NCBI GenBank assembly: GCA_017303795.1
Contig: JAFLBR010000010.1
Location: 3,447-67,446, forward strand
Reading direction: 5' to 3'
DNA from: Cytophagales bacterium
GTDB taxonomy: Bacteria; Bacteroidota; Bacteroidia; Cytophagales; Cyclobacteriaceae
DNA length: 64,000 bases
Shown one piece after another: positions 1-64,000 of the stretch (its first letter is position 1; the number at the start of each line of letters is the position of its first letter). A program made the position numbers and the translations under genes. The notes beneath the pieces are model-generated. The model searched no databases, had not been told where the DNA came from, and saw nothing but the letters and a program-made list of their open reading frames with translations.

Positions 1-655
1 TCTCTCCTACCAAGGCAATTCCATTTCTGTACCATTGATTGCCACTGCCTGCATCGCTTGTAAGTACTATTGCTGCTGAGCCTTCGCAGACTACTACCGG
101 ACCGGCTGGGGTTACAGCAGGTGTTGCGGGGATAGCATTGACTGTTACTACACTCGTACCGCTCAGTAAGGTCGTACACGTGGTGGTTGGATTAGTAGCT
201 CTTACCGTGATGGTTGTATTCGCGGTTAACGCGCTTGTGATTATGTTAATCGCTCCGCCTGTGCCTGCAACCGGTGAACTCAGTGATGTAACGCCATCAA
301 ACAATTCATAGTTAATACCTGCCTGACTGCCTGCGATGTTTATCGTTACTGTATTGCCATTGCAGATGGTTGTAGTAGCCGGTGCAACAACCGGGGTAGT
401 TAATGGCAACGCATTAATCGTAACTGCAACTGCATTCGATACGGACGAAGCACAACCGCTTACTGTACTGATAACTGTATAACTGCCGCTGTTAGTCGGA
501 TTGGTTGTTATGTTTAATGTCGTAGCGGTCTCTCCTACCAAGGCAATTCCATTTCTGTACCATTGATTGCCACTGCCTGCATCGCTTGTAAGTACTATTG
601 CTGCTGAGCCTTCGCAGACTACTACCGGACCGGCTGGGGTTACAGCAGGTGTTGC
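1..655. repeat. Tandem 528-bp module in the giant gene (two partial/complete copies)
   Basis: Bases 1-127 recur at 529-655 with no difference I can see, giving a period of 528 bp (176 codons, in frame). The units diverge after about base 128/656. The near-identity at DNA level points to recent duplication or gene conversion of an Ig-like module. More copies may lie beyond the window edge. Confidence 0.9.
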
Positions 656-3600
656 TGGAACTGTATTAACAGTAATGGTTGTGTTGTCGGTGGCTGTGAT
701 GCCGTTTCCATCCCGCAAGGTGACTGTGTATGGTGTAGTAACAACTGGTGTTGCAATTGGATTCGCGATATTAGTAGCTGATAATCCTGTTGCTGGACTC
801 CATGAATAAGTAAATGGACCATCACCGGTAACATTTGTGTTCAGTGCGGCTGATCCGCCTACACATATCGTTACTCCACCACCTGTTATGGTGGCAGTAG
901 GATTTGCACCTCTTAGACCTGTAAAGTAACTGGTCTGTCCGGATGTTAAGGTTGCACCTGTAGCCGTAAGCGTGTTAGCTGCTAACGCTAAAAACTTAGT
1001 CCATGGATTTGAAACCTGATTAAAGACTCCATTAAGTTGAGCTGAAGTTATGTTACCTTCTGTTCCCGAAATATCGGCATTAGGATAGGTTGTTGTAATA
1101 GTAGCAACACCTCCTGTAATTCCGGTTTGGTTAACCTCCCAATAGCGGGTTAAAAAATTTGCTGTACTTGAGTTGTTGGGATGTTTGGCATCCACCACGG
1201 AAACTCCCACATTAGCCGGGAAGCCAGCACCGGCAGTGATGTTTACGGTAATGGGAGAATACTCTGTGGTGCCGGTATTATCTCCGATAGGAAAAAAGAA
1301 TGACCCAACTCCTGTAAATGACTTAATCACCTGACTGCCATTGGCAATAATCATTCGGGTAGCTGATGGCGAGGCTACCGAAATGGTTGCTGCCGGGCCG
1401 ATTGTAAGATCAAATCCACTCAGGTTTAAGACTCCATTGGTAAGTGTTAATGTTCCATTCACGATAACATTACCACCCAGCGAAGCTTGCCCTGAAGCTT
1501 GATTGATCACCAGATTATTATAAGTACCAGTTGTGATAGTTTGAGAGGAACCATAGTAGGTAATGGTGCCCGTTGCAATGGCAAGCCCATTGGTTGCTCC
1601 GGCAAAACGAATATTTCCACCGGTGTTATCCAGCGCACCACTTACCGATAATGCATTAGAACCCATGTCCAGAATGGTGGTGTTGGTCAGGTTGTTATTC
1701 ACAACAACAGCACCTGTTGCGTTCTTCTGGCCAGCTGCCGATGTAATCAGGTTATGATAGGTAACACCGGCTACAGACTGAGTTGCCGTTCCATTATAAT
1801 GAACTGTGCCTGAATTATGATTAAATGTACCGGCATTTGTAAAATTACCTGCAAGGTTTAATGTTGAACTGGTAGATGTAAACGTACCTGCATTAACAGT
1901 TAGGTTATTCAGTGTAACGGTGTTCGAGCCAAAGCTGAATGTACCCACTCCTGATTTTGTAAGATTAAAAGTTGAGGCATTGATCACTCCACCAACCGTA
2001 AGTGTGTTTGAATTAACGGTTACCTGGCGGTTAGCACTTAGTGTAACTGTTCCTGTACCCAGATTAAGATTTTGTGTGCCATTGAAGGCAAAATCTCCAC
2101 CCCATGTCATGGGATAATTTAAAGTGGTGATTGCCCCAGCGGTTGTGTTTCCGATTGTTCCACCATTAATGGTAAAGGTTCCGGCAACAGTACCAAGTGC
2201 ATTTGCATTATTTATGTTTAATGTACCAGCCGCAAGTGTTACACCACTGGTAAATGTGTTAGCTGCAGATAGGGTTAGTGTTCCACTACCCAATTTTGTA
2301 ATTCCTATGGCACCACCTCCAATTACTCCGCCTACCGTAAGTTCACCACCATTAACGGTAACTTGTCTGCTTGCGCTTGGGGTTACGGCACCTGTTCCGA
2401 GATTAAGGTTTTGAGTTCCTGTAAAGGCGAAATTGCCATTCCAGTTTTGAGGGTTATTGTTTGTTAAGGTAATTGCTCCCGCAGATGTGTTGTCAATGCT
2501 TCCTCCGTTTATGTTAAAGGTTCCAGAGCCCACAGCAGTAGAGCTGTTGATATTTAAGGTTCCTGCGAGTAAAGTAGTTCCACCTGTATGCGTGTTGTTA
2601 CCACTTAAGGTAAGAGAACCTGTTCCTGCTTTTCCAATTGATAACGTTCCGGCACCACCATTTCTGATTACGCCTGCATAAGTACTCGCCCCCGCTGTAA
2701 GTACGGTAAGCTGGGCAGCTCCAGCCGCTGAGTTCTCTACTATGGGCGTACCAACAGTAGCATTGGTGTTTAAACCTGCAACGGTGTATGTGTTACCGTT
2801 CAGTTGAAGCACTCCAGTACTTCCGGCTCCAAAGACTACGGTATTTGATGCATTTAGCGCTCCTACGCTGGATAGTCTGACTGTACCAGTATTGATTAGT
2901 ACGGAACCCGTAAATGTATTGGTACCCGATAGTATCCAGGTTCCAGCTCCGCTTTTAATAATTCCGCCCGCTCCGGTTCCTAACCCACTGGCAAGTGTTC
3001 CGCCTGCGGCACCATCTAAAGTAAGATCAAAACCGGCACCGGTTATGGTTCCTGCATTGGAGATATTGATAGTTCCGGTTGACCCTGTGATAGTGGCCGA
3101 ACTACCTAAAGTAATAAGACCACCAAAAGTGGCTCCCGTGACTGAACTATTGAAAAGTGCACCGCTACCTGAAATTCCAGTACCGTTTAATGTCAACGGT
3201 TCTGCGGCAGCATAATTTTGTCCGCTTATATCAATAGCTGCTCCGGTATTAACAATGGTTCCTCCTGCAGTAGTCCCTAAAGCAGTTAATGAACCAAGAC
3301 GCAGCGTACCTGCATTTACGGTAGTTGTACCCGTGTATGTACTTACGCCAAACAGGTTGAGTAAACCTGAGCCGGATTTTATAAATCCTGCTGCACCACT
3401 AAAACCCGATGAAATTTGTAAATCGGGAGTAGCACCACCATCGGCAATGGTAAACGTTCTGGTTGATCCACCCAATGCAATTGGTGCGCCTATACTCGCA
3501 GTCGCTCCACTTGCATTTGAAGTCACATCCCCGGCAAGGGTAATAGTGCCTGTGCCTGTAATAGAGGTACCCGTCATGTTGATCGCAGATACCGTAGTAA

Positions 3601-4480
3601 TATTATTTGCCCCTAACGCAAAGATTCCGTTGTTAACGAACAAAGTACCCGAAACACCGGTTGAAGTCGTAAGCGAAACTGTATTATTTCCACCACCGCC
3701 AGTATTGGCAATGGTAAGATCATTAACGGTTGCTGGTAATCCATTACCTGAGGATTGATTGGCCGCCCCTACATAAACATAATCTGCAGTAGTAGGAAAA
3801 GTTCTAACACCCGTTACCTGAATGTTTCCAGATGTGGTAGGACTGGTAGTTATACCATTGATTGATCCTATGCGTAACGTTGCCGTAGCACCCAGTATAA
3901 AATCGCTATCAAAACCTGTTACTGAAAAGTTATCGCGAACCACACCTGTGCCCGTAAGTGTAAGGTCACCATTATTTTGAAGAAACCGGTTTACGGTACC
4001 TGAAGTTACATTCAACGTTCCGGCTATTGTACTAACACTGGTTACTGATAGAGTTATATTAACCCGAAACCCCGAACCGTCAATACCAAGTGTTAAAGTC
4101 TCACTTGCTGCAATTGTAAGTGGACCCGTTACCGTTATATCTGCTACTGTGGCGGCAGCTGTACTACCGAATAAACAAGTACCGTTAATGGTAAGCCCGC
4201 CAAGCGAGATGGTGGGCACGTTGGTAATATTCCCGGATTGATCGGAGTTAATAACTACCACATCCCCGGCAACGGGTGGAGTGCCGCCACTCCAGTTTGC
4301 ACCTACCGACCAATCGCCACCGGTTGCCGGCAACCAGTTTTTCTGGGCGAAGGCACTTGTGCCGACTGTAAGTATCAGAAATACAATAAGAAAGCGAATG
4401 GAGTGAAGGCGGGTTTTTGAAACAGACTTAACTGCTGATAACGATTTGAAACGCGAAAGCAGTCGTAAAGTCAAGGACAT
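1..4480 (-). CDS. Giant secreted repeat protein (autotransporter-type beta-strand repeats plus Ig/PKD-like modules), 3' partial
   Basis: Reading the minus strand from an ATG at 4480 gives one frame; I checked it at about 4480, 3250, 1930 and 538 and it agrees, and it runs off the window at base 1 (at least 1,493 codons). A hydrophobic signal segment lies near residues 30-46, ending in a likely AFA|Q cleavage site. Residues ~330-870 are short Gly/Thr/Asn-rich units of the form GTLTLSGxNTxTGGTT, typical of autotransporter-associated beta-strand (PATR) repeats that build beta-helices. Residues ~1,190 to the edge look like Ig/PKD-like modules with paired Cys (VVVCEGSAA, QWYRNGIALVGE), including a near-exact 176-residue tandem unit. 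Bacteroidota proteins of this kind are usually exported by the type IX system, with a C-terminal sorting domain; that part is not visible. Probably a surface adhesin or matrix protein. The upstream lipoprotein gene is 77 bp away. The plus-strand open frames here are shadows. Confidence 0.85.
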   Translation of the reverse strand, partial: MSLTLRLLSRFKSLSAVKSVSKTRLHSIRFLIVFLILTVGTSAFAQKNWLPATGGDWSVGANWSGGTPPVAGDVVVINSDQSGNITNVPTISLGGLTINGTCLFGSTAAATVADITVTGPLTIAASETLTLGIDGSGFRVNITLSVTSVSTIAGTLNVTSGTVNRFLQNNGDLTLTGTGVVRDNFSVTGFDSDFILGATATLRIGSINGITTSPTTSGNIQVTGVRTFPTTADYVYVGAANQSSGNGLPATVNDLTIANTGGGGNNTVSLTTSTGVSGTLFVNNGIFALGANNITTVSAINMTGTSITGTGTITLAGDVTSNASGATASIGAPIALGGSTRTFTIADGGATPDLQISSGFSGAAGFIKSGSGLLNLFGVSTYTGTTTVNAGTLRLGSLTALGTTAGGTIVNTGAAIDISGQNYAAAEPLTLNGTGISGSGALFNSSVTGATFGGLITLGSSATITGSTGTINISNAGTITGAGFDLTLDGAAGGTLASGLGTGAGGIIKSGAGTWILSGTNTFTGSVLINTGTVRLSSVGALNASNTVVFGAGSTGVLQLNGNTYTVAGLNTNATVGTPIVENSAAGAAQLTVLTAGASTYAGVIRNGGAGTLSIGKAGTGSLTLSGNNTHTGGTTLLAGTLNINSSTAVGSGTFNINGGSIDNTSAGAITLTNNNPQNWNGNFAFTGTQNLNLGTGAVTPSASRQVTVNGGELTVGGVIGGGAIGITKLGSGTLTLSAANTFTSGVTLAAGTLNINNANALGTVAGTFTINGGTIGNTTAGAITTLNYPMTWGGDFAFNGTQNLNLGTGTVTLSANRQVTVNSNTLTVGGVINASTFNLTKSGVGTFSFGSNTVTLNNLTVNAGTFTSTSSTLNLAGNFTNAGTFNHNSGTVHYNGTATQSVAGVTYHNLITSAAGQKNATGAVVVNNNLTNTTILDMGSNALSVSGALDNTGGNIRFAGATNGLAIATGTITYYGSSQTITTGTYNNLVINQASGQASLGGNVIVNGTLTLTNGVLNLSGFDLTIGPAATISVASPSATRMIIANGSQVIKSFTGVGSFFFPIGDNTGTTEYSPITVNITAGAGFPANVGVSVVDAKHPNNSSTANFLTRYWEVNQTGITGGVATITTTYPNADISGTEGNITSAQLNGVFNQVSNPWTKFLALAANTLTATGATLTSGQTSYFTGLRGANPTATITGGGVTICVGGSAALNTNVTGDGPFTYSWSPATGLSATNIANPIATPVVTTPYTVTLRDGNGITATDNTTITVNTVPATPAVTPAGPVVVCEGSAAIVLTSDAGSGNQWYRNGIALVGETATTLNITTNPTNSGSYTVISTVSGCASSVSNAVAVTINALPLTTPVVAPATTTICNGNTVTINIAGSQAGINYELFDGVTSLSSPVAGTGGAINIITSALTANTTITVRATNPTTTCTTLLSGTSVVTVNAIPATPAVTPAGPVVVCEGSAAIVLTSDAGSGNQWYRNGIALVGE

Positions 4481-4557
4481 AGGTGCGGAGTTGGCCAACT
4501 ACAGTTTCTGAATAATATAGACTCAGTAAAAGTAACCATTTTGGCTGAAACCAGGGC

Positions 4558-5880
4558 CTAACGCAATAATTTACCTTTATCATTTAATTTCATGAGTGCC
4601 ATTTTCTTTTGGCCATTAAGTCCACTAACCGTCATGGTGCCCAAAACCATAATCTTACCATCGGGAAGTTGGAGCACAGCCCCAGCTTCATCAAAGGATT
4701 CGCCACCGAAAACTTCGGGTCCCCAGACAGGTTGGATTTCGCGATCGAGTTTGAAGAGAGAGAGGTCTTCAAAACGGTCAGAGTTTTGAGTGCCTAAGAT
4801 GAGGTAGTCGTTGTTGAAGGGATTATAAAAACCGTTCATTTTGTCTGATCCTATTCCAAACGACACATTGTAGGCTTGAGTCACGTCAGTTAGTGATGTG
4901 GCCCCGAAATTTATATCTCTTCTAAATTTAACAAAGTAGCCTCGCCTATTCCCAGCATTATCAATAGCAACACCATTGAGTAAAAAACCTCTATCAAAAG
5001 GATCGCTTATGTCCACATCAAGTACGGATTTAAGAATTTCATCTTCCGATGCCTGTCCAAGCAAATTGAATAATGCTTCTAGGTCACCTGCCTCCTCACC
5101 AGCATCATTAATTGCAAAAACCCAATATTTAAAATCTCCAGATGCAGTACCTCCAACAGTATTAGTATAACCAAAACAATAAAGCAAATTCGGATCACTG
5201 CTTCGAATTATTTTAACAACTACATCTTCAGAATCATTCTTACCTGTCCTTGTATCCCAAGAGGCGGCTGGCATTGCCTGCAATGAAGGCAAATCAGTGA
5301 ATCTAACATGCATAGCATCTCTTATGTCACGAGGTGTAGGTATATAAGAACCTTCAGTATCAATTGATGTTGTGGCACCAGCAACGATAAAACCTTGTTG
5401 ATTTGCAAAGATACCAGTACCTATAATCGACACAGATTTAACTTCTTCATCACTTCCAATAGAAATGCCATGCGTTACACTTTCTAACTCGTTTCCATCT
5501 CCGCTCATTGTTTGAAGAAATATGTCGCGATCATTAACCGCCATCTCAGTCTCTCCTGCTATAACTAATCTTCCATCCGGATGCAGTTCAATATCTTTAA
5601 CCGTATTGTTTTTATTGGCAAGACCGATCATGTTTTCCCAGATTACATTGCCCAGCAAGTCAACTTTAACCACATAAATCATTTGTGTACCACCGGGCAT
5701 ATTACTATTGCCCACCATTACAATAGCATTGTCGGCAGTCAGCACGAAATCAACACCAGTCTGCTCGCCTTCAACTCCATAGAATTTCAGAAAGGTGTCC
5801 TCCGCCAACAAAGGAATATTCCGCTCGGTATCGCAACTGAGTATCAAACCAATTAGTACTATGAAAACAATTCTTCTCAT
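4558..5880 (-). CDS. Predicted outer-membrane/periplasmic lipoprotein with beta-propeller-like repeats
   Basis: 440 aa. The N-terminus is a lipoprotein signal with lipobox LILSC (Cys16). The rest carries repeated stretches such as DIELHPDGRLVIAGET and AVLQLPDGKIMVLGTM, which resemble the short repeats of secreted beta-propellers. No catalytic motif is visible. Its start overlaps the stop of the upstream barrel protein by 4 bp (ATGA), so translation is probably coupled. It lies between the nSTAND/barrel genes and the giant secreted protein. A role as a surface partner or assembly factor of that protein is inference from position. Family not recognised by name. Confidence 0.8.
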   Translation of the reverse strand: MRRIVFIVLIGLILSCDTERNIPLLAEDTFLKFYGVEGEQTGVDFVLTADNAIVMVGNSNMPGGTQMIYVVKVDLLGNVIWENMIGLANKNNTVKDIELHPDGRLVIAGETEMAVNDRDIFLQTMSGDGNELESVTHGISIGSDEEVKSVSIIGTGIFANQQGFIVAGATTSIDTEGSYIPTPRDIRDAMHVRFTDLPSLQAMPAASWDTRTGKNDSEDVVVKIIRSSDPNLLYCFGYTNTVGGTASGDFKYWVFAINDAGEEAGDLEALFNLLGQASEDEILKSVLDVDISDPFDRGFLLNGVAIDNAGNRRGYFVKFRRDINFGATSLTDVTQAYNVSFGIGSDKMNGFYNPFNNDYLILGTQNSDRFEDLSLFKLDREIQPVWGPEVFGGESFDEAGAVLQLPDGKIMVLGTMTVSGLNGQKKMALMKLNDKGKLLR

Positions 5881-6998
5881 TCTTTTGCAGTAGTAGCCGT
5901 CTCACTTTTCCGTTTTAAAAAATCGAAGGGTGATTTTGCTTTCTTTCTTGGATTATAAAGCGGCCTGATAAACCCAACAGAGATAGAAATATTATCTAAC
6001 CGGAAAAAATCACTTACTTCGGCAAACTTTACAACCGATGGATCAAAACTTCCATCTTTCAAATAATAGATGTTCTCTTCTTTGGTAAGGTTTGAAAGGC
6101 CCATCATATAACGTAGATCTGCATACAAGAAATTTTTTCCAATTTTATACTTTGCGCCACCTCCAAACACAAGGGAGTGATTCAATAAGTTTCGTTTATA
6201 GGTTAGTGTTTCGGGGCGATCTGTAATTTCTTTAACACTACCATCGGAGAACTCATATCGGTACTCCCAATCATTTCCTCTCGATGAAAGTAATAGGTTA
6301 AATGCAAAGCCAGCATATCCAAACGGTCTGATCTTACCTGAATCATCGGCATACTTAATGTAAAGCGGAATATCAAACCAGTTTTGTCGTTCAATCGTTG
6401 AGAGATTATCTGAGCCAAAGTATTTGCCACTACCCTTTTCTGTATTTCGTTTAAAGCCACGATTCGAAAAATTTCCTTCGGCCCCGATACTGATGTTGTT
6501 AGTCAGATTTAAATCAAACCCAACCCCAAGCTGCACACCCAATTTCAAAACATTTCGGGTCTCGATTGCTGTACCACTTACTGTAAGTTCATGAATAATT
6601 CTTGGAATTGAAGTATTAAAACCACCCCGAATGTGTGGTGTGATGATTGGAGTTGATGTGAATTTTTTACTCAGGTAATACACATCAATCGGATCACGGG
6701 CTGGGTTGGCCACATATTCCGGGTCTGCTTTTAACAATTGCAGGTAACTTTCTTCCGCAGCTGTTGGATTATCTAAAATAAGATAAGCTTGAGTTAGAAG
6801 AAGGTAAGCTCTTACTTTCTGTTCGTTTGTAAAATCGTTTTTATCGAGGCATGGCTGAAGCAAAGCCGAAATTCCATAATAACGGCCTGCATTAAATTCG
6901 TCATCGGCCTGAATAAGAATCTGCTCGCAGTCAACCCGTTGCGCCCACGCTGACGAGCTTATGAAAAAACAAAAAATTACTATCCGCCAGCGCATCAA
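5877..6998 (-). CDS. TPR plus outer-membrane beta-barrel protein (PorT-like family)
   Basis: 373 aa. A signal peptide ends near SSAWA|Q. Residues ~22-110 are helical and TPR-like (AYLLLTQAYLILDNPTAAEESYLQLL). From ~120 to the end alternating amphipathic strands (GVQLGVGFDLNLTNNISIGAEG, YAGFAFNLLLSS) suggest a small barrel of the outer-membrane beta-barrel superfamily. It overlaps both neighbours by 4 bp (5877-5880 and 6995-6998), the signature of an operon. The TPR head with a barrel tail recalls assembly proteins in which the periplasmic part captures a client. What it assembles here is inferred from the downstream lipoprotein and giant secreted protein. Confidence 0.8.
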   Translation of the reverse strand: MMRWRIVIFCFFISSSAWAQRVDCEQILIQADDEFNAGRYYGISALLQPCLDKNDFTNEQKVRAYLLLTQAYLILDNPTAAEESYLQLLKADPEYVANPARDPIDVYYLSKKFTSTPIITPHIRGGFNTSIPRIIHELTVSGTAIETRNVLKLGVQLGVGFDLNLTNNISIGAEGNFSNRGFKRNTEKGSGKYFGSDNLSTIERQNWFDIPLYIKYADDSGKIRPFGYAGFAFNLLLSSRGNDWEYRYEFSDGSVKEITDRPETLTYKRNLLNHSLVFGGGAKYKIGKNFLYADLRYMMGLSNLTKEENIYYLKDGSFDPSVVKFAEVSDFFRLDNISISVGFIRPLYNPRKKAKSPFDFLKRKSETATTAKE

Positions 6999-9900
6999 AT
7001 TTTCTTAATTAAAAGACTCTTACAGGTTGACTCATGCGGGAATTCTTTTTCCTTACCAACATAGCTATCCCACTCTTCCTGTGTCATGTTGCGCTGCATC
7101 TTAGGGCAAATTTGTTCGGCCAAAATCCGGGTATCGGTCGGCCAGATGCGCACTTCGCCATTATTACAAGACGCAATCAAATAATTAGAGTCTGGAGTAA
7201 AGCCAATATCCCAAACCGAACCATTGTTATTATCCATTACAATTGGTAAGTCTTCTTCATGATCGATTACCCACATCTGTAATTTACTATCCAAACCGGC
7301 ACTGGCCAACAGCAAGCCATCGGGGCTAAACTTAAGATCGGAAATACCGGCTTTGTGGCCTGAAAGTTCTTTTACTCTGTTGGTAGACAAGTCAAGTAAT
7401 TTCACAGTTCCCCTCACTACGTTTCGCTTATCGTTTATAACCTCCACACCAAGGGCAATCATGTTGCGTTGCGGATGCCAGGCCACAGATAAAATCCGGT
7501 TAGGCACTTTTACTGATTTTGTGGAATCGGCTGAGCGGACTATATTTTCATCCGTCCAGACTTCTTTGTAGGTATTGGTTGTAAGGTCAACCATCAATAC
7601 TTTACCATTTACCGAAACACCAGCAAGGCGTTTACCATCCGGACTAATGTCTATTGATTTCAACTCGTAAGGAAGTGTTACCAACTTACGGCTTTGTCCG
7701 TTACCGGCATTAGTAAGCCTGAGGGTTTTATCAACGGATGAACTAATAAACCCGACATTATCCGGCATGAATTTAATATCGGTAATAAGCCGTGTGTGGC
7801 CTTCCACTTTTAAAGGCTTACCACCAGATGTGAGGTTAATTACTTCCAGATAACTTGAATCGCTGGCATTTATCAGATACTTATCGTCTTTACTAAGCGC
7901 AAGTACACGATTAGGGAAACCTTTGTTTTCGTAAATGATTTGAGCTGGGTTTGCCTGGTTTTTGTAATCGGCTTTATAAACCCGACCATCGTTACCTGTG
8001 GTATAAAACGCTGAACCCTGATTGGTTACTGCTACGGCATACATCCTGTTTTTGGAGTTACCCGGCATTTTAACTGCATTGTAGTTGTAGCCTTGCAATT
8101 TTGCAATTGAGTAATACAAACCACGGAAGATGTAAGGATCGTATTGTTTTCCTTCGTACTTGGTGTGAAATAAATAAGCCTGCATTGAAGTTAGTCCGGC
8201 AAGTTGGGCATCATCTATACCTTCTGATTTTGCTGCTAATGATTGAGCTTTAGAGAGCGCTAATAAACGAAGTGCATTGTTATAATTCTTTTCAGCTAAT
8301 TGGAAATTTTTGTCAGCCATGTCACGCGCTAGCCGAGCGCTGTCACGTTGCACTAATGCTTCCTTTTCATTTACAATTGCTCTATTCCGCTGAGTTGTTG
8401 CTTCAATCACAGCCAGTCGTAAATCTTCCGTGCGCTGTTCCAATTCTTTATTTTTTGCTGCAAGTTGTTGTTCGCGAAGTTCAACCTTTTCAAGAGCATC
8501 CTCGGCTACTTTTTGTAATCGAACCGCCTCATCACGTTGGGTGGTAGCATCTTTCTCAGCTGCTCTCGCTAACAAACTCTGCCGCTCTGCCTCAATCCGT
8601 TGAAAGAAACCATACACAAAAAATCCGGTGGCGATCAGCAACAACAATCCCAGAATAAGGTTAGTTGCTCTGGCTCTGCGCAGCATTCTGCGCTGCAACA
8701 TCTCCTGATTTTTTAATTCCGCTTCATACGTAATCCGGCTGGTATCCAGAAATACTACAGCACGCTCAAAGGCTATGTCGTATCGTTGCGCCCATTGGCG
8801 CGTTGGATTTTGTTTTTTCTGCCAGTTGAGTGCCAGTTGCAAATCGGGTGGGCGCCACAAACTTGTTTTACCAATCTGGTACATGGCCGCTGCGTCTGAT
8901 ACGCGCCTATACATCTGGGCCGACTCATACTCTTCCTCCACCCAAGTGGATAGCCTCGTCCAGATACGCATTAAACTTTCGTGCGAAAGTTCAACCTGAG
9001 TAGTTGGTTTCAAATCCACCAGCATGCCGGGCATCAGGAACGAACGGCCCGGTTTCCGAAACTGTTCAACTACTGCAATTACTTGATCATCTGTAGCTTG
9101 AGCCAGTTCAGCTACATCCGAAATTCTGGCCGGTCTTCGCATTTCAAGGCCTTCGGTGTTCTTTTCCGTAAGGGTCTTAAATAGAATTTCGGCTATGTGT
9201 CTTTCCTGGGTATTTAATTCATCAAAAGCTTCATTCGCGTGAAGCGATAATGCCTGCCCTATTCTACCTACTGCATTGTAATGGCGAATATCCATCGGCT
9301 CACCTGGCTCGCGGTTAGCAACCCAGTAATCCCATGTGCGCATAAGCGCATGTTGCAGAATGGGAAGTTGGTCTTGATTATCGCCAATATCAGAAAGTAA
9401 TCGCTTAACCAAGCGCGGAGAAATTCTACCTCCACCCACCGCTACCGGCCCCTCAATAGCCATGCGCTTTTGTTCGCGCGCCATTTGTGGCACCAGATAA
9501 TTACTGGTGTTGATGAGCTGTGTCAGACCCGGAAAAGCTGCGCATTCACCAATAAAGTCAGAGCGCATATTAATGGCCATGTAAAGCGGAACCTCGCGCT
9601 GTGCTACTGCTTCCAACATCAGGTTTACATAGGCAAGTGCTTCGTTTGCATGCTCTGCATCGGCATGTTTAAAACGGAACAATTCTTCAAACTGATCCAC
9701 CAGAAAGAAGATATTCTCGTGGGTATAAGCCTGAAGGTATTTAGATAGTTCAATCAATCCATGCGAACTGTTTCGCAAAACGGAATTGATAATTGCCCTA
9801 TGAATTCGTTTGTCTTCAAGTGCTATTCGGCCTTCATCAACCAAAAAATTAACGGTTGCCTTCGCGATGTTTTCGATTGGTGAAATGCCTGGTCGGATGG

Positions 9901-10204
9901 TAATGATTTTCCAATGCGGCCCGGTCTCGGTCACGAATCCTCCATATAGAACGGGGATAAGACCACAATTCATTAAGCTGGACTTACCACTACCCGAGTA
10001 ACCCATAATGGTTACGGAACGATTCTTATAAAGCTTAAGCAGAATTTCATCTACCTGACCTTCGCGACCAAAGAAAAGATGACTATCGGAAAGTGTGAAA
10101 GGTCTAAGTCCGGGAAATGGATTATCGCCAACCTTCTCACCCGAAAATTTTGGATCGGGAGAAGGCTCGTTTAAATCACCAACCTCTACAGAATAATTTA
10201 ACAT
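6995..10204 (-). CDS. nSTAND1 NTPase with transmembrane segment, coiled coil and C-terminal WD40 repeats
   Basis: 1,069 aa. The N-terminus has the family signature NPFPGLRPF (residues 28-36) followed by FFGRE. Walker A is GYSGSGKSS (68-76) and Walker B is FFLVDQFEEL (166-175). A single transmembrane helix lies near residues 512-535 (NLILGLLLLIATGFFVYGFF), then a long charged coiled coil (~540-660), then WD40-like repeats (~690-1,050; for example SPDGLLLASAGLDSKLQMW). STAND NTPases act as ligand-gated signalling switches; many defend against phage, others work in regulation. Here it heads an operon (4-bp overlap) with envelope proteins rather than an effector, so an envelope-sensing or export-control role is the better guess. 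No nuclease, protease or other effector domain is seen. Confidence 0.88.
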   Translation of the reverse strand: MLNYSVEVGDLNEPSPDPKFSGEKVGDNPFPGLRPFTLSDSHLFFGREGQVDEILLKLYKNRSVTIMGYSGSGKSSLMNCGLIPVLYGGFVTETGPHWKIITIRPGISPIENIAKATVNFLVDEGRIALEDKRIHRAIINSVLRNSSHGLIELSKYLQAYTHENIFFLVDQFEELFRFKHADAEHANEALAYVNLMLEAVAQREVPLYMAINMRSDFIGECAAFPGLTQLINTSNYLVPQMAREQKRMAIEGPVAVGGGRISPRLVKRLLSDIGDNQDQLPILQHALMRTWDYWVANREPGEPMDIRHYNAVGRIGQALSLHANEAFDELNTQERHIAEILFKTLTEKNTEGLEMRRPARISDVAELAQATDDQVIAVVEQFRKPGRSFLMPGMLVDLKPTTQVELSHESLMRIWTRLSTWVEEEYESAQMYRRVSDAAAMYQIGKTSLWRPPDLQLALNWQKKQNPTRQWAQRYDIAFERAVVFLDTSRITYEAELKNQEMLQRRMLRRARATNLILGLLLLIATGFFVYGFFQRIEAERQSLLARAAEKDATTQRDEAVRLQKVAEDALEKVELREQQLAAKNKELEQRTEDLRLAVIEATTQRNRAIVNEKEALVQRDSARLARDMADKNFQLAEKNYNNALRLLALSKAQSLAAKSEGIDDAQLAGLTSMQAYLFHTKYEGKQYDPYIFRGLYYSIAKLQGYNYNAVKMPGNSKNRMYAVAVTNQGSAFYTTGNDGRVYKADYKNQANPAQIIYENKGFPNRVLALSKDDKYLINASDSSYLEVINLTSGGKPLKVEGHTRLITDIKFMPDNVGFISSSVDKTLRLTNAGNGQSRKLVTLPYELKSIDISPDGKRLAGVSVNGKVLMVDLTTNTYKEVWTDENIVRSADSTKSVKVPNRILSVAWHPQRNMIALGVEVINDKRNVVRGTVKLLDLSTNRVKELSGHKAGISDLKFSPDGLLLASAGLDSKLQMWVIDHEEDLPIVMDNNNGSVWDIGFTPDSNYLIASCNNGEVRIWPTDTRILAEQICPKMQRNMTQEEWDSYVGKEKEFPHESTCKSLLIKKI

Positions 10205-10341
10205 CCTGCCTTTTAGACCTGTTAGAACTGAAATTTACTAAAATCCGAGGGTATCAGAATATTAATCAAGAAAAACAAAGAGTTAAAAAAATATGCTTAC
10301 CCCTCTTTAAGTTTAAAAAATCTGTGAAATTTAAACGATTC

Positions 10342-13300
10342 TCAGATATATTCCAAAAACTTGTCAGCCATGTGTACGTGCTCGGCAAGAAGTTCGTAGA
10401 ACTGCTCCTTATTTACCTTCAGCAAAACAGACTTCTGACCGGCCTTTAATGTATGGCTGTTAATGTAGCCTGAACTCGATAATCGTTCGCCCACAAACTG
10501 GCCGGGTTGGTATGTAATCACCTTCTTGTTATGATCGTAGTAATTTACTTCACCCTGAAAAACAATATAAAAGTCTGTGTTCTGCGATTCGTCCACGATT
10601 AATGTCTTGCCCTCGTCCAGGTTTATAGTTTTGGTTACATCGGCCAGATACGAAAGCGTAATTCCGGGTACATCATCAAACAGTTCTGTTTGCTGAAAGA
10701 ACAACACCTTGTCGAACAACATCAGATTAACACCTCCACCCAGCACCGACTTATCGAGAGCTCGCTTAACATCAGCTCCGAGCCTGGCTACGTGTGTCGT
10801 GTATAGAGCCGGATCAATCTGGTTTAAGGCCCAGGCTGCGGTTTCGCAAATGAGTTGATCCGGATTAAAGATTTGTGCAATAAGATCCAGGTTAAACTCG
10901 GAGATTTTCTGAACGCCAATTTGATGTAAAACAGTTGCTTTTGTCCATCGGTTACTCTGCGTAAAATCTCTGTTTATCAGGAATTTAAGCACCAGTTTTT
11001 CATCCAATTGTACACGTGGGTAAAAAATCTCCAGGCGCTTAATTTTCTCTGAAGTACTCAGGTCGTCCAACACGGGTAACACCCGCATCTTAAGTTGCTC
11101 TGAAAGGAACACGTCCAACAGTTCAATGGCATATGTAACACCTTCGGCTGTGCCACTATCAATGTTCTCTTTAACTAACTGAATAGACCGGGTATCGTAC
11201 AACATGGCCAGCAACATGTAAATGTGTTCGATGTCATTTTTGATCTCCCGATTCAATGCTCTGCGCACCACACGCGATTCCTCGCCATCGCCTACTTCGG
11301 TAAGCGCTCCCAGGTTCCAGGCAATCGCTCCAATGTCCGATTCAATTGCATACTTGATGCGACTGATCTGAGACATGCCCGCTTTAAAACCTGATTCGCC
11401 CAAGGCAAGCAGCACCTGCGATACAATTACCTTATCGGGATAATCAATTTTGTTCCAGAGAATTTCTTTGGCCCGGTTGCCGCCAATCACACCAATAATC
11501 TGAACCAACCTTAGCATAGTTGCTGAATTTTGCCCCGGACGGTAAAAAGCATTATCAAGAAAAGAAAGAGCCGGATCACCCACCAGTATTAAGGCATTCA
11601 TGGCCTCATTCGCATATTCAACCTGACCCAGATTTTCGATTAAAGCAGCAATAACTTCGTTGTCGTTTCGCTTAATCGCAGTCTTGATTGCCGCACTTCT
11701 TACTTTATGATTATTGTCGTTTAAAAGTTCAATCAGAAACGAAATGTTTTCACGATTCTGTGAGTGTAACAATAACTCTGCACAATAGTGCCGGTCTTTC
11801 ACATCAGTTGATCTTGCCAGCCGTTGGATTCTTGTTTTCTGAATATCGCCACCACTGTTCAGAATAAGATCAAGTTCGTTGCGGGTTAGGATATTCTTCT
11901 CATCCGATTGCTTGTCTTTGTCAATCCGGATCACATAGTTTTCTGAAACCGATAAGCCTTTCAGTTCATTCATCTTGCGTTGCGCAAAATCTTTGGTGGC
12001 TTCGTGCGAATTTTTCATGAGTGTGTTTACCCACACGTTAACCTTAGCAGGTTCAATTTTTTCAAGCAACTTAAATGAGAAAACAGCCTTGGCCGAATCA
12101 TCCATCTGCAGGTTTGATTCCAGCCTCGTAGCGATCTGCTTATACCCTACTTCCAATCGCTCCTGCCCCTCACCCGTATGCTCCAGTTTAGACTTGATCT
12201 TTTCCCTGTATTCCTGATATAAATTTTGAATTACTTTGTAGTAAGCTAAGATTAACCCAAGTACAATTATGGGTATCCAGACTATTTTAAAGAAGGGAAT
12301 AAGCCCAAACAGAAAGATGAATATCCCCGCGAGGAAACGGCCCGACTCGTTAACAACCCCCTCTACTTTGGTTTGAATACTGAACCTAAACCGGTTGTCC
12401 AATGGAATAAATAACAGCTTGTAAATTGGGCTCTCCAGCGAGTCTTTGAGCATGGTATTGAACAGGCGCGTTACGGCCACAAACAAGAAAAAGTAGATGT
12501 AGGTTTGCGGACTGAGCAACGCATCGTAGCCCAGAAAAAATCCTGATAAAACGGAACCAATGGAAAGCAAAGCCACAACAATCGGTAAAACAAAAAGCGA
12601 AATGCGGATGCCGTATGTGCCGAGAATACGATCGTTTACAAACAACTGCATCAGTAAACTTAACGCATAAATAGCACCGTTAAAGTAAGCGAGGAAGTTG
12701 GTAAGATCGCGCTGATCCGGATATTGCTTATTCAGCAAAGTTTGAAACGTGAACTGATTAAAACTGAACGTAACCATCGACACGATCAGGAACACAGAAA
12801 GCAGCCGGATATACCGACTACCAAAAATTTTTCCGAAGCTGGTTTCTTGTCTTACGCTTGCATCGGTACTGATTCGCGCCAGCGTGTATTTACTGGCGAT
12901 AATGATCAAACATGTCAAGGACCCTACAATACTTACGTTACAAACAATCAGGTAATTGGAAGTATCTGGAAAGAATGCAGCCGTTGCCGGGATAAGAAAG
13001 TTAGCGAGGATAATCGCAATCAACTGGCCGGTATCTATCCAGCCGATAATTCTTTTTGATTGCTTGAAATTAAATAGCCGCCCGAAGATACCCCAATAAC
13101 ATAAAAGCAGAATTGCCGTGATTGGTCCGATAAGGCAATACATAACAAATAGCGTAGTGTTCTGTATGCCTTCGTCTGCAAAGTGATAGAAATAATAAAT
13201 AGAAAAGGTGGCAATAATGATAAGCGCAATGCTGCCAATGGTAAGCGTTACAAACTTTAGCCGGTTCTGAAAAAAGGTGAAGACAATGGTAGAGATGATA

Positions 13301-13488
13301 CCCAGTACCCCTGAAATCAGGAAGGCACTATCTAATTTATCGCTTAACTTGTTGAGAAAGAGGGACTCGGCTGTTACCTGATAGGTCGCAATGAAGATAC
13401 CAATAAAGAAACCAGTTGCTAACATGAGCCAAACCTGACCCTGTTCTTCGGGCCTTACACCCAAAAAAGCCAACGCATTTCTTTTCAC
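10342..13488 (-). CDS. ATP/ADP translocase-like membrane protein fused to HEAT repeats and a cyclic-nucleotide-binding domain
   Basis: 1,048 aa. Residues ~1-435 hold about 12 hydrophobic helices and resemble the nucleotide (ATP:ADP antiporter, TLC) branch of the MFS superfamily. Residues ~560-800 are HEAT/armadillo-type helical repeats (KVRSAAIKTAIKRNDNEVIAAL). Residues ~938-1,048 match a CAP-type cyclic-nucleotide-binding fold (DFYIVFQGEVNYY, then YQPGQFVGERL). The protein could be a transporter gated by a bound nucleotide, or a signalling protein that keeps only the transporter fold. A terminator at 13521-13554 separates it from the ompH gene, so it should have its own promoter in 13489-13520 or depend on read-through. 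Function is inferred from domains only. Confidence 0.82.
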   Translation of the reverse strand: MKRNALAFLGVRPEEQGQVWLMLATGFFIGIFIATYQVTAESLFLNKLSDKLDSAFLISGVLGIISTIVFTFFQNRLKFVTLTIGSIALIIIATFSIYYFYHFADEGIQNTTLFVMYCLIGPITAILLLCYWGIFGRLFNFKQSKRIIGWIDTGQLIAIILANFLIPATAAFFPDTSNYLIVCNVSIVGSLTCLIIIASKYTLARISTDASVRQETSFGKIFGSRYIRLLSVFLIVSMVTFSFNQFTFQTLLNKQYPDQRDLTNFLAYFNGAIYALSLLMQLFVNDRILGTYGIRISLFVLPIVVALLSIGSVLSGFFLGYDALLSPQTYIYFFLFVAVTRLFNTMLKDSLESPIYKLLFIPLDNRFRFSIQTKVEGVVNESGRFLAGIFIFLFGLIPFFKIVWIPIIVLGLILAYYKVIQNLYQEYREKIKSKLEHTGEGQERLEVGYKQIATRLESNLQMDDSAKAVFSFKLLEKIEPAKVNVWVNTLMKNSHEATKDFAQRKMNELKGLSVSENYVIRIDKDKQSDEKNILTRNELDLILNSGGDIQKTRIQRLARSTDVKDRHYCAELLLHSQNRENISFLIELLNDNNHKVRSAAIKTAIKRNDNEVIAALIENLGQVEYANEAMNALILVGDPALSFLDNAFYRPGQNSATMLRLVQIIGVIGGNRAKEILWNKIDYPDKVIVSQVLLALGESGFKAGMSQISRIKYAIESDIGAIAWNLGALTEVGDGEESRVVRRALNREIKNDIEHIYMLLAMLYDTRSIQLVKENIDSGTAEGVTYAIELLDVFLSEQLKMRVLPVLDDLSTSEKIKRLEIFYPRVQLDEKLVLKFLINRDFTQSNRWTKATVLHQIGVQKISEFNLDLIAQIFNPDQLICETAAWALNQIDPALYTTHVARLGADVKRALDKSVLGGGVNLMLFDKVLFFQQTELFDDVPGITLSYLADVTKTINLDEGKTLIVDESQNTDFYIVFQGEVNYYDHNKKVITYQPGQFVGERLSSSGYINSHTLKAGQKSVLLKVNKEQFYELLAEHVHMADKFLEYI

Positions 13489-13520
13489 GATTTGAAATTA
13501 AAACTAAAACAAGACAACAC

Positions 13521-13554
13521 AAAAAAGCCACGAAAGTCTTTCTTCCGTGGCTTT
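13521..13554 (-). terminator. Rho-independent terminator after ompH/skp
   Basis: Inverted repeat AAAGCCACG (13524-13532) / CGTGGCTTT (13546-13554) with a 13-nt loop. Read on the minus strand the stem is followed by a T-run from the complement of 13521-13526. It lies 20 bp past the stop of the OmpH-like gene. Confidence 0.85.
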
Positions 13555-13573
13555 ACTAAAATGATGAAGCTAC

Positions 13574-14209
13574 TTACTTCTTCTTATTTGTTGTGGTTGA
13601 ATCTACCTTGGTTTTAGGTGCTGCAAGTTCAACTTTGTACAATTCGTTTAAGCCTTTAATTACATCCTGAGTAACATCAATGGCTGAACCGCCATATAAC
13701 AAATCGCTACTGGTGTTGTACTTTAATACAACCTGAAGATCCTTCTCTTGCGCATAACCTTTCAGGTAATCGGTTACTTTCAGGTAAAGTTCTTCGTTCA
13801 CCTTGGCTTGCTCTTCCATTAACTGTTGCTCTAACGTGCGCTGATACATCTCTAAATTCTGGCGTTTTTTACCTAGATCTTCTTCAACCGCTTTTGCCTG
13901 GCCAATAGTCATGCTACCATAGTTACGTTGGTAGGCAGTGATATCGTTCTGCAGGCTTTGCGCACGGTTCTGTAAATCCTGATCTAATTTCTTGCTTTTA
14001 GATTCCAGTTTTTCAACGTTCGATTTAAAGAAATCGTAGTGTTTCAACACCGTATCAGAGTTGATGTAAGCTATTTTAATGTCGGTTGGAATACCGCTGC
14101 TTTCAGAAGAAGTACTTGCAGATTTGCTTCCGCTGGAAAAATGCAGGTAATACAGAACGGCTACAGCCACTACCAATATCCCGTTAAGGGCAAGAGAAAC
14201 GTTTTTCAT
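13574..14209 (-). CDS. OmpH/Skp family periplasmic chaperone
   Basis: 211 aa. One N-terminal hydrophobic segment (residues ~5-24) is an anchor or signal. The start of the mature part, IKIAYINSDTVLKHYDF, matches the OmpH/Skp beta-strand, and residues ~60-150 form the long charged coiled-coil arms. The closing strand region is VVLKYNTSSDLLYGG. Skp trimers hold unfolded outer-membrane proteins in the periplasm. The lysine-rich C-terminal tail is an extension beyond the usual domain. It is followed by a strong terminator and is 123 bp from the upstream acidic protein gene. Confidence 0.85.
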   Translation of the reverse strand: MKNVSLALNGILVVAVAVLYYLHFSSGSKSASTSSESSGIPTDIKIAYINSDTVLKHYDFFKSNVEKLESKSKKLDQDLQNRAQSLQNDITAYQRNYGSMTIGQAKAVEEDLGKKRQNLEMYQRTLEQQLMEEQAKVNEELYLKVTDYLKGYAQEKDLQVVLKYNTSSDLLYGGSAIDVTQDVIKGLNELYKVELAAPKTKVDSTTTNKKK

Positions 14210-14332
14210 TTGTTATTAATTATTTTTTGTGGTCATGTATGGCCTAAGCCATTTCATGAAATTCAATTAGTTAGGGCGGCAAATATAGCCAAAGCCACTT
14301 AAAACGGTAGCGCTGGCCCAAGATTTTAAGGG

Positions 14333-14854
14333 TTATTCAAAATCGCTACTGATTTGAAACGAGTAGAGTGCATCATCTAATTTAACCGTTCCGGCTCTGA
14401 ATTCTGAGATGAATTTCGCCATCACCTCGTTGGAGATAGCCGGAACATTCAACCCTACATCCATACCGAAACCAACGGGATTATCTGAATCCAGTTCAAT
14501 ATGCTCCTGAACTTTAATAGCTTCCTCCTCTTCAAGCTCAACTAAAATCTCAGCCATCATCATCCCGATTTCTTCCTCTTGCATAGCCGATTCTGAGTCT
14601 TTCGACTTCAGGTATTCATCAAACTTTTCAGCCACGCGGGCTTCAGCTTCTTCGTGCATCTCACTTTCGTGATGCAAGCGCAACGTGTACAACACACAAT
14701 CGCAGATTACTTCTTCACCATTTTGCTTTGCCAGAAAATAAAAATGAACACATTCCTCTGTTGGCTCGTCTTCATCGTCAATATAAAACAGATCGGCTCC
14801 TAACTTCTGCTTTATCTGGGCAATCAACGCTTTATCTTTTGGTTCCATACTCAT
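14333..14854 (-). CDS. Conserved acidic protein of unknown function
   Basis: 173 aa, strongly acidic, with many Glu in residues ~95-125 (EEEIGMMMAEILVELEEEEA). No signal peptide or membrane segment, so probably cytosolic. Its start overlaps the stop of the gamma-carbonic-anhydrase-like gene by 4 bp (ATGA, 14851-14854), indicating co-translation. I do not recognise a family. Confidence 0.75.
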   Translation of the reverse strand: MSMEPKDKALIAQIKQKLGADLFYIDDEDEPTEECVHFYFLAKQNGEEVICDCVLYTLRLHHESEMHEEAEARVAEKFDEYLKSKDSESAMQEEEIGMMMAEILVELEEEEAIKVQEHIELDSDNPVGFGMDVGLNVPAISNEVMAKFISEFRAGTVKLDDALYSFQISSDFE

Positions 14855-15366
14855 TTCTCTTTAAACCATTCGGCATACATCGGGTAATTGCGGGCAGTGC
14901 GCTCAATCACGGCTTTCATTTCATCGCCAACATCTTTTACTTTTTTCGCAGGCATGCCGGCATAGATACTACCGGGTTCAATTATAGTTTTAGGAAGCAC
15001 AACAGCCCCGGCTGCTATTACCGATCCGGCCCCCACAACTACATCATCCATAATAATCGCACCCATGCCAATCAGCACATTGTCTTCAACCGTGCAGCCA
15101 TGAACAATTGCGTTATGCGCAACTGAAACATTATTACCAATTACCGTTTTAGCTTTTTGATAGGTACAATGAATTACGGCCCCATCCTGAATGTTGGTAT
15201 TATTCCCGATAGTAATGGAGTGCACATCACCCCGCACAACCGCGTTAAACCAAACCGTGCAGTTATCGCCCATGGTAACTTCGCCTACCACTACTGCCGT
15301 TTCGGCTAAAAAACAGTTTGCTCCGAATTTTGGTGTAAAACCCCTAACCTCTCTAACAATTGCCAT
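14851..15366 (-). CDS. Gamma-carbonic-anhydrase/YrdA family hexapeptide-repeat protein
   Basis: 171 aa, the usual length. Left-handed beta-helix hexapeptide repeats run through most of the chain (VVGEVTMGDNCTVWFNAVVR, GDVHSITIGNNTNIQDG, IGMGAIIMDDVVVGAGS). Metal-ligand-type histidines are seen in GAVIHC, VSVAHNAIVHG and neighbouring turns. The family includes gamma-carbonic anhydrases and related acyl-CoA-linked proteins, and many members lack shown carbonic anhydrase activity, so the substrate is open. Cytosolic. First gene of a minus-strand operon with the acidic protein; divergent from miaB. Confidence 0.88.
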   Translation of the reverse strand: MAIVREVRGFTPKFGANCFLAETAVVVGEVTMGDNCTVWFNAVVRGDVHSITIGNNTNIQDGAVIHCTYQKAKTVIGNNVSVAHNAIVHGCTVEDNVLIGMGAIIMDDVVVGAGSVIAAGAVVLPKTIIEPGSIYAGMPAKKVKDVGDEMKAVIERTARNYPMYAEWFKEK

Positions 15367-15460
15367 CTTTTTGATTTTCGCCCTTAAAGCCCAAAACTAA
15401 TTATATAAATCCTGTTTTAAACTACCCTGCCAAGATGTCACAAAAACAAAGAGAAAGTTT

Positions 15461-15468
15461 TAAATTTG
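15461..15468 (+). promoter_or_regulatory. Bacteroidota-type -7 element upstream of miaB
   Basis: TAAATTTG matches the Bacteroidota -7 consensus TAnnTTTG and ends 19 bp before the miaB ATG. I see no good TTG -33 element at the right distance, so the call is tentative. Confidence 0.4.
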
Positions 15469-15487
15469 CGTTTTCGAATTCGTTAAA

Positions 15488-16945
15488 ATGAAGAATCTGA
15501 TTGAAGATATTGAGGTGATGAGTCCTGCTTCGGGCGAGGCAAGCGAGGCTGTGCGATTAACTGAAGAAACCAATACGGGCAAAAGCCGCAAGCTTTATAT
15601 TGAAAGCTACGGCTGCCAGATGAATTTTTCGGATAGCGAGATTGTGGCTTCTATTCTACAAAAGGAAGGATTCGACACCACCTCAGACATTTCGCAGGCT
15701 GATGTTGTGTTTCTGAACACGTGCTCTATTCGCGAAAAAGCAGAGCAAACCGTGCGCAACCGGCTGCAACACATTCAGGGTTTCAAAAAGAAAAAGCCCG
15801 AGATGATGGTGGGCATTTTGGGTTGCATGGCCGAGCGCCTTAAAACCAAATTGCTGGAAGAAGAAAAGATTGTAGATCTGGTGGCTGGCCCTGATGCTTA
15901 CCGCGATTTGCCCAAATTAGTAGCTCAGGTTGATGATGGCGATAAAGCTGTTAACACCTTCCTCTCGCGCGAAGAAACCTATGGCGATATTACTCCGGTA
16001 AGATTAGATTCGAATGGCATCTCTGCATTTATCTCTATTATGCGCGGGTGCGATAATATGTGCTCGTTTTGCGTTGTGCCCTTTACGCGTGGACGCGAAC
16101 GCAGCCGCGATCCGCACTCTATTATAGCCGAAGCAAAAGATTTGTTTAGTCGCGGTTATCGCGAAGTGACCTTATTAGGTCAGAATGTTGATTCGTATAA
16201 GTGGAGCGAAGAAGAGAACAACAAAGCTCGTCTTGAAAAAACCAGTGCCAATGGCATTGTAAATTTTGCCAACCTATTAGAGTTGGTGGCATTGGTTCAC
16301 CCCGATTTACGCATCCGGTTTTCTACTTCCCATCCTAAGGATATAACCGATGAAGTTCTTCATGTAATGGCTAAGTATGAAAACATCTGTAAATACATTC
16401 ACCTGCCCGTACAGAGCGGCAACTCCCGCATTCTTGAACTGATGAATCGCGGTTATACCCGTGAGTGGTACCTGAATAAAGTAAATCGCATTAAAACTAT
16501 TCTGGGCGAAGGCTGTGGTATTTCTTCGGATATGATTTCCGGATTTTGTTCTGAAACAGAAGCAGAACACGAAGAAACGCTTTCGCTGATGGACATAGTA
16601 AAATACGATTATGCATATATGTTCAGTTATTCGGAACGACCTGGTACTCCAGCCGCTAAGAAATATCCAGATGATATTCCCAATGATATTAAAACGCGCA
16701 GGTTGGAGGAAATTATAAGCAAACAACGCGCGCATTCCTACATCCGCTATCAACAAGATGTGGGTTTGGTGCAGCGGGTATTAATTGAAGGTCAATCGCG
16801 CAGAAGCGAAAACCATTGGCAAGGCCGCACCTCGGCTAACCGGGTGGTGGTGTTTGCAAAAGAGACTAAACAGAAGGGCGAATACGTCAATGTGTTAATT
16901 GAAAGTTGTACCAGCGGAACCTTGCGGGGCAAAATTGTGGACTAA
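15488..16945 (+). CDS. miaB: tRNA-2-methylthio-N6-dimethylallyladenosine synthase MiaB
   Basis: 485 aa, a little longer than typical because of a ~35-residue N-terminal extension. Catalyses the sulphur insertion and methylation that converts i6A37 to ms2i6A37 in tRNAs. The UPF0004 domain begins at [15 protein letters not shown] (first cluster Cys), with the other auxiliary-cluster Cys in NTCSIRE and ILGCMAERL. The radical-SAM motif is C188xxxC192xxC195 ([11 protein letters not shown]). A TRAM-type domain ends the protein (~425-485). The downstream sigma-54 activator begins 6 bp after its stop, so the genes are probably co-transcribed. Confidence 0.97.
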
Positions 16946-16951
16946 AGAATT

Positions 16952-18196
16952 ATGGCGATTTCAGAAGCAGAGATTCAAAGTGTAAAACAACGATTTGGTG
17001 TAATCGGAAATTCGCCATTACTCAACAACGCAGTGCGCGTAGCCATGCAGGTTGCCCCTACCGATATGTCGGTGTTGATTACCGGTGAAAGCGGAAGTGG
17101 TAAAGAATCTTTTTCCAAGATTATTCATCACCTCAGTGCGCGTAAACACGGACAATTCATAGCGATTAACTGTGGCTCTATCCCGGAAGGCACAATCGAC
17201 TCTGAATTGTTTGGCCATGAAAAAGGATCGTTTACCGGAGCACATGAATCCCGCAAAGGATATTTTGAAGTTACCAATGGCGGTACCATTTTTTTGGATG
17301 AGATTGGCGAAATGCCATTGGGTACGCAAGCACGTTTACTGCGGGTGCTTGAGAATGGGGAATTTATAAAAGTTGGTTCTTCAAAGGTTCTGAAAACGGA
17401 TGTACGTGTAGTAGCCGCTACCAATGTAAACCTGTTGGTAAAAGTTGAGCAAGGCAAGTTTCGTGAAGATTTGTATTACCGGTTAAGTACCGTACCTATT
17501 TATGTTCCGCCTTTGCGCGAACGCGGTAAAGATGTAGAACTGCTATTCAGAAAATTTGCCACCGACTTTGCCGAAAAGTATAAGGTGAAACCAATCGCGT
17601 TGACTGATGATGCCAAAAGCTTGTTGGTTAAATACCGGTTTCCCGGAAACATAAGGCAGTTAAAAAACATGGTGGAGCAGATTTCAGTGTTGTCATCGGA
17701 CAATGCAGAAATTACGGGTGAGATTCTGGCACATTATATCCCTAAAGAAACCAGTTTGCCGGCCTTGTATAAAGATCAGAATGGAGTAGATAACATCTCT
17801 GAACGCGAGATTCTGTACAAAATCCTGTTCGACTTGCGCAAGGATATGAACGATCTGAAAAAGATTGTGCTGGAAGGTGCCGGTAACCCAGCCCATGCAG
17901 CTCAGTTGGTGAAAGAACATGCCGGGCTGTTTGAAGGAATTGACGAAACCATTTCGCCAGCGCAGCAAGTAACCTATCTGGATTCGCCTGCAACCCAAAC
18001 CGAAACGGAAGAAGAAGTACAAGACATTACGCACGAGGCTGAAGATGATTCACTGTCGATAGTGAAGAAAGAAAAGGAGTTGATTATGCGGGCTTTGCGT
18101 AAAAACAATAACAAGCGCAAATATGCGGCACGCGATTTGGGTATTTCGGAGCGCACGTTGTATCGCAAAATAAAAGAATACGAACTTGAAGAGTAA
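16952..18196 (+). CDS. Sigma-54-dependent AAA+ transcriptional activator without receiver domain
   Basis: 414 aa. Walker A GESGSGKES (residues 45-53), sigma-54 contact loop GSFTGA (92-97, with Ser for the usual Ala), Walker B FLDEIGE (115-121), and a Fis-type helix-turn-helix at the C-terminus (RKYAARDLGISERTLYRK, ~393-410). The chain starts directly at the AAA+ domain, with no response-regulator or GAF domain, so its input must act through the AAA+ region or by expression level. A ~100-residue acidic linker lies between the AAA+ domain and the HTH. Its 3' end overlaps lptE by 11 bp; the miaB-activator-lptE order suggests an envelope-related regulon. Confidence 0.93.
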   Translation: MAISEAEIQSVKQRFGVIGNSPLLNNAVRVAMQVAPTDMSVLITGESGSGKESFSKIIHHLSARKHGQFIAINCGSIPEGTIDSELFGHEKGSFTGAHESRKGYFEVTNGGTIFLDEIGEMPLGTQARLLRVLENGEFIKVGSSKVLKTDVRVVAATNVNLLVKVEQGKFREDLYYRLSTVPIYVPPLRERGKDVELLFRKFATDFAEKYKVKPIALTDDAKSLLVKYRFPGNIRQLKNMVEQISVLSSDNAEITGEILAHYIPKETSLPALYKDQNGVDNISEREILYKILFDLRKDMNDLKKIVLEGAGNPAHAAQLVKEHAGLFEGIDETISPAQQVTYLDSPATQTETEEEVQDITHEAEDDSLSIVKKEKELIMRALRKNNNKRKYAARDLGISERTLYRKIKEYELEE

Positions 18197-18710
18197 TAGA
18201 ATCATCGCCATTGTTGTACTGATAGCTTTACCGCTTATTCAGGGTTGCATCAGTTATTCATTTACGGGTACTTCTACCGCAGCCAGGTCCATTCAGGTTG
18301 AAGATTTCTTTAACAATACTGATCTGGGACCAGCCAACCTGGGCCAAACATTTACCAACCGGTTGAAGGAGTACGTGCAACAGAACTCCAGCCTTCGGGT
18401 AGTAAAAGAAAATGGCGAACTGCAGATTGAAGGCACGCTTACCCAGTATGCCGTCACACCCGTAGCCCCGGTAGCTGGCGGTGCAAATAACCGGATAGAC
18501 CCAGCTTCTCTTACCCGACTTACCATTGCCTTAAAGGTTAATTATGTAGATACACTTGTTCCCAAGAATAACTTCAAGGACAAAACTTTCAGTTTCTACC
18601 AGGATTTTCCCAGTACGCAGGACTTAAGTTCGGTACAAGAGAACCTTGAGCGTAAGATCTTCGATCAGATTTTTATTGACATCTTTAATGCCACATTAGC
18701 CAACTGGTAA
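18186..18710 (+). CDS. lptE: LptE-like LPS-assembly lipoprotein
   Basis: 174 aa. Lipoprotein signal with lipobox ending at Cys21 (ALPLIQGC), then the motif YSFTGTS, which is usual for Bacteroidota LptE. The middle has ENGELQIEGTLTQYAVTPVAP, a typical LptE strand. LptE plugs the LptD barrel and helps place LPS in the outer membrane. The start is TTG at 18186, because there is no ATG in frame that keeps the signal peptide. It overlaps the activator gene by 11 bp, a sign of translational coupling. Confidence 0.85.
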   Translation: MKSNRIIAIVVLIALPLIQGCISYSFTGTSTAARSIQVEDFFNNTDLGPANLGQTFTNRLKEYVQQNSSLRVVKENGELQIEGTLTQYAVTPVAPVAGGANNRIDPASLTRLTIALKVNYVDTLVPKNNFKDKTFSFYQDFPSTQDLSSVQENLERKIFDQIFIDIFNATLANW

Positions 18711-18764
18711 AGGTTGCATCAAGCCGTAATTTCAACTACATTTACTTTCACGGCTTATCTGATT

Positions 18765-19628
18765 GTGGAAAAAGAAAGATTTCATCAGCTCGTAACCAAC
18801 TTCACAGCACTTTCGCAAGAAGAAGCGCAGGTAATACTTGGCCTGCAGCGCGACTTTCCATACAGTCAGGTTTTACATGGGCTGGCTGCCCGAGCCGCTC
18901 AGGATAATAACCTGAATGACAAAGAACACCACCTGCACTTGTGTGCTATTTATAGCACTGACAGGGCCGTGCTAAAATCAGTGATGACAGCCCTGCAACA
19001 ACCACGCGTGGTGGTTGAGATTCCAATTCACCAAATAGAACCGCCACTAAAAATAGTACAAGAGGTCGTTCCGGTTGTGGATGAACCAAAGGCCATAAAT
19101 ACCGAAGCAGAACCAGAAGTGGAGATTATTCACACTCCAACCAACCTGAGTGGCGATGAGTTGTACAATGAAGTCATGCACGACATCGAAATTCTGCGCG
19201 AAAGAAAAGCCCAGTTCGAGCAGTTGGTGAGCAACCTAGAAAACGGGTTACCGGTTTCAAGCGACTCGAAATCCAAAAAGGTAAAAGCCACGGACCCTGA
19301 TGAAGGCTTGCTGAAGGAAATCAAATTGCAAAAGAAAAAGATTAAGCCCGAGGGCGAAAAGCAAAAAGAACAGATTGATATTATTGATCAGTTCATCAAG
19401 ATCCAGCCCACGATGCCGAAGGTAAAGGCAATTGAAGGCCAACCCAAAATTGACCTCGCTGAACCAAGCGTTACCTACAGCGATAACATTGTTTCCGAAA
19501 CCCTTGTGGAAATTTTATTGAAGCAAGGCAAGAAGGAAAAGGCGATTGAAGTTCTCAAAAAGCTGATTTGGAAGTTTCCACAAAAAAAGGCTTACTTTGC
19601 GGCTCGAATTGAAGAACTGAAAAAGTAG
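18765..19628 (+). CDS. Conserved protein of unknown function between lptE and secG
   Basis: 288 aa from a GTG start at 18765 (protein begins MEKERFHQLV); a TTG at 18714 is also in frame, but the extra residues look like non-coding sequence. No signal peptide. Residues ~1-90 are helical. The middle is charged and lysine-rich (KKVKATDPDEG, KEIKLQKKKIKPEGEK). The end, ETLVEILLKQGKKEKAIEVL, is like a single TPR hairpin. The gene ends 3 bp before secG. The context (lptE, secG) suggests an envelope or secretion link, but no function can be assigned. Confidence 0.72.
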   Translation: MEKERFHQLVTNFTALSQEEAQVILGLQRDFPYSQVLHGLAARAAQDNNLNDKEHHLHLCAIYSTDRAVLKSVMTALQQPRVVVEIPIHQIEPPLKIVQEVVPVVDEPKAINTEAEPEVEIIHTPTNLSGDELYNEVMHDIEILRERKAQFEQLVSNLENGLPVSSDSKSKKVKATDPDEGLLKEIKLQKKKIKPEGEKQKEQIDIIDQFIKIQPTMPKVKAIEGQPKIDLAEPSVTYSDNIVSETLVEILLKQGKKEKAIEVLKKLIWKFPQKKAYFAARIEELKK

Positions 19629-19631
19629 CAT

Positions 19632-19967
19632 ATGTATTATTCATTATTAATCGGCTTAGCCATTTTCTGCTCAGTATTGATGGTGTTAGTAGTTCTGGCC
19701 CAAAATTCAAAAGGTGGCGGACTTTCTAACCAGTTTGGTGGCTCCGGAGCCAGCAATCTTATTGGCGTTAAAAAAACCGGAGATTTTCTGGAGCGTACTA
19801 CCTGGGGATTAGCCATTGCCATTATGGTTATAGCACTTGCTACAAACTTTACTACTCCTAACGCTGCCAGCGAAAGCGAAATTCTGCAGCGCGCACGTCA
19901 GCAGGGTGGCGGTGTAAATCTCAATCAGACCGAACAACCAGCCACACCGGCTGATACAACAAAATAA
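19632..19967 (+). CDS. secG: Preprotein translocase subunit SecG
   Basis: 111 aa. Two transmembrane helices (residues ~3-22 and ~55-75) flank the conserved loop LAQNSKGGGLSNQFGGSGAS. SecG joins SecYE in the inner membrane and assists the SecA-driven translocation cycle. A Bacteroidota-type hydrophilic C-terminal tail follows. A strong terminator lies just past the stop. Confidence 0.95.
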   Translation: MYYSLLIGLAIFCSVLMVLVVLAQNSKGGGLSNQFGGSGASNLIGVKKTGDFLERTTWGLAIAIMVIALATNFTTPNAASESEILQRARQQGGGVNLNQTEQPATPADTTK

Positions 19968-19972
19968 AAATG

Positions 19973-20001
19973 AAAGCCCTCGATAAACCGAGGGCTTTTT
20001 T
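19973..20001 (+). terminator. Rho-independent terminator after secG
   Basis: Stem AAAGCCCTCG (19973-19982) / CGAGGGCTTT (19989-19998), 6-nt loop, followed by a T-run. It ends the miaB-secG transcript and also faces the convergent gene at 20006-20722. Confidence 0.93.
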
Positions 20002-20005
20002 GTTT

Positions 20006-20722
20006 TCAGGCTGCTTTTGAAATATGCTTTACCAGTAAGCGCTTGGCTACCGGCATAAGCGTTTTATCAAATGGAAATTTAAGTTTGGATAGCACCAGGT
20101 AAACGGATGGGTTCGGTAACTCAGAGTACTGCCGGATCAGCGTTAGTTTTAGATGCTCGTAGGTATTGCTAATGGTGCGGGGTGCGGTAAGCAAGTATTG
20201 CGTATGGATGCCGCGCATCAGTTCCGAGCTTTGCTCGAAAATAGTAACCTGATAACGATACACGTTGGTCTCCTTTTCAGGCGGCTGGGTGATAAACAGA
20301 TAGCCTTCATTGGCATACAACGAAGTGAGTCCAACCGGTGAAATCTCACAGCGGGATTCTACATAATCGTAAATGAACGAGCCTTCTTCGAGGGAGGATT
20401 TGAATTTTGGCAGCGCAAATTCCATAATAGACTCCAGTTCATGCATAACAGCATCATCCTCGATCATACGCCTGTAATTCAGTTCCAGGTTCCGGAGTCC
20501 TTCCGGGGAAATTTCCTTTGGGAACGAGTCGCGCAAAAGCGCGTGGTTATCTTTAATCTGCAACAGGTTACGATAATGAAAAACCAGGTCAGAAAGAAAA
20601 GGATATAGCTCCACCCGGTTAAATGATTCTTTTACATTCTTGAAATAGGCCAGCAACTGATATTGCTTGAACTCAAAGTCGATAAGGCCCTCTGTTAACC
20701 AATTGTCTTTTAAGCTTTCCAT
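20006..20722 (-). CDS. Conserved hypothetical protein near groESL
   Basis: 238 aa if translation begins at the ATG at 20722 (MESLKDNWLTEGLIDFEFKQ); an ATG 20 codons upstream is also in frame but adds an unlikely N-terminus. No signal or membrane segment. Mostly mixed helix and strand with residues such as LYPFLSDLVFHYRNL near the N-terminus. No catalytic motif recognised. It runs divergently from groES and shares the 226-bp intergenic region with it. Confidence 0.75.
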   Translation of the reverse strand: MESLKDNWLTEGLIDFEFKQYQLLAYFKNVKESFNRVELYPFLSDLVFHYRNLLQIKDNHALLRDSFPKEISPEGLRNLELNYRRMIEDDAVMHELESIMEFALPKFKSSLEEGSFIYDYVESRCEISPVGLTSLYANEGYLFITQPPEKETNVYRYQVTIFEQSSELMRGIHTQYLLTAPRTISNTYEHLKLTLIRQYSELPNPSVYLVLSKLKFPFDKTLMPVAKRLLVKHISKAA

Positions 20723-20847
20723 AGCAACTTCATTTTCGACTCTAATTATACGAAAAAACAAGGTTTTGTGACAAACTGCCATTTTGAAAGTAACGTGATG
20801 ACTAGTCTGTCAAAATTTTTCATCTTTGCTGCCCCAGAAGCGGAAAA

Positions 20848-20865
20848 AATGGCAAAAACGCCATT
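20848..20865. promoter_or_regulatory. Inverted repeat upstream of groES, possible operator
   Basis: AATGGC-N6-GCCATT, perfect 6-bp arms, about 84 bp before the groES start. It is not the classical CIRCE element (TTAGCACTC-N9-GAGTGCTAA), which I do not see in this interval. Chance occurrence is possible. Confidence 0.25.
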
Positions 20866-20948
20866 AAATACAGTGCTGGCATAGAAATCGTGTATAGAGC
20901 GCACAGACAGTTAATTCAACTTGTTCAACTAAATTTTTATTAATCCAT

Positions 20949-21227
20949 ATGGCAAAAATCAACTTTAAACCTAATGAAGACCGCGTGCTTGTTGAGCCTG
21001 CGGCCGCAGAACAAAAAACAGCTTCCGGAATTATTATTCCTGACACAGCTAAAGAAAAACCACAGAAAGGAAAAGTAATAGCTGTAGGCGAAGGTCTGAA
21101 AGACAAGCCTGTTACTGTTAAGGTTGGCGATCAGATTCTATATGGCAAGTATTCCGGCACCGAAATCACCATTGAAGGTAAGGAGTACCTCATCATGCGC
21201 AATTCCGACATTTTCGGAACCGTTTAA
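20949..21227 (+). CDS. groES: Co-chaperonin GroES
   Basis: 92 aa, standard length. Conserved N-terminal [14 protein letters not shown]-type strand, mobile loop ([20 protein letters not shown]) and [14 protein letters not shown]. Forms the heptameric lid of GroEL. Followed by groEL after 30 bp. Confidence 0.98.
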
Positions 21228-21251
21228 TTTTTTCATTTAACTAAAAACTAA

Positions 21252-22886
<1,635 letters not shown>

Positions 22887-22906
22887 TAAAATCGTGCGGA
22901 TTAAAG

Positions 22907-22936
22907 AAAGGCCACGCTGGTAGCGTGGCCTTTTTT
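22907..22936 (+). terminator. Rho-independent terminator after groEL
   Basis: Perfect 12-bp stem AAAGGCCACGCT (22907-22918) / AGCGTGGCCTTT (22922-22933) with a 3-nt loop and T-run. Confidence 0.95.
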
Positions 22937-22974
22937 ATTACCTTTAAACTCAGGTAACCAACCCGAATGCTGTT

Positions 22975-23343
22975 ATGGTGATTCATAAAACGTTCAGCGA
23001 TTTTGTACTCTACCTGTACATACACATCGCTTATGCCGATGGGCAATTACATGCCGAAGAAGAGCGTGTGGTCTTGGAAAAAATGAATCGCCACTTCCCT
23101 ATTGAAGGCGATCACAAAGCCCGCTACGATCAAAGGGTGAAAGAATATAACGAGATCGAAAAAAAACTGCATCACGAAATTATCAAAGCGTCATTTGTGC
23201 ATTTCGACCACATTAAATTTTCGCAGCGCTATAAAATCTATGCCGACATGTATGATATTATTCATGCCGATGGCAAAGTAGAAGAATCCGAAACAAAAGC
23301 GGTGAATGAACTGAAGGAGATCATTGATTTACTGAATAAGTAA
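22975..23343 (+). CDS. TerB-like domain protein
   Basis: 122 aa, all helical, cytosolic. Repeated acidic helix-start motifs HIAYADGQLHAEEERVV and IIHADGKVEESETKAV are the features of the TerB/TerY-associated fold, named for tellurite resistance but widespread in general stress proteins. No ter operon neighbours are present, so a tellurite role should not be assumed. It stands alone between two terminators. Confidence 0.75.
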   Translation: MVIHKTFSDFVLYLYIHIAYADGQLHAEEERVVLEKMNRHFPIEGDHKARYDQRVKEYNEIEKKLHHEIIKASFVHFDHIKFSQRYKIYADMYDIIHADGKVEESETKAVNELKEIIDLLNK

Positions 23344-23361
23344 AACCAACTGTAATTACAG

Positions 23362-23399
23362 AAGCAAAGAAGCCAGACAAACATCTGGCTTCTTTGCTT
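23362..23399. terminator. Bidirectional terminator between the TerB-like and OPT genes
   Basis: Perfect 16-bp stem AAGCAAAGAAGCCAGA (23362-23377) / TCTGGCTTCTTTGCTT (23384-23399), 6-nt loop. It lies between two convergent genes and can serve both. Confidence 0.93.
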
Positions 23400-23416
23400 T
23401 AGAACTATTTGAGTCT

Positions 23417-25462
23417 CTATTCACTCTTTTTAATCGCTACCCTGTAGAGCATAACGGCCATTGCCACAAAGAACAAAACACCCAAAATGTGATAACCCCC
23501 TTCGCTTAATGATTTAACCAAACCATGTTCGGCACTTATATCAGCCAGCCCTTTGTAAATAGAATCATTCACCGAAAGCAACGCCACAATCACACCAGCC
23601 AAGGCACCACCGGCAATCAGACCAGTTGCAAACAAGCTCCCCTTACCTAAGTCTTCATCAGCTTTAGCTTCTTTTCTACGCTCTGCACGCCAGTCAATCA
23701 AACCTTTTATGCCGCCACCAATGGCAATGGGTAATGTTGTAGAAAGCGGCAAGTACAACCCAATCGCGAAAGCCAATGCTTTGATGCCACACAACTCAAT
23801 CATTACAGCAATAAATACACCCACCATCACAAATTGCCAATCGAGGTTATATGAGAGAATACCTTTTGCCAACGTAGCCATCAAAGTGGCTTGTGGTGCT
23901 GAGTACCGGTCGCTACCAATAGCATGTTCTATACCCATTGCCCGCATATCGGGTGTTGGTGTATCTAATAAAATAACTACATAGCCAATGGCGATGGAAG
24001 ATACAATTGCTCCAATAAACAATGCTAATTGCTGATAGCGAGGCGTGGCCCCAACAATGTACCCCGACTTTAAATCCTGTGAAGTAGCCCCTGCATTGGC
24101 GGCTGCAATACAAATCATTCCACCTACCACTAAAGCAAGTGGTTCAAAAAACTGACCGGTCCAGCCTACTGAAGTAAAGATCAAACATGTTCCCATTAGC
24201 GTAGCGATAGTCATACCCGAAATAGGACTGTTGCTTGAACCCACCAAACCTACAATCCGGCTGGCTACGGTAACAAAGAAAAATCCGAAGATGATAATGA
24301 GAACACCAATCAACAATTTTTGCAGAAAGCCATCGCCCGGAATAATCTGGCTGGGCAACAATGCTATGATGGCAATGAGAATAACGCTACCAATAATTAC
24401 AACCTTGAATGATAAGTCATTTTCTGTACGAGATACTCCGCCTTCCGATTTTTCTTTTAATGAACTGATGCTTTCGCGGAAAGAGCTGATGATGGTAGGG
24501 ATGGTTTTCATTAATGTAATAAAACCACCTGCGGCCACAGCTCCTGCGCCAATCTGCCGAATGTATGCTCTGTAAATTGCCGATGAATAATTTCCAAAGG
24601 TATGCGCTGCCGGATCCCATGCTCCTGGTCCACCTTCTGTATTAATATCAGTTAGATAACCAAGTTTAACAAGTTGCAATGCAATGGTATCAGGTGCAAC
24701 CAATGTTGCTATAAGCGGAATCATAGCCCACCACGCCAACACCGAACCCGCTACCAATACACCACCAATGCGTGGGCCGATAATATACCCAACACCTAAA
24801 TACTCGGGTGTAATCTCACCATTAATAGTAGCTGATGGCCAGAACTTGTTTACCTGATTGGTTACAAAAGTTGGTGCTTCTGCAATTACATGAAATACTT
24901 TTTGAAGTACCGCATACAACAATGCCACCCCCATTCCTAAAAAAGCAGTCTTGGCAAACTCGCCACCTTTTTCACCAGCTTGTAATACTGAGGCACATGC
25001 CGTACCTTCCGGGTATGGTAATGTATCGTGTTCTTTCACAATCAGCGATCGCCTGAGAGGAATCATCATTAACGTTCCCAACATACCACCAAAGGCTGCG
25101 AGGATAAGAATAGTTAAGTAGTTAAAGAATGCATCGCCATTGGCGCCTGGTGAGAGAAACAAAAATCCCGGCAAAGTAAATACCACACCCGCTGCGATAG
25201 ACTCACCAGCCGAACCTGTGGTTTGAATGATATTGTTTTCGAGAATGGTTGTCTTTAAAAACTTCCGTCCCAGCGTAATAGCAATTACAGCAATGGGAAT
25301 AGAGGCCGAGACTGTTAGGCCAGCCTTTAGTGCCAGGTAAACCGTTGAACATCCAAACAGAATACCGAACAACGAACCAAATACTACAGACTTAACTGTG
25401 AATTCGGCTACGTTTTGCTCGGGTGCAATGTAGGGTTTGAAAGCTTTCTTAATTTCTTCCAT
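23417..25462 (-). CDS. OPT family oligopeptide transporter
   Basis: 681 aa with about 15 hydrophobic helices. The N-terminal [19 protein letters not shown] and [19 protein letters not shown] are typical of the bacterial OPT family, as is the PLRRSLIV...[10 protein letters not shown] segment. OPT carriers use the proton gradient to import peptides or metal-chelate ligands across the inner membrane. The gene begins 6 bp after the POT transporter stop, so the two form a peptide-uptake operon. Confidence 0.95.
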
Positions 25463-25468
25463 AAGTAT

Positions 25469-26962
25469 TTAGTTTATGTTGCCCATCAACTTGCGAATGG
25501 GTTTGTTGAATATTATTACGACTACCGTTCCTACGAACATAATTTTTACAATCAACCCAAACAATTCATTAAGCAAAGATGGGTTTGCCGTAATAGCATC
25601 GTTATTAAACTCACCGGCATATAAACCTGCCACTAGATTGCCGAGTGCCAACGCCATAAAAAATACGCCCATCATCTGGCCTACCAATCGCTTAGGCGAA
25701 AGTTTGGTTACACCACTTAAGCCAATCGGGTAAAGACAAATCTCACCAAAGGTGTGAAACATGTAGGTAGCAATTAGCCACGTGGGCAATGGTTTTTCAC
25801 CGGCAACTACAATATCGGCCGCGAACATCATAACAAGATAGCCTACGCCCATCCACAATAAACCCAACGCCATTTTTACAGGTGTAGATGGATTGAGTTT
25901 ACGTTTGGCGAGCCAGATCCAAAGCCAGGCAAACACCGGCACAAAAATCAACACAAAAAATGGTGGCGCAGATTGTAACCAACTAGCAGGCATTTCGAAG
26001 GAACCAATAAACATATTGGTATAGCGATCGGCAAACAAGTTAAGTGAAGACCCCTGCCCTTCGTAGCCCGCATAAAATGCTACGGTAACCACAAACAAAA
26101 TAAAGATGGCCCCTACTTTCTTCTTTTCGTCTGAAGTTAGTTTTTCAAACAGAAATACATATCCGAAATAAAGAAACACACATGCTGTTATTACAATACC
26201 CGATACACCGGCAAAGGTTATGGGATTAATGGTTAACAAACCTGAAATCATTAACACTACAAAAACCACCAGCGCCAACGCAAGTATGATAAGTGAAGTC
26301 TGGATTTTCTTTTTTGTTTGGAGTTCTTCTGGTGTTGAATATACAGGTGGCAACCCGGCATCACCTAGATAGCTTTCTGTCAGTTTATACTGTATCAACC
26401 CCAGAATCATACCTGCACCAGCAGCAGCAAAGCCATAATGCCAATCAATATTTTCACCAAGGTAACCTACAATGAGCGGAGCCAACAGTGCACCTGAGTT
26501 AATCCCCATATAGAACAATGAGAATCCGGCATCGCGCCTGGCCTGATCATCGGCCGGGTAAATCTCACCCACCATACTGCTAATGTTGGGTTTCAATAAA
26601 CCTGTACCGAGTATGATTAAAAGAAGACCAATGAAAAAAGTTTCATTGAATGGAAAGGCCATGCAAATGTGACCAGCCGCTATGATACACCCACCAATAA
26701 AAACTGATTTACGTAAACCCCAGAGTTTATCGGCTATCCAGCCACCGGGTAAGGCCATCAGGTAAACAAACATGGTGTATAAACCATAAATAGCACCTGC
26801 TGTTCTATCATCAAGGCCCATGCCTCCTTGCTGAATAGTTGCTACCATATACAGTAGCAACAAAGCACGCATACCATAGTAACTGAAGCGTTCCCACATT
26901 TCAGTAAAGAATAATGTGGCCAGACCGCGCGGGTGCCCCAGAAAAGTTTTCTCACTACTCAT
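25469..26962 (-). CDS. POT/PTR family proton-dependent peptide transporter
   Basis: 497 aa, ~12-14 transmembrane helices. The signature FTEMWERFSYYGMRALLLLY (ExxERFxYYG) near residues 20-38 carries the proton-coupling Glu and Arg. The second PTR motif is FSLFYMGINSGALLAPL. Imports di- and tripeptides with protons. First gene of a two-gene operon with the OPT transporter. Confidence 0.96.
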   Translation of the reverse strand: MSSEKTFLGHPRGLATLFFTEMWERFSYYGMRALLLLYMVATIQQGGMGLDDRTAGAIYGLYTMFVYLMALPGGWIADKLWGLRKSVFIGGCIIAAGHICMAFPFNETFFIGLLLIILGTGLLKPNISSMVGEIYPADDQARRDAGFSLFYMGINSGALLAPLIVGYLGENIDWHYGFAAAGAGMILGLIQYKLTESYLGDAGLPPVYSTPEELQTKKKIQTSLIILALALVVFVVLMISGLLTINPITFAGVSGIVITACVFLYFGYVFLFEKLTSDEKKKVGAIFILFVVTVAFYAGYEGQGSSLNLFADRYTNMFIGSFEMPASWLQSAPPFFVLIFVPVFAWLWIWLAKRKLNPSTPVKMALGLLWMGVGYLVMMFAADIVVAGEKPLPTWLIATYMFHTFGEICLYPIGLSGVTKLSPKRLVGQMMGVFFMALALGNLVAGLYAGEFNNDAITANPSLLNELFGLIVKIMFVGTVVVIIFNKPIRKLMGNIN

Positions 26963-27051
26963 TCACAGACAGGTTAGTATAAAGGTTTACTGCCCAAAGT
27001 AGGGCTATTCAACCATTTTACCAACAAGCTTTGTATTGGTGGAAATGAACT

Positions 27052-27969
27052 TTACGAAAACGCCTGTGGTGCCGGTGATGATCCCGCTGGGCGCGTCTTA
27101 TCTTCAGGAAGCGGAACAAACTCGTGGTTATCGTTTGGTGGTAAAATAATTCGTCCCTCTTTCCAATCGTGTTTGGCTTGTTCTATTCTTTCCTTACGGG
27201 ATGATACAAAGTTCCACCAGATAAAACGTTCGCCCAACGGTTCGCCACCCAACAGCATCAGCGTAACGGGTTCGCGCGCGATGATAACCGGATCAACACC
27301 GGTATTAAACACCAACATCTGTCCGGCAGCATACGCTCTGCCCGCAACTTCTACACTACCTTTTGCGAGATAAATGGCACGTTCGCTATAGCCTTGCGGC
27401 AAGCCAAAGCGGGCACCTGGCTCTAACACCACATGTAAGTAAAATAATGGTGAATGTGTTTTTACTTTATTGCTCAATCCATAAGCATCACCGGCAATCA
27501 ACCGCATCCACACACCTTTATCAGTAAACACGGGCAACTCTTGTTGCTGATAGTTTACAAATGAGGGATCAGCCTCTTCATCTTTCTCCGGTAATGCCAC
27601 CCACGTTTGTATCAATTCAAAATTACCCGCTGCCAGCACCGATGGATCTTCAAAACGTTCGGAGTGTGCAATACCTTTACCGGCTGTCATCCAGTTTACT
27701 TCTCCGGGTTTTATAATTTGCTGTACACCCAAACTATCGCGATGGGTAATTTGTCCGCCAAACAAATACGAAACGGTTGACAACCCGATGTGCGGATGTG
27801 GCAACACATCCATATTAGAAAATTGTTGGGGATCAGCTTTAACCGGTCCGCCATGATCCATAAAAATAAATGGCCCTACCATTCTGCGTAAGCGAAACGG
27901 AAGAATCCGTTTTACATCCATACCAGCACCCAGCGAGGCTGCACGGGCTTCTATAACCAGATCAAGCAT
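27052..27969 (-). CDS. Pirin family protein (bicupin)
   Basis: 305 aa. The N-terminal cupin has the pirin metal site HPHIG with H58 and H60, and GIAHSERF with H102 and E104. Conserved FIFMDHGGP precedes it. A second cupin domain ends at ~270. Pirins are non-haem iron proteins, some with quercetinase activity, others acting in redox-linked regulation. The substrate cannot be told here. Confidence 0.93.
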   Translation of the reverse strand: MLDLVIEARAASLGAGMDVKRILPFRLRRMVGPFIFMDHGGPVKADPQQFSNMDVLPHPHIGLSTVSYLFGGQITHRDSLGVQQIIKPGEVNWMTAGKGIAHSERFEDPSVLAAGNFELIQTWVALPEKDEEADPSFVNYQQQELPVFTDKGVWMRLIAGDAYGLSNKVKTHSPLFYLHVVLEPGARFGLPQGYSERAIYLAKGSVEVAGRAYAAGQMLVFNTGVDPVIIAREPVTLMLLGGEPLGERFIWWNFVSSRKERIEQAKHDWKEGRIILPPNDNHEFVPLPEDKTRPAGSSPAPQAFS

Positions 27970-28068
27970 AATTTCTTTTTACTGCAAGAACGGGAAGATG
28001 ATGCGGAAATGAAAGGAGGAATGTGTTGCTGGTTAATGGTCGGATACAACTATCGTTCTTGCGGGAAA

Positions 28069-28119
28069 AATTCTGAGTGGCAAGTACTGTTGCTTTGTTA
28101 AACAAGCACAAGGTTAACC
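28069..28119. repeat. Dispersed repeat family A, copy 1 (truncated)
   Basis: Bases 28069-28106 equal 28901-28938 (starting AATTCTGAGTGGCAAGTACT) and the match goes on with a few changes to 28119. Only the first half of the family-A unit is present. Confidence 0.85.
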
Positions 28120-28121
28120 AT

Positions 28122-28679
28122 TCAAACGCTGGCCAGAAGTTTTTTAAGTTGTAACACTTTCTCATGGGAAAAACTAATGGTGATAATATCCGGTCCGGAG
28201 TAGTATCGGAATTGAATTGATTTGGCAGACTTCATTTGCTCAACAACTTCAGATGAAAAAACATACTCCAATCGGGTAACCGGATATCTACTTTCATTGG
28301 ATCCTACCACGGAAACATCCATTGGATCATCATGCACAATCTTAACATCATCCTCCCGTCTTAGTACTTGCAGGCTAACAGGCTTATCATCCAATAACAT
28401 AAACACTTTGTCCTCCAACCGGAATTGGTTAGGTCTCAAAATTACTACATCATACAGACGAAACTCCACCTGCTGGTTTTCATCCAACTGCTTCACAAAC
28501 GACTGCTCAAGGGTAACCAAAGGCGGCATGAATCCAAAAATGCGATGATCCCACCTGAAGTTTTTGGTATTAGTCGCAATGTCGTATTGCGATTGTATTG
28601 TTTGCAGGGGCAGCGTACACGCGGCCACCAGCAATAATATTGAGATAAATAAAAGTGAAGCAGTTTTACAGGATTTCAT
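28122..28679 (-). CDS. Predicted lipoprotein of unknown function
   Basis: 185 aa from the ATG at 28679 (an ATG 12 codons upstream is in frame but would put charged residues before the signal). Signal sequence with lipobox LLVAAC. The mature part has alternating beta-strand-like segments (RLYDVVILRPNQFRLEDKVF) and no catalytic motif. Probably membrane-anchored in the periplasm. Family not recognised. It sits alone between repeat copies. Confidence 0.72.
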   Translation of the reverse strand: MKSCKTASLLFISILLLVAACTLPLQTIQSQYDIATNTKNFRWDHRIFGFMPPLVTLEQSFVKQLDENQQVEFRLYDVVILRPNQFRLEDKVFMLLDDKPVSLQVLRREDDVKIVHDDPMDVSVVGSNESRYPVTRLEYVFSSEVVEQMKSAKSIQFRYYSGPDIITISFSHEKVLQLKKLLASV

Positions 28680-29291
28680 AGCGTTGCTTAGTTCCCTGTA
28701 ATGCATACGCAACAACTGAGCGTGTAGTTGTAGCGGCAGAACAAACGCCCCTTATTTGGCACAACTGCCTTACTCTAATCTTTAAATCCGTTGCAAAAGA
28801 TGGTGAGTCAAGGTATAAAGGTTGCGATGAAGAAACTCGTTCTTCGCAGAGTCTCTGCGGTTATCTTTTTATTCTCTCAGCTATCCCTTCTTTCAGGAGA
28901 AATTCTGAGTGGCAAGTACTGTTGCTTTGTTAAACATGCAGAAGGTTAACAATTCTTGATAAACGTTTTATCAGGCAATGCACGAACGAAGAATCTCCTG
29001 ATTCGAAAACCATTTGACTTTTGAATCAGGGGATCCTTCGCGCCCACGCGCGGGCTTACCCTGCTCAGGATTGGTGTAAGGGGTTTGAGTAGCGAACCAC
29101 AACAAGCACCCCATTCAAATCCTGAGCGGGTGTGTACACCGAACAGCAAGTGAAGTTCTAATTACCGAGTTTATCTTTTGAAAGATGAAATGAGCGAAGG
29201 ATCTCTTGTAGGTTTCTTTATTCGGGAATCCTTCGCTCCCAACACGCAAGGCCTGCCCGGCTCAGGATTGGTTTTATAGGCCAGTATTGTC
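28680..29291. repeat. 612-bp intergenic stretch made of family A and B repeats
   Basis: No supported gene. Family A copy 2 lies at 28901-29010 and aligns over its full 110 bp with 43078-43187. An 18-bp hairpin with two mismatches (28987-29004 / 29023-29040) joins it to family B copy 1 (29030-29075, GATCCTTCG...CTGCTCAGGATTGG). Family B copy 2 is at 29225-29271. Short open frames inside these repeats look accidental. Confidence 0.8.
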
Positions 29292-29999
29292 TTACCGCAG
29301 CGGCAGAAACCCAAACGGAATTGCAGACGCTTTTGCAAAGTTGCTTTTGGTTCGGGTGGGTGCAAATGGTTTAACCTGCATGGCTTCGAGATATGCAGCT
29401 ACCTGTGCATCGCGGTGCGCGTCATTAAAGGTTACCTGAATATCCGCACGACCTATTGCTTTCAGTATGCCAACAAAATAATCCAAACCTTCGGCTTCGG
29501 CTTGCAGCAAGATGCGGTTCGACTCCGCCAGGTAGCGGGCCGTGTCGATCCGGTTGGCGATGGTGGAACTCATGTAGTCCAACACTTCCGGATATAAATC
29601 TTTACCGGCATATAACTGGAAGCTACGCGTTTCGCGTACTACCATGCTGCCCACGTGGTAGATGGGTTCATGTAATGTTGCGCGTGGTAAAATAATCTGC
29701 CGGATCGAGTCCCCGGTTTGAATCAGTTCAATGTCTTTCAGATTGAGGTAAGCCGTAACCGTTACCGGTACTTGTACCATTGCCCGAATGGCTTTATCAG
29801 GATTGTTTTTCTTATGCAGCATAAACAAATCGGTGTAGGTATGCTTTACCAGATGCAACTCGCGTATAGACAGGATTTGTTGTAATGTAAGTTGATTAGG
29901 AGAAGGCTGCTGCAGGCGATGATAGTGCATGCCCGCAATAAAGGCGGCTACGGCAAGGCCGATAGCAATTACGGGTGTAAGGTGTTTAATCGTTTTCAT
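29292..29999 (-). CDS. DUF4230-like membrane-anchored protein
   Basis: 235 aa. One N-terminal transmembrane segment (residues ~8-24, then MHYHRL). The region IRELHLVKHTYTDLFMLHK followed by strands VPVTVTAYLNLKDIELIQ and IRQIILPRATLHEPIYH fits DUF4230, a family of anchored proteins of unknown role. The C-terminal part is helical (~150-200). It is 95 bp downstream of the next gene but a terminator separates them. Confidence 0.65.
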   Translation of the reverse strand: MKTIKHLTPVIAIGLAVAAFIAGMHYHRLQQPSPNQLTLQQILSIRELHLVKHTYTDLFMLHKKNNPDKAIRAMVQVPVTVTAYLNLKDIELIQTGDSIRQIILPRATLHEPIYHVGSMVVRETRSFQLYAGKDLYPEVLDYMSSTIANRIDTARYLAESNRILLQAEAEGLDYFVGILKAIGRADIQVTFNDAHRDAQVAAYLEAMQVKPFAPTRTKSNFAKASAIPFGFLPLR

Positions 30000-30040
30000 G
30001 GCTCATTCATAGTTAAATTGTTTTCGTTATTTATCGTTCA

Positions 30041-30076
30041 AAAAAAAACCTCTGCAAGCCCGGCCCGCAGAGGTTT
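30041..30076 (-). terminator. Rho-independent terminator after the 240-aa unknown gene
   Basis: Stem AAACCTCTGC (30046-30055) / GCAGAGGTTT (30067-30076). On the minus strand a T-run from the complement of 30041-30048 follows. Confidence 0.88.
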
Positions 30077-30094
30077 ATTCAGATGCGGTTATCA

Positions 30095-30817
30095 TCAGCT
30101 GTTTCGGGGTTGTTTAACGTCTAACTCTTTCATTAACGCATACTCCCCGCTATCGTGACCAAAGAGACCTCGTATATACTTCTTGATAGCACGCACGGCA
30201 TACATCATGGAGTTTTCATTGATGTACAAAACCTTGTTCCGGTCAACCAGTTTCAGGCGCCACTCCTTCCGGGCCTTGTCCAACGCGTGGTTCAGTTGGG
30301 TTAACTCCTGCACACTCGCTTCCAGTTCCGGAATCTTGTAGCCCGTTTCAAAAGGATCGTACAACGCTTCCGTTTTTAAGGCGGCCACCAGTTTTGAAAA
30401 GGCATCCACCCTGGCAGCAAAAGCCAACTGCAACGAGGTGCCCTTGGGTGCGGGAGTAGATTCTACATTCTCCGAAGCCAGCGGTTTGCGACTGCGACTT
30501 GTTACTCCTGTAAACTGATGCACGAAGCCACGCGCATCTTCCAATTGCTCTTGCTTCACGCCCGATGCCTCGAGCCTGCGCAAGATGCCAGCCAGTATGC
30601 GCGGCATCTTATCGAATGCCTGCTTTCGTTGGTTAACGTGCCAATCGTAATTCGCTTTGGCTGTCTTCACAGCTTCCAGCACAAGTTGAATCTGATTGAC
30701 TTGTGAAGTCAACGCTTCCATTTGGAGGGTTGGGCGACCAGGGTTATACATACCTCCGAACCCGGTGAATAAGCTCACCACCCGGGTGAATGCTTCTGCG
30801 TTTTTAACATGTGACAT
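30095..30817 (-). CDS. Hypothetical protein, helical, unknown function
   Basis: 240 aa. No signal or membrane segment. Predicted mostly helical, basic at the C-terminus (VRAIKKYIRGLFGHDSGEYA). The N-terminus GFGGMYNPGRPTLQMEALT is followed by repeated helices with many Lys and Glu. I do not recognise a family; it has no transposase or nuclease motif. It reads away from the 22-bp repeat array, whose near edge lies 210 bp upstream of its start. Confidence 0.65.
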   Translation of the reverse strand: MSHVKNAEAFTRVVSLFTGFGGMYNPGRPTLQMEALTSQVNQIQLVLEAVKTAKANYDWHVNQRKQAFDKMPRILAGILRRLEASGVKQEQLEDARGFVHQFTGVTSRSRKPLASENVESTPAPKGTSLQLAFAARVDAFSKLVAALKTEALYDPFETGYKIPELEASVQELTQLNHALDKARKEWRLKLVDRNKVLYINENSMMYAVRAIKKYIRGLFGHDSGEYALMKELDVKQPRNS

Positions 30818-31027
30818 ATTTGTGAATGTTATATGGCATGCAACGCGCCCGGTTATACGCAGTTGCTTGTTTATTACACTTTTTATAAAAGTATTTTGTT
30901 GATGAAAACCAAAACTGATTTACGATTGGCACGTTTGCACGACACGCTTTTTAATGACGGTCGATTAGAAATTCATTAACTCTATTTAAACTGACACGCT
31001 ATCCCGAATAGCTTCTTCGCGGTGTTC

Positions 31028-31335
31028 AGTATAAAAGAAGATGGTGCCTACCCTAAACCTGTTCGGTGTGTGTTGTAAACCGGAATGGTGCTTACTTTAT
31101 ACCAGAATAGTACCTACTCTAAAACCGACTAATGCTTACTATAAACCAGACAGGTGTTTACTATAAAACCAAATGGTGTTCACGGTAAACCTGAATGGTG
31201 GTTACTATAAACGTGATTGCTATCTACTCTAAACCCAAATGGTATTAACTATAAACCCGAATGGTGGTTACTATAAACCTGTGCGGTGTTCACTATAAAA
31301 CCGGATGGTGGCTGGTATAAACGGGAATGGTGTGC
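31028..31335. repeat. Array of 14 degenerate, strictly phased 22-bp repeats
   Basis: Fourteen consecutive 22-bp units with no insertions or deletions between units; consensus near ACTATAAACCnGAATGGTGnTT. For example 31138, 31160, 31248 and 31270 all begin ACTATAAA. Individual units differ at several bases but the spacing is exact. The preceding 22 bp (31006-31027) ends CGGTGTTC and may be a decayed fifteenth unit. Across each junction is an imperfect dyad, GGTGTTTA-CTA-TAAAACC. Each unit carries stop codons, and 22 is not a multiple of 3, so it is non-coding. Confidence 0.93.
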
Positions 31336-31616
31336 TTTTATAGTTTTAGCTTTTAAACCTTGCCTCACGGGAGTGGGAAAGAGCAACAACAAACTGACAG
31401 GTAGCGTATGGAACCTGACAGATGATTCTATGTAGGTTCGTGCGAGGTTCGATGGCAGTTCGATCCGCCCTTAGCCATTGCCGGTGTTACACTGGCAATT
31501 TGATTTGAACTTCTTTTTGGTGAAGAATACCCACAAGGGCACGGGGTGATATTCTTCATAAAAATATTCGTAGAGACTACATTGCCTCTTACTCGCATTG
31601 AAAAAATATGAATTAA

Positions 31617-31640
31617 AGAGCCTGACTAATGCCAGGCTCT
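31617..31640 (-). terminator. Terminator after the 50-residue peptide gene
   Basis: Stem AGAGCCTG (31617-31624) / CAGGCTCT (31633-31640), 8-nt loop. On the minus strand it is followed by TTTAATT. It lies 5 bp past the small gene's stop. Confidence 0.6.
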
Positions 31641-31645
31641 AAGAA

Positions 31646-31798
31646 TCACTTGAAAACTTTTACCAGTTGACTTGCAGTCGCTACTGCAATACCAACGATA
31701 GCTACAAAAGCCAACACTTTTGCAAGTTCTCCAACAACCGTAATGCAAACGTCCTTTTTGCATACAGTCACCTGATCCCTCTTAGTCACATAATTCAT
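31646..31798 (-). CDS. Small single-pass membrane protein (50 aa)
   Basis: ATG at 31798, TGA at 31646-31648, 50 residues. The N-terminal half is polar with two Cys (VTVCKKDVCITV). Residues ~25-47 are a hydrophobic helix (LAKVLAFVAIVGIAVATASQ) ending in KVFK. The well-formed membrane segment, the basic flanks and the terminator right after the stop support a real gene. It lies 62 bp downstream of the YegP-like gene on the same strand and may be co-transcribed. It could be a small envelope peptide or a type I-like toxin; function unknown. Confidence 0.6.
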   Translation of the reverse strand: MNYVTKRDQVTVCKKDVCITVVGELAKVLAFVAIVGIAVATASQLVKVFK

Positions 31799-31860
31799 AT
31801 GTTAACATCTAAAAGATTAAAAAATCCTGCCACTTTACCTCCGGCAGACTAAGGCCTCTG

Positions 31861-32196
31861 CTAAGAGAGATCTTCAGTGGGTGCATTAGGTGCATCGCGC
31901 TTAACGGCTGAAATTCCATCTTCCCTTCCGGTGCGGGTGGTGTACATTTCGCTCTTACCTAGTATCTTCCCATTGGAGGCTTCGAGGTTAAACGAATACT
32001 GCGAAACACTATCCTTCCGGTTGTACCGGCTGTCATAAGGTGCGTTTACCTTGACTGATGAAATTCCGTCCTGACAGCCTTGCTTACTCACATACGTCTC
32101 GCTTGCTGTTAAAACGATCTCACCATTTTTGGCGCGCAGCACAAAATAGAATTGATTGTTGGTTGAGCGTTTGATTTGAAATTTGGGATTTTCCAT
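31861..32196 (-). CDS. YegP/DUF1508 family protein, two repeats
   Basis: 111 aa made of two DUF1508 units: FYFVLRAKNGEIVLTASETY followed by GCQDGISSVKVNAP, and YSFNLEASNGKILGKSEMYT followed by GREDGISAVKRDAP. The same two-unit layout occurs in E. coli YegP. Function is unknown; members are often tied to stress or DNA-damage-type regulation. No signal peptide. A palindrome GTGACA-N5-TGTCAC lies 107 bp upstream of the start and is shared with the WYL/Panacea promoter. Confidence 0.9.
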   Translation of the reverse strand: MENPKFQIKRSTNNQFYFVLRAKNGEIVLTASETYVSKQGCQDGISSVKVNAPYDSRYNRKDSVSQYSFNLEASNGKILGKSEMYTTRTGREDGISAVKRDAPNAPTEDLS

Positions 32197-32302
32197 TTTA
32201 CTACGTGGTTGTTAATGTTTTAAAAAGTTGAAAAAATAAAATCGAAAAGCGCAGGCAATAAGCATTACTGTGCTTTCGATGGTACGAAAGTATTACCGGG
32301 TA

Positions 32303-32319
32303 GTGACATCTATTGTCAC
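32303..32319. promoter_or_regulatory. Operator-like palindrome upstream of yegP, copy 1
   Basis: GTGACA-TCTAT-TGTCAC, extending to 7-bp arms AGTGACA/TGTCACT. Same arms and same 5-bp spacing as the site at 33505-33521. It lies 107 bp upstream of the YegP-like start. Confidence 0.65.
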
Positions 32320-32344
32320 TGAAAAAAAGAAGTTGTTGGGTTAA

Positions 32345-32824
32345 TCAGGAAGTTCTTCTCTGTTCAAGCTCCTGAATGATGGGCTCCATCGCATTGCGAA
32401 TACCACGGGGAACAAATTGACTTTTATAAATGCAATAGAGTAGGTTACAGTATTCTGCATCAGTCAGTTCATCGAGTAATAATGCAGCACCCGTTTCCTG
32501 ATACTTCTTTGTAAGATGTGTTATGCTTCGCTTGGTTAAATTTCCCAGCACCTGAATATAGGTGTCTTTAAGAAAGAAAAAACCACTCTTTCCCACGGCA
32601 AATGTCTTGGGTATGCAATAACAATGAAGCCTTGAAGGTTCATCATGAACGCAGCGTTTACCTTTATGAATTTCAGGAATATAATCAACGGAAGTTGTTA
32701 ATGGAGCAATAATGGCATCTTCTGAAGTTTGAAGAATGACAATCATGAATTTATCTTTTGACTCGGCACCTTCGCGCTCAAAGTCAAAATCCTTGATTAG
32801 TAAAATATTACGCGGAGAAAACAA
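32345..32824 (-). CDS. MazF/PemK-like toxin candidate paired with a Panacea antitoxin
   Basis: 159 aa. The N-terminal part KDKFMIVILQTSEDAIIAPLTTS has the strand order of the MazF/PemK barrel (a growth-inhibiting mRNA endonuclease in well-studied cases), where an aPLTS-type strand is common. The C-terminal ~60 residues are helical. It begins 3 bp after the Panacea gene stop, the usual antitoxin-first order. No catalytic residues can be assigned by eye. The neighbour supports a toxin; the fold is inference. Confidence 0.6.
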   Translation of the reverse strand: MFSPRNILLIKDFDFEREGAESKDKFMIVILQTSEDAIIAPLTTSVDYIPEIHKGKRCVHDEPSRLHCYCIPKTFAVGKSGFFFLKDTYIQVLGNLTKRSITHLTKKYQETGAALLLDELTDAEYCNLLYCIYKSQFVPRGIRNAMEPIIQELEQRRTS

Positions 32825-32827
32825 GGA

Positions 32828-33418
32828 TCAGAGTTTTAGTGATTCCTGGGCTGTTTTGAATACACTAAGCTTGTATGGATCGTCTGCAACAAGTTCAGAA
32901 AGATCTATTTTGTATGAAGAAGTGTTATCTTTTTCAAATTTCTTTTCCAGATTTTGCTCATCTACTATCTTCTTCCAAAGACTTCCCTCCTCGTGTAATA
33001 ACTTGATTAAGTCATCTTTCTGGTAATACCCGAATTGATCAATTATCCGATCAATGAGCTCAATTTCATAATCTGAAAATTCTGAGTCATCAAATTTGTT
33101 TACTGAAGCGATTTGCGCTGCTTCGCCTTCGCCCTTCTTGGCCTCTGCGAAGATTGATAGTTTATCTGAATTTTCATGCCTCAGATCTTTGTACACGTCA
33201 AATGCCACAGGCCCCATTTTCCAAACACGGTATTCCAAACCTGTTACCGGAGCACCTGTTTCTTTAACAGAAGTTTCATCAATGATGTAAAGTAGCTTTA
33301 ATAGCTTGGTTAAGTAAAGGCGTTGGCGGTGCTTTTTTTGAATTTCATCCACCAGATAAATAACTAAGTTACCGACCTTATCTAGATTCGGCATAGGGGT
33401 TTCGCTTTTTAGTGCCAT
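32828..33418 (-). CDS. Panacea (DUF4065/SocA-like) antitoxin-domain protein
   Basis: 196 aa. The N-terminal LVIYLVDEIQKKHRQRLYLT followed by KLLKLLYIIDE, and then GLEYRVWKMGPVAFDVYKDL, are the classic Panacea features (helices around KLLKLLYF and W-x-x-GPV). The domain neutralises many unrelated toxins and occurs next to the toxin gene; it also serves as a proteolytic adaptor in SocA. Residues ~110-150 (IELIDRIIDQFGYYQKDDLI) complete the fold. Divergent from the WYL regulator, with a palindrome between them. Confidence 0.88.
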   Translation of the reverse strand: MALKSETPMPNLDKVGNLVIYLVDEIQKKHRQRLYLTKLLKLLYIIDETSVKETGAPVTGLEYRVWKMGPVAFDVYKDLRHENSDKLSIFAEAKKGEGEAAQIASVNKFDDSEFSDYEIELIDRIIDQFGYYQKDDLIKLLHEEGSLWKKIVDEQNLEKKFEKDNTSSYKIDLSELVADDPYKLSVFKTAQESLKL

Positions 33419-33504
33419 AGGTGAAATAAAAGGGTAGCCAATCTGCTTATAAGATTAGACAAATTAGGGGGTTTTATTTAACTTAGCAAAGGTAGCCACT
33501 AACA

Positions 33505-33521
33505 GTGACAACTTTTGTCAC
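33505..33521. promoter_or_regulatory. Operator-like palindrome in the WYL/Panacea divergent promoter, copy 2
   Basis: GTGACAA-CTT-TTGTCAC, equivalent to GTGACA-N5-TGTCAC. It ends 16 bp before the WYL start and lies 87 bp before the Panacea start, so a bound protein could repress both. Confidence 0.7.
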
Positions 33522-33537
33522 CAATTAAAATCCCGCT

Positions 33538-34524
33538 ATGTCGGCCACAAAAAAGCAAAGCCTTAGATTAGAAATTCTGGATGAATTGCTTTCCACCCGA
33601 AAGTGGACACTGGAAGAGCTACTTGAACGAATTAATGAAAAGCTTGCCGATGGTGCTAATACAATTGACAAGCGCACTTTATTCCGCGACATTAAGTACC
33701 TGTCCGAAACGAAAGATGCTCCCATTCATCGCCCCAAAAAGAAGGACCGCTTATACTACTATACTGAACCCTTCTCACTCAAAAACATACCGCTTGATGA
33801 AGATGATATCGCTAGTTTAAAAAGCGCAATCCAAATACTACGACAGGTGGATAATTTTCATCTAGTTAACGAAGTGGATGATGTGATCAAACGACTTGAA
33901 AACAGAATTCATGTTCAAACACCTGAGCAAGCTGTGCTCATTCAATTTGAAAATCATACGTCTTCACAAGGCCATGAGTATGTTACTGATTTGCTGGAGG
34001 CCATTAAAAACAAAGTAGCTCTTCGTATCTCTTACCAACCGTTTACGCAACAGCAGGCTACAGAGCGTGTAGTGCATGGGTATTTGTTAAAAGAATTTAG
34101 AAACCGATGGTTTCTTTTTGGCCGTGAAGGAAACGCAAGCCGCGTAACTATTTATGCGCTTGATCGCATTAAAAAAATAAGACCTGCAACAAATGAGTAC
34201 CTAGCTAACGATCTATTTGACCCAACAACGTATTTCAAACACCTTATTGGTGTTTCCGTTGCCGAAGATGCAATTCCTGAACGACTAGAAATAAAGGTGT
34301 ACAAACAGGCTGTTCCCTATATACTTTCAAAACCTATCCATCTTAATCAGGAGATAACTAAAAAGAATAAAGATGGTAGTATTCTTATTGGCTTGAATCT
34401 GATTATTAACTACGAGCTAAAGTCCATTTTACTAAGCTACGGAAGTAGTATTGAAGTGAAGAAGCCAAAGTCATTTCGGGAAGTGGTGGCGAATGAAATT
34501 AAAAACTTGGCTAATATTTACTGA
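33538..34524 (+). CDS. WYL-domain transcriptional regulator (YafY/DeoR-type)
   Basis: 328 aa. N-terminal winged helix (RLEILDELLSTRKWTLEELL and TIDKRTLFRDIKYLSE, residues ~8-60). The WYL domain spans ~140-230, with GYLLKEFRNRWFLFGREGNA in place of the W-Y-L core. A C-terminal WCX-like part ends the protein (~230-328). WYL regulators sense nucleic acids or nucleotides and control many defence loci. It is transcribed away from the Panacea gene; the palindrome at 33505-33521 just upstream is its best operator candidate. Confidence 0.92.
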   Translation: MSATKKQSLRLEILDELLSTRKWTLEELLERINEKLADGANTIDKRTLFRDIKYLSETKDAPIHRPKKKDRLYYYTEPFSLKNIPLDEDDIASLKSAIQILRQVDNFHLVNEVDDVIKRLENRIHVQTPEQAVLIQFENHTSSQGHEYVTDLLEAIKNKVALRISYQPFTQQQATERVVHGYLLKEFRNRWFLFGREGNASRVTIYALDRIKKIRPATNEYLANDLFDPTTYFKHLIGVSVAEDAIPERLEIKVYKQAVPYILSKPIHLNQEITKKNKDGSILIGLNLIINYELKSILLSYGSSIEVKKPKSFREVVANEIKNLANIY

Positions 34525-34576
34525 AATTTTATAAATCACTGGCCATCACCAATTGGTATGCAATAAAAATAGAGTT

Positions 34577-35164
34577 TCATATTACTTGATAGTAGAATGC
34601 GCTCTCTATATCTCTAATTCCAATCTCACTGTTACAATTAGACTTCCACTCTATCAAATGCCTTCTATACTTTAAATAGTTTTGAATTACTTTAATTGGG
34701 TTCTTTGCTGAAAGTAAGTTATTTGTCAGGTATAATTCTTTGTTGTGCTCAAATGTTTTTCTCCATGCTTTAAGTACACGACTATCTATGATGGGAATAT
34801 TATTTGGAGAAATGAAATGGAGTACTTTTGAAGTACCTACAATCGAATTATTGATTTTTGGAATCAATTTCTCCAATAAAACACTCAATTCATCTTCCTT
34901 AAGGCTCTCAAGCCGTGAAATATAAATTTTGAGTTCAGACCAATCCTCAGGAGAAATGGCTTTAACATTGGGAATAGTAGGCATCCATGAATAAGCAAAT
35001 GCTATTAATTCATAAAACTCCCGCAACAATTTTGGAGCTTGCCTGCCGCTAAAAATTGAATATGAAATTTTGAACCATTCATCATCTGCAGGTTTGTATG
35101 GCGTTCTATTACTAAGCCAGTGGTATGTATCTTCATTAAGTCCAATATTCTCAGGCGTTTTCAT
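34577..35164 (-). CDS. Hypothetical protein in the defence region
   Basis: 195 aa, no signal or membrane segment. A central stretch GTSKVLHFISPNNIPIIDSR looks like the conserved core of small helical families in which an Asp follows a proline-rich turn, faintly like helix-hairpin-helix glycosylases, but I cannot confirm it. Rich in Lys, Trp and Asn, AT-rich codon use. It lies on the minus strand between the WYL gene and the SecB-like gene, 67 bp from the latter. Function unknown. Confidence 0.6.
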   Translation of the reverse strand: MKTPENIGLNEDTYHWLSNRTPYKPADDEWFKISYSIFSGRQAPKLLREFYELIAFAYSWMPTIPNVKAISPEDWSELKIYISRLESLKEDELSVLLEKLIPKINNSIVGTSKVLHFISPNNIPIIDSRVLKAWRKTFEHNKELYLTNNLLSAKNPIKVIQNYLKYRRHLIEWKSNCNSEIGIRDIESAFYYQVI

Positions 35165-35231
35165 CTTAATTTCTCTTTTTAATATTATACAAGACTTTCT
35201 CCACGCTGAGTTAGTGCCTTACAATGAGCAC

Positions 35232-35690
35232 TTAGCGAATTCCCTTTGCGGGGATTTTTTCAGTAAACGTAACATCATCTTTGATCATGTCCATGACATT
35301 GATGGTGGGTAAGATGAACTCATTGAACCGTGTGCCCTCCGTCTTTGTGTGTAATACCCCGCGCGCAGTACCAACGGTGATCATCCCCAGATGAACCATA
35401 AAGCCTTTCGGAATTAACGTGGTAACATTATCACGAAGAAATTTCTTCCACGAGGCGGGTGCAATCTGGAAATGATTAGATACTTCCACTTTTAGAAATG
35501 GAATGCCGTTATGTTCGAATTTAAACTGACAAAAAGCGGCAACCAGGCGCGCGTTTCTATCAATGGCAAAACGAAAGTTAGAGTTTAGATTAATCGGGGC
35601 GTTCTCCTGCCATGCCTCTTCAATAATGGCAAACTGTTCCGTTACCACTTTTACGATTGAGAATTGGACGATGTCATTCTTGTTCTCCAT
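35232..35690 (-). CDS. SecB-like chaperone of a toxin-antitoxin-chaperone operon
   Basis: 152 aa. The segment order resembles SecB: strand FRFAIDRNARLVAAFCQFKF, strand FLKVEVSNHFQIAPASWKKF, helix-turn KGFMVHLGMITVGTARG, then FILPTINVMDMI, which parallels the SecB LSPVNFDALY end. SecB-like chaperones in toxin-antitoxin-chaperone (TAC) systems bind the antitoxin tail and protect it. The gene ends an operon after a XRE antitoxin (1-bp overlap at 35690). The SecB call is by eye and needs a profile match. Confidence 0.6.
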   Translation of the reverse strand: MENKNDIVQFSIVKVVTEQFAIIEEAWQENAPINLNSNFRFAIDRNARLVAAFCQFKFEHNGIPFLKVEVSNHFQIAPASWKKFLRDNVTTLIPKGFMVHLGMITVGTARGVLHTKTEGTRFNEFILPTINVMDMIKDDVTFTEKIPAKGIR

Positions 35691-36151
35691 CAGGCTTGCA
35701 TTTTATATTCCAGTACTTGCTCTTTAGCATAAACTTGAACAGATTCAAGACCTACATAGCCTTTCTCAGCAGCCTTTTCAAAAACTTGTTTTCTAAAGAG
35801 TTCGCTCACCTCATACGCTTGTTGATAATCGTATACTACTTCGGTCATTGCTTCGCTGCCTGCCACTTCAATAAGTTTGATACCTAAGGCGCTTCTCAAC
35901 TTGCTGATAGTCTCCAACGAAAGGTTCTCTTGTCCTTTTACAATCTTATTTATAAACTGAGGAGACACTTTCATTTTTTCCGCCAGCTCCTTTTGAGTCA
36001 TTTTTTTTTCACGAAGTGTATCCAATACCAGCATGGCAATATCAAATGATTGTGATAACCACTCTTCATTTTCATTGCGCCACGTAGCTTCCTGTTGCCA
36101 AGTTGACTTTTGGGTAGAAATTATTTTATTCAGTTTTTCAAGGTTGCTCAT
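35690..36151 (-). CDS. XRE family antitoxin-like regulator
   Basis: 153 aa. Helix-turn-helix at residues 51-90 (MTQKELAEKMKVSPQFINKI, then LSLETISKLRSALG), preceded by an N-terminal stretch WRNENEEWLSQSFDIAMLVL. The ~60-residue C-terminal tail is of the kind that could serve as a chaperone-binding region in TAC systems. It sits 10 bp after the putative toxin and overlaps the SecB-like gene start by 1 bp. Probably represses its own operon and neutralises the toxin. Confidence 0.82.
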   Translation of the reverse strand: MSNLEKLNKIISTQKSTWQQEATWRNENEEWLSQSFDIAMLVLDTLREKKMTQKELAEKMKVSPQFINKIVKGQENLSLETISKLRSALGIKLIEVAGSEAMTEVVYDYQQAYEVSELFRKQVFEKAAEKGYVGLESVQVYAKEQVLEYKMQA

Positions 36152-36161
36152 ACCTTATTAA

Positions 36162-36695
36162 TTATAATACCAATTCACTAAGTCCTTCAACATCTGAAAT
36201 ACCTTGTTCACGCAGAAAATCCCGACACCGATCAAATTTTCTAAGTTCAGTTTTTGTATGCTCACTTCCCTGCATGCTCCTTGTTAGTTTAATGGCTCCA
36301 CCCGTAACAACGTAAACATTCGATTGCAGTTTAATAGCATAAACACGTAGCCAGCTTTTGGGTTTAACGCCTTTTGCTTTTGATCGAGTAAGTTCAATTG
36401 GTTCTTCAAGTCTAAGAGGTTCAAAAATAGAATCAAGGTTATCTTGTGTATTACTTGCGAGTTGAAGAAGGGTATTCTCCAATCTCCTGGCTTCGTCACG
36501 TGTTTGCCTTATGGCTGCTTGCAATGAGATAGCTCCAAAGAAACCACTGTGCAAATCTTCGATGTTTTCTGTAAAGAAGGTATACAGATATTGGGGATCC
36601 TGCCATTGGCTGAAAAGCCTGGAGAATTCATCGGGTTGATCCGTATCATAGCGGAAGGCTGTTAATTGGTCTGCAAAGATACTAACAATATCCAT
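36162..36695 (-). CDS. Putative HigB/RelE-like toxin of the TAC operon
   Basis: 177 aa, longer than a typical HigB (~100). The N-terminal half MDIVSIFADQLTAFRYD...DEFSRLFSQW is helical. The core WLRVYAIKLQSNVYVVTGGA followed by AIKLTRSMQ is a good match in shape to the RelE/HigB strand pair (basic residue, then vvvlxG). The end is a Lys/Arg-rich helix (KFDRCRDFLREQG). It is the first gene of a three-gene set with XRE and SecB-like genes, the toxin-first order seen in HigBA systems. Toxin activity is inference. Confidence 0.55.
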   Translation of the reverse strand: MDIVSIFADQLTAFRYDTDQPDEFSRLFSQWQDPQYLYTFFTENIEDLHSGFFGAISLQAAIRQTRDEARRLENTLLQLASNTQDNLDSIFEPLRLEEPIELTRSKAKGVKPKSWLRVYAIKLQSNVYVVTGGAIKLTRSMQGSEHTKTELRKFDRCRDFLREQGISDVEGLSELVL

Positions 36696-36708
36696 TAAAT
36701 CAACTTAT

Positions 36709-36726
36709 AGGTTTATTTTAAAACCT
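36709..36726. promoter_or_regulatory. Inverted repeat upstream of the TAC operon
   Basis: AGGTTT-N6-AAACCT, perfect 6-bp arms, centre ~22 bp before the toxin start. Position and symmetry fit the site of an XRE autoregulator. Confidence 0.5.
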
Positions 36727-36802
36727 TGTTTTTCAGATCATTAACACGCTTTTAACCATTTCCGCTTTATTCTACCAAGTCATTTCTTCGCGGCTAGGTC
36801 CA

Positions 36803-38110
36803 TCAAGGCTCGGCAGCCATAGATAGTTTTTCTGTTTCTTGTGTATAGTGGCTCACTTCATTAAGTACATCCTGCTCCACCAACTCCCCTCGAAAAGCCT
36901 TAGCCAAAATAGCCTGCGGCAGATGATCAATTTTTTCTTGCAGGGTGTTGTAGCTGGCTTCAATGCGATCAGCCACAGCAAAAAGTGATTCTACTCTTCG
37001 AATAATTTCCTTTTGTTCAGCGAATGGTGGAAGAGATAAGTCAAATTCAGAAAAAACATCAACCGGAACCCTCATATGTCCAGAAGTACCTTTAAATCTG
37101 GACTTACAATAATCTCTAAACTCCGGTCTTAATAAAAAATAGAAAATATATTCAGCAAGAACTTCTGGCTTTGGCCGCAAAACATGAAGTTCAGTCGTGC
37201 CACAACCAATACCGCCCGTCAGCCCTTTGGCAATTGCGATTTTTCCATTCTCCATGCATGGGGTAATTTTTGCGAACAAGACATCTCCTTCAATAAATTT
37301 TGTAAACCCCTGCTTTACTTCTTTGTACTTTTTGGTCTGGGACAAATCTAAAACACCATTCTCTTCTTGAATTCTAGTCATTGGAAGAAATGAGACATTA
37401 TCATTTAAATCTATTTCAACACCTCGATGGCCAGGATTAACGAAACAAACTTCAGCTAATGATGTATCTAACCATTGTGGAAGTTTTTTATTCTTCTCCC
37501 TCCACTCCTCCGTCAGCTTCCCAGTAACTGCTTGCGTAAGCACAGCCTGGCGGAATTGTTTGAGAAGAACAGGAATAGTTGAGAGGCGGGATTTGAGTTG
37601 ATCGAGGTGACCAAACAATGAATCTAACTTGGCTACGATGCGCTTTTGTTCTGGCCTTGGTGCCAACGGTATTTCAAGATCCGAAAGTTTAGTAGCATTG
37701 ATATTTTGAACTGCTATCCCAGCGGAAACGTCAGAAATTTGCTGCCAATACTCAGCTGATTTAAGAAAATACTCTAAATATTTATGTTCTACAGCGGTCG
37801 CACGCATCCTAATTAAATATGATGCAAAAACAGACTTAGGTGGTGGGTTTTCAATTCGATAGCTAAGTCCTACTGATCCTGCACGTGAAATCACAATGTC
37901 GTTGTCTTCGACTTGATACTTCTCAATATCATCTGGCTCATCAAGACAATATGGCACCGTTTCCCAATCAACAACTCCACTTGAAAGATCTGTTGTTCTT
38001 AAATATTTTATGGCTCCTTTTTGAGCAGCTTTGCTTGTCCAACCATATTGAGGCTTTGCGCATACCTTGCCCAATGTTGTGAATACCCAATTTTCAGGCA
38101 AATCGCTCAT
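36803..38110 (-). CDS. hsdS: Type I restriction system specificity subunit HsdS
   Basis: 435 aa with two target-recognition domains and two conserved helical linkers. TRD1 begins at LPENWVFTTLGKVCAKPQYG, and its linker is LAPRPEQKRIVAKLDSLFGH. TRD2 lies at ~210-385 and its linker is LPPFAEQKEIIRRVESLFAV. Each TRD reads one half of the bipartite site that HsdM methylates. It overlaps the HsdM stop by 1 bp (38110). The linker similarity is a potential place for TRD swapping, but no second hsdS or invertase is present here. Confidence 0.95.
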   Translation of the reverse strand: MSDLPENWVFTTLGKVCAKPQYGWTSKAAQKGAIKYLRTTDLSSGVVDWETVPYCLDEPDDIEKYQVEDNDIVISRAGSVGLSYRIENPPPKSVFASYLIRMRATAVEHKYLEYFLKSAEYWQQISDVSAGIAVQNINATKLSDLEIPLAPRPEQKRIVAKLDSLFGHLDQLKSRLSTIPVLLKQFRQAVLTQAVTGKLTEEWREKNKKLPQWLDTSLAEVCFVNPGHRGVEIDLNDNVSFLPMTRIQEENGVLDLSQTKKYKEVKQGFTKFIEGDVLFAKITPCMENGKIAIAKGLTGGIGCGTTELHVLRPKPEVLAEYIFYFLLRPEFRDYCKSRFKGTSGHMRVPVDVFSEFDLSLPPFAEQKEIIRRVESLFAVADRIEASYNTLQEKIDHLPQAILAKAFRGELVEQDVLNEVSHYTQETEKLSMAAEP

Positions 38111-39570
38111 TAACTTAACTCTTTAATTATTAGCTCTAATTCCTTTATGATAGATGCTGTTTCTTCCTGAGCAGCTCGCGCGATTTTCAAAGGATCAACT
38201 TCGCTTCCGCTACTGCTGTAACTATCATCAGCAATCAAGCCAACATCCAATGAATCATTCTTTGCGGCTAGAGCTTCGCGTGTGAAGGAATGCCACCGAG
38301 GGTCTTCAATCTTTTCACGCTTCTTTGAATTTATCGTTCCATCAAACTTCTCCTTCACCTTATCAATCGAAATACCTCCGGTGTAGGCCAGTACAAAATC
38401 AGCAAAATGATTTCGCGCCAACGGGTTGCGCTTACCCAGGCTTTCCATGTTGGTGCGCATGTCGTAATACCAAATCTGTTTGGTGTTTCCGGTTTCGGTA
38501 GTGCCGCGCTCAAAAAACAGTACATTAGTCTTCACGCCTTGTGCATAGAATATGCCAGTCGGCAAACGCAAAATGGTGTGCAGGTTACACTTGTCCATTA
38601 AGTCTTTGCGTATGCGCTGGCCATCGCCATCTTCAAACAATACGTTATCGGGTAGTACCACCGCGGCCCTGGCTCCGCCACGCTTATGCAACGAGCGGTA
38701 AATGTGTTGCAGGAAGTTGAGTTGTTTATTGGCAGTCGGATATGTAAAGTCATCACGGCTTGGGCGCTCGCCACCTTGCTTGGTGCCAAAGGGTGGGTTG
38801 GCCAATACGCCATCGTAGTTCTTCATGTCTTTGCCTGCTTCGCTCAACGTATCCTCCATGCGGATGTCGCTTTCCAGTCCATGCAGCTTGGCATTCATGA
38901 TAGCAAGGCGGTGGGCATCTTGCACCAACTCACAACCACTAAATGCTTTCTCTACTTGAAATTTTCTATCCTTTGCACTTAAATCAAAGTAGTTATCTGT
39001 TTTTTCACGCAGGTATTCGTTGGCAGCGATCATAAACCCAAATGTGCCAGCCGCGGGGTCGTTCCACCGCTCGCCAATTTTAGGGGCAAGTAAATCCACC
39101 ATTACATTAATCAAAGGCCGTGGTGTAAAGTATTGTCCAGCTCCGCTCTTCTTTTCACTGGCATTCCGTTCCAGCAGGTTTTCGTAGATGGTGGCAATTT
39201 GATCTCGTTCGGTATCTTCAAACCAATCAATGCCATCAATGGCGGTAATGAGCGTGCGCAGGTTTACAGGCTTGCGTAGCGTGGTTGATGCATTCGTATA
39301 AATCTCAGTGATGGCCGGGTTCTTAGATTTCGTAGAAATGTTGGCCAACAAGTCGCGGTAAACATCAAACATTTCTTTGTTATCCTTGGTGTCAACTAGT
39401 TTGCGCCACCGGTATTCTTTGGGGATATCTTTCTCAAATTCTTTTACCTCTGAAAGTTTAAGAAATAAGATGAAGGTAAGTTCATTCAAATATTGGTGAT
39501 AGGTAACTCCATCATCGCGAAGGATGTTACAAAGTCCCCATAGTTTATTGGCAATCGCTTCTGCGCTCAT
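38110..39570 (-). CDS. hsdM: Type I restriction system N6-adenine methyltransferase HsdM
   Basis: 486 aa. N-terminal HsdM domain (residues 1-~130), then SGAGQYFTPR (142-151), SAM motif DPAAGTFGFM (171-180) and catalytic motif NPPF (258-261). With HsdS it forms the modification enzyme and with HsdR the restriction complex. Operon order hsdR-hsdM-hsdS, 3 bp after hsdR. Confidence 0.97.
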   Translation of the reverse strand: MSAEAIANKLWGLCNILRDDGVTYHQYLNELTFILFLKLSEVKEFEKDIPKEYRWRKLVDTKDNKEMFDVYRDLLANISTKSKNPAITEIYTNASTTLRKPVNLRTLITAIDGIDWFEDTERDQIATIYENLLERNASEKKSGAGQYFTPRPLINVMVDLLAPKIGERWNDPAAGTFGFMIAANEYLREKTDNYFDLSAKDRKFQVEKAFSGCELVQDAHRLAIMNAKLHGLESDIRMEDTLSEAGKDMKNYDGVLANPPFGTKQGGERPSRDDFTYPTANKQLNFLQHIYRSLHKRGGARAAVVLPDNVLFEDGDGQRIRKDLMDKCNLHTILRLPTGIFYAQGVKTNVLFFERGTTETGNTKQIWYYDMRTNMESLGKRNPLARNHFADFVLAYTGGISIDKVKEKFDGTINSKKREKIEDPRWHSFTREALAAKNDSLDVGLIADDSYSSSGSEVDPLKIARAAQEETASIIKELELIIKELS

Positions 39571-39573
39571 GTA

Positions 39574-42500
39574 TTAAGCTGTTTCTGAATATAAGTTTTC
39601 GTTTATCTTTTGAAGAACATCTTCTAATTGTAGTTCAAATATCTTGTTCAATCTGGTGAACCCTCCCTCTTCGTTAAATGGCGGTCTGTCTAAATCCTCT
39701 TTTTGCAAAATCGTTTCATGAATCAACTGCGCCTGGAAACGGTCGAGCCATTTTTCTTGTACTTTATTCCATGGGCGTGAGCTACGAATTTTATTCATTG
39801 CATTTTTAATCCTTGTTTCATGATCCACCAAACTACTACCGAGCGAAAGGGTGCGGATAAAAGAAATGATATCGGCAGCAATGTCTTGGTTCCTGACAGC
39901 CTTCCACGCATGGCGCAGGTTAAGGTCTGTATAGCCCGCGGCATCAAGCGAAAGGTAAAGTTCCTTTAATGATTTTCTGTCCAGTTCTGTAGGCTTGGTG
40001 CAAATCAAATTGATGGCCGAGATCTTATTGGCGTTTTCCTGAATAAATTTTCTGAAATTCTCAATGTAATCCTCTGGCTTTTTAGCAGACCCATAGCCAC
40101 GCTCAGATTCAAGTGCTTTATCCTCATGTTCAGATACTAATTGATAAGCTGGCGCTGGTTTGAACTCGTCTAAAAATTTCCAAAGGTCATCATGTTTTAT
40201 AATCTCGCGAATGGCTTCATTCACGGGCAGGTCTTTCAGCATATTGATATAGCTTTCTATATCCTTGCCACCGGCAGAGAACTTAAATCGCTCTTCGGCT
40301 ATGTTTGTGAGTTTCCTTTTCTTCCGTTGCAGTTTGGCAATGATCTGCTCAATCTGCTGCTTCAGTCTCTCTTCACTTTTAATTTGCCTAATCTCCCCCA
40401 CTAACTCGCCAAATGAAATGGTTGGATTGGGAACCACGGGTTTCATGTTGGTGAAATCTTCCAGGGCCTCGTAGATACGTACGGCATCAAAAATTTTAAA
40501 AGCCTCTTTATTGATTTCTTCGCAAAGACGCGTTGCGCGGCCCATCATTTGTTCATACAAAATTCTGGATTTTACTCTACGTAGAAATACAATGTTACAG
40601 ATAGCAGGTACATCGATGCCCGTGGTGAGCAGATCAACTGTAACAGCAATATTTGGAAACTTTTCATTTTTGAAAAGCTTGATCAGCTCAAGCGGATCGT
40701 AGGACTTGCCTGTAATCTTGGCAATTGCGTTGTCACCCGGCTCAATACCGATTTTACGAAACTCTTCTTTAAGTATCTGTACAATCAAATCAGCATGGTT
40801 ATCAGAAGCAACAAAGACCAATGTTTTTTCATCACCTTCGGGATCAAGATACTGCACGAGTTGTTTTGCCACTTCACGGTTGAAGGGTTCGGTGATCACT
40901 AACTTATTGAACTGATCTATTTCAATTCTCAATTCGTCTTCCAATGCATCCAACTCTTTAATAGAATTGGTTTCTTTATCATACACCTTTGGTCTTTCGC
41001 CCTTCTCCCACACAATTCCTTCTTCGCTCAGTTTGGTTTTGATGAGGTAAGGTGGTTCATGGTCTATGAGGAAACCATCAATCACAGCCTCGCGGTAGGA
41101 ATAGTTATAAACAGGTCTTCCAAAAATTTCAGTTGTCTGTAGGGCGGGTGTAGCGGTAAGTCCAATGGCAAACGCATCAAAGTAATCGAGCACCATGCGG
41201 TACTTGCTTACATAATCTTGCTGGTTCTTAAACTCCAAATCTTCTTCACCCATTTCTCGATCCATCAGGTAGCCCCGGTGAGCTTCATCAATGATAATGC
41301 AATCGTAGGTGTCAATGGTAGGAATTTCTCCAGGTTCATTGGCATCTTTATAAAACAGTCGCTTCACCAAACTCTGCACCGTAGCGAAGTGAAGCCTGGT
41401 ATCTACATCAGGAATAGCCTTTTTTAATTCTTCTACCTGATAGATTCCTGCAAACGTATTGAGATCTTCTACCTTATTATCTTTGAAAGCATTTATAGCT
41501 TGAATACCCAAGGCCGTGCGATCTACTAAAAACAAAATGCGCTTGAATCGATTCGATTTTATAAGGCGATAACACAAACCCATGATGGTGCGTGTTTTGC
41601 CCGTGCCGGTAGCCATAGCCAGCAAAGCACGTTTTCTGCTTTTATCGGCCACTGCTTCTTCCACTTTTTCAATGGCAGTAATCTGGTAGTCGCGCAAACC
41701 TAGGCCACTTGAACTTTGTAAAAAATCTTTACGATCGTTGGCTAGTTTTTTATTGGCACTGTCTACATCGCGTTCAAGAATCTCTTGTAACCCTTTCGGT
41801 GAATACCATGCCTGCAATGAACGAGCTGTATTTTCATTATTGCGTACATCCAAAAACCAGATACCCGATTTAGTTTTTATTTGCTCAAGATAAGGACGCC
41901 CATTCGTTGAGAAAAGAAATGGCACCTTGTAGTTTTGCCATTCACCTAAGAGTTGAGCATCATTTTCAGTCGCTGCTAACCCCGCATAAATCTTTGACTG
42001 TCTGAGGTCGGTGGAAATATCCTGTCCCCATTTCTTTGCCTCTACAATACCGTATAATTCAGTGCCGATAAACAAGGCATAGTCAGCCCATTTCTCGCCT
42101 ACTTTCCATTCCGCAATAGCAAGATTCTTTCCCCGCTTTGGTAGTGTTCGTTTAATTTTGAAGTTGAGCTCATTGGTATTAGCTTCCCAACCTGCCAAGC
42201 GTAACTGAGCATCTACTAATTCGCGCGTTTCAGCTTCTGTTAAATCAATATTGCGCGCTGCTTCTTCTGAACGTTGTTGAATTTCTTTTGCTTGTGTTGG
42301 GCTAAGTACTGTTGGCTCTTTTTCAATGAGAAGAGCATTGAATTTTTCCTCAAGTTCTTTGTAATTCTTTTCTAATTCGTGTAGAGCGTGCCTTGAATCC
42401 AGATTGGGCGGCAGGCTGAACTTAAGCTCTGTTATGTTTTTGTTTTCTATGGAATACGTTTGATAAAACCACTTAGTCACCTTGAAGGCAGACATAAGCA

Positions 42501-42690
42501 TGGTCTTCGCATCGTCTAATGAGCCTTTAGATTCGTGTGCGGCCAGATTTCCTTTTTGCTTTATTCCATGTATCAGGCTGGCGATGTTGGGCAGAAATAT
42601 TTTCTCGTCTTCCAGTATTCGTATTCTATTATGGAGTGTGTTTTCTCGAGGCTTTTCAAGGCTATGTTCTTCAAAAAGGTAGTCGACCAT
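39574..42690 (-). CDS. hsdR: Type I restriction system endonuclease/translocase HsdR (N-terminus lost by frameshift)
   Basis: 1,038 aa from an internal ATG at 42690. Nuclease motif D203...E217-A-K219 (WADYALF, then GIVEAKKW), Walker A MATGTGKT, DEAH box IIDEAHRG, helicase motif VI QMMGRATR, and a C-terminal EcoEI-type domain. It pumps and cuts DNA lacking HsdM marks. The N-terminal DUF4145-like region is cut: upstream residues in this frame continue as CAAEYHLYSDPSIALLK but meet a TGA at 42793-42795. A second frame holds a fitting start, MTNSNFLFLEKEF, at 42821. One missing base near 42764 would join them. The visible protein could still work if the first ~43 residues are not needed. Confidence 0.9.
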   Translation of the reverse strand: MVDYLFEEHSLEKPRENTLHNRIRILEDEKIFLPNIASLIHGIKQKGNLAAHESKGSLDDAKTMLMSAFKVTKWFYQTYSIENKNITELKFSLPPNLDSRHALHELEKNYKELEEKFNALLIEKEPTVLSPTQAKEIQQRSEEAARNIDLTEAETRELVDAQLRLAGWEANTNELNFKIKRTLPKRGKNLAIAEWKVGEKWADYALFIGTELYGIVEAKKWGQDISTDLRQSKIYAGLAATENDAQLLGEWQNYKVPFLFSTNGRPYLEQIKTKSGIWFLDVRNNENTARSLQAWYSPKGLQEILERDVDSANKKLANDRKDFLQSSSGLGLRDYQITAIEKVEEAVADKSRKRALLAMATGTGKTRTIMGLCYRLIKSNRFKRILFLVDRTALGIQAINAFKDNKVEDLNTFAGIYQVEELKKAIPDVDTRLHFATVQSLVKRLFYKDANEPGEIPTIDTYDCIIIDEAHRGYLMDREMGEEDLEFKNQQDYVSKYRMVLDYFDAFAIGLTATPALQTTEIFGRPVYNYSYREAVIDGFLIDHEPPYLIKTKLSEEGIVWEKGERPKVYDKETNSIKELDALEDELRIEIDQFNKLVITEPFNREVAKQLVQYLDPEGDEKTLVFVASDNHADLIVQILKEEFRKIGIEPGDNAIAKITGKSYDPLELIKLFKNEKFPNIAVTVDLLTTGIDVPAICNIVFLRRVKSRILYEQMMGRATRLCEEINKEAFKIFDAVRIYEALEDFTNMKPVVPNPTISFGELVGEIRQIKSEERLKQQIEQIIAKLQRKKRKLTNIAEERFKFSAGGKDIESYINMLKDLPVNEAIREIIKHDDLWKFLDEFKPAPAYQLVSEHEDKALESERGYGSAKKPEDYIENFRKFIQENANKISAINLICTKPTELDRKSLKELYLSLDAAGYTDLNLRHAWKAVRNQDIAADIISFIRTLSLGSSLVDHETRIKNAMNKIRSSRPWNKVQEKWLDRFQAQLIHETILQKEDLDRPPFNEEGGFTRLNKIFELQLEDVLQKINENLYSETA

Positions 42691-42821
42691 CTTTTCTTCA
42701 AGAACACGGAGCTTCAGGAGGGCAATCGAAGGATCGCTATAGAGATGGTACTCAGCAGCACATCCAATGTAAACAGAATAGAAAATTCCTTCTCAAGGAA
42801 GAGGAAGTTAGAATTCGTCAT
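42691..42821 (-). pseudogene. Frameshifted 5' end of hsdR
   Basis: On the minus strand, an ATG at 42821 starts MTNSNFLFLEKEFSILFTL in one frame. Then, in the frame of the main hsdR gene, GCAAEYHLYSDPSIALLK follows through to the ATG at 42690. Adding one G at the GG pair at 42764-42765 rejoins them into a normal HsdR start. Whether this is a real mutation, a phase-variable site or a sequencing error cannot be told from one sequence. Confidence 0.7.
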
Positions 42822-43321
42822 TTATAACTTTTAAGACTATTGCCCAGCTAGGCAACTTAAAATTAATTCAAATCCTTCAATTACCCTGATTTTTCAGCCG
42901 GGGTTTTTCCCCGTATTTAATACGTGGTTTTCCCCGTATGAGGCAGGTGGTGTTTCAGTGGCATGAATATTTAGAAGGTGAAGGATGCCAGTGTGAAAAA
43001 ATAAATCCGGCTGAGCATGCAAATAAGGGGATCCTTCGCCCCCACGTGCAAGGCCAGCCCGGCTCAGGATTGGTTGTAATTCTGAGTGGCAAGTACTGCG
43101 GATTATATAACTAAGTGAAGGTTGAACAAGTATTGATGAACGTGTTAATAGCCAATACCCGAACGAAGAATCTCCTGATTTGAAAACGGATTACAGGGTT
43201 CACTTTCACAAAACCTCTGTGGTTCTCCGCGCACTTTGCGGTTTCACCCAACTCAATACCCTTCTTAGGTTAAGACCACTCAATTGGGTGAATAATGTAA
43301 TTCCCTACGCTATTGAGTTCG
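42822..43321. repeat. 500-bp intergenic stretch with inverted/direct repeats and family A and B repeat copies
   Basis: No supported gene. 42904-42940 has TTTTCCCCGTAT twice (42905-42916 and 42928-42939) around a palindrome CGTATTTAATACG (42912-42924). Family B copy 3 is 43027-43074. It is followed 3 bp later by family A copy 3 (43078-43187), which aligns over its length with 28901-29010. Confidence 0.8.
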
Positions 43322-44011
43322 TTAAATCCCATTGACGATGGCTTTCATTTTTTCCAAAATAATTTCAAAACGCTCATCGGCTGATTCATAAAACAGATGG
43401 CCCGGAATCACCGATCGTATTTCATCCTGCATCATTCGAACCACACACGCTTTTAAATAACCAGCTACCTCGCCACCGGTTTGTTGTATTTCATCAACCA
43501 GTGTGTTTGTATAATTGAATATATAGACAATATCTTCAAAATCATGACTGCCATATAAATCCTTCATTCCCCGATCGAAAAAGGCTTCCATTTTGGAAGC
43601 CAGGAAAAAGGGAAGCGGCATAAGCTTAATCGTAACGTCATCCAGTTCGAGTGAATACGCTTTTTCGAACCCTGGCATAAACCATCGGTTGCTGGGTGCC
43701 CAACCAACCGCCTGCGTTGACATTACATCAATTAATAAATCATCAAACCGGAACCGACATATCACATGGTCTTCATGGGTTTGACTAAATCCTTTTTGCA
43801 AAAGTTTCTGGCGAATTTCCTCCAGTTTACCGGCTGTGGTAATTTGAAAAGTCAAATCCAGATCTTTCGTTGGCCGAATATCTTCTGCAGCCGGATCATC
43901 AATATACATGCTCACCATAGCACCGCCCACAAATACCACTTCGCTATTTAGCTCCCCTAATGCTTTAGCTACTTTAATGGTGGCCTTGCGATTGATTATC
44001 TGGTTCTTCAC
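43322..44011 (-). CDS. AbiEii-like nucleotidyltransferase (putative toxin)
   Basis: 229 aa. Nucleotidyltransferase core: GG at residues 29-30 followed by the helix AMVSMY, then DLDL with D50 and D52, with a further Asp in LLIDVMSTQAVG (third carboxylate). AbiEii-type toxins add nucleotides to tRNA acceptor ends. It overlaps the HTH gene by 4 bp, so the pair is translationally coupled. It may equally be a minimal nucleotidyltransferase of a different toxin family. The main domain is clear; the toxin role is inferred from the partner gene. Confidence 0.75.
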   Translation of the reverse strand: MKNQIINRKATIKVAKALGELNSEVVFVGGAMVSMYIDDPAAEDIRPTKDLDLTFQITTAGKLEEIRQKLLQKGFSQTHEDHVICRFRFDDLLIDVMSTQAVGWAPSNRWFMPGFEKAYSLELDDVTIKLMPLPFFLASKMEAFFDRGMKDLYGSHDFEDIVYIFNYTNTLVDEIQQTGGEVAGYLKACVVRMMQDEIRSVIPGHLFYESADERFEIILEKMKAIVNGI

Positions 44012-44529
44012 AATAGTTTCTTTTTGAGGAGATCCATAGCCAGGTTTCTCTCTCTTGCCTTGCCCACTCGCAGCGCATCCACTAAAGCAAGCATTTCATA
44101 CAACGCATTATCCTGTTCTATGATAGGAAGAACAGAACTATACAAGGGCTGAATAGCATGGCCCCTTACATTGCCTTTAGCATAAGGCCAAACATATTTC
44201 TCATCACTTTGTATCAAATCATTAAGCGGAGGTGCACTATGTGCAGTGGGTATGCCCCTCACCATATTACCGGGTTGCTGCGGAAATAGTAAGGCAATGC
44301 CATACTGCAATAGATCTACAAAGGGTTGACGGGCTACTTTTCTGCCTTTTTCATAAAGAAGGCGAGCATAGTTAGATCGGGCCAACGACTCACTAACTTC
44401 CGACTGGCTCATCATTAATGCTTTGGCAATGGATATCTGTGTCCAGGGTTTGCCTTCTTCTACCATTAGCTTGAGGAGAACAACCACGTCCTGTGGCTTC
44501 ATGGCTGGTATGGCGCTTTTGCTTCTCAT
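44008..44529 (-). CDS. HTH protein, AbiEi-like antitoxin candidate
   Basis: 173 aa. The N-terminal winged helix-turn-helix WTQISIAKALMMSQSEVSES (residues ~34-53) is clear. The remainder is helical, with ALLFPQQPGNMVRGIPTAHS in the middle. It is first in a two-gene operon with the nucleotidyltransferase and probably binds the palindromes just upstream (44536-44547 and 44594-44619) to control its own transcription. Confidence 0.78.
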   Translation of the reverse strand: MRSKSAIPAMKPQDVVVLLKLMVEEGKPWTQISIAKALMMSQSEVSESLARSNYARLLYEKGRKVARQPFVDLLQYGIALLFPQQPGNMVRGIPTAHSAPPLNDLIQSDEKYVWPYAKGNVRGHAIQPLYSSVLPIIEQDNALYEMLALVDALRVGKARERNLAMDLLKKKLL

Positions 44530-44535
44530 TATCGT

Positions 44536-44619
44536 ATATCGCGATATGCAATAATATAATATTATATATTAATTATCAATACTTTATATAAATATATCGG
44601 AAATCGCGATATGCGATAT
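44536..44619. promoter_or_regulatory. Pair of operator-like palindromes upstream of the HTH/nucleotidyltransferase operon
   Basis: Site 1 ATATCGCGATAT at 44536-44547 is a perfect 12-bp palindrome. Site 2 has ATATCG (44594-44599) and CGATAT (44614-44619) with an ATCGCGAT core between them (44603-44610). TCGCGATATGC occurs in both. The region between is very AT-rich. Confidence 0.65.
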
Positions 44620-44657
44620 TATACTCAAAGGCTGCCCGGCTCAGGATTTAGTGTAAT

Positions 44658-46511
44658 TCAAAACCGTTCCGGCTCCAGACTCCACTTGGCGGGTGAGCGC
44701 CACAAACTTGATAACAACAACTCGCGCATGAAGATAAATTCCTTCGGCAGTCTATCGTACATCTTTTCGAAAAGTTCTACGTGTTGCAACAACTCCGCTT
44801 TCCATTCTTCGCGGTCAATATCCATAATGCTATCAAACTGTTCGTTGGTAAAATCAATACCACTCCAGTCGATATCATCGTAAGTAGGCATCCATCCTAT
44901 CGGACTTTCAACTGCGTTGGCTTCGCCTCTTATCTTCAACACAATCCATTTTAGGATGCGCATGTTATCGCCAAAGCCCGGCCAGATAAACTTACCTTCA
45001 GCATCTTTACGAAACCAGTTTACACCAAATATGCGGGGCGGTGCAGGCAAGCCGCGACCAAACTGCAACCAATGGTTAAAGTAATCGCCCATGTGGTAGC
45101 CGCAGAACGGCAACATGGCAAACGGATCGCGTCTTACCTTGCCTACTTCACCAAATGCAGCCGCAGTAGTTTCTGAACCCATAGTAGATGCGAGGTAAAC
45201 TCCATACGCCCAGTTGCTGGATTGATATACCAATGGAATGGTAGTACTTCTTCGGCCACCAAATACAAATGCACTTACCGACACACCATTCGGGTTTTCC
45301 CATTGCGGATCGATAACCGGATTGTTCGCTGCCGAAACTGTAAAGCGACTGTTAGGATGCGCAGCGGGTTTGCCCGAAGTTGGGTCCCACTTTTGTCCGC
45401 GCCAGTCGGTAAGATTTTTAGGTGGCTCTTTAGTCATGCCTTCCCACCACACATCGCCATCTTCGGTAATGGCTACGTTGGTAAAAATGGTATCGCGTGC
45501 AATGGTGGCGATTGCATTAGGATTTGTTTTTTCATTTGTGCCGGGTGCTACACCAAAATATCCGGCTTCGGGATTGATCGCGTAAAGCTTGCCATCTTTA
45601 CCGGGTTTAATCCAGGCAATGTCATCGCCCACGGTTGTTACCTTCCAGCCGTTTAATGCTTTGGGCGGAATGATCATGGCGAAGTTGGTTTTACCACACG
45701 CACTTGGAAAAGCTGCCGCTACATAATCTTTCTTACCATCGGGACTTTCCACACCTAATAATAGCATGTGCTCGGCCAGCCAGTTTTCATCGCGACCAAT
45801 AACCGATGCAATACGTAAAGCAAAACATTTTTTACCGAGTAAGGCATTACCACCATAACCCGAGCCATACGAAACAATAGCACGTTCTTCCGGATAATGC
45901 ACAATGTATTTAGTGGTGGCATTGGTTGGCCATTTGGCATCGGCCTGACCAGGCTTTAAAGGCGCGCCTACGGTATGCAAACATTTTACGTACTCATCTT
46001 CACTGCCCAATACATCAATAACCCGTTTGCCAACGCGCGTCATCAGGTGCATGTTTACCACTACATATTCCGAATCGGTAATCTCAATACCTATCTGTGA
46101 AATATCAGAACCTACCGGCCCCATGCTAAACGGAATTACATACATGGTGCGGCCTTTCATACAACCTTCCAGTAAAGGCAGTAGCGTTTGCTTCATCTGC
46201 TTCGGGTCGACCCAGTTGTTAGTTGGGCCGGCATCATCTTTACGCTTGCTACAGATGTAGGTGCGATCTTCTACCCGCGCAACATCGCTGGGATCGGAAA
46301 AGCAGGCAAAACTATTAGGTCGTTTTTTTGGATCGAGGCGAATGAATGTACCCTTATCAACCAACAGATTACACAACTCATCGTACTCGGCTTTGGAACC
46401 ATCGCACCAGCGAATGCGATCGGGCGTACATAAGGCAGCAACTTCATTTACCCACGCGGTAAGTTCGGCATGGTTTACGGTATAGGTCTTTTCTTGCGCA
46501 AGCGTTAACAT
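44658..46511 (-). CDS. pckG: Phosphoenolpyruvate carboxykinase (GTP)
   Basis: 617 aa, normal length for the GTP-dependent class. Contains the P-loop-like [14 protein letters not shown] (residues ~268-281) with the reactive Cys of this class, [16 protein letters not shown], and the [17 protein letters not shown] segment. Catalyses GTP + oxaloacetate = GDP + PEP + CO2, the first step of gluconeogenesis. Cytosolic, single gene. A trimmed family-B repeat (44630-44655) sits just past its stop. Confidence 0.97.
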
Positions 46512-46805
46512 GGGAATAGGGTTTTAACGGCTCAAATGTAAGGAGCCAAAACCTCAAAAAGAAGCATTGCAAACGTTTGAAACGATGATTTTTATCATAC
46601 CTATGTGGAAATCCTCAGAAATGGAAAAAGGCCGTTACAAAAGTCGCCTGTCATCGCGGTCCCGATAGCTATCGGGATTCCGCGGTACTCAACGGGATTC
46701 CGGCACAAGCCTGCCTGCACTCGGCCGCTTCGGCAAAGGCAGGGCCGGAATGACATTCCAATTGATTTCGACTTTTGAACAGCCTCTCCAACTTTTTAAA
46801 TAGGT
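46512..46805. repeat. Intergenic stretch with a palindromic REP-like element
   Basis: 46650-46754 starts GTCATCGCGG and ends GCCGGAATGAC and holds a perfect 18-bp palindrome TCCCGATAGCTATCGGGA (46660-46677). The CCGATAGCTATCGG core is a frequent intergenic palindrome in this bacterial group. Nothing else supported. Confidence 0.7.
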
Positions 46806-49103
46806 TTAGAAATCTACACGATAGGCCAATACCGGTATAATTCCCAGTTGGTACTTGGTTGTTTCCTTTTGCAGGAAGGTATCGAAGTAAGTAAAGGCCG
46901 TGTTCTGCTGACTGGTTACGTTTTGAATGTCGATAGAAAGTGTGCGGGTGTAACCGGGTTTGTTCTTGCGCCAGCTTACGCGAAGATCGGTTCTGAAATA
47001 ATCGGGCAACCGTAAGTAGCCCAACTGCTCCTGGTAAATGGTTGTACCTACTTGCTGCGATAGCGCGAGATCAATCAACGGCTGCCGCACACCACCGAGG
47101 TAAAGCACGCGGGCATGCACACCAAACGACCGATTCTTTTTATTCCACTCCTTACCAGCAAGCAAACTGCTGGTGAACTTCGTGTTGAAGCGATTGTTCA
47201 AATACGTGGTGCCGTTGTAAAACTTTGCTTCGTAGCGCGAACCTGATAAAATGAAATACAAGTTGTTGTAAAATCGTTTCTCCAGACTTACTTCCAAACC
47301 GTAGTTGCGACCTTTGCCTGAGTTTACAAGTGTATCGTTCCAGATATAACCGTCCCATTGGTTAAGCGTAGAGCGATAAGGCGCATCGCGTACTACCGGA
47401 GCATCGGTAATTAAATGATAGAATGCATTGGTGGTTAACTTCAACTGGCCGGGCAGTTGGGTTTTCCATTCGGCTAAAGCCTGATGACTTCGCGTAAAGC
47501 CAATGCCACTACTGCCGGTTACCAGATAATTCTGCGTTTGTTGCAACTGACTGGTTGTTCCGACTGAAAGAGTAACCACATTGTTTTTACCCGATTTGGT
47601 TACACTTACTTTAGGTTCCCACGAATCGGTATTGTTAAAACCAAAGCGTACGTATTGCAATCCTGCATTTACCTGCCAAGTGCCTATGTATTTGTTCCAC
47701 GATGCATACGGTTGTAACAATAAACCATTTACTTGTCCTTGGATGTAAGGGGTGAAAGTATCAAGGTATGATTGTGTTACCGTTTCCGATTCCAATTGTT
47801 GCTGATAGTGATTTAACCGAACACCGGTTTCTAAATCTCCATACGCACCTAACTTACGGTTAGCTTTTATAAAAGTCGATAAGATTGCATTGTCGGCATC
47901 GTAATGTTCGCGATAAACATGCGGAGTATTTGGATCCTGTAACGGCATACTTTGTGAATTCCGTTCCTGAAGTTGAGCGGAATACGAAAGACCTGCAACA
48001 AAATTCCACGTGCCGGGTTTAAACTGATTGACCAAACCCACACCATATGTTAATCCCTCAAAAGTTATATCATAGCGATCTTTCTCTTCTGCCCATTCTT
48101 CTTCGGGCTTAGCCTTAAAAACATTTTTACTGCTACCCATAAAACCAAATACAGAAAGCTCGCCACCATTTTTATGCGGAACGTTTACTTTAAAAGTTAA
48201 ATCCTGAAAGTTGATTGCTTCATCGCCAAAATCAACACCCATGCTGCTCAGTAAGCCAATAGTTGAGTACCGATAGTTAACCAGAAACGAACTTCCTTTT
48301 TCTTTATTCAATGGACCTTCAGCAGCCAGATCTAATCCGATAAGCGAAGCCTGCGCAGTGTATTGCATTTTATCGGTAGCACCGGCACGGAGTTTCATAT
48401 CCATAATTCCGGCAAGACCGTTGCTATAACCTGTTGGCAAATAACCCGAGCGGAAATCGGTGCGATCCAACACCTGCGAACTTAAAATACTGACTCCACC
48501 ACCGTTGGCCGTTGGCTTATCTCCCATCGTTCCGGCATTAGCCAGGTGATTTGGATTAACAACATCCAACCCTTCAATACGCCACAGCACATAATTGGGT
48601 GAATATCCTTTTACGATGATCGAGTTAGCCTGATCGTTGGCAGCCACCACACCGGGGTAAGAAGTAAGCATGCGCACCGGATCGAAAAAATTTGCGGGCA
48701 CCCGCAATGTTTTCTCTATAGATACTGAAGTTAAGCCGGTACCATTTATTGGCTCCGGACTCACTACAATTTCTTCCAGTTCGGTGGGTACTTCCTGTAA
48801 TGTTACCGATAGCGTGGTTGTCTTACCAGCAATTACCAACAACTCGCTTTCGCGGGATTGATAACCCGTAAAACTTACTACAAGTTTATAACGGCCCGGT
48901 GCAAGTTGAAGAGAGAATTTACCGCCATCATCGGCAGCTACTCCGGCAACAGGCGTTTCTGAATTTTGATAAGCCGCAATGCTTGAACCAACCAATGCTT
49001 CGCCTGAAACACTTTTTATTCTTCCGGTAACATTACCCGTAATTTCCTGCGCGTGGGAAAACACAGCGAACCCCAACCCCACCAACAAAATAAAAACCCG
49101 CAC
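46806..49103 (-). CDS. TonB-dependent outer-membrane receptor with CarboxypepD_reg-like domain
   Basis: 765 aa, on the short side. Signal peptide to ~residue 18 (FSHAQ), then a carboxypeptidase-regulatory-like domain (GRIKSVSGEALVGSSIAAYQ and GRYKLVVSFTGYQ), a plug domain (~115-225, for example RMLTSYPGVVAANDQANSII) and a barrel to the C-terminus. Takes up a bulky ligand with TonB energy. No SusD partner is adjacent. It begins 16 bp after a sugar isomerase-like gene stop, suggesting a carbohydrate ligand. Confidence 0.92.
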   Translation of the reverse strand: MRVFILLVGLGFAVFSHAQEITGNVTGRIKSVSGEALVGSSIAAYQNSETPVAGVAADDGGKFSLQLAPGRYKLVVSFTGYQSRESELLVIAGKTTTLSVTLQEVPTELEEIVVSPEPINGTGLTSVSIEKTLRVPANFFDPVRMLTSYPGVVAANDQANSIIVKGYSPNYVLWRIEGLDVVNPNHLANAGTMGDKPTANGGGVSILSSQVLDRTDFRSGYLPTGYSNGLAGIMDMKLRAGATDKMQYTAQASLIGLDLAAEGPLNKEKGSSFLVNYRYSTIGLLSSMGVDFGDEAINFQDLTFKVNVPHKNGGELSVFGFMGSSKNVFKAKPEEEWAEEKDRYDITFEGLTYGVGLVNQFKPGTWNFVAGLSYSAQLQERNSQSMPLQDPNTPHVYREHYDADNAILSTFIKANRKLGAYGDLETGVRLNHYQQQLESETVTQSYLDTFTPYIQGQVNGLLLQPYASWNKYIGTWQVNAGLQYVRFGFNNTDSWEPKVSVTKSGKNNVVTLSVGTTSQLQQTQNYLVTGSSGIGFTRSHQALAEWKTQLPGQLKLTTNAFYHLITDAPVVRDAPYRSTLNQWDGYIWNDTLVNSGKGRNYGLEVSLEKRFYNNLYFILSGSRYEAKFYNGTTYLNNRFNTKFTSSLLAGKEWNKKNRSFGVHARVLYLGGVRQPLIDLALSQQVGTTIYQEQLGYLRLPDYFRTDLRVSWRKNKPGYTRTLSIDIQNVTSQQNTAFTYFDTFLQKETTKYQLGIIPVLAYRVDF

Positions 49104-49119
49104 TGCTTTAGTTCTTTAC

Positions 49120-49971
49120 TTAACGAATTGTCTTGATGTACTTGATTGAATTCTCAATGCTTTGCATCGAATTTACCGGATAGGTTTCCTGTTCAATGAA
49201 GTAGTTTTTTAATCCAGCCTTCTTCGCCTGCGCAAAAAGTTTGGTAAAATCAATCGAACCGGTGCCTACATCGGCATTGCGATCCTGATTTGCTTTATCC
49301 ATATCCTTTACATGCCACAATGGGAACCGACCCGGATGTTTTTCGAAGTAAGCCACCGGATCTTTACCCGCACGCACTACCCAATAAATATCCATTTCAA
49401 TGCTCACCAGTTTTGGATCGAGCAGTGTAAGCATTTCATCAAAAATTACTTTGCCTTCTACCTGTTCAAATTCAAACGCATGATTGTGATAGCCCATTTT
49501 CAATTTGTACTTCTTTGCTACTTCACCGGCTTTGTTTAACACTTCGCAGGTGCGCTTTAAGTCATCCAGTGTGGCATAATACTTTTTATCCATCCACGGC
49601 ACAACCACAAACTTCTGCCCTATTGCTTTGGCATCGGCACATACTTGTTCCCAACCGCTTTCGGCCAGGTTAATTCCATAATGGCCACTCACTACTTTTA
49701 CACCGAGGGTATCGAGGTAGCTTTTAAATTCTGCAACCGGCATTCCGAATAGTTGTCCGTTGTTATAGCCATACGTTTCTACTTCGGTATAACCCCAGGC
49801 TGCAACCGATTTTAAAACTCCTTTCGGATCGTTACCGATTACATCGCGCAACGAGTAAAGTTGCAAGCCAACAGGTTTAGCTTTTCCTTTTGCTTCTGCA
49901 AAAAAAGAAGGCAGCGTAAGTAACCCGGCAGTTGCCAAGGCTGAACTTTGAATAAATCGTCTTCTATCCAT
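49120..49971 (-). CDS. Secreted sugar phosphate isomerase/epimerase-like TIM barrel
   Basis: 283 aa. N-terminal DRRRFIQSSALATAGLL is a Tat-like export signal. The TIM barrel starts at KPVGLQLYSLRDV, with metal-ligand-type residues in MGYHNHAFEFE, VSIEMDIYWVVRAG, PLWHVKDMD and NYFIEQETYP, as in xylose-isomerase-like enzymes. Members act on sugars or sugar derivatives; a periplasmic place is unusual but common in Bacteroidota. Same strand and close to the TonB receptor. Confidence 0.88.
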   Translation of the reverse strand: MDRRRFIQSSALATAGLLTLPSFFAEAKGKAKPVGLQLYSLRDVIGNDPKGVLKSVAAWGYTEVETYGYNNGQLFGMPVAEFKSYLDTLGVKVVSGHYGINLAESGWEQVCADAKAIGQKFVVVPWMDKKYYATLDDLKRTCEVLNKAGEVAKKYKLKMGYHNHAFEFEQVEGKVIFDEMLTLLDPKLVSIEMDIYWVVRAGKDPVAYFEKHPGRFPLWHVKDMDKANQDRNADVGTGSIDFTKLFAQAKKAGLKNYFIEQETYPVNSMQSIENSIKYIKTIR

Positions 49972-50024
49972 AAAATTTTTTATTAATATTTTTTACTAAC
50001 TGAAGTTATGTGACCCTGTGTATT

Positions 50025-50071
50025 AGGCGTCAAGACGGCTATTAACTTTAGCAAATAGCCGTCAGACGCCT
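50025..50071. terminator. Hairpin between the fusion-dehydrogenase and isomerase genes
   Basis: Arms 50025-50043 and 50054-50071 pair over AGGCGTC and GACGGCTATT with a small internal loop. It lies just past the stop of the 1,112-aa gene. The T-run is weak, so it may terminate transcription or stabilise mRNA ends. Confidence 0.55.
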
Positions 50072-50081
50072 CTTATAAAAA

Positions 50082-53000
50082 TCATTTACCCAGTGTAAGT
50101 TGACTAAACATAAACAGGTTATCGTCACCTGCCTGATCGTTTTTAAACACCAACACAACATTGTGTTTACCGCTAACCGGTTTAAACCCAATTCCAGATG
50201 GTCGCATGTTTACACCGGCCTGCACTTCAATTTTGGGTGCATTCGCAAAACTTACGGTTCCTAACTTAGTTCCTTCTTTCGAATCGAGCCACACTTCAAT
50301 TGTTCCACTCTTCATATTGCCCATTTCGGCAATTACAAAACTCATGGAACTCACTCCGGTTAAATCTACATCGGCAAAGGTAGCCGTTGCATTGTTCTTG
50401 ATGTTCTCAGCAATCTGAAACCCACCCGCATTCAATTTACGTGCGCCACCCGTAAGCGTAGCTTGACCTGCCGATAACACCGGTGATTTAAACACATATT
50501 GTTTTGTGGTACTAAGCGAAGGCATTCCATTCGCTCCGGAATCTTCGTAGGTAGCTGTAAGCACATATGCTGAAGTTGCAGCTGGACCAGGAGGTGGTGC
50601 AACGGCAAACGATGACTTGCCACTCAAAGGCAAACTCTTTACCGCATCTTCTTTGGCTAATGATAAGATGTATTCTACCATTTGTACGGTTTGGGCTTTT
50701 GTTAACTGCGGATGCGCAGCCATCGCCACTTCGCCCCAGTTTCCTGAGCCACCATTTAAAATTTTATCGCTCAGCACTTCGGTAGCGCGTACATCCTTTG
50801 CATACCGTTTAGCTACATCGCGATAGCTTGGCCCTGCCGATTTCTGATCAACCAAATGGCAAGACTTACAATCGCTTTCTGCGATCAGCAATTTACCAGG
50901 CAACTCTGCCCGTTGATGGCCTTGCGCAATCGCGGTCATGTCATAACCTTGCGGATGATAGTCCATGGTAACTTTTACACGCTCGGCAGCAATCTTGCCA
51001 TCAGCCGTAGAACCATCTTCTTTATCGGTTACGGTCACTTTATAATCAATTGCACTACCCTGAATGTAATGATCGGTATTTCCGCTTACTGAAATTTCGA
51101 TAGCCGGAGGTTCATTGCCTGCTATGATCACAATCTCACCCGATGCTTTTGCGCCTTTTGCATCAATAGCTGTAATCTTTGGCCGGTAGATACCCGCTTT
51201 ATCAAAGTTAAATTTGAAATCAGGCGTAGTGGATTTTGTAACCACACCATTCAAATCCATTTCATACGAAACTGCATCGCCATCCGGATCGGTTGTGCCC
51301 GCAGCTGAAACTGTTCCTTCCAAAGGCAAGGCACCAGAAATTTTGCTGGCGCTTACTACCACTTGTGGCGGGCGGTTGCCACCATTAAAATCAATCCGCG
51401 ATAAGCGTGCATCCTGATTTTGTTTAAACCATTGTGTACCGTACTCCAGCGTGTACAACTTACCATCGGGCCCAAAAGCCATATCGATAATGTTGTTGAA
51501 TTGCATGTTGGGCAGGAAAGGTTCTATATCCATGATGGCGCCTTTTTCATTCATGGTAACCAAATGCATCCAGTTGCGCATCCAATCGTAGATGATCAGC
51601 TTACCATCAAAATATTCTGGATATGCTTCAGCCTTCCCTTTAAAATCTTCTGAATAATAAACCGGCCCGGCCATAGCATTACGACCACCGGTTTTCATTA
51701 ACGGAAAATCCGGTGAAGCATCATAAGGATACCAGATAAACGGAGCGCTTACTGAAGGTAATTCAGTTTTACCGGTATTGTTGGGCGATGTATTGATGGG
51801 GTTGTTGGGATTGTGCTTTGCACCTGTAGTCTTGGTTTCAAAATCATGTTTTCCATAGGCATAGTTACCACCCACAAACAAAGGCCAGCCAAAGTAACCG
51901 GCTTTCTGCGCCTGGTTCACTTCATCGTAACCGCGGGGGCCACGTTCCTCACTATCGTTACCGGCATCAGGGCCAACTTCACCCCAATAAAGAAATCCGG
52001 TTTTACGATCAACCGAAATCCGGTAAGGGTTACGATTACCCATTACATAAATTTCAGGTCTTGTTTTGTCTTCACCTTTCGGGAAAAGGTTGCCTTCCGG
52101 AATTGTATAGGAACCATCGGCTTGTGGTTTAATGCGAAGAATTTTTCCGCGCAGATCGTTGGTGTTGGAAGATGTTCCTTGTGCATCGAATGGTGAGCGG
52201 CCCGCACGTTCATCAGCAGGACTAAATCCATCCGATTCAAACGGACTGGTATTATCGCCTGTTGATAAGAATAGATTTCCATCAGGTGCAAATGTGAGTG
52301 AGCCGCCCGTGTGGCAACATTTATCGCGTTGCGTAGGCACTTCCAGTATTTGTACTTCACTGGCCTGATCTACCTTCTTACCATCAAATACAAAGCGTGA
52401 TAATACGTTTGCCGATTTTTCGGGATGCGAGTAATAGATGTAAACCCAATTGTTCTTTGCAAAATCCGGATCGGTTGTAATACCCAACATACCATCTTCA
52501 AACTTAGTCCACACATTGAATGTGTTGATAAGGCTGATAGAATCCGTACCTGGGCTGTATAGTTTAACAGCACCCTTGCGTTCGATAAAAATGATGCGGC
52601 TATCCGGCAGAATAGTCATCTCGGTAGGCTCATCGAAATTATTACCCAACACATTTTTTGTAAACCGGTTTTCTTCGGGCACACGTTTAGCGCGTGCTTT
52701 CGCGAAGTCAGGTTTCTTCTCACCAATAGCATATTTTATTCCCTGATATAAATGACTCAGGAATAGTTCTTCACTAAACGATTCATCAGTATGACCGAGG
52801 CCGGTATAAAATGAACGACCACCATCAAAATCATGATACCAGGCAATAGGATGGTTTTCTCCATTCTCGCCACCTTTATAACTGGATTCGTCCAGATTGT
52901 ATAAAACAGTTATCTCGTCCGAAATCTTTTTGTAGTTGTACAATTCATCGGTGCGAATCCATTCGTCCGGTAAATTGTCTTCACCAAATGGTTTTACCTT

Positions 53001-53420
53001 TTTAAACTTTGCTTCCTGAATTTGTGGGTGACTTTTAAAATACGCTCCCACCAGTTTGCCATACCACCACCAATCGTATTCAGTATCTGCGGCAGCGTGA
53101 ATCCCCACATAACCTCCACCCGATTGAATGAACTGCATGAATTGATTTTGCTGGGCCTGATCCAATACATCCCCTGTGGTGCTCAGGAAAATTACTGCGC
53201 GGTATTTCTTAAGATTTTCGGCTGTAAACACATCGGCCGATTCGGTGGTATCCACACCAAAACCTTTTTCGGCACCCAGTTTAATCAAAGCTGCTTTACC
53301 AGCTTCAATGGATTGATGCCGGAAGCCTTTTGTTTTTGAGAACACCAGCACGCGCGGAGGTTCTTGCGTGCAAGAGTAAAAAAGAATGCAACAACCGAGA
53401 AGTACTAATAGTTTTTTCAT
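50082..53420 (-). CDS. Multidomain lipoprotein: ThuA, PQQ-dependent sugar dehydrogenase-like, PKD, cytochrome c and CBM6-like
   Basis: 1,112 aa. Lipobox FYSC near residue 16. ThuA-like domain ~23-235 (RVLVFSKTKGFRHQSIEAG, GGGYVGIHAAADTEYDWWW). A six-bladed PQQ sugar-dehydrogenase-like propeller ~255-675 (GMLGITTDPDFAKNNWVYIY, GNRNPYRISVD). A PKD domain ~690-765. A cytochrome c with CxxCH near residue 850 (DCKSCHLVDQ). A C-terminal carbohydrate-binding domain of CBM6/CBM35 type ~975-1,110. A plausible role is periplasmic oxidation of a polysaccharide-derived sugar, with electrons passed to the cytochrome domain. Separate transcription from the DUF1080 gene is suggested by a terminator at 53455-53482. 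Confidence 0.92.
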   Translation of the reverse strand: MKKLLVLLGCCILFYSCTQEPPRVLVFSKTKGFRHQSIEAGKAALIKLGAEKGFGVDTTESADVFTAENLKKYRAVIFLSTTGDVLDQAQQNQFMQFIQSGGGYVGIHAAADTEYDWWWYGKLVGAYFKSHPQIQEAKFKKVKPFGEDNLPDEWIRTDELYNYKKISDEITVLYNLDESSYKGGENGENHPIAWYHDFDGGRSFYTGLGHTDESFSEELFLSHLYQGIKYAIGEKKPDFAKARAKRVPEENRFTKNVLGNNFDEPTEMTILPDSRIIFIERKGAVKLYSPGTDSISLINTFNVWTKFEDGMLGITTDPDFAKNNWVYIYYSHPEKSANVLSRFVFDGKKVDQASEVQILEVPTQRDKCCHTGGSLTFAPDGNLFLSTGDNTSPFESDGFSPADERAGRSPFDAQGTSSNTNDLRGKILRIKPQADGSYTIPEGNLFPKGEDKTRPEIYVMGNRNPYRISVDRKTGFLYWGEVGPDAGNDSEERGPRGYDEVNQAQKAGYFGWPLFVGGNYAYGKHDFETKTTGAKHNPNNPINTSPNNTGKTELPSVSAPFIWYPYDASPDFPLMKTGGRNAMAGPVYYSEDFKGKAEAYPEYFDGKLIIYDWMRNWMHLVTMNEKGAIMDIEPFLPNMQFNNIIDMAFGPDGKLYTLEYGTQWFKQNQDARLSRIDFNGGNRPPQVVVSASKISGALPLEGTVSAAGTTDPDGDAVSYEMDLNGVVTKSTTPDFKFNFDKAGIYRPKITAIDAKGAKASGEIVIIAGNEPPAIEISVSGNTDHYIQGSAIDYKVTVTDKEDGSTADGKIAAERVKVTMDYHPQGYDMTAIAQGHQRAELPGKLLIAESDCKSCHLVDQKSAGPSYRDVAKRYAKDVRATEVLSDKILNGGSGNWGEVAMAAHPQLTKAQTVQMVEYILSLAKEDAVKSLPLSGKSSFAVAPPPGPAATSAYVLTATYEDSGANGMPSLSTTKQYVFKSPVLSAGQATLTGGARKLNAGGFQIAENIKNNATATFADVDLTGVSSMSFVIAEMGNMKSGTIEVWLDSKEGTKLGTVSFANAPKIEVQAGVNMRPSGIGFKPVSGKHNVVLVFKNDQAGDDNLFMFSQLTLGK

Positions 53421-53454
53421 GTGAATACGATGAATTGAGAATGTTGTTTTGAAA

Positions 53455-53482
53455 AAAACCTCTTTAAAACTAAAGAGGTTTT
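53455..53482 (-). terminator. Rho-independent terminator after the DUF1080 gene
   Basis: Stem AAAACCTCTTT (53455-53465) / AAAGAGGTTTT (53472-53482). On the minus strand a T-run follows. Its right arm overlaps the last codons of the DUF1080 gene. Confidence 0.88.
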
Positions 53483-54171
53483 ATTTTAATATTTCTATAC
53501 CAAACCTGATCGCCATGATCTTGTAAGGAAATTTTGCCTTTTGAAAACTTACCAAAGCCAGGCATACTTTTGAATTTACTACCCGCAACCAATGCATCCC
53601 ATTCTGGTGTGTGCATGGTAAACTCAACTGTTTTTACACCGTTAAGCCAAAACTCAAACTTGCCTTTATTGGAAATTAATCGGGCTGCATTCCACTCGCC
53701 AGCAGGCTTAACCGTTTCCTTCGAACACGAAATCAAATCATACAAATCGCCAGCACGATGTTTGATAATTTTTGCATCGGGATGGCACGTGTTGTCCAAC
53801 ACTTGCATTTCCGGGCCAGTCATCCAAATGTATTTATACTCATCAGATTCCTGAGCATTGAAAATTACACCACTGTTTCCACAAGCCTGAATTTTCCATT
53901 CGAGGTATAACTCGTAGTTTTCAAATTCCTGATCGGTTACCAGATCGCCACCTTTTTCTTCTTTGTTTGAGGTATCCAGAAAAAGTGCCTCGTCAGAAAT
54001 TTTCCATGCAGCACCTACTTTATCGGATTTAAAGGTATGCCAGCCATTCGTGGTTTTGCCATCAAACAAAAGTTGCCAACCGGCTTTCTTTTCTTTTGAT
54101 GTAAGCGTGTTGTGTTGAGCCTGCGCTGAAAAGACAATTAAACTCAAAACAAGTATTGTAAGTCTCTTCAT
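53470..54171 (-). CDS. DUF1080 (3-keto-disaccharide hydrolase-type) secreted protein
   Basis: 233 aa if started at the ATG at 54171, which begins a clean signal peptide (MKRLTILVLSLIVFSAQAQ); an upstream ATG at 54192 is in frame but overlaps the cytochrome c gene. The domain has GWQLLFDGKTTNGWHTFKSD and YELYLEWKIQACGNSGVIFN, the family hallmarks, and a final strand region QVWYRNIKIKPL. DUF1080 proteins are linked to hydrolysis of 3-keto-glycosides. Last gene of the operon starting at 56830. Confidence 0.9.
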   Translation of the reverse strand: MKRLTILVLSLIVFSAQAQHNTLTSKEKKAGWQLLFDGKTTNGWHTFKSDKVGAAWKISDEALFLDTSNKEEKGGDLVTDQEFENYELYLEWKIQACGNSGVIFNAQESDEYKYIWMTGPEMQVLDNTCHPDAKIIKHRAGDLYDLISCSKETVKPAGEWNAARLISNKGKFEFWLNGVKTVEFTMHTPEWDALVAGSKFKSMPGFGKFSKGKISLQDHGDQVWYRNIKIKPL

Positions 54172-54172
54172 C

Positions 54173-54583
54173 TTAATGTTCTGTTTCACCATCTAACGAT
54201 AGTACATAGCGGGCCATCTTCTCTGCATCAATCTGCGAAAGATCAGCATGTGGCGACATTGGGATTTCGCCCCACACACCTGTGCCACCCTCCATAATTT
54301 TTTTTGCTAAGTAAGTAACATTAGCTGCAGTGAACTCATATTTTTTTGCAACCTCGGTATGTGCTGGGCCAATCAATTTATTGGTAGCATGATGACAGGT
54401 TTTGCAATCGCTGGCTTTTACCAACGCCTCGCCTTGTGCAATTACATCAACCGCTTGTACTGGTGCTGTACTTTCATCGGGTGTACCATAATCTTCGGTT
54501 TGTGTTTCGGCTTTCTTAGAACCACAATACATCAGCGTTAACGCTAGCACAACGGCAACTACTATTGAGATTTTATTTTTCAT
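54173..54583 (-). CDS. Class I cytochrome c lipoprotein
   Basis: 136 aa. Signal with lipobox LTLMYC (Cys20), a short acidic linker, then haem site C60-K-T-C63-H64. A likely Met ligand is in GTGVWGEIPMSPH, with ARYVLSL near the end. Carries electrons in the periplasm. It shares the haem-domain pattern (GEIPMSPH versus GEVAMAAH) with the cytochrome domain of the neighbouring fusion protein. In operon with the isomerase and oxidoreductase. Confidence 0.92.
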   Translation of the reverse strand: MKNKISIVVAVVLALTLMYCGSKKAETQTEDYGTPDESTAPVQAVDVIAQGEALVKASDCKTCHHATNKLIGPAHTEVAKKYEFTAANVTYLAKKIMEGGTGVWGEIPMSPHADLSQIDAEKMARYVLSLDGETEH

Positions 54584-54613
54584 TGGGGATTGTTATTTAG
54601 TATGATATCAATT

Positions 54614-55669
54614 TTAACTCAGACCTAACACTTTTTTATTGAGTGAAGGATTCTTTCCAGTCGATGCAAAATCATCAAATGCTTTTTCGGTTACCCGAAT
54701 GATGTGGTCTTTAATAAACGGTGCACCTTCTGCTGCGCCTTGTTCAGGATGTTTGATGCAACACTCCCACTCCAACACAGCCCAACCGCTGTAATCGTAT
54801 TGAGCCATTTTGGTAAAGATAGATTGGAAGTCAACCTGACCATCGCCAAGCGAACGGAAACGCCCCGGACGGTTTACCCAATCCTGAAAGCCACCATACA
54901 CACCGCTCTTACCGGTAGGGTTAAACTCGGCATCCTTTACGTGAAACATTTTAATGAAAGAATGATAGAAGTCGATGTATTGCAGGTAATCTAATTGCTG
55001 CAATACAAAGTGACTTGGATCATATAAAATATTTGCGCGTGTATGTTTACCAGTTGCTTCCCAGAAACGCTCGAAGGTTATACCATCGTGTAAATCTTCG
55101 CCCGGATGGATTTCATAACACACATCTACACCTACTTTATCGAACGCATTAAGAATGGGCAGCCAACGTTTGGCTAATTCTTTAAAGCCATCTTCCACCA
55201 ATCCGGCAGGACGCTGCGGCCAGGGATAAACTGTATGCCAAATCAACGCACCCGAAAAAGTTGCGTGTGCATTCAACCCTAAATTTTTACTGGCTTTAGC
55301 TGCAAGTTTTAATTGATCTACTGCCCAGGCTGTTCTTTCTTTCGGTTTACCGTGTACGGATTTCGGTGCAAAACCATCGAACATCACATCATAAGCAGGA
55401 TGAACAGCTACCAGTTGTCCTTGCAGGTGTGTGGATAGTTCCGTTATCTGCAAACCACATGATTCAACTGTTTCGCGAATCTCATCGGCATAGTCTTTAC
55501 TCTCGGCAGCTTTTCTTAAATCGATGCAGCGGCTATCCCACGTAGGAATCTGCACGCCTACATAGCCAAGTGAAGCTACCCACTTGCAAATAGATTTAAG
55601 GTTGTTGAATGGAGGTTCATCGCCCATGAACTGGGCCAAAAAAATTCCAGGGCCTTTTAATGTCTTCAT
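54614..55669 (-). CDS. Sugar phosphate isomerase/epimerase family protein (xylose-isomerase-like TIM barrel)
   Basis: 351 aa, cytosolic (no signal). TIM-barrel pieces: VGVQIPTWDSRCIDL, LQITELSTHLQGQLV, VCYEIHPGEDLHDG, ANILYDPSHFVLQQL, IKMFHVKDAEFNP, WAVLEWECC. Conserved Glu, Asp and His residues in these segments form the divalent-metal site. Probably epimerises or isomerises a sugar intermediate next to the oxidoreductase, whose stop is only 3 bp upstream. Confidence 0.9.
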   Translation of the reverse strand: MKTLKGPGIFLAQFMGDEPPFNNLKSICKWVASLGYVGVQIPTWDSRCIDLRKAAESKDYADEIRETVESCGLQITELSTHLQGQLVAVHPAYDVMFDGFAPKSVHGKPKERTAWAVDQLKLAAKASKNLGLNAHATFSGALIWHTVYPWPQRPAGLVEDGFKELAKRWLPILNAFDKVGVDVCYEIHPGEDLHDGITFERFWEATGKHTRANILYDPSHFVLQQLDYLQYIDFYHSFIKMFHVKDAEFNPTGKSGVYGGFQDWVNRPGRFRSLGDGQVDFQSIFTKMAQYDYSGWAVLEWECCIKHPEQGAAEGAPFIKDHIIRVTEKAFDDFASTGKNPSLNKKVLGLS

Positions 55670-55672
55670 AAC

Positions 55673-56830
55673 TTAAACTTCAAATGGAGTCCACTTTTCT
55701 TTACTCTGTCCGCTCTTCACTACATTATCGATAAACGCCATACCGCGGATACCATCATCCACCGAAGGGAAATCAATATGCTCAGAAGCTTTGGTACCAT
55801 CAATCTTAGCCGTTAACGCTAAAGCAAAATTGCGATAGAGATTTGCAAACGCTTCGAGGTAACCTTCGGGGTGCCCAGCCGGAGTGCGCGTGTTAAACTG
55901 TGCTTCAGGATGTATGAATCCATTTGTACCGGCACGATAAATCTGCGTGGGTTTATCCAGCCATTTCACCAATAAGGTATTGGGTTCTTGCTGCGACCAC
56001 TCCAAACCACCGTTCTCGCCATACACCCGAATCTTCAAAGCGTTTTCTTCACCAGCTGCAACCTGTGAAGCCATCAACACACCAGCGCCACCGTTATCAA
56101 ACTTCAATAACACGTTGCCATCATCATCTAATGCACGGCCCGGAACCATAATGTTCAGGTCGGCACATAAGTGCGTAATTTTTAAACCCGTAATGAACTC
56201 CGCTAAATGCGCAGCGTGAGTTCCAATGTCGCCCATTGCGCCAGCTTTGCCCGAACGTTTTGGATCGGTACGCCAGGCAGCCTGTGCGTTACCTTCTCTT
56301 TCGCTCATTTTACTCAACCAGCCTTGCGGATATTCCACATATACTTTGCGGATTTTTCCGAAGATGCCATCGCGAACCATCGCGCGGGCTTCACGCACCA
56401 TCGGGTAACCCGAATACGTATGCGTTAAGCAAAGCAACAAACCTGTTTCCTGAACTTTCTTTTTTAGTTGACGGGCTTCGTCTAATGTAAATGCAATTGG
56501 CTTTTCAATCACCACATGGAAACCTTTTTCCATGGCAAGCATGGCCGGGGCAAAGTGTGCAAAGTTGGGCGTAACAATGGTTACAAAATCAATGCGCTTA
56601 TCGGCCGGGAGTTTACTCTCCTTTTCAATCATCTCCTCGAATGTGGTGTAGGTTCTGTCTTCCGACAGGAACAACATTTTACCACTTTCTTTGGCCACTT
56701 CCGGGTTGATACTGAGGGCTCCGGCAACAACTTCAATCAGCCCGTCCATATTGGCGGCCAGCCGGTGAATTGATCCGATGAAGGCATCTTTTCCTCCACC
56801 AACCATTCCCATTCTTAGTTTTCTATTCAT
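55673..56830 (-). CDS. Gfo/Idh/MocA family NAD(P)-dependent oxidoreductase
   Basis: 385 aa. N-terminal Rossmann fold ([20 protein letters not shown]), catalytic-region [17 protein letters not shown] with the EKP motif, and a second domain with [19 protein letters not shown]. These enzymes oxidise or reduce sugars at the C3 or other positions. It is first in a four-gene operon with the isomerase, cytochrome c and DUF1080 genes, a set that fits a 3-keto-sugar route. Confidence 0.93.
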
Positions 56831-56960
56831 GCGATTAGGCTCAGGTTATATTTAACAAGTAAGGTTAAAACGATATGGCGAAAAATACTGAAATAAATTT
56901 AACGGAATCGTTTGCAGTAATTTTAAATGGGCTTAAATCAAGAGAAATCTTGTTTTAAAA

Positions 56961-56990
56961 AATAACCACGGCTAAAGGCGCGTGGTTATT
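56961..56990 (-). terminator. Rho-independent terminator after xylA
   Basis: Stem AATAACCACG (56961-56970) / CGTGGTTATT (56981-56990), followed on the minus strand by a T-run. It lies 22 bp past the xylA stop. Confidence 0.88.
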
Positions 56991-57012
56991 AATTGCTGAT
57001 CTGTTTCTCTGT

Positions 57013-58341
57013 TTAAACAAACTTGTTCAACAGGTTTTCCAGATATTCTTGTTTTCCACTGATTTGCGCAGGTTCGCCATTTTTCAAAGCCAACTGGCGC
57101 AGCTCGCGTAAGCCGAGACTTCCGTTTTCGAACTTTTTGCCGTTGCCTCTATCAAACGAGGCGTATCGATCTTTCTTCAAGCTGGTAAGTTCTCCGTCTT
57201 CCAGAATAGCATGTGCAGCCAGCAAGGCTTTTGCAAAAGTGTCCATACCGCCAATGTGTGCATAGAAAATATCCACCAGGTCGGTTGAGTTTCTACGGGT
57301 TTTAGCATCGAAGTTTATGCCTCCGGTTTTAAAACCACCGGCCTGCAAAATCACCAGCATAGCTTCTGTAATTTCATATACGCTGTTCGGGAACTGATCG
57401 GTATCCCAACCGTTTTGGTTATCGCCCCGGTTTGCATCAATGCTTCCTAAAGCATTTGCATCGGCCGATACCTGCAATTCGTGATCGAACGTGTGGCTGG
57501 CGAGTGTAGCATGATTAACTTCTATGTTCAATTTAAAATCGTCCATCAGATTGAACTGGCGCAAAAAGTTAAGGCACGTTGCCGCATCAAAATCATATTG
57601 ATGTTTAGATGGCTCCATCGGTTTAGGTTCGATGTAGAACACACCTTTAAAGCCTTGCTTGCGGGCATAGTCGCGCGAGATTTGGAGGAACCGTGCCAGA
57701 TGTTCCTGTTCGCGTTTCATATTGGTATTCAACAACGACATGTAACCTTCTCTTCCGCCCCAGAATGTATAACCAGTGCCCCCTAATTCTATGGTTGCAT
57801 CAATGGCGTTTTTTACCTGGGCGGCTGCATGTGTTACCACATTAAAATCAGGGTTGGTTGCGGCACCATTCATGTAGCGTGGGTTACTGAAAAGGTTCGC
57901 TGTTCCCCATAGAAGCTTCACCCCTGAATCCGCTTGTTTCTGCTTGGCATAGTCCACAATCTTGCGAAGCCGTTTTTCTGATTCAGCAAGTGTTGGCGCT
58001 TCATCCACCAGGTCGTAATCGTGAAAGCAATAGAAAGGTGCACCGATTTTTGTAATGAATTCAAATGCAGCATCCATCTTATCATAAGCCCGTTGCACAG
58101 CATCACCGGCTTGTAACCACGGAAATTGTTTTGTGCCCGGTCCAAAAGGATCGCCACCTGTTCCGCAGAAGGTATGCCAGTAGGAAACAGCAAACCGCAG
58201 GTGCTCCTGCATAGTTTTACGGCCCACCTTTTTGTTGGGATTATAAAACTTAAACGCAAGCGGATTATCCGAATCTTTGCCTTCGTACTTGATGGCCCTA
58301 ATTCCTTTAAAGTACTCTTGTTTTCCTTTGATTACTTTCAT
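57013..58341 (-). CDS. xylA: Xylose isomerase
   Basis: 442 aa, class II length. Conserved [13 protein letters not shown]-type segment (the read is [13 protein letters not shown]), [19 protein letters not shown] with the catalytic region, and [15 protein letters not shown]. Converts D-xylose to D-xylulose with divalent metals, in the cytosol. It follows xylB on the same strand. The 145-bp gap between them holds a duplicated xylB end and hairpins. Confidence 0.97.
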
Positions 58342-58374
58342 GATTATTAGTTTTAAATTTTAACGATTGGTTTC

Positions 58375-58508
58375 TATTATCTACTAAGTTGCTCCTCTTG
58401 CTTCCAGTATCGTCTCCCGCTTCGGGGACGATGTGACTCCGAATTTGCATCGTCCTCTGCGAGAGACGATGCGGAAAATAAATTTATTATCTACTGAGTT
58501 GCTGCTCT
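58375..58508. repeat. Duplicated 3' end of xylB around a hairpin element
   Basis: 24-bp direct repeats at 58375-58398 and 58485-58508 (two differences; second copy begins TATTATCTACTGAGTT), 110 bp apart. The second is the true end of xylB. Between them are hairpins: ATCGTC...GACGAT (~58408-58431) and GCATCGTC...GACGATGC (58447-58472). The layout looks like a small element or a slippage duplication at the xylB stop. Confidence 0.75.
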
Positions 58509-59986
58509 AAAATGGTTTTCCATTTCTGATACGCTGATTCATGTTGCTCTTGCTGATTTTTAGCTGGCGTTTCCGCATGCAATAGTTTTAAACCTGTAAA
58601 TGCTTGTTTAAAATCTGAGTAAAGACCAGCCCCTACGCCTGCACCCAGTGCTGCACCCATCGCACCATCAGTATCGTAAAGTTCCAATCGTGCACCAATG
58701 GTGTTTACAAAAGCATTTCGAAACACTGGACTCAAAAACATATTGGCATGACCGGCCCTTATTACCTGCGACTTTAAACCCATTGACTGCAGAATATCGA
58801 AGCCGTAACGAAGCGCAAACACGATTCCTTCCTGTGCTGCACGAAATACATGCGCTTGCGAGTGGCGATTAAAATCCAGTCCGTGCCACGAAGCGTTGAT
58901 CACTTTGTTTTCCAGAATACGTTCGGCACCATTCCCGAAAGGCAACATCAGCAACCCATCGGCACCCACACCCACTCCCGAAGCCAGTTCATTTATTTTG
59001 GTATATGGAAACGCATCTACGCTACGTACATTCTTACGCAGCCAGCTGTTCAGAATACCCGTACCATTCACGCAAAGTAAAATACCATTGCGTTTTTGCG
59101 CAGCCTGATTGTTAACATGTAAAAAAGCGTTTACACGCGATTGCTTATCAAAGGCATTATCATCGGTTACACTATAAATCACTCCTGACGTTCCCGCTGT
59201 AGCGGCCGTTTCGCCTGGGTTCAATACATTTAAAGAGAATGCGTTGTTGGGTTGATCGCCCGCACGATACGAAACCGGAGTTCCTTTTTTCAATCCGGTA
59301 AGTTCGGCTGCTTTGGCATCTACTTCGGCCTGAATAGAGAATACGGGTTTAATCTCAGGCAGTAGATCTGCGCTTATTCCATAATGATCCAGCAACGACT
59401 GGGCAATGGAACCTGCTTTATAATCCCAGAAAATACCTTCCGATAATCCGGTGTCAGTAGTCGTTGTTTGGCCCGAAAGTTTAAAAGCGATGTAATCGCC
59501 TGGCAACATAACTTTATGGATACGCTCATAAACGGCAGGTTCGTTTTCTTTTACCCACTTCAGTTTTGAGGCTGTGAAATTTCCGGGTGAGTTGAGAAAG
59601 TGCGACAAACAATATGACTCGCCCAGTTTATGAAAGGCCTCGCCACCATACTTTACTGCGCGGCTATCGCACCAGATAATGGAAGGCCGAACGGGAACAC
59701 CTGCTTTATCAATACACACAAGGCCGTGCATTTGGTAAGCAATACCAATTGCTTTAACCTGTTCGCCTTTAGCACCGGCTTGCGCCAGCGTTTGTTTAAT
59801 ACAAATTACTACATGCTGCCACCAGGTTTCGGGTTCTTGTTCGGCCCAGCCGGGCTGCACGGCTAACATTTCCATCTCTTCGGCAGGCGATTGAGCCGAG
59901 GCCACACGTTGGCCTGTACCAATGCTTACCAAAGAAGCTTTTACTGAAGAACTGCCAATATCAAGTCCCAAAACATACTCCTGCAT
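58487..59986 (-). CDS. xylB: Xylulokinase
   Basis: 499 aa FGGY-type kinase. The N-terminal phosphate loop is YVLGLDIGSSSVKASLVSIG; AYQMHGLVCID and IIWCDSRAV follow, and AGDQPNNAFSLNV lies in the second half, with GTSGVIYSV before the C-terminal domain. Phosphorylates D-xylulose to D-xylulose 5-phosphate. First gene of xylBA, divergent from the Nudix-type regulator with a palindromic operator in the 68-bp gap. Confidence 0.95.
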   Translation of the reverse strand: MQEYVLGLDIGSSSVKASLVSIGTGQRVASAQSPAEEMEMLAVQPGWAEQEPETWWQHVVICIKQTLAQAGAKGEQVKAIGIAYQMHGLVCIDKAGVPVRPSIIWCDSRAVKYGGEAFHKLGESYCLSHFLNSPGNFTASKLKWVKENEPAVYERIHKVMLPGDYIAFKLSGQTTTTDTGLSEGIFWDYKAGSIAQSLLDHYGISADLLPEIKPVFSIQAEVDAKAAELTGLKKGTPVSYRAGDQPNNAFSLNVLNPGETAATAGTSGVIYSVTDDNAFDKQSRVNAFLHVNNQAAQKRNGILLCVNGTGILNSWLRKNVRSVDAFPYTKINELASGVGVGADGLLMLPFGNGAERILENKVINASWHGLDFNRHSQAHVFRAAQEGIVFALRYGFDILQSMGLKSQVIRAGHANMFLSPVFRNAFVNTIGARLELYDTDGAMGAALGAGVGAGLYSDFKQAFTGLKLLHAETPAKNQQEQHESAYQKWKTILEQQLSR

Positions 59987-60016
59987 ACGATTGAATTATG
60001 TCCAAAAGTATTTACT

Positions 60017-60035
60017 TATAGTCAAAATGACCATA
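60017..60035. promoter_or_regulatory. Operator-like palindrome between xylB and the Nudix regulator
   Basis: TATAGTCA-AAA-TGACCATA, 8-bp arms with one mismatch. It is the only well-formed palindrome in the 68-bp divergent promoter. It is placed to control both xylBA and the regulator itself. Confidence 0.72.
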
Positions 60036-60054
60036 TATTAGCCGGATAATTTTT

Positions 60055-60750
60055 ATGCCCAGTCCAGCTTCAACCGAAAATATCATCGAAGCACTGTCTA
60101 TTGACTGTGTAATCTTCGGTTTTAAGGATGGACGGTTAGATATTCTTTTAGTAAAGCATGCCGAGGGCATAAGTGCCGGCAAATGGGCACTGCCCGGTGG
60201 CTGGATAACCTATGGAGAAAGTGTGGACGATGCCGCCAAACGATTATTGAAATCCCTTACAGGGATTAGTGACATTTACTTAGAGCAACTGAAAGCGTTT
60301 GGCGAACCGAACAGGTTTCCGGAAAAGCGGGTGGTAACGCTTGCCTTTTATGCACTGGTAAATGAAGAAAGCTATTCGCTGATACCGGGCTTTACGGCTT
60401 CGGATGCGCAGTGGTTTAATGTACACGATGTGCCCGACTTGATTTACGATCACAACCAGATTCTTGACTTTGGTTACAAGCATTTGAAGCATAAAGTGCG
60501 GCACGAACCGGTTGGCTTTAATTTGTTGCCCGCTAAATTTTCGTTGCTGCAACTTCAGGAGTTGTACGAAGCTATTCTGGAAACGAAATTAGATAAGTCT
60601 AACTTCAGGCGTAAGCTGGGTAAAATGAAGTTGTTGATTAACTGTAAAGAAAAACAGAAAGACGTATCGCACCGGGCCGCAGCGTTGTACAAATTTGATA
60701 AGCGTATTTATGTTACCCTCCGCAAAAGCGGGATGGTATTTGAATTATGA
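60055..60750 (+). CDS. Nudix-related (NrtR-type) pentose transcriptional regulator
   Basis: 231 aa. A Nudix-type domain (residues ~15-145) is followed by a winged helix at ~155-231 (AKFSLLQLQELYEAILETKL and FRRKLGKMKLL). The Nudix box (residues 49-71) keeps the first Gly and Glu, but the catalytic REUxEE segment reads RLLKSL, so hydrolysis is unlikely and the domain most likely senses a sugar ligand. The NrtR family includes AraR of Bacteroides and predicted xylose regulators. Its divergent position from xylB and the shared operator make it the probable xyl repressor. Confidence 0.88.
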   Translation: MPSPASTENIIEALSIDCVIFGFKDGRLDILLVKHAEGISAGKWALPGGWITYGESVDDAAKRLLKSLTGISDIYLEQLKAFGEPNRFPEKRVVTLAFYALVNEESYSLIPGFTASDAQWFNVHDVPDLIYDHNQILDFGYKHLKHKVRHEPVGFNLLPAKFSLLQLQELYEAILETKLDKSNFRRKLGKMKLLINCKEKQKDVSHRAAALYKFDKRIYVTLRKSGMVFEL

Positions 60751-60846
60751 ACACACTTTTTTTTCAATTTTATATCAACCGTTTGCATCAAACCGAATTT
60801 CCTCACATATTTCAAAACCTAAAATAAAACCTTAACACATACACAC

Positions 60847-62064
60847 ATGAGCGATAAACCGAATATCAGGTTGTTTTATGCAAGCTGTTTTGCACTGATA
60901 ACCACCGCATTTTCTTTTAGTATCAGGGCTGGAGTTCTTAATCAACTAGGAAAAGAATTTCAACTCAATGCTGAACAATTGGGATTTATAAATAGTATGT
61001 GGTTCTGGGGATTTCCCCTAGCCATGGTTATTGGAGGATTAATCTATCATACGGTAGGCCCAAAAAAGATTATGCAGTTTGCTTTTTTCACGCATACCGC
61101 AGGGATTCTTTTAACGATTTATTCCGGAGGTTATACAGGTCTTATTATTTCAACCTTTTTAATAGGCCTTGGTAACGGATGTACTGAAGCTGCCTGTAAT
61201 CCTATGATTGCCGATAGCTATGAGGGTAAGAGGATGAACACACTATTGAATCGTTTTCATATGTGGTTTCCCGGAGGAATTGTTTTAGGAAGCCTTATCA
61301 GTTATTTTATGACTGAAGCAAACCCAGAAGGATGGCAGACTCAGATTTGGCTTATCCTTGTTCCGACTATTGTTTACGCTTATTTATTCTGGGGTCAGGA
61401 ATTCCCTAAACCTCGTGTTCAGGAATCCGCTACGGTAACGGGAAATTTGAAAGCCATGGCTACACCTATTTTTATTTTTATTGGTGCTTGCATGGCTATG
61501 ACAGCTATTTCGGAATTCGTTCCAAATCAATGGGTTCAATTAATTTTATCAAAAAGTGGTGCAGCGCCTATGATGATCCTCGCATTAATTAGTGGTATCA
61601 TGGCTGTGGGCCGTTATTTTGGAGGAGAGTTTGTACACAAGTATGATCAAACAGGTGTACTCTTAGGATCTGCCATTTTAACTGCCTTAGGAATCTTTTT
61701 ACTTAGTTCGCTTACCGGGAGTATGACCTATTTTGCTGCCGCTATTTTTGCATTGGGGATTACCTTCTTCTGGCCCAATATGATTGGATTTGTCGCTGAG
61801 AAAATTCCGAAGAGCGGTGCCTTAGGCATGTCAGTTATTGGTGCAATTGGAATGTTCATGACTGGAAATATGCAACCAATCTTTGGAGGATGGATTGATA
61901 GCGCTCGTGCAAAAGCAACTGCATTGGGCCTTTCAGGTGATGAAATGGAGCTTGCAATTGGCCAAGCAACGCTTCAAAAGATGATTACCTTTCCTGCTAT
62001 ATTAATTGTATTGTTCACAATACTTTTATTCTGGATGCGGAGCCGGGCAAAGACTGCTCATTAA
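60847..62064 (+). CDS. MFS sugar transporter
   Basis: 405 aa, 12 hydrophobic helices. The sequence includes GKEFQLNAEQLGFINSMWFW near the N-terminus and GLGNGCTEAACNPMIADSYE, of the type found in sugar/proton symporters of Bacteroidota (FucP-like layout). It follows the pentose regulator on the same strand, 96 bp downstream, and probably imports xylose or a related sugar. Substrate inferred from context. It ends at a terminator. Confidence 0.88.
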   Translation: MSDKPNIRLFYASCFALITTAFSFSIRAGVLNQLGKEFQLNAEQLGFINSMWFWGFPLAMVIGGLIYHTVGPKKIMQFAFFTHTAGILLTIYSGGYTGLIISTFLIGLGNGCTEAACNPMIADSYEGKRMNTLLNRFHMWFPGGIVLGSLISYFMTEANPEGWQTQIWLILVPTIVYAYLFWGQEFPKPRVQESATVTGNLKAMATPIFIFIGACMAMTAISEFVPNQWVQLILSKSGAAPMMILALISGIMAVGRYFGGEFVHKYDQTGVLLGSAILTALGIFLLSSLTGSMTYFAAAIFALGITFFWPNMIGFVAEKIPKSGALGMSVIGAIGMFMTGNMQPIFGGWIDSARAKATALGLSGDEMELAIGQATLQKMITFPAILIVLFTILLFWMRSRAKTAH

Positions 62065-62084
62065 GATTTGTAATAACGTAAAAG

Positions 62085-62114
62085 GAAAGGCTGCTTTAAT
62101 AAAGGCAGCCTTTC
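62085..62114. terminator. Terminator between the MFS and VOC genes (convergent)
   Basis: Stem GAAAGGCTGC (62085-62094) / GCAGCCTTTC (62105-62114); an inner TTT/AAA pairing extends it. T-runs exist on both strands, so it can serve both genes. Confidence 0.85.
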
Positions 62115-62501
62115 TTATTTCCGTTCAATCAAATCCCACTGGTTGCCATATAAATCTTCAAACACGGCCACTGTTCCATAGCTTTCGTTAACCGGTTCGC
62201 GAACAAACTTTACGTTCTTGCTTACCAGATTCTGATAGTAGCGCCAAAAATCATCGGTGTACATAAAAAGAAACACGCGGCCTCCTGTTTGATTACCTAC
62301 AAACTTTTGTTGTTCTTCAGTTGCTGCTTTGGCTAACAACAGGCGACATCCGGCATCGCCAGCAGGCGCAACAACCACCCATCGTTTGGCAGGTGTTAAA
62401 ACAGTATCTTCAATCAATACAAAACCAAGTACATCACGATAGAAGGTTAGTGCCTCATCATACTCGCGAACCAATAAACTTATCATGCCTATCTTTTGCA
62501 T
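62115..62501 (-). CDS. VOC (glyoxalase-like) family protein
   Basis: 128 aa, one VOC fold. N-terminal GMISLLVREYDEALTFYRDV, LGFVLIEDTVL, a middle strand WVVVAPAGDAGCRLLLAK, and the end GTVAVFEDLYGNQWDLIERK, where the metal-site Glu in WDLIE is conserved. Members include glyoxalases, dioxygenases and antibiotic-binding proteins; the substrate is unknown. Cytosolic. Confidence 0.9.
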   Translation of the reverse strand: MQKIGMISLLVREYDEALTFYRDVLGFVLIEDTVLTPAKRWVVVAPAGDAGCRLLLAKAATEEQQKFVGNQTGGRVFLFMYTDDFWRYYQNLVSKNVKFVREPVNESYGTVAVFEDLYGNQWDLIERK

Positions 62502-62570
62502 CTTGAAATTCTTCAGTCCCGAAAATATAACTGAAAATTAACTTAATTTGTCGCACCCTAAATCTACCGC

Positions 62571-63374
62571 ATGATTAAGACATTACTCTCGCCATTTAAA
62601 AGGTTTGCCTGGTTTAAACGCCTGAATGCAAAAATCACCTACGAGTGGTTGGCGAAACATATTCCAGCCAATGACTGGCACTTTATGAACTATGGCTACT
62701 TCCCTACTGCGGACGAGCCAGTACCCGTATTTCAAACTCAACCATTGCAACATTATCCGCTGCAGATGTATCATCATCTGGCAAGCAAAGCAGATTTAGC
62801 TAATAAGGTTGTGTTAGAAGTGGGCAGCGGTCGCGGTGGTGGCGCATTGCACCTTGCAGGATATTTCAAGCCCAAGCAATACACCGGTATGGATCTGGCC
62901 CAACATGCTGTTGATCTTGCCAACAAACTACACCATCTTCCCAATCTTAAATTTATTCAGGGAAGTGCAGAGAATATTCCATTAGCCGACAACAGTGTAG
63001 ATGTGGTTGTAAATGTGGAGTCATGTCACGCATACGGATCGGTAAAGAAATTTTTGAGTGAAGTGAAACGCGTGCTAAAACCCGGTGGCTACTTTTTAAT
63101 GGTCGATTTCAGGTATGCACAAGATATGCCCGAGCTAAATCAGCTACTGGCTGAAAGTGGATTAACTATGAAGTTGGAAGAGAACATTACCAGCCGTGTG
63201 GTAATGGCTATTGAAGCCGAAGATGAAGCCAAACAAAAAAGCATCCGTGATCTGGTTCCGCCAAAGTGGCAAAAACTATTTGCTGAATTTGCCGGTGTTG
63301 TAGGTTCAAAGTTTTATCGCAACCTGCAAGACGGTACGCGCTTTTATTATCGGTATGTAATGACGAAAAATTAG
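62571..63374 (+). CDS. Class I SAM-dependent methyltransferase
   Basis: 267 aa. Methyltransferase-11-type fold: motif I VVLEVGSGRGGGALHLAG (~residues 78-95), YTGMDLAQHAVDLANKL, FIQGSAENIPLADNSVDVVV, and the post-motif LKPGGYFLMVDF. An N-terminal ~75-residue helical part precedes it. Members methylate small lipophilic or quinone-type substrates; this one resembles lipid/phthiotriol-type methyltransferases. Convergent with the next gene, overlapping by 4 bp. Confidence 0.92.
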   Translation: MIKTLLSPFKRFAWFKRLNAKITYEWLAKHIPANDWHFMNYGYFPTADEPVPVFQTQPLQHYPLQMYHHLASKADLANKVVLEVGSGRGGGALHLAGYFKPKQYTGMDLAQHAVDLANKLHHLPNLKFIQGSAENIPLADNSVDVVVNVESCHAYGSVKKFLSEVKRVLKPGGYFLMVDFRYAQDMPELNQLLAESGLTMKLEENITSRVVMAIEAEDEAKQKSIRDLVPPKWQKLFAEFAGVVGSKFYRNLQDGTRFYYRYVMTKN

Positions 63375-63736
63375 CGTTTCCGCAGAATCAAAATACAAAG
63401 TATAGCTAAGATTGCTGTGAGCGGTGTAAAAATCCATCGCTCCAGCGGATCGACTGCCACAATGTTACCGATGGTGTTGAGTGCAAATAAAGCCGCCATT
63501 AGTACCAGTAACCACTTTACTACTTTGGCTTTGAGAATATGGATAAACCCTGCCGCATGACACGCTACAAAAATCATAAATAGGTTAAGCGTTATTGAAA
63601 CAATTTCGAAGCGGATCATTTCTGCCTGCGATTTCAACCGACCGCCCCAGACAATTTCGAACGGCACCACTCCTATCAAAACCAAAATATGAAAAAGTAC
63701 TACTGCTGTAAGTAACAGTACGAGCAAGCGAGCCAT
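63371..63736 (-). CDS. Small inner-membrane protein of unknown function
   Basis: 121 aa with four hydrophobic helices (residues ~4-24, 45-62, 68-88, 98-117). No motif of a known family. A conserved-looking basic residue is near FVACHAAGFIH. Overlaps the end of the methyltransferase gene by 4 bp on the opposite strand and is 6 bp downstream of the zinc-ribbon gene on its own strand. Confidence 0.78.
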   Translation of the reverse strand: MARLLVLLLTAVVLFHILVLIGVVPFEIVWGGRLKSQAEMIRFEIVSITLNLFMIFVACHAAGFIHILKAKVVKWLLVLMAALFALNTIGNIVAVDPLERWIFTPLTAILAILCILILRKR

Positions 63737-63742
63737 TCTCTG

Positions 63743-64000
63743 CTATAAATTTTTTACATTCGATGCGAGTGCCGCAATTACCACCTCTTTTGCTTCGCGA
63801 TGTTTGCAATAACTACACCGGTAATGCTCCAGCAACAAACCGTCTTCCGTTTGTGTAGGTTGTTTTTCAATCTCTTCGGAAGCAATCTTCATGGTATAGT
63901 AGCCACACTCACCACATTTTTCAGCATGTTGATAGGGCATATACTTCTCTATTTTCTTCTCGCCTGTCTTCTCATCAACCCATACATCGTACTCAACAGA
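63743..64000 (-). CDS. Zinc-ribbon protein, 5' partial
   Basis: Open to the window edge: the frame continues upstream of the ATG at 63940 as SVEYDVWVDEKTGEKKIEKY to base 64000. Two Cys pairs, CGECG and CSYCK, separated by ~30 residues form a zinc ribbon, of the type seen at the C-terminus of Bacteroidota proteins with poorly known roles. The N-terminal part lies outside the window. Confidence 0.75.
   Translation of the reverse strand, partial: SVEYDVWVDEKTGEKKIEKYMPYQHAEKCGECGYYTMKIASEEIEKQPTQTEDGLLLEHYRCSYCKHREAKEVVIAALASNVKNL

Follow-up and report, generated by a model that had tools for sequence, protein, structure and literature searches.

A gene for a basic, predicted all-helical protein recurs beside DNA arrays with a period near two helical turns in Cytophagales and other Bacteroidota

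The window analysed here is a stretch of 64,000 nucleotides from the genome of a Cytophagales bacterium of the family Cyclobacteriaceae. Near its middle lies a tandem array of 22-bp units that had been picked out from the sequence alone as a set of phased sites of unknown function. The features of this locus that are used below all lie on the minus strand:

29292..29999, minus strand: gene for a DUF4230 protein (Pfam) with a hydrophobic N-terminus, an accessory partner in part of the family
30046..30076, minus strand: intrinsic terminator, AAACCTCTGC...GCAGAGGTTT plus a T run, with similar sequence in many relatives
30095..30817, minus strand: gene for the 240-residue array-linked family protein, basic (pI 9.5), predicted to be all-helical, internally duplicated
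30818..30940, minus strand: 5' leader with AACGTGCCA, ATAnnnTTT and CAAC...GCGT, common to part of the relatives with upstream arrays
31021..31027, minus strand: truncated unit end, seven bases by which the array extends towards the gene
31028..31335, minus strand: 22-bp phased tandem array of 14 units, with the core GCACC/CACC in gene sense
31646-31798, minus strand: 50-residue peptide with a hydrophobic segment and no Pfam, NCBIfam or PHROG match

The array at 31028-31335, which is also called by TRF, consists of 14 contiguous head-to-tail units of 22 bp with zero indels, each of them identical to the majority unit at 14–21 of 22 positions. Its lag-22 identity is 0.643, while the best value at any lag from 10 to 59 did not exceed 0.374 in 2000 shuffles; the claim of fourteen exactly spaced units of diverged sequence is therefore borne out. 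Conservation is unevenly spread over the columns (variance test, p = 0.014), four of which are invariant, compared with 0.63 expected if mismatches were evenly spread (P = 0.003). Adjacent units are about as alike (0.66) as distant ones (0.65), as would be expected if a consensus is maintained and the units were not recently copied. Stop codons interrupt all six frames, which upholds the original prediction that the array is non-coding and rules out a coding repeat. A proposed decayed fifteenth unit at 31006-31027 did not hold up: it matches at 7 of 22 positions, where random windows have a mean of 5.7 and a 99th percentile of 11, and only its last seven bases (31021-31027) fit the array. The array is likewise unsupported as a structured RNA, both by Rfam, which gave no family at gathering score across 30001-33000 (four sub-threshold matches, all outside the array), and by folding relative to shuffles (z of -0.62 on the plus strand; in gene sense, z of -1.67, equalled or bettered by 5 of 100 shuffles).

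The array sequence occurs at a single place in its own genome. A DNA-similarity search of 58 genomes, its own and 57 relatives, returned only matches of 18–26 bp (E >= 0.007) beyond its own locus, and a three-unit pattern of the array was found in its own genome and in none of the other 389 of the 390 genomes of the order, because the array sequence is not conserved. At most homologous loci it is the period that recurs, and not the consensus that had been put forward.

The array begins about 210 bp upstream of the gene at 30095-30817 on the minus strand. Two-turn phasing in most homologous loci, together with this co-occurring gene, lends comparative support to the earlier suggestion of phased sites and a partner protein; however, the gene lies on the opposite side of the array from the neighbours that had been named. 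Those neighbours, the 50-residue peptide and a YegP-like gene (DUF1508, two stretches), are indeed present on the far side, but neither is among the recurrent neighbours at 34 family loci, a survey of ORFs of at least 70 residues to which the 50-residue peptide is invisible. Further out, positions 32828-42690 of the window form an accessory region with a SocA/Panacea-domain gene, a WYL regulator, an HTH gene and, by reading of the sequence, apparent type I restriction-modification genes.

The 240-residue protein matches no Pfam or NCBIfam family above cut-off. PHROG and PADLOC gave weak matches only, those in PADLOC being to single members at E values of 0.0045 or worse, so that no plasmid, phage or defence family matches convincingly. 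Pfam searches with the window protein and 30 homologues found no known DNA-binding domain and no Rep family (NCBIfam likewise gave no Rep family for the window protein); no known centromere-binding family was above cut-off, one of the 30 homologues having a weak VirD1 match (E 0.0025). The AlphaFold model of the protein is all-helical (mean pLDDT 86, pTM 0.75) and matches no PDB or viral structure in Foldseek at E <= 0.001. A co-occurring gene, which had been suggested as something to look for, was found; its protein has no known DNA-binding domain or fold match. In the model, helices follow in similar order in the two halves of the protein, and these can be aligned profile to profile (probability 94%, E 2.6e-8). 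This alignment pairs Arg64 with Arg193, which in A3 are almost invariant and invariant, respectively. The family as a whole is basic, with a mean pI of 9.5 over 60 proteins.

Relatives of the protein are patchily distributed. They were found in 25 of 58 genomes of the genus, the window's own included, with up to 11 matches in each, some of them partial, and in 9 of 395 genomes across the phylum, again including its own. The 32 family loci with a named source come from Cyclobacteriaceae, Flammeovirgaceae, Cytophagales, Chitinophagales, Chitinophaga, or simply Bacteroidetes.

Regions around the homologues were scanned for tandem periodicity in a manner blind to sequence, with a score threshold of 18. 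We assigned arrays to a two-turn class comprising lags 20–22, 41–45, 62–67 and 83–89 (21 of the 88 lags scanned), a class that was drawn up once the first results had been seen. Within 1 kb of the gene, 71 of 91 distinct copies have such an array; the copies are not independent events, because common descent links both the arrays and the proteins. Three of the 71 arrays are open to doubt, namely L065 (weak), L090 (CRISPR-like) and L142 (31-bp unit). Among lags from 14 to 30, the best is 21 in 53 of the 71 arrays and 22 in 11, and the autocorrelation averaged over arrays peaks at 21/22, 42–44, 63/66 and 84/88. Arrays of the class number 71 in 173 kb near the genes versus 13 in 672 kb beyond 1 kb. 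Fifty of the 71 are upstream of the gene and 21 downstream. The recurrent pairing of gene and array is directly observed.

No two-turn-class array was found within 1 kb in the remaining 20 of the 91 copies, some of which are at contig ends; a supported clade of five (L134, L136, L137, L138 and L141) lacks one. Some family copies have other repeats instead, and spacings that depart from the two-turn period at homologous loci, which had been named in advance as the observation that would speak against phased sites, were seen as exceptions only (7/14, 8/16, 24 and 31 bp). L134 and L138 carry 7/14-bp minisatellites in place of a two-turn array, and at L142 the downstream array (3906-4157 in gene sense) has a lag of 62, from a 31-bp unit near three helical turns. 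At L098 and L128, which are one place, a frame-broken family gene adjoins a lag-44 array.

Within the window's own genome, 1.264 Mb (26%) was scanned for arrays, chosen to include both gene-bearing contigs, and the two top-scoring of the 18 tandem arrays detected there adjoin its two intact family genes. Two further two-turn arrays, C1:632871-633054 and the weak C21:113461-113562, have no family match beside them. The former (L222:12871-13054), in which phased 22-bp units carry GCAC-like cores on the minus strand, may be an orphan left behind when its gene was lost. At C21:138613-138699 (L067, L144, L190) a third family copy is present as a fragment, with weak 63-bp periodicity nearby, and this may be a decaying module. 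Several places on C1 also bear lag-14 minisatellites (CTGGTTA-like) that are unrelated to the module.

Although unit sequences differ widely among loci, unsupervised alignment of 65 arrays identified a degenerate core, aAAnntnGCAcC in gene sense, that the arrays have in common. Its EM score of 184.6 exceeds both the scores of column-shuffled arrays (mean 132.2, sd 3.4, maximum 139.5) and those obtained with random orientations (mean 150.1, sd 4.7, maximum 156.3). When left out of the alignment, 54 of 65 arrays favoured the sense strand: 34 of 45 upstream arrays, the other 11 having no sense-strand preference, and all 20 downstream ones. These 65 of the 71 arrays, L090 not among them, include close relatives. 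The window array itself scores 3.86 in the sense and 1.71 in the antisense direction.

The original prediction also had an imperfect dyad at each unit junction, like a binding site. This is not supported: the window array has no more dyad symmetry than column-shuffled units (p = 0.66), and over 70 of the 71 family arrays (L090 left out) the mean z is -0.09, with one array at p <= 0.05. With no dyad beyond that of column-shuffled units, the units are directional.

Many genes with an upstream array have a common leader. The motif CGTGCCA occurs in 27 of 89 family leaders, and 22 leaders, two of them without CGTGCCA, could be aligned; a second, AT-rich leader type was aligned for 14 genes. In the window, the leader at 30818..30940 is probably promoter plus 5' untranslated region, the promoter role being deduced from sequence. 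At the other end, a terminator-like hairpin follows 72 of 91 family genes, compared with 20 of 216 random windows. Sixteen of the 21 downstream arrays have a terminator between the stop codon and the array; nine of these terminators end before the array and seven overlap its start by 2 to 77 bp. No terminator was detected before the other five. Since the array precedes the leader or lies mostly at or beyond the terminator, we infer from the predicted transcript ends that it is probably outside the mRNA in most cases, which makes a role in the mRNA less likely.

A tree of 87 of the 91 proteins (L061, L064, L065 and L098 were left out) separates a side of 30 rows, whose arrays are all downstream (20 rows, with 10 lacking an array), from a side of 57 rows, whose arrays are upstream except that of L142; support for this split is modest (84/86). 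In the tree labels L090 counts as 'none', and L142 is the sole 'dn21' row on the upstream side. The window protein belongs to a supported clade of eight in which all six array-bearing members have 22-bp units. Across the tree as a whole, however, this 22-bp label clusters only modestly: its 12 rows require 9 changes, against a mean of 11.5 on shuffling, and 4 of 500 shuffles gave a count as low.

Furthermore, similarity between arrays tracks identity between the encoded proteins (Mantel r 0.30, p 0.0005; 60 of the 71 arrays, L090 left out of the Mantel test). For the 60 arrays it falls from 0.90 above 90% protein identity (6 pairs) to 0.65 at 50–60% and 0.58–0.60 below 50%. Change is faster in the array than in the protein, while a period near two turns persists. 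No segment of the protein that might specify the array stood out clearly once whole-protein identity was taken into account (best partial r 0.11). Across 53 of the 71 arrays, L090 left out, neighbouring units are on average slightly more alike than distant ones (0.591 vs 0.546), and in 35 of the 53 the two values are less than 0.05 apart.

The sole frequent neighbour of the family gene is a DUF4230 gene, present at 9 of the 34 surveyed loci (8 downstream of the family gene, 1 upstream); any other neighbour family that appears more than twice among these loci is present at 3 or 4 of them. Of 13 DUF4230 matches in the genus, ten lie directly downstream of a family gene, one lies about 1 kb upstream, and two have no family gene listed nearby. 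The DUF4230 gene in the window begins past the terminator, and the N-terminal stretch of its protein is seen to be hydrophobic in the sequence.

Proteins of DUF6261 (PF19775) are similar to the family in size (about 240 residues) and in having arrays of the two-turn class. This was predicted from first signs in 8 loci and then assessed in 36 loci, those 8 included, that were fetched out of all matches. In 30 of the 36, which come mostly from one other Bacteroidota genus and are thus not independent, the top array outside the gene has a lag of 41, 42, 83 or 84; the scan used a somewhat broader lag class and a threshold of 14, where the main scan had used 18, and 29 of the 30 also reach 18. The array is upstream in 29 of the 30, while in L164 it lies 977 bp downstream. 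DUF6261 arrays run at 41–42 bp, and in contrast to family arrays, which have no dyads beyond chance, their units do have dyads (mean z 2.61, with p <= 0.05 in 16 of 28; 28 of the 30 arrays, L103 and L164 left out). The Pfam cut-off for DUF6261 was reached by none of the 30 homologues, one of which matches at E 0.021, and profile comparison of the two families with hhalign gave E values of 0.009 and 0.004 at probabilities of 4–9%, with the weak similarity located at the start of the second half. DUF6261 is perhaps a remote relative of the array-linked family, the alternative being convergence.

We propose that the array and the 240-residue gene form one module, in the order two-turn-phased DNA array, leader, gene, terminator, and that the protein binds its own array with about one protomer per two turns; to this reading we give roughly an even chance. 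DNA is the presumed target because near-two-turn spacing is found in otherwise unlike arrays, and because these lie mostly outside the apparent transcript. The protein would occupy a single face of the helix, reading mainly the small core (GCAcC) plus the spacing, and neighbouring protomers would touch, giving a locus-specific nucleoprotein filament. Conceivably, such a complex would act in cis, in autoregulation, in marking or tethering of the locus, or in segregation; where a DUF4230 gene follows, its product might serve as a membrane-anchored partner that tethers the complex.

The array could instead be a binding site for some other host factor, such as a nucleoid protein or an activator, and work as an enhancer or insulator upstream of the module promoter, with the encoded protein doing something else. 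The upstream position of 50 of the 71 arrays and the conserved leader of many such genes would suit this arrangement, but it does not account for the 21 downstream arrays, 16 of which have a detected terminator before or overlapping them. Moreover, a general host factor would explain neither why array similarity tracks that of the encoded protein nor why such arrays are rare elsewhere, and we regard this alternative as rather unlikely.

The module may also be, or derive from, an iteron origin, a partition site or the end of a mobile element that has spread horizontally, as its patchy, multicopy distribution, its resemblance in anatomy to stbDR-stbA of plasmid R388 and the lack of a frequent neighbour other than DUF4230 in a subset might indicate. 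Iteron direct repeats are about 17–22 bp long, and Rep initiators consist of two related domains. The window array has in-phase direct repeats within that range, and the module resembles iteron origins in that a gene adjoins contiguous direct repeats with a period near two helical turns and encodes a protein of two related halves. Iteron origins come with Rep, however, whereas here we found no Rep domain, no plasmid match, an all-helical model and up to 11 matches per genome. By anatomy, the closest system is stbDR-StbA of plasmid R388, where, as reported (PMC3098194), stbDR comprises 9-bp direct repeats spaced by 2 bp, in two sets of five, that surround the stbABC promoter; StbA binds these repeats in vitro and acts through them, and the operon encodes a putative ATPase, StbB. 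The two systems are alike in that a gene adjoins its own regularly spaced direct-repeat array (here in the 71 copies counted above, the three doubtful ones included). They differ in that stbDR is plasmid-borne, has an 11-bp period, lies around the promoter and is accompanied by a putative ATPase, whereas the window array is on a 194-kb contig with housekeeping genes (by reading), arrays here have a 21/22-bp period and lie either at a distance from the gene start or past the terminator, and there is neither a frequent ATPase neighbour nor a match to a StbA-type family. Against replication or mobility, tblastn with the family protein (E 1e-5) found no match among 72,556 plasmid records and 50,697 phage records; in IMG/VR, a pattern-limited scan gave one contig with a family relative, and a second query gave none. 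Among the recurrent neighbour families, moreover, only DUF4230 is frequent, and we hold this origin to be unlikely.

A further alternative is that a repetitive RNA is transcribed from the array in gene sense and bound by the basic helical protein. The orientation of the core relative to the gene, kept in both array positions (54 of 65 arrays), the basic character of the protein, and the five downstream arrays with no detected terminator before them are in keeping with this. However, upstream arrays precede the apparent promoter and most downstream ones lie at or beyond the terminator, neither the folding of the window array nor the Rfam search favours an RNA, and an RNA would not need a spacing of two DNA turns; an RNA target is therefore improbable in our estimation. 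Finally, a neutral minisatellite without function, for which one might cite slippage as a means of growing and shrinking tandem units, the other minisatellites of this genome and the slightly greater average likeness of adjacent units, is very hard to reconcile with one period kept by unlike sequences at dozens of loci and in the DUF6261 set, with a core and orientation common to the arrays, with indel-free units of unevenly conserved columns, and with adjacent and distant units that are nearly equally alike in the window and in most other arrays.

Judged by membership tests, no known family or system takes in the gene–array module, although in principle the placing of a gene next to an array of its own has precedent. 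The window array shares regular repeats with CRISPR but differs in that its units are contiguous, without spacers, a contrast that can be seen at L090:5717-9514, where a 3.8-kb CRISPR-like array (repeat of about 36 bp, spacers of about 30 bp) lies directly upstream of a family module. None of the literature matches listed describes a pairing of this gene with an array, in a search that reached a minority of subscription papers and did not extend to work found only on bioRxiv.

More tentatively, we consider it possible, though less probable than binding of the array by its own protein, that these are representatives of a class of protein–DNA-array modules across Bacteroidota, with two branches, this family and DUF6261, in which two-turn spacing is inherited while the repeat sequence is rewritten. 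If one genome holds some ten modules, each with its private array, these arrays could act as address tags or small centromere-like sites, some of them tethered to the envelope through DUF4230.

What had been an isolated array of unknown function is now one case of a recurrent gene–array system. Its partner protein has been named, core and period can be predicted, and dozens of natural variants are at hand, which opens binding, spacing and specificity to direct tests. The system also provides a starting point for work on DUF6261 and on a new family of helical proteins. Conserved spacing combined with sequence turnover is unusual, and would show how a protein keeps hold of a drifting DNA target.
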